NCBI GenBank assembly: GCA_028818995.1
Contig: JAPPMR010000015.1
Coordinates: 1 to 13,294, forward strand
From: Candidatus Poribacteria bacterium
GTDB taxonomy: Bacteria > Poribacteria > WGA-4E > WGA-3G
DNA length: 13,294 nt
Direction: 5' to 3'
In this document: positions 1 to 13,294 of the stretch, piece after piece
How positions within the stretch are numbered: position 1 is the first letter of the stretch
How the letters are laid out: the number at the start of each line of letters is the position of its first letter
Program-made: the position numbers and the translations under genes
Notes under the pieces: generated by a model
Told to the model about the DNA's origin: nothing
What the model saw: only the letters and a program-made list of their open reading frames with translations
The model's database searches: none

Positions 1-1851
1 CTCGGAATACTTTCTGTCCGTGGTGGTGATCGCGAAGATAACATCTACTATTTCGATCGATTGCCATTAGGGTATCCTTATCATCTCTATGGCATTGTTT
101 CTACGGTTAACGCAGAGGTAATTAAAAATATTGAAGTGTATCCAGGTGGATACGGGGCAGAATTCGGTTCCGATTCCCAAGCAGTGATTGATATCTATTC
201 TCGGAATATCACAGATACCCGTTTTGGTAGTAAACTCAATCTCAATTATGTGTATTCCCAAGCTTTTCTGGAGGGAAATATAGGTAAACGCGGATATTGG
301 TACGTATTTGGTCGGCGTAGTTTTATGGGACCGCTTTTTGAGTTAATAACGCGTTTGGTCAAGGTTGATGATGATTTGGTGACACAAGTACCACGTTTCT
401 GGAGCTATCAAGGAAAGTTTGTTTACCAGTTAAGTAAGAACCACAGATTGGTCGTTAATGCTATTGGAGCAGGCGATTCATCTGAATTTCGCCTTGGTCC
501 CAATGAAGTATCATATAGCGATTTGCGTGGTCTCATGAAGTCGGAAAATCCTTTCGATTCACAAGGCATTCATCTCTATTCTGAAAAAGAGAAATCGTTT
601 AAATCTATAGTATCATTGACACGGTCATTTTCTCGTAGATCATTAGAATATGGGGAAGGGTACTCATATCGAAACACGGATAGTGTATTTTCGCTCCGTG
701 GCGATCTTCAATATTGGCTCAAATTTCCGAAGACATTGATTGAATCAGGTTTTGATCTTTCATATCTACCTTCAAGCATCACAAGTATCGGGGCACGACC
801 ACCTGAAGAAGGTGATTGGGATTTTGACTTTAGATTAAAGGCACAAGGAGAGAAAATAGCCACTTTCACATCTAAAACACTGCATCGCCTTGAAGGATAT
901 TTGCAGGCAACGCAAGACCTTGTTTCATCACGTTATGCTGCGCTCTACGCCACCGTAGGCATGCGAGCAAATTACTTTAACCTGATTGACTCGTTTTCGC
1001 TGCAGCCGCGCGGGCTACTCGGTGTGACACTTGGACCAGAGCAACCGAGTACTGTAGGATTATCTCTGCTTCCAGTAGACTTGCGTTTGATGTATGGAAA
1101 TTATGTTCAAAACCCGCGGCTTTATCAAGTCGTGCTTGGAAACGAAAATCCTGAGATTGCAACGAGTTTAGCAAGGCATTATGTTGTTGCATTGGAAAAA
1201 AGATTAACGGCTGAAACAAAAATTGAGGTGGCAGGCTATTACAAAAACCTTAGTGATATGATTACCTTCGATCTATTAGAGAAACGCTACGAAAATCAGA
1301 AGAGCGGATACGTCAAAGGCATTGAAGTTTCCTTGGAACACGAAATCGGAGAAACTTTTCGGGGTTGGCTTGCATATTCTTACACCGTTTCCAAACGCCA
1401 AGATGCACCGCATGAAAAAGAAAGAGATTTTATGTTTGGTACGCCTCACGTTTTCGCAATTAATCTGAATTACGCTCTTGAGTCGTGGGAATTCGGTGCG
1501 AAATGGCAATATAAGAGTGGTGTTTTATATACAACATTGGTTGACAGGGAGATGTATACCAATCCGTTCACAAAAAAACAAACATGGCTGCCTATATGGG
1601 GTGTCCAAAAACGCGCCGCACCGTATCATCGATTGGATTTACGTATTCACTGGTCTCCTATTCTCTTGGAAGATTTTCACTGGTACTTTGTTCGCTTGGA
1701 CAAAGCAAAGGTGGGATTTACTTTTGAACTCTGGAACGCCTATAACCGAAGAAATATCCTACAAGTGCGATATAGTGAACACTTTAGAAAAGAGGTAAAG
1801 ATTGCGCAATTGCCGATAATCCCATTCTTTGCGCTGACCTTGGAATTTTGA
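1..1851 (+). CDS. TonB-dependent outer-membrane receptor, 5' end missing
   Basis: The frame is open from base 1, so the gene starts before the window; 616 residues are visible. The first ~65 residues match the end of a plug domain: an LSVRGGD motif, then a YYFDRLPLGYPYH stretch, then an IKNIEVYPGGYGAEFGS stretch, which is the usual 'R-G-G ... D-G-x-P-L ... V-E-V-x-x-G-G-x-x-A-E-x-G' pattern. The remainder is aromatic, amphipathic beta-strand sequence typical of the 22-strand barrel, and it ends in Phe (residues LTLEF), as expected for a BAM-recognised last strand. Such receptors import a bound ligand across the outer membrane using TonB energy; the ligand cannot be read from the sequence. A tonB gene lies at 7585-8535. 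The true N-terminus (signal peptide, possible carboxypeptidase-regulatory-like domain, TonB box) lies outside the window. Confidence 0.88.
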   Translation, partial: LGILSVRGGDREDNIYYFDRLPLGYPYHLYGIVSTVNAEVIKNIEVYPGGYGAEFGSDSQAVIDIYSRNITDTRFGSKLNLNYVYSQAFLEGNIGKRGYWYVFGRRSFMGPLFELITRLVKVDDDLVTQVPRFWSYQGKFVYQLSKNHRLVVNAIGAGDSSEFRLGPNEVSYSDLRGLMKSENPFDSQGIHLYSEKEKSFKSIVSLTRSFSRRSLEYGEGYSYRNTDSVFSLRGDLQYWLKFPKTLIESGFDLSYLPSSITSIGARPPEEGDWDFDFRLKAQGEKIATFTSKTLHRLEGYLQATQDLVSSRYAALYATVGMRANYFNLIDSFSLQPRGLLGVTLGPEQPSTVGLSLLPVDLRLMYGNYVQNPRLYQVVLGNENPEIATSLARHYVVALEKRLTAETKIEVAGYYKNLSDMITFDLLEKRYENQKSGYVKGIEVSLEHEIGETFRGWLAYSYTVSKRQDAPHEKERDFMFGTPHVFAINLNYALESWEFGAKWQYKSGVLYTTLVDREMYTNPFTKKQTWLPIWGVQKRAAPYHRLDLRIHWSPILLEDFHWYFVRLDKAKVGFTFELWNAYNRRNILQVRYSEHFRKEVKIAQLPIIPFFALTLEF

Positions 1852-1852
1852 T

Positions 1853-2004
1853 TATAGTGGGTTTACAATTATAGTAAATTATGTAAATAAGTTTACATAT
1901 ATTTTGTAGGAGCGATCTCCGAATCGCGACAAAACGACTGGCAGTCGGGAATCGGAGTTCCCTCCTACAGTTCAGATGTCCAGTTAATTGTAGAATCCAC
2001 TATA
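1853..2004. mobile_element. MITE-like element with TATAGTGG terminal inverted repeats
   Basis: The left end (1853-1871) and the reverse complement of the right end (1985-2004) match over about 19 bases with one mismatch and one indel; both begin TATAGTGG. The outermost TA on each side could be a TA target duplication, as for IS630/Tc1-mariner-type MITEs. No ORF lies inside. The left part holds a perfect small hairpin (ATGTAAA 1881-1887 / TTTACAT 1892-1898), and the centre holds the larger palindrome 1905-1969. The element begins two bases after the receptor stop codon. A related copy is at 10985-11085. Confidence 0.7.
1905..1969. repeat. Dispersed palindromic repeat, copy 1
   Basis: Two 26-base arms (1905-1930 and 1944-1969) are inverted repeats with 22 of 26 positions matching and a 13-base loop. 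Each arm contains its own 5-bp hairpin: GCGAT/ATCGC in the left arm and GGGAA/TTCCC in the right. The four mismatches between arms fall at positions paired within these small hairpins. Both arms are identical in the copy at 10985-11050, while the loop differs. Confidence 0.88.
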
Positions 2005-2039
2005 TGCCAATACATTGAAAAAGAAATAGGCAGATACCC

Positions 2040-2117
2040 AAAAGGACACCTACCTAAAAAAGTCCTTCTCTGTTTTACGGTTTTACTGCTTTATCTTTCC
2101 CCACGTTACTTTTTTTG
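2040..2117. repeat. Direct repeat: duplicated 3' tail of the PD40 genes, copy 1
   Basis: This stretch covers the last codons and the downstream flank of the 2075-3019 gene. It matches 3046-3126 over nearly its whole length with a few substitutions. The chief difference is the homopolymer tract, T7 here (2110-2116) and T9 in the other copy. The shared non-coding tail past the stop shows that the two paralogues arose by DNA duplication or were later homogenised by conversion. Confidence 0.85.
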
Positions 2118-3019
2118 TCTTTTGGGGATACAGACAACACATCATCATCTATCCAATCTGGTTGGGAATCATCTACAGCAGGTGTGTTTGTTAGGTTGAC
2201 GATTTTCCCTGTAACAAGGTCATACCGGTAGATCTCATACTTATCGGGATTGCCATGCCGCCCCTTTGCTGAAATCAAGAGGTGTTTGCTACCCATAAAA
2301 CATGCACTATGAATTGACCAATTGTCCGGCGTCTGGACAATCTGGCGTTTGCCCGTTTTGATATTGTGAATCACGGCTTTCTTTGAAACAAGATCACGTT
2401 GCTGATTGAATGTCACCTCATAGTATACAACCGATTGGCTATCGGGAGACCAGCGCGGAGAATAACGCCAATGAAAACGGTCACTTGGGACAAGCGCGCG
2501 TTGGTCGTCTCCGTTGGCACGCATCAGATTGATCGTGAAACCCTCCCGATACGCCATATATTTCCCATCAGGGGACCAAGCCACTGCTGGTTTCATTGAA
2601 ACTGTGCGCGTCAGTCGCTGTAACGCTTTTGTTGCGATATCTATCGTCCAGGCATCGTATTGACTTATGAATACGAGGTGTTTCCCATCCGGCGACCACG
2701 ACGCAATCCCTACGTCATCATCTCCGTCAGTAACCCGAAATTCACCCGTGCCATCGCTATTGATGATGAATATGGCATCCGTAGGCGTTTGCTTTGGTAC
2801 AATCGGTTGCTGTCGCAAAAAAGCGATCTGCTTCCCGTCCGGAGACCAAACAGGCCACATGAGATACCTCCCGTCTACCTTTTTGACTAACATTTTGGGG
2901 TTACGCCCGTCATCGTCCATCACATAAATATCTGAGCCAGACTTAAAAACGATCTTTGCGTATGCCAGCGTTGGTAATAAACATAGCAGGCAGCAGAAGA
3001 TGCTGCGTTGTAAGACCAT
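2075..3019 (-). CDS. Exported PD40 (TolB-like) beta-propeller protein A
   Basis: Encodes 314 residues. The ATG at 3019 is set by GGAGGTG (3024-3030) a few bases upstream. Residues 1-21 form a signal peptide (basic start, a Cys/Leu-rich hydrophobic core, Ala-Tyr-Ala before KIVF), so the protein is periplasmic or secreted. It has repeated PD40 motifs of the WSPDGK type near residues 58, 108 and 149, with a degenerate WSPDSQ near 191, as in the C-terminal propeller of TolB. There is no N-terminal TolB domain and no peptidase domain, so a binding or scaffold role is more likely than catalysis; the ligand is unknown. It lies 70 bp downstream of paralogue B and is probably co-transcribed with it. 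Its last ~10 residues are read in a different frame from the homologous DNA in B. Confidence 0.85.
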   Translation of the reverse strand: MVLQRSIFCCLLCLLPTLAYAKIVFKSGSDIYVMDDDGRNPKMLVKKVDGRYLMWPVWSPDGKQIAFLRQQPIVPKQTPTDAIFIINSDGTGEFRVTDGDDDVGIASWSPDGKHLVFISQYDAWTIDIATKALQRLTRTVSMKPAVAWSPDGKYMAYREGFTINLMRANGDDQRALVPSDRFHWRYSPRWSPDSQSVVYYEVTFNQQRDLVSKKAVIHNIKTGKRQIVQTPDNWSIHSACFMGSKHLLISAKGRHGNPDKYEIYRYDLVTGKIVNLTNTPAVDDSQPDWIDDDVLSVSPKDKKSNVGKDKAVKP

Positions 3020-3045
3020 TATTCACCTCCATTGGACGGATGCAC

Positions 3046-3126
3046 AAAAGGACACCTACCTAAAAAGGTCTGTCTCTGTTTTTACGGTTTTACTGCTTTT
3101 CCTCTCCCCACGTTACTTTTTTTTTA
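3046..3126. repeat. Direct repeat: duplicated 3' tail of the PD40 genes, copy 2
   Basis: Counterpart of 2040-2117. It makes up most of the 70-bp spacer between the two PD40 genes plus the final codons of gene B, and includes a T9 tract (3117-3125). Confidence 0.85.
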
Positions 3127-4112
3127 CCCTGTGGTGAAACGGACAATGTCCCTTCTATCCAGTCTGGATAGCCCTCATTTTCTTCTCCACGTGTCAAGCG
3201 TTTGAGGTTTCGCGTGTTGAAATCGTAGCGATAGAGATCATAATTCGGTTTCGGTGTATCAAGCATCTTTAGGTCGAAAAGCAATGCCTTGTCACTGTCT
3301 ATCCAACACCCGTTACCGACAAGCACACGCAGATCGTTTCCGAGTTTGTCATAAATGTCTTCTATTTGTTGTGCCTTGCCGCGAAGTGTGGCAACGGTAA
3401 GACGGCATAGATGGAAGTCGTTCTCCCACACGCAGTCGTCAAACAAAATACGTTGCCCATCCGCAGACCACCTGGGTAAGAACTTATCAGTAGCCTCGTC
3501 ATCCTGTTTCGGATCAGGAAGAAGGGGACGCTGATCCTCGCCATTCGCTGACATCACATAAATACTTCTGATACCACTGTCTGTAAACTTTTCATAAACA
3601 ATCTGTGTGCCATCAGGCGACCAGTCGGGGGAACCTGCATCTTCTCCACCGTCTTCAATGTCTGTTAGCTGCGTGACGTGCAGCGTCGCAAGGTCTATGA
3701 CATGCACCTCCCATCTTCCACTTCGCACACTACTAAAAGCGATTCTTTTGCCATCAGGCGACCAAGACGAACCGGTATCCAAGACATTGTTGTCAGTGAG
3801 ACGTTGGACGTTCGTTCCATCTGCGTTCATGATAAACAACTCAGACGAGGATTGTCTTTTCTTGTCTATTCGTCGAGTAAAGGCAATTGTTTTGCCATCT
3901 GGCGACCAGCGGGGGTGTTTGTCTTTTGACACTGTGTTTTTTGTGAGCCGTCGTCTGCCACTGCCATCATCGTTCATCACGTAAATGTCACTTTCTATAC
4001 AGAAGACAATTTTCGCATCAACAACAGACGTACCTAACAAGAGCAGACAACAGATGAAGAAAATGATAATGACCTGGATATGTGAGAGCACAAATGGTCT
4101 TAGACGTTTCAT
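3090..4112 (-). CDS. Exported PD40 (TolB-like) beta-propeller protein B
   Basis: Encodes 340 residues from the ATG at 4112. This start is preferred over an upstream TTG at 4133 because AGGAGGT (4121-4127) stands 8 bases before the ATG and the TTG has no such site. Residues 1-33 are an export signal with a long hydrophobic core ending VVDA before KIVF. WSPDGK motifs follow at intervals (RWSPDGKTIAF, SWSPDGKRIAF, DWSPDGTQIVY, RWSADGQRILF), giving a PD40/TolB-like propeller, with a DLYRYD...PDWIEG ending shared with paralogue A. It is probably extracytoplasmic with an unknown ligand. It sits between a small exported EF-hand-type protein and paralogue A in one leftward cluster. The tail reads VTWGEEKQ and then stop. 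Confidence 0.87.
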   Translation of the reverse strand: MKRLRPFVLSHIQVIIIFFICCLLLLGTSVVDAKIVFCIESDIYVMNDDGSGRRRLTKNTVSKDKHPRWSPDGKTIAFTRRIDKKRQSSSELFIMNADGTNVQRLTDNNVLDTGSSWSPDGKRIAFSSVRSGRWEVHVIDLATLHVTQLTDIEDGGEDAGSPDWSPDGTQIVYEKFTDSGIRSIYVMSANGEDQRPLLPDPKQDDEATDKFLPRWSADGQRILFDDCVWENDFHLCRLTVATLRGKAQQIEDIYDKLGNDLRVLVGNGCWIDSDKALLFDLKMLDTPKPNYDLYRYDFNTRNLKRLTRGEENEGYPDWIEGTLSVSPQGKKKVTWGEEKQ

Positions 4113-4120
4113 CGGTGGAT

Positions 4121-4127
4121 ACCTCCT
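4121..4127 (-). promoter_or_regulatory. Ribosome binding site that fixes the start of PD40 protein B
   Basis: On the minus strand this reads AGGAGGT, 8 bases before the ATG at 4112. It excludes the longer reading from the TTG at 4133, which would place the site inside the coding region. Confidence 0.85.
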
Positions 4128-4146
4128 ATGCAAGGGAGCATTTTAG

Positions 4147-4177
4147 ACAAGCGATACGAATACACCGCATCGCTTGT
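4147..4177. repeat. Perfect 9-bp hairpin between the small exported gene and PD40 B
   Basis: ACAAGCGAT (4147-4155) and ATCGCTTGT (4169-4177) are perfect inverted repeats around a 13-base loop. In leftward transcripts it would lie between the stop at 4213 and the next ribosome site. The minus strand has no U-run after it, so it is a weak terminator candidate at best. It could be an mRNA-processing or stability hairpin that sets relative expression. Confidence 0.5.
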
Positions 4178-4212
4178 GTTTCTATTTGATAGAGGGTTAT
4201 TTGAGCTTAACC

Positions 4213-4719
4213 TCAAAATCGCTCAATATCAAATCTAAGGTAGGCGGACGAGCCGAAATCATCCTTCTCATCGAAATTGCCATCACCATCAAAATCGAAT
4301 TTCAACTCTAAACTAACGCTTCCGTTTGCAATGTACCACCCTCCTCTTGCGCCTGTCATATCAATATCTATAGAAGGGAAAAAGGATTTCGACTCACCTG
4401 CTGGTACCCATCCCTTGTCTGGATCAGATTTCTCTCTAAACGTAGTTCTCCCCTTCCTCTTCACAATGAGTGAGGCAGATAAATAGTATCGAACAGATAT
4501 ATCACTGTAATTCCAAATGTTCGCATACGCACCAGTCTTGACGAAGGGTTCAGAATAAGAAATACCAAGCGAAGTCTGTGCATCAACATTGTTGATAGTT
4601 TTATTGTCATGGTCGGCGTGATGATCTGCGGACAGGTTCATTGAGAGTAAACAGATTGTCCAAAAAAGCATCATCAGTGCCAAAAGAAAAGCGTTGCGTG
4701 GTAAAAGTTTACCGATCAT
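4213..4719 (-). CDS. Small exported protein with one EF-hand-type calcium loop, unknown function
   Basis: Encodes 168 residues from the ATG at 4719, preceded by GGAGG (4725-4729) with 5-base spacing. A TTG at 4731 overlaps that site and is rejected. Residues 1-31 form a signal peptide, followed by a His/Asp-rich stretch (ADHHADHD). The middle is probably beta-rich, with several S/T/Y strands. Residues 142-153 read DFDGDGNFDEKD, with Asp at loop positions 1, 3, 5, 9 and 12 and Gly at 6, which fits an EF-hand or dockerin-type calcium loop. Only one loop is seen, so it is not a complete dockerin or paired EF-hand. I do not recognise a named family. It is first in the leftward cluster with the two PD40 proteins, so a shared envelope or extracellular role is plausible. 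Confidence 0.72.
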   Translation of the reverse strand: MIGKLLPRNAFLLALMMLFWTICLLSMNLSADHHADHDNKTINNVDAQTSLGISYSEPFVKTGAYANIWNYSDISVRYYLSASLIVKRKGRTTFREKSDPDKGWVPAGESKSFFPSIDIDMTGARGGWYIANGSVSLELKFDFDGDGNFDEKDDFGSSAYLRFDIERF

Positions 4720-4833
4720 AATTTCCTCCAAATAAAGTTGACATGCTTTGATAGCATATCATAAAGTTTATCGGGTTCCCTATCCTTGTTCGGTAGACCT
4801 TCCACCGGCTTAATAAAGAGTCGGGCACCCTGG

Positions 4834-4903
4834 CGATCAAACCATAAACTCCTCAGCAAAATGTTGAGAAAGGGTACCCATTCTGAAGTTTATGTTTTGA
4901 TCG
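4834..4903. repeat. Long inverted repeat in the leftward leader
   Basis: Arms 4834-4856 and 4883-4903 are inverted repeats of about 21 bases with one mismatch and a 2-base gap, around a 26-base loop that contains GGGTACCC. If the promoter at 4912-4940 is right, the leftward transcript starts near 4905 and this stem-loop would be its extreme 5' end. Confidence 0.75.
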
Positions 4904-4911
4904 TTAAAGGT

Positions 4912-4940
4912 ATTATACAACAAATTGCAAAGAAAGTCAA
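4912..4940 (-). promoter_or_regulatory. Sigma70-type promoter for the leftward PD40 cluster
   Basis: On the minus strand TTGACT (4940-4935) is followed after 17 bases by TATAAT (4917-4912). This predicts a start near 4905 and a leader of about 185 bases before the ATG at 4719. Confidence 0.6.
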
Positions 4941-4957
4941 ATGGAAATTTGTATAAT
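4925..4957 (+). promoter_or_regulatory. Possible promoter for the DUF5916 gene
   Basis: A perfect TATAAT lies at 4952-4957. The best -35 match is TTGCAA at 4925-4930, but the 21-base spacer is too long, so the -10 is the main support. It overlaps the leftward promoter, so the two would compete for polymerase. Confidence 0.35.
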
Positions 4958-5010
4958 CCAATTAGCCCCCTTTTTCGTCTTTATATTTAATGGGTTATTT
5001 TCTGTGCAAA

Positions 5011-5015
5011 GGAGG
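5011..5015 (+). promoter_or_regulatory. Ribosome binding site selecting a TTG start
   Basis: GGAGG lies 8 bases before TTG 5024-5026. No ATG is better placed, and the signal peptide begins directly after this TTG. Confidence 0.8.
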
Positions 5016-5023
5016 CAACGCTT

Positions 5024-7255
5024 TTGGATCAACATCTATTTTCTTTCCCGTCCTTTCCAAAAATCAGAATTATATCACTCATTTTACTATTTTTATTCGT
5101 TGTTGCTTCCACTGTGAGTCCCGAAACACCAGTTACCGAAGTTAAAGCGTACCGTACTTATGAGAGTATTGAGATTGACGGTGATCTCACCGAATCGGAT
5201 TGGCAAAAAGCAGAGCCGATAAAAAGGTTCATACAAATTGAGCCGCATGAGGGTGAAGTCAGTTCTGAACCGATGGAAGTGCGAATCCTATACGACGACA
5301 AGAATATCTACTTCGGATTTATCTGTTTTGACTCAGATATGTCGAAACTTGTTGCAAACGAAATGCGTAGAGATGCACGCGACATACACGAAAATGATAA
5401 CGTATTTCTGCTATTGGATACATATAACGACAAACGGAGCGGTTTCTTCTTTCGCGCGAATGCATTGGGCGCAATTCAGGACAGAGCAATAACGAATAAC
5501 GGAGATACGCTCAACGGTGACTGGGATGCTGTTGTGGCATGTAAATCGAAAATAAACGATACATCATGGACAACGGAGATCAGTATTCCATTTAGCCAAC
5601 TCCGTTTTAAGAAAAGTGACCCAATGAGTTGGGGTATGAACGTTGGTCGTGAACTCATACGAAATCAGGAAGAGATGATATGGGCACCTGTGCCTGCTTC
5701 CTACGGGGGTTTGGCAAAATATAGAACGACGAATCTTGGCACGCTTAGTGGTCTCAAAGGAATTACGCCGTCTCGGAATTTGGAATTTCTTCCCTATTTT
5801 CTACCCGGTATTACCCAAGAGAACAATGACGCTGCTGCACTTGAAACTACACGCCAATTCAAACTTGGGTTTGATGCGAAATACGGCATTACCTCTAACG
5901 TAATCGCTGACATCACCTATAACACTGATTTTGCACAAGTTGAGGCGGATCAGGAACAGGTAAATCTCACTCGTTTCAGCCTCTTCTTTCCAGAAAAAAG
6001 ACCATTCTTTTTGGAAGGGGCAGGACTCTTCGATTTCGGCGTACCTCGGCAGAGTTTTCGGAGACCTCCGCCGATGCTACTTTTTTATAGTCGGCGTATT
6101 GGGTTAGCCGAAGGAAACGCTATTCCGATCATCTTCGGTGGAAAAGCCAGCGGCAAAATCGGTTCTTATGGAGTCGGTTTCCTTAATGTTCTTACAGATG
6201 AATTTTACGATGAACCGGCAGAGGACGATCCGATTGATATTCCGCGCACCAATTATTCTGTCATCCGAGTTACAAAGGATGCTGCAGCAGGAACACGTTT
6301 CGGCATGATTGCTGTCAATAAAGACGAATTCGGCAATTATAACCGTGCGGGTGGGTTTGATTTTGAATTTCGTCCAAGCGATAGACTTGATGTGCGCGGG
6401 ATGTGGGCACGCACCTTTTCACCTGATATGTCTGGGAAAAATAACGCCTGGTACTTCGGCACGCGGTGGCGGAATGACATCTTGCGACTCGGAGGATCTT
6501 ACACCGATATTGACGAAGATTTCGATCCTGCGGTAGGATACGTCCGGCAAACAGGGATGCGCCAAATGCGAACTGATCTTCGTTTGACACCCAGACCGAA
6601 TAAATATGGAATTCGTGAAATTTGGTCGGGACCAGAGGCAAACTATATCCTCACCCAAGATAATGAATTGGAAAGGTGGAACTTATCCTATACCCACTGG
6701 ACATCATTTGCTACAGGCGACTCTATTATGCTTTTTGCGAGGCGTATGTTTGAACGACTTGACGAAGATTTTGAAATTAGAGAGGATGTGGTCATCCCAA
6801 TTGGGGATTACCAATACAGCATCGTTGGGGGAAGGTTTTCAACGAGTGATAGCCGTGTTATTAGTACAACGACAGGTTTTGAATTGGGGAACTTTTATAA
6901 CGGTCAAATTCGCAAATTTTCTGTTGATGGATCTCTGAAACCGAATGGACGAATCAGTCTACATTTAGACTACGAATTTAATCGTGTTAATCTACCCGTA
7001 GGTGATTTTGATGCTAACCTTTTCTCAGGTAGGTTCTACTACTCGTTTTCAACAACCCTGTTTGCTAAGATGTTTGCACAATGGAATACAGAGACAAACC
7101 TCGTGTCAACTAACTTTCTTGTCAATTACATTTATCGTCCGGGGAGCGATTTCTATTTTGTTTTCAACCAAACTTATGACACTGACAAGACGACAAAGAC
7201 AAGATTCCTAAATTCTACGGTGGTCGCGAAAATGACGTTTTGGTGGAATCCGTAA
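5024..7255 (+). CDS. DUF5916 outer-membrane protein with N-terminal CBM9-like domain
   Basis: Encodes 743 residues and starts at TTG. Residues 1-34 form a signal peptide (hydrophobic run ILLFLFVVAS). Residues ~40-210 match the CBM9-like sugar-binding fold: IEIDGDLTESDWQKAEPI at the start, then the YDDKNIYFGFICFDSD strand pair, then a DNVFLLLDTYNDKRSGFFFRANALGA segment. Residues ~220-743 match DUF5916, with the hallmark stretch YNTDFAQVEADQEQVNLTRF and then FFPEKRPFFLEGA, followed by amphipathic strands that probably form an outer-membrane barrel. Other members are linked to carbohydrate use, but their biochemical role is not established, so no substrate can be given. The gene is monocistronic by spacing and divergent from the PD40 cluster. 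The C-terminus FWWNP is not the usual final Phe. Confidence 0.87.
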   Translation: MDQHLFSFPSFPKIRIISLILLFLFVVASTVSPETPVTEVKAYRTYESIEIDGDLTESDWQKAEPIKRFIQIEPHEGEVSSEPMEVRILYDDKNIYFGFICFDSDMSKLVANEMRRDARDIHENDNVFLLLDTYNDKRSGFFFRANALGAIQDRAITNNGDTLNGDWDAVVACKSKINDTSWTTEISIPFSQLRFKKSDPMSWGMNVGRELIRNQEEMIWAPVPASYGGLAKYRTTNLGTLSGLKGITPSRNLEFLPYFLPGITQENNDAAALETTRQFKLGFDAKYGITSNVIADITYNTDFAQVEADQEQVNLTRFSLFFPEKRPFFLEGAGLFDFGVPRQSFRRPPPMLLFYSRRIGLAEGNAIPIIFGGKASGKIGSYGVGFLNVLTDEFYDEPAEDDPIDIPRTNYSVIRVTKDAAAGTRFGMIAVNKDEFGNYNRAGGFDFEFRPSDRLDVRGMWARTFSPDMSGKNNAWYFGTRWRNDILRLGGSYTDIDEDFDPAVGYVRQTGMRQMRTDLRLTPRPNKYGIREIWSGPEANYILTQDNELERWNLSYTHWTSFATGDSIMLFARRMFERLDEDFEIREDVVIPIGDYQYSIVGGRFSTSDSRVISTTTGFELGNFYNGQIRKFSVDGSLKPNGRISLHLDYEFNRVNLPVGDFDANLFSGRFYYSFSTTLFAKMFAQWNTETNLVSTNFLVNYIYRPGSDFYFVFNQTYDTDKTTKTRFLNSTVVAKMTFWWNP

Positions 7256-7293
7256 TCGAAACTTAATTCTAAGACTTACGCACAAGTTTACAC

Positions 7294-7330
7294 CGTAGGT
7301 CGGGTTTCACTTCGCTCTACCCGACCTACG
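7294..7330. repeat. Perfect palindrome with 12-bp arms
   Basis: CGTAGGTCGGGT (7294-7305) and ACCCGACCTACG (7319-7330) are perfect inverted repeats around a 13-base loop (7306-7318). The DUF5916 stop is 39 bases upstream. No U-run follows on either strand, so it resembles a dispersed REP-like unit more than an intrinsic terminator. Confidence 0.85.
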
Positions 7331-7350
7331 ATTAGTACAAAAATAAAAAG

Positions 7351-7379
7351 TTGACATATACATTTAAATATGCTATAAT
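7351..7379 (+). promoter_or_regulatory. Near-perfect sigma70 promoter with extended -10 for tonB
   Basis: TTGACA (7351-7356), a 17-base spacer and TATAAT (7374-7379), with TG-C directly before the -10 (7371-7373) forming an extended -10. The predicted start is near 7386, about 200 bases before the tonB ATG. Confidence 0.82.
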
Positions 7380-7572
7380 TTATACTTAATCAGATCTGTT
7401 AAGGAAAAAATTAGTTTATCTCTGGAAAATGGCATTGATATCTGTTATACTATGATGTGAAGATAGACGTTTTAACGAAATCTTAATTAACGACTCTATC
7501 GATTTACAAACTATCTCATAAACTCCGGTAAGTGTGTTGAATGCGCGCTATCGACATCACGAGATAAATTCT

Positions 7573-7578
7573 GGGAGG
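7573..7578 (+). promoter_or_regulatory. Ribosome binding site that fixes the tonB start
   Basis: GGGAGG lies 6 bases before ATG 7585. It excludes an in-frame GTG at 7534, which has no such site. Confidence 0.82.
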
Positions 7579-7584
7579 AAAGAG

Positions 7585-8535
7585 ATGAGTAGAAGTTCCG
7601 ATATTGTATACCAAATCCAACATCGTCGGGCAGAACGGAAAAAACCGAAGATAAATGCTCAATTGAAGAAAGTCAGTATTGATGAAAGTCAAAAAGGTGG
7701 GATTACTGCCGCACAAGGAAGTAAACCGCCACCGATAACCGTGCAGAAAACAGGTGGTCGTAATTCAGTTGCTTTAACGCTTTCTGTCGGGCTGCACGTT
7801 GCCATCGCTTTGTTACTTGGGTTTCTATATATTAAAGACCAAATTGCAGCCGAAAGTCAGCAATTTGCAGCCGCGTTCGTCCCTCAAGAACCGCCCCAAA
7901 GAGAACGCGCTAATATTAAGGCACGCCCTCGTGTGAGATTTGATGCTAAGCCGCAAGAAATAGAAGCACCGATTAAACGGACGACGGTGACGAATCCAAA
8001 TATCCGACGGACACCAGATGATTTTGAGCTTCCGACCGCACCTGAGACAGATTTAGGTACCATAGGACCATCACTTGAAGGACCAAGAGTCAAAGCGATT
8101 CCGAAAGGTTTGAGAGGGCCTGTGCAACCCACACAACCCACAGTAAAACCTACATTTGAGAGACCTGCACAGGAAAGTTCTTCGCTTGATGATCTGACTG
8201 ACACTACCAAATTAGATGGCGGACATACTTTAAAAGTCCCTGAAATTGATACGAAGCAACCAGGGTCTTCACCACCTAAGGCTAAATATGCACCGGAGCC
8301 AACTTATCCGAAAAACGCTAAACGTGCGAACAAGGAAGGAACCGTGACGTTAGAAGCAACTATCGGAAAAGATGGAGTTCCCAAAAATATTGTTGCGTTA
8401 ACAAGCATTGGATTCGGTTTTGAAGAGGCAGCAATTGCAGCTTTGAAAAAGTGGAGATTTATTCCAGCTAAGGAAAAAGATAAAGATGTTGAAAAGAAGG
8501 TTAAATTAGATATAGTGTTTACGTTGGACGACTAA
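7585..8535 (+). CDS. tonB: TonB energy-transducing protein
   Basis: Encodes 316 residues. TonB is anchored in the inner membrane with ExbB/ExbD and passes proton-motive energy to outer-membrane receptors. The membrane anchor is at about 61-83 and contains SVGLH (S67, H71), the S-x3-H pair of the TonB transmembrane helix. A Pro/basic-rich periplasmic linker spans ~95-235. The C-terminal TonB domain (~235-316) begins PEPTYPKNAKRANKEGTV and ends ALKKWRFIPA...KLDIVFTLDD, as in the family. An unusual feature is the ~60-residue Lys/Arg-rich cytoplasmic extension before the anchor; E. coli TonB has only about a dozen residues there. No exbB or exbD is in the window. The receptor at 1-1851 is a possible client. 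Confidence 0.9.
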   Translation: MSRSSDIVYQIQHRRAERKKPKINAQLKKVSIDESQKGGITAAQGSKPPPITVQKTGGRNSVALTLSVGLHVAIALLLGFLYIKDQIAAESQQFAAAFVPQEPPQRERANIKARPRVRFDAKPQEIEAPIKRTTVTNPNIRRTPDDFELPTAPETDLGTIGPSLEGPRVKAIPKGLRGPVQPTQPTVKPTFERPAQESSSLDDLTDTTKLDGGHTLKVPEIDTKQPGSSPPKAKYAPEPTYPKNAKRANKEGTVTLEATIGKDGVPKNIVALTSIGFGFEEAAIAALKKWRFIPAKEKDKDVEKKVKLDIVFTLDD

Positions 8536-8605
8536 TGGTGGTTTGCACGGCTGGCAGTAGGGTTTCTATTGTGATCGCGGCAAATTGTCTGAAACTACCA
8601 CTATA
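8533..8605. repeat. Possible short MITE-like remnant between tonB and the FliG-like gene
   Basis: Read on the minus strand it begins TATAGTGGTAGTTT (8605-8592), sharing the TATAGTGG end of the element at 1853-2004. The other end reads TAATGGTGGTTT (8533-8544), an imperfect inverted match. If real, its end supplies the tonB stop codon TAA. The interior does not match the other copies. Confidence 0.3.
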
Positions 8606-8621
8606 TTGGACTTTTCTTCAT

Positions 8622-9428
8622 CTAACGAATTTTTAGTAGTCCTTTAGCTGCAAAATTCCGAATTAAAGTGACTATAGATTGCCGCGCAGTTTCACTGAGT
8701 TGTTTTTGCTCAAATGTGAGTTGCGCGGTTTCTGATTCCAAAGTTTCTGCTTGTGTAGTTGACATGTTTTCAGAGAATCTATCCTGAATTGCAGGTGAGG
8801 CTTCGTTCAGGGCAAGTGCTAAGGTGTTTGGCTCTAAAACTTGCAGAAGCGTAAGAATCGCTTCATCAGACACCTCAGCAAGGTCCTCAAATGTGAATAA
8901 GTGATCAGCAACGGTGTTAGTTAATTCAGGTTGGCTTTTTTGCAGTGCCTCCATAAGTTGGTTCTGTTTTTCAAAATCAACTTGTGCGAGGAATTTTGCG
9001 ACGTTTTTTGCTCCGTTACCAAAAAATAGTGTGCTTTGTAGTATACCTTGTATTGTGCCGACGAGATCATTCCAAATCTGTTCTGCCCGTGAGGTCTCAA
9101 TCATCTCAGTTATCGCTAAATGTTCAGCAATGCGAACCTGTCTCTGAATTGGGAATGCTGCGAAAACTTCTTGGGCAAAAGCGGTAAGTGTTCCTTCTGA
9201 CTGCTCTTTAGATGTCCCTTCTTCCCCAGTACGAGCGAGTGTTTTCCGAATCTCATCAGAACTCTCTGATGGAACTTTGCTGGTTGCAATATCTAACAAC
9301 AATAAGAATACAGCGATGTCTGCATCTTCTACCTGCTCAAATGCTTGCATAATTACAGGCAACGGTGTTTTCTGAAATAAATCAGTTAGTTCTTGAAGTG
9401 AATCTTCATTTAAGAATGGCGCGGACAC
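8622..9428 (-). CDS. FliG-like protein (FliG M and C domains) lacking torque-helix charges
   Basis: Encodes 268 residues from GTG 9428; AAGGAG (9441-9436) lies 7 bases upstream. No signal peptide or membrane segment is seen, so it is probably cytoplasmic. Residues ~175-268 fit the FliG C-terminal domain: FTFEDLAEVSDEAI, then LALALNEAS, then DRFSENMS...AETLESE, ending LIRNFAAKGLLKI. Against E. coli FliG (recalled from memory) this region aligns without gaps at an offset of 56. Residues ~85-170 resemble FliG M, including an NGAKNVAKFL counterpart of the GGV linker. Torque residues K264, R281, D288, D289 and R297 correspond to N208, T225, S232, E233 and Q241, so only one acidic residue remains. 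The EHPQ motif that contacts FliM is not seen. The start lies inside the purM end (19-base overlap), suggesting translational coupling. A flagellar role is unlikely; the actual role is unknown. Confidence 0.75.
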   Translation of the reverse strand: MSAPFLNEDSLQELTDLFQKTPLPVIMQAFEQVEDADIAVFLLLLDIATSKVPSESSDEIRKTLARTGEEGTSKEQSEGTLTAFAQEVFAAFPIQRQVRIAEHLAITEMIETSRAEQIWNDLVGTIQGILQSTLFFGNGAKNVAKFLAQVDFEKQNQLMEALQKSQPELTNTVADHLFTFEDLAEVSDEAILTLLQVLEPNTLALALNEASPAIQDRFSENMSTTQAETLESETAQLTFEQKQLSETARQSIVTLIRNFAAKGLLKIR

Positions 9429-10456
9429 AACTCAACTCCTTTGTCTCCTGAAACTATATCTCCCAGTAGGAACGCCGACTCATCCGATTCGCTTAATGAT
9501 TCCAAAGTTGTCGAAAGGGAATCAGAGGAGACTACTAAAACTATTCCAACCCCCATATTGAAAACTTGATACATTTCTACTTCTTCTACACTCCCTTTTT
9601 GCTGGAGTAAATTGAAAATGGGTGGAACTTCCCAACTTTGTTTCTGGATTACTGCTCGGCACCCTTCAGGTAGAATTCGTTCGACATTTCCGGGCAATCC
9701 CCCTCCTGTAATATGCGCAATTCCTTTGACTTCACACACCTCACAGAGTTTCAGGATAGATTTGACATAACTTTTGTGTGGTTTCAACAGTTCGTCTCCG
9801 ACTGTTGATGGCAGTTCAGGAAGATAAGTATCTACGTCGTAGTTACAACGGTCAAATAAAATGCGTCGTGCAAGCGAATACCCGTTTGTATGTAATCCAG
9901 TTGAGGCTAAACCGATTAACTTATCTCCATGTGTAATTCTATCTCCTGTAATCAGTGCGTCTCTTTCTACAACTCCTACGATTGTTCCTACCAAGTCGTA
10001 TTCTCCTGGCGCATAAAAACCAGGAAGTTCTGCTGTCTCTCCACCGATTAACGCACAACCAATTTCTCTACAGCCCGAAGCAAGTCCTGTAATAATCTGT
10101 TCAAAAACCAACGGTTTCAGTTTTCCGATGCCGATATAATCTAAAAAGAAAAGTGGTTCGGCACCCTGCACAACTATATCATTACCGCAATGTGCAACAA
10201 TATCATACCCTACGGTATCATGTTTGTCAGCTTGGAAGGCAACCTTCAACTTTGTGCCGACACTATCCGTGCTTGAAACAAGAATAGGTTGTTTATATTT
10301 CCCAAGTGCGAATAAGCCACCGAAACTTCCTACGTTGCTGAGAACTTCGGATCGATACGTGGTTTCCATGATTCCCCGTATCCGGTGCATAGCCCTGGAT
10401 TCTGCTTCAAATGACACACCTGCATCGGCATAGGTCAAAGGTTTGGTATCTGTCAT
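9410..10456 (-). CDS. purM: Phosphoribosylformylglycinamidine cyclo-ligase (AIR synthetase)
   Basis: Encodes 348 residues, the normal PurM length. It converts FGAM and ATP to AIR, ADP and phosphate, the fifth step of de novo purine synthesis in the cytosol. It starts TYADAGVSFEAES and has DSVGTKL near 64-70, GNDIVVQGAEPLFFLDY near 91-107, the GGETAELPG signature at ~138-146 and GGGLPGN later, all PurM hallmarks. The ATG at 10456 has a modest AGGA (10467-10464) 7 bases upstream. It lies 26 bp after the two-TM gene and overlaps the next gene by 19 bases. purF is further upstream on the same strand. Confidence 0.97.
   Translation of the reverse strand: MTDTKPLTYADAGVSFEAESRAMHRIRGIMETTYRSEVLSNVGSFGGLFALGKYKQPILVSSTDSVGTKLKVAFQADKHDTVGYDIVAHCGNDIVVQGAEPLFFLDYIGIGKLKPLVFEQIITGLASGCREIGCALIGGETAELPGFYAPGEYDLVGTIVGVVERDALITGDRITHGDKLIGLASTGLHTNGYSLARRILFDRCNYDVDTYLPELPSTVGDELLKPHKSYVKSILKLCEVCEVKGIAHITGGGLPGNVERILPEGCRAVIQKQSWEVPPIFNLLQQKGSVEEVEMYQVFNMGVGIVLVVSSDSLSTTLESLSESDESAFLLGDIVSGDKGVELCPRHS
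9436..9441 (-). promoter_or_regulatory. Ribosome binding site inside the purM 3' end
   Basis: AAGGAG on the minus strand, 7 bases before GTG 9428. It supports an overlapping start for the FliG-like gene within the last codons of purM. Confidence 0.7.
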
Positions 10457-10482
10457 CCTATTATCCTATTCACCTTATCTTT

Positions 10483-10893
10483 CTAAATTTTTGGACCAAG
10501 AAATTTGGTATTTGCATCTTGTGTTTTGGATTTCTCTGATTGTGCCCTATGGCGCACGATTAATCCTTTCAAAAGACTAACGACTAAAAAGAAAACGGTT
10601 ATGATGATGGCACCAAGGATTCCATAATACTGTGCATCTTCTTCTGGCATGTCAGGTCTCACATTTTGAATTACAATAGGAAGCAGCCAATGCAAAATCA
10701 TACCGAGAATAGAATACATTAAGACTATTTTTAACGTAGACGTACCTTGCGCCGTCCCGAGCGAACCTCGCAACATTTCACTCATTCCACTTCTTGCCCT
10801 TGTAGTGTTGTGGCGACCTTGCAAAGTTCTTCTCGGAGAATTCTTTTTTTTGTTTTGGTTTGGTGGCACGTACGGTGGGGGAATAAATACCAT
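10483..10893 (-). CDS. Two-TM membrane protein of unknown function
   Basis: Encodes 136 residues. A Pro-rich and strongly basic N-terminal region (PPPYVPPNQNKKK, residues 5-17, then many Arg) is followed by two hydrophobic segments at ~54-77 and ~90-112, joined by an acidic loop (PDMPEEDAQ), and a charged tail. By the positive-inside rule both ends would be cytoplasmic. The ATG at 10893 has AGGA (10904-10901) 7 bases upstream. It ends 26 bp before purM, so co-transcription is likely. I do not recognise a family, and a purine role is not evident. Confidence 0.72.
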   Translation of the reverse strand: MVFIPPPYVPPNQNKKKNSPRRTLQGRHNTTRARSGMSEMLRGSLGTAQGTSTLKIVLMYSILGMILHWLLPIVIQNVRPDMPEEDAQYYGILGAIIITVFFLVVSLLKGLIVRHRAQSEKSKTQDANTKFLGPKI

Positions 10894-10930
10894 AGTATTT
10901 TCCTAATTCACAGTGAAATCGGTTTTGTGT

Positions 10931-10958
10931 CTTATACTATATCATTTCTAATTGACAA
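10931..10958 (-). promoter_or_regulatory. Possible promoter for the two-TM / purM / FliG-like unit
   Basis: On the minus strand TTGTCA (10958-10953) and TATAAG (10936-10931) are separated by 16 bases. The start would be near 10924, about 30 bases before the ATG at 10893. It is an imperfect match and leaves open read-through from purF. Confidence 0.35.
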
Positions 10959-10984
10959 AGTATCATTCCGATTTTGAGTTTCTT

Positions 10985-11085
10985 TGTAGGAGCGATCTCC
11001 GAATCGCGACCAAACTCACTAATAGTCGGGAATCGGAGTTCCCTCCTACAACTCAGATGTCCAGTTAATTGTAAAATCCACTATA
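10985..11085. repeat. Dispersed palindromic repeat, copy 2, with only the right MITE end
   Basis: Arms 10985-11010 and 11025-11050 are identical to those of copy 1 (1905-1969), with a different 14-base loop. The following 35 bases to CCACTATA (11078-11085) match the right end of the element at 1853-2004 with few changes. No TATAGTGG left end is visible upstream, so this copy is truncated or represents a smaller unit. It ends 3 bases from the purF stop and could form the 3' hairpin of the purF message. Confidence 0.85.
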
Positions 11086-11088
11086 ATA

Positions 11089-12492
11089 CTAATCTATAAT
11101 TAATGGTAATTGGCGAGGTATACCTTCATTTGTGACAGAATAATTCCCATCAAAACATGCAGTACAAAAATTGTCACGTTCTTTCACTCCCTTTAACATC
11201 CCCTCAATACTGACATATCCCAAGCTATCAGCTCGAATATATTTACGAATCTCCTCAGTAGTATGTTTACTTGCTATCAGTTCTGAACGGGTAGGCGTAT
11301 CAACCCCATAAAAACATGGATATTTATTGGGCGGTGATGCTATACGGACATGAACAGCCGTTGCTCCACCTTGACGGACTATTTTGACGAGTTTTCGGCT
11401 GTTTGTTCCACGCATGATTGAATCATCAACCACCACAACCCGTTTTCCATTAAGAACTTCACGAATTGGATTCAACTTCACCTTCACCATGAGTTCTCTA
11501 ATATCCTGCGTAGGATTCATAAAGGATCTACCGACATAGGTATTTCTTGACAACCCGAGATCAAAGGTAATGCCAGATTCTTCTGCGTAGCCAAGGGCAG
11601 CTATTGTTGCTGAGTCGGGGACAGGAATTACGACATCCGCTTTGACAGGGTGCTCGCGCGCAAGTTGCCTACCGAATTCACGGCGTGTGCTGTTTACACC
11701 TTGCCCAAACATCATGCTGTCTGGACGAGCAAGGTAGATATATTCAAAGATACATTGAGACAATTTGGATTGTTGTGGCGAAAAACGGAAAGATTCCACA
11801 CCGAGATGTTTTGAACGCATTGTGACCAATTCACCAGGCTCAACCTCACGTATTGGCTCTGCTTCAATTACGTCAAGGGCACATGTCTCAGAGGCTAATA
11901 CATAAGCTTCTCCAAGTTTACCGATCCACAACGGACGAAACCCGTGTGGATCACGCGCACCCATCAGTGTTGTCTTGTCAAGCACAACGAACGAGTAAGC
12001 ACCTTCGACTGCCCGAAACGCATCAAAAATTCTATCTTCCAAACTGTCTTGACGGGAATGTGCTATCAGATGAAAGACTACCTCTGTATCCAAACTTGTG
12101 CTGAAAATTGAGCCTACATTCTCAAGATGGTTTCGAATCTGAGATGCATTGATTAAGTTACCGTTATGTCCCAAAGCAAGTTTTCCTTGCTTATAATTAC
12201 GCACCAAAGGTTGAGCATTTTCAAGTGTGCTTTCACCTGCTGTTGAATACCGATTATGTCCAATTGCTATGTGTCCAGTTAACTTTGCTAAAACATCGCT
12301 GTTAAACACAGCATCAACAAGTCCCATTCCGTGGTGAGACAAAATGTTTTCACCATCAGATGCGACAATTCCGCTGCTCTCCTGTCCTCGATGCTGAAGC
12401 GCGCGTAATCCTAAATAGGTTAATTCTACCGCTTTTGGGTGTCCAAAAACACCAAATACGCCGCATTCATCCTTCGGCTTATCAAACTGCAT
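11089..12492 (-). CDS. purF: Amidophosphoribosyltransferase
   Basis: Encodes 467 residues from the ATG at 12492. GGAGGT (12508-12503) lies 10 bases upstream, so the longer reading from GTG 12534 is rejected. The enzyme transfers glutamine amide nitrogen to PRPP, the first committed step of purine synthesis. A 9-residue leader (MQFDKPKDE) precedes Cys10, the N-terminal nucleophile exposed by self-cleavage in B. subtilis-type PurF. The glutaminase part has LQHRGQESSG, GHNRYSTAG and GHNGNL. The phosphoribosyltransferase part has the PRPP loop VVVVDDSIMRGTNS. Cysteines in SQCIF, YPCFYG and NFCTACF match the four ligands of the 4Fe-4S cluster in this subclass. An uncharacterised membrane protein lies 123 bp upstream. 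Confidence 0.97.
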   Translation of the reverse strand: MQFDKPKDECGVFGVFGHPKAVELTYLGLRALQHRGQESSGIVASDGENILSHHGMGLVDAVFNSDVLAKLTGHIAIGHNRYSTAGESTLENAQPLVRNYKQGKLALGHNGNLINASQIRNHLENVGSIFSTSLDTEVVFHLIAHSRQDSLEDRIFDAFRAVEGAYSFVVLDKTTLMGARDPHGFRPLWIGKLGEAYVLASETCALDVIEAEPIREVEPGELVTMRSKHLGVESFRFSPQQSKLSQCIFEYIYLARPDSMMFGQGVNSTRREFGRQLAREHPVKADVVIPVPDSATIAALGYAEESGITFDLGLSRNTYVGRSFMNPTQDIRELMVKVKLNPIREVLNGKRVVVVDDSIMRGTNSRKLVKIVRQGGATAVHVRIASPPNKYPCFYGVDTPTRSELIASKHTTEEIRKYIRADSLGYVSIEGMLKGVKERDNFCTACFDGNYSVTNEGIPRQLPLIID

Positions 12493-12502
12493 TGTCAGGG
12501 AT

Positions 12503-12508
12503 ACCTCC
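12503..12508 (-). promoter_or_regulatory. Ribosome binding site that fixes the purF start
   Basis: GGAGGT on the minus strand, 10 bases before ATG 12492. The resulting short propeptide before the catalytic Cys fits the family. Confidence 0.75.
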
Positions 12509-12615
12509 GCCACGCGAGCGAATCCGTACAGCACATGGATCAGACCTCATTCAAAAACACAATCTTCATGGTAACTAAAAACAGAATACCATCAGAAACG
12601 GATATGCGTAATTAT

Positions 12616-13161
12616 TTACGTTTCTTGGACGTTCACGTCTGCATTTTCTATTTTTGATAGTCGATACCCTAAAATTGCACCAATCGGTATCGCTATGACA
12701 TATAAAATTTCAACTGGAAATTGGAGCGTTAACCAAGCTCGAATCGGTAAGGATAAAAGGAAAGCAAGCGTTTTAAAAACTGGGAGAATCAATACAAGAA
12801 TAACATTCTGCGTTCCAAAAATTTCCCATGGAATATTCTGCAGTGCAAGTAGAAATACAATTGCAGGCGCACCCAAAAAAGCACCTGAGCACACCGGTTT
12901 GAAGGGAATATCAACTCCAAATTTTCGACCAACAAATCTGATTCCCTCACTCACCCCCACTACAATTACACCGTAAGTGCCTCCTACGGATATTAACAAG
13001 AACAATCCTACCCAAAATCCATGCATAATTCGTTCATCAATAAGTGTTTGCCACAAAAACGCTTTAAAAATTAGTAGATATATTAAACTGCCAGCAACCG
13101 TTATCACACCTCCGATAGCGATTTGGCTTAACGTTAGTAGGATGCACTTCTTTCTCGACAT
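12616..13161 (-). CDS. Multi-pass membrane protein of unknown function
   Basis: Encodes 181 residues from the ATG at 13161, with AAGGAG (13172-13167) 5 bases upstream. There are about five hydrophobic segments, near residues 9-32, 47-70, 92-110, 117-140 and 148-167, with short basic or mixed loops and a short charged tail (KIENADVNVQET). No catalytic or transporter motif stands out and I do not recognise a family. It has its own promoter at 13195-13223, and purF follows 123 bp downstream on the same strand, so the two may share a transcript. Confidence 0.75.
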   Translation of the reverse strand: MSRKKCILLTLSQIAIGGVITVAGSLIYLLIFKAFLWQTLIDERIMHGFWVGLFLLISVGGTYGVIVVGVSEGIRFVGRKFGVDIPFKPVCSGAFLGAPAIVFLLALQNIPWEIFGTQNVILVLILPVFKTLAFLLSLPIRAWLTLQFPVEILYVIAIPIGAILGYRLSKIENADVNVQET

Positions 13162-13194
13162 TTCATCTCCTTATCCATAAATTCTTATGTTTTA

Positions 13195-13223
13195 AGTATA
13201 TCATAGTGTCATAAATATGTCAA
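13195..13223 (-). promoter_or_regulatory. Sigma70-type promoter for the leftward membrane-protein / purF unit
   Basis: On the minus strand TTGACA (13223-13218), a 17-base spacer and TATACT (13200-13195). The predicted start is near 13188, giving a leader of about 27 bases before ATG 13161. Bases 13224-13294 beyond it show no supported feature. Confidence 0.75.
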
Positions 13224-13294
13224 GATTTTTGGGCAGTGTTCAGGGTTATTTAGTTTTAAGAGTTTTCCGTTATTGAGGTTTACTCAAAGTTAAT

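Follow-up and report, generated by a model that had tools for sequence, protein, structure and literature searches.

Why does a relative of the flagellar rotor protein FliG stand at the end of a purine operon, and what may it do there? The stretch of DNA analysed here (the window; 13,294 nucleotides), from a sponge-associated bacterium, has its nearest named records among Candidatus Poribacteria MAGs, and the nearest genome compared (G001) carries the FliG-like gene at 96% identity. In total 97 related genomes were searched; f1 denotes the family of G001 (57 genomes). As the initial annotation had remarked, there are no flagellar genes nearby, the neighbours in the window being a purine operon and a tonB-family gene (Table 1).

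A FliG relative encoded behind purM

The initial annotation had aligned the C-terminal end of the protein to the C-terminal domain of FliG. Pfam confirms this assignment (FliG_C, E 2.6e-23), and so does the predicted structure, for which the middle and C-terminal domains of FliG are the best matches. The predicted model aligns to FliG residues about 102–324 and begins near FliG residue 100, and both the FliG middle domain (ARM_M) and the FliG C-terminal domain are present in the protein. Pfam, PDB sequences, Foldseek and VIA all rank FliG first; the unrelated helical-repeat family that might have matched better was not found in any of the four.

In common with FliG (Pfam FliG_M PF14841, FliG_C PF01706; TIGR00207) the protein has the middle and C-terminal armadillo domains and the FTFEDL and LALAL landmarks, whereas it differs by lacking the N domain and the EHPQ motif, by having almost no torque charges, and by its non-flagellar locus. 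It does not reach the cut-off of the NCBIfam fliG equivalog (73.8 bits vs 226.7), nor the Pfam cut-off for MgtE_N (PF03448; 16.6 bits vs 25.9). The N domain of the MgtE magnesium channel is a far weaker match than FliG, and no other MgtE domain was found in the protein; where a relative bears the precomputed label MgtE_N, as some do, FliG_C is always labelled too.

Table 1. Positions of the FliG-like gene, its operon and associated features (window coordinates unless a locus is named)
Feature	Position	Strand	Remarks
FliG-like gene, 268 aa	8622..9428	minus	FliG middle (ARM_M), ARM_C and C-terminal domains; no FliG_N
FliG_C match, residues 160–266	8631..8951	minus	Pfam, torque columns; spans the former torque helix region
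purM (AIR synthase), 348 aa	9410..10456	minus
Overlap of purM 3′ end and FliG-like 5′ end, 19 nt	9410..9428	minus
Shine-Dalgarno-like AAAGGAG	9436..9442	minus	inside purM, 7 nt before the GTG start
Small protein, 136 aa	10483..10893	minus	two predicted membrane helices; just before purM
purF-like amidophosphoribosyltransferase, 481 aa	11089..12534	minus	GATase domains; Pribosyltran only at E 0.055
Hydrophobic protein, 181 aa	12616..13161	minus	several predicted membrane helices; first operon gene
Sigma-70 type promoter TTGACA-17-TATACT	13195..13223	minus	upstream of the operon; same place in relatives
tonB-family gene	7534..8535	plus	convergent with the FliG-like gene; outside the operon
Small membrane-protein gene, all loci	window 10483–10893; L003, L010, L062, L063, L065, L067, L069, L072, L074, L096–L098, L100, L103, L104, L106, L108, L111, L112

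Reading from the promoter, the operon encodes the 181-residue membrane protein, PurF, the 136-residue protein, PurM and, as its last gene, the FliG-like protein. Of 9 other f1 loci tested, 8 show the promoter pattern at the corresponding place; since a promoter scan counted 16 matches, close to the 13.5 in shuffled sequence, it is the conserved position, and not the scan, that supports this promoter. No riboswitch was found in the window by Rfam at gathering cut-offs. Within purM, 7 nt ahead of the start codon of the FliG-like gene, AAAGGAG or AAGGGAG is found in the 15 loci nearest to the window, of which 13 are distinct (L039 being a repeat of L005 and L041 of L010). Altogether 24 start sites were examined, of which a loose Shine-Dalgarno test flagged 18, the start codon call being uncertain in distant loci. 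The translation of purM and of the FliG-like gene is probably coupled.

Beyond the operon, the tonB side of the locus (window 61–8535; L002–L011, L110–L114) is conserved in f1, and DUF5916 and TonB-receptor-like genes often come after the convergent tonB. Ahead of tonB, at window 7351–7379, lies a full-consensus sigma-70 promoter (TTGACA-17-TATAAT, with TG before the second box), and two adjoining PD40 beta-propeller genes occupy window positions 2075–4133, where relatives differ in such genes.

Lost flagellar contacts and family-specific conserved positions

In the flagellum the N-terminal domain of FliG binds FliF, its EHPQ motif binds FliM, and its charged torque residues face the stator. 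The claim that the five torque residues are replaced in the window protein proved exact against FliG of E. coli MG1655, the reference for the torque columns: positions 264, 281, 288, 289 and 297 read N208, T225, S232, E233 and Q241. The EHPQ motif, also said to be missing, has VEDA in its place.

The same pattern was followed in 144 relatives of the protein (P0001–P0117, P0120–P0140 without P0139, plus seven loci), a set picked by score and not by purM linkage, which includes near-duplicates and fragments and leaves out the fragment G080_L078. No more than one of the five torque charges, counted by the right sign, is kept in 131 of the 144 relatives, whereas all five are present in 108 of the 117 canonical FliGs. 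Position 264 is H in 90, Y in 40 and N in 6 relatives and is rarely charged (R 4, K 1); position 297 is Q in 120 of the 144. EHPQ is found letter for letter in 51 of the 117 canonical FliGs, with a near form in most others, and does not figure in the list of the 15 commonest motifs of the 144 relatives. Columns 1–95 of E. coli FliG, which correspond to the N-terminal domain, have a mean occupancy of 0.19 in the relatives against 0.95 in canonical FliG, and the FliG_N matches that Pfam reports in some relatives overlap the M region.

All three flagellar contacts (FliF, FliM and stator) are gone or changed, and the ARM_C and C domains are conserved. Torque-charge loss alone is not decisive for a lost motor function, since some FliGs encoded beside fliF also miss charges, reading KKSNK in G059 (L027) and G062 (L026), KSYRR in G076 (L036) and KTYRR in G080 (L043). 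Taken across the family, the data confirm the observation more strongly than it was first put, and they support the view of the initial annotation that the protein is a real FliG derivative in which the fold was kept and the motor interface lost.

The former torque segment has not just worn away, being about as conserved in the FliG-like family (2.75 bits) as in canonical FliG (2.64 bits). The best conserved parts of the family are C1-3 and the last helix (3.06 and 3.18 bits), and family-specific residues include Q243, T247, S251 and K262. These observations suggest a new surface. Alignment A1 took in 104 of the 119 proteins P0001–P0119.

Distribution, linkage to purM and descent

FliG_C was detected in 54 of the 57 f1 genomes, with one match each; in G037 the gene was hidden by an antisense ORF in the neighbourhood listing and was recovered by the FliG_C search. 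The retained FliG_C fold might suggest that the protein still serves as a rotor component, in a flagellum that escaped detection or in another rotary motor. This is extremely improbable, as FliM, FlhA, FliF, FliN/FliM-C and MotB, the profile families searched, were each found in 0 of 57 f1 genomes, while the same searches were positive in four flagellated control genomes and in other Poribacteriota; for the window organism this absence rests on its kinship with the f1 genomes. Proteins of the MotA/ExbB family occur in 57 of 57 f1 genomes. No flagellar set that would have the FliG-like protein as its sole FliG was found in f1.

Outside f1, G060 has the FliG-like gene and no flagellar match, and six genomes (G059, G062, G064, G071, G073 and G075) combine flagellar genes and a FliG next to fliF with the FliG-like paralogue; the fliF-adjacent FliG of G075 contains an in-frame stop in the assembly. 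We considered a pure remnant of flagellum loss and rejected it on account of these flagellated relatives. Since these six carry the gene in addition to a canonical FliG, it is an older paralogue that predates the loss of flagella, and to regard it as a stand-in for a lost flagellar FliG gives an incomplete picture.

In a profile search 8000 candidates were scored, of which 330 matched at E ≤ 0.001. Among the best 120 of these 330, 22 FliG-like entries score at least 229 bits and are followed by FliG entries of at most 152 bits; within these 120 no FliG-like entry is named from another phylum, only 2 of the 22 being named at all. Three relatives (P0013, P0091, P0138) are labelled "flagellar motor switch protein FliG" by a source. 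A FliG_C match in the genome of a sponge symbiont should not be taken as evidence of flagella.

In all f1 genomes in which both genes were matched (53 of 53), purM is the gene just upstream, in the same orientation. Of the other four f1 genomes, G004 has its FliG-like gene truncated at a contig start, and three match neither FliG_C nor a true purM; as no purM exceeds the cut-off in these three, the locus is probably missing from their assemblies. The same pair occurs outside f1 in G059, G060, G062, G064, G071 and G073, so that 59 of 60 genomes with both genes located keep them side by side. The exception is G075, whose purM sits on a different contig and whose FliG-like gene comes after purF, a small membrane-protein gene and a gap. 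The genes of G073 run purF, membrane protein, purM, FliG-like gene, purH, coiled-coil gene and purD. The pair of purM and FliG-like gene is intact also in G059, G062, G064 and G071, although purF there has been inverted, falls outside the stretch or is set apart by genes on the opposite strand.

The small protein encoded before purM (in G075 after purF) is found in most lineages examined, mostly with two predicted membrane helices and in L103 with only one; in G082 (L105) none was noted ahead of purM. As it precedes purM also in lineages without the FliG-like gene, its gene is the older one at the locus.

Neither FliG_C nor any of the flagellar families searched was detected in f2 (2 genomes), g7 (6 genomes) and G072, all of which have purM, and no FliG-like gene was seen in the purM loci of three f5 genomes and of the f9 and f10 genomes. 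In the flagellated G070 a truncated N-terminal remnant is left (L107 683–943), which overlaps the 3′ end of purM. Left aside for the purM locus were G074, where the contig ends, and G077 and G078, which gave no true match to purM. PurM can hence work without the FliG-like protein. These loci, and the parting of the two genes in G075, would also fit a helical adaptor that descends from FliG, serves some purpose in the cytoplasm other than purine synthesis and stays behind purM for the sake of operon expression. We regard such a passenger as possible, if less probable than a role in the purine pathway: adjacency to purM is kept in all genomes with both genes located save one, and it outlasts the break-up of the operon in the four genomes mentioned.

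The purM-linked FliG-like proteins form one clade (UFBoot 98), with the inner order f6, f8, f3, G071, G060, f1. The tree broadly follows taxonomy; G060 and G071, both of f4, do not group, and G060 falls with f1. An origin from the FliG of the same phylum was put to the test with this tree, which has long branches and a midpoint root and does not settle the place of the clade among canonical FliGs; P0146 is the nearest entry. On phylogenetic grounds, the data fit one capture with mostly vertical descent and several losses. Further short FliG paralogues are found off the fliF clusters at L061 8166–8870 (G059), L064 7917–8594 (G062), L076 7677–8495 (G078) and L077 7608–8432 (G079), those of L061 and L064 adjoining an ORF of about 2165 aa. 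In the tree these copies of G059/G062 and G078/G079 branch with FliGs from their own genus or family and are separate events.

The truncated copy in G070 and the absence of FliG_C from g7 and f2 could be read as signs of a decaying relic of flagellar FliG. We consider decay very unlikely, as the gene is retained in nearly all f1 genomes, coexists with a fliF-adjacent FliG in flagellated kin, and shows a dN/dS of 0.12–0.16 against three relatives and 0.26 against the closest; a fifth comparison, with L010, was too saturated to yield a ratio. The corresponding values for purM are 0.10–0.20. Purifying selection and the linkage to purM, both with and without flagella, indirectly support the initial proposal of a new job for the protein, a proposal which had missed the purine-operon context.

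Possible role of the FliG-like protein

We tentatively favour a role as a cytoplasmic adaptor or scaffold, derived from FliG, for PurM or for its neighbours in the purine pathway. In an ancestor shared by several Poribacteriota families, a FliG paralogue cut down to its middle and C-terminal armadillo domains would have been captured by the purine operon, at the position just downstream of purM. Features for binding FliF, FliM and the stator would have been lost in lineages that were still flagellated, and the gene would have been kept after the family of the window had lost its flagella. As purM is the most constant neighbour, PurM, or an adjacent step, is the first candidate partner; the contact itself is putative, as operon neighbours need not interact. 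A metagenomic ORF of 346 aa (P0139) fuses the C-terminal domain of PurM to the FliG-like protein and is the sole such fusion found. It was set aside as evidence for contact, being a single case that may be an artefact, with about 20 PurM and 13 FliG-like residues missing at the junction.

The protein might moreover self-assemble via the domain-swap surfaces that FliG uses for rings. According to PMC11087270, the D3 and D4 armadillo motifs of FliG interlock between neighbours in the C-ring by domain swaps, and an oligomeric scaffold is hence a reasonable guess. It is conceivable, though we hold it to be unlikely, that reused C-ring armadillo units build a ring or filament which organises PurM and the de novo purine enzymes as a bacterial purine metabolon, perhaps tied to the membrane via the small membrane protein.

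The convergent tonB gene points in another direction, that of an adaptor of envelope energetics which docks on an ExbB/TolQ-type motor and serves tonB and the outer-membrane genes. Motors of this type are relatives of the flagellar stator, and their family is represented in every f1 genome. Moreover, tonB lies convergent downstream in all 14 f1 loci with sequence there, at a distance of 4 to 1270 nt in the 13 loci measured. However, the stator-facing charges are gone, the TonB of the window is unmatched in 7 loci outside f1, and tonB and the FliG-like gene are on opposite strands; we thus regard an envelope role as improbable, clearly more so than the passenger discussed above.

For the favoured role with PurM, as for any non-flagellar or purM-linked FliG, no report was found in the literature searched, which included PMC7355467 and PMC11087270; as it covered few subscription papers, this is weak evidence of absence. 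The locus documents a rotor protein that left the flagellum: it occurs in swimming lineages too, is under purifying selection in a family whose flagellar genes are lost, and is tied to a metabolic gene. It offers a concrete system for how motor parts get reused, and a candidate partner for PurM.

The same phylum holds other proteins derived from FliG_C outside the fliF cluster, namely fusions of 403–450 aa to a cyclic-nucleotide-binding (cNMP) domain (L068 3025–4236 in G070; L073 126–1478 in G074), on which nothing was found in the literature searched. They differ from the FliG-like protein by this domain, by MotA/MotB neighbours in G070 and G071, and by having no link to purM. The fusion gene of G070 stands directly before MotA and MotB, and a partial FliG_C piece at the contig end in G071 (L070 8393–8731) is likewise followed by MotA and MotB. 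Such fusions possibly represent a rotor or stator device controlled by cNMP.
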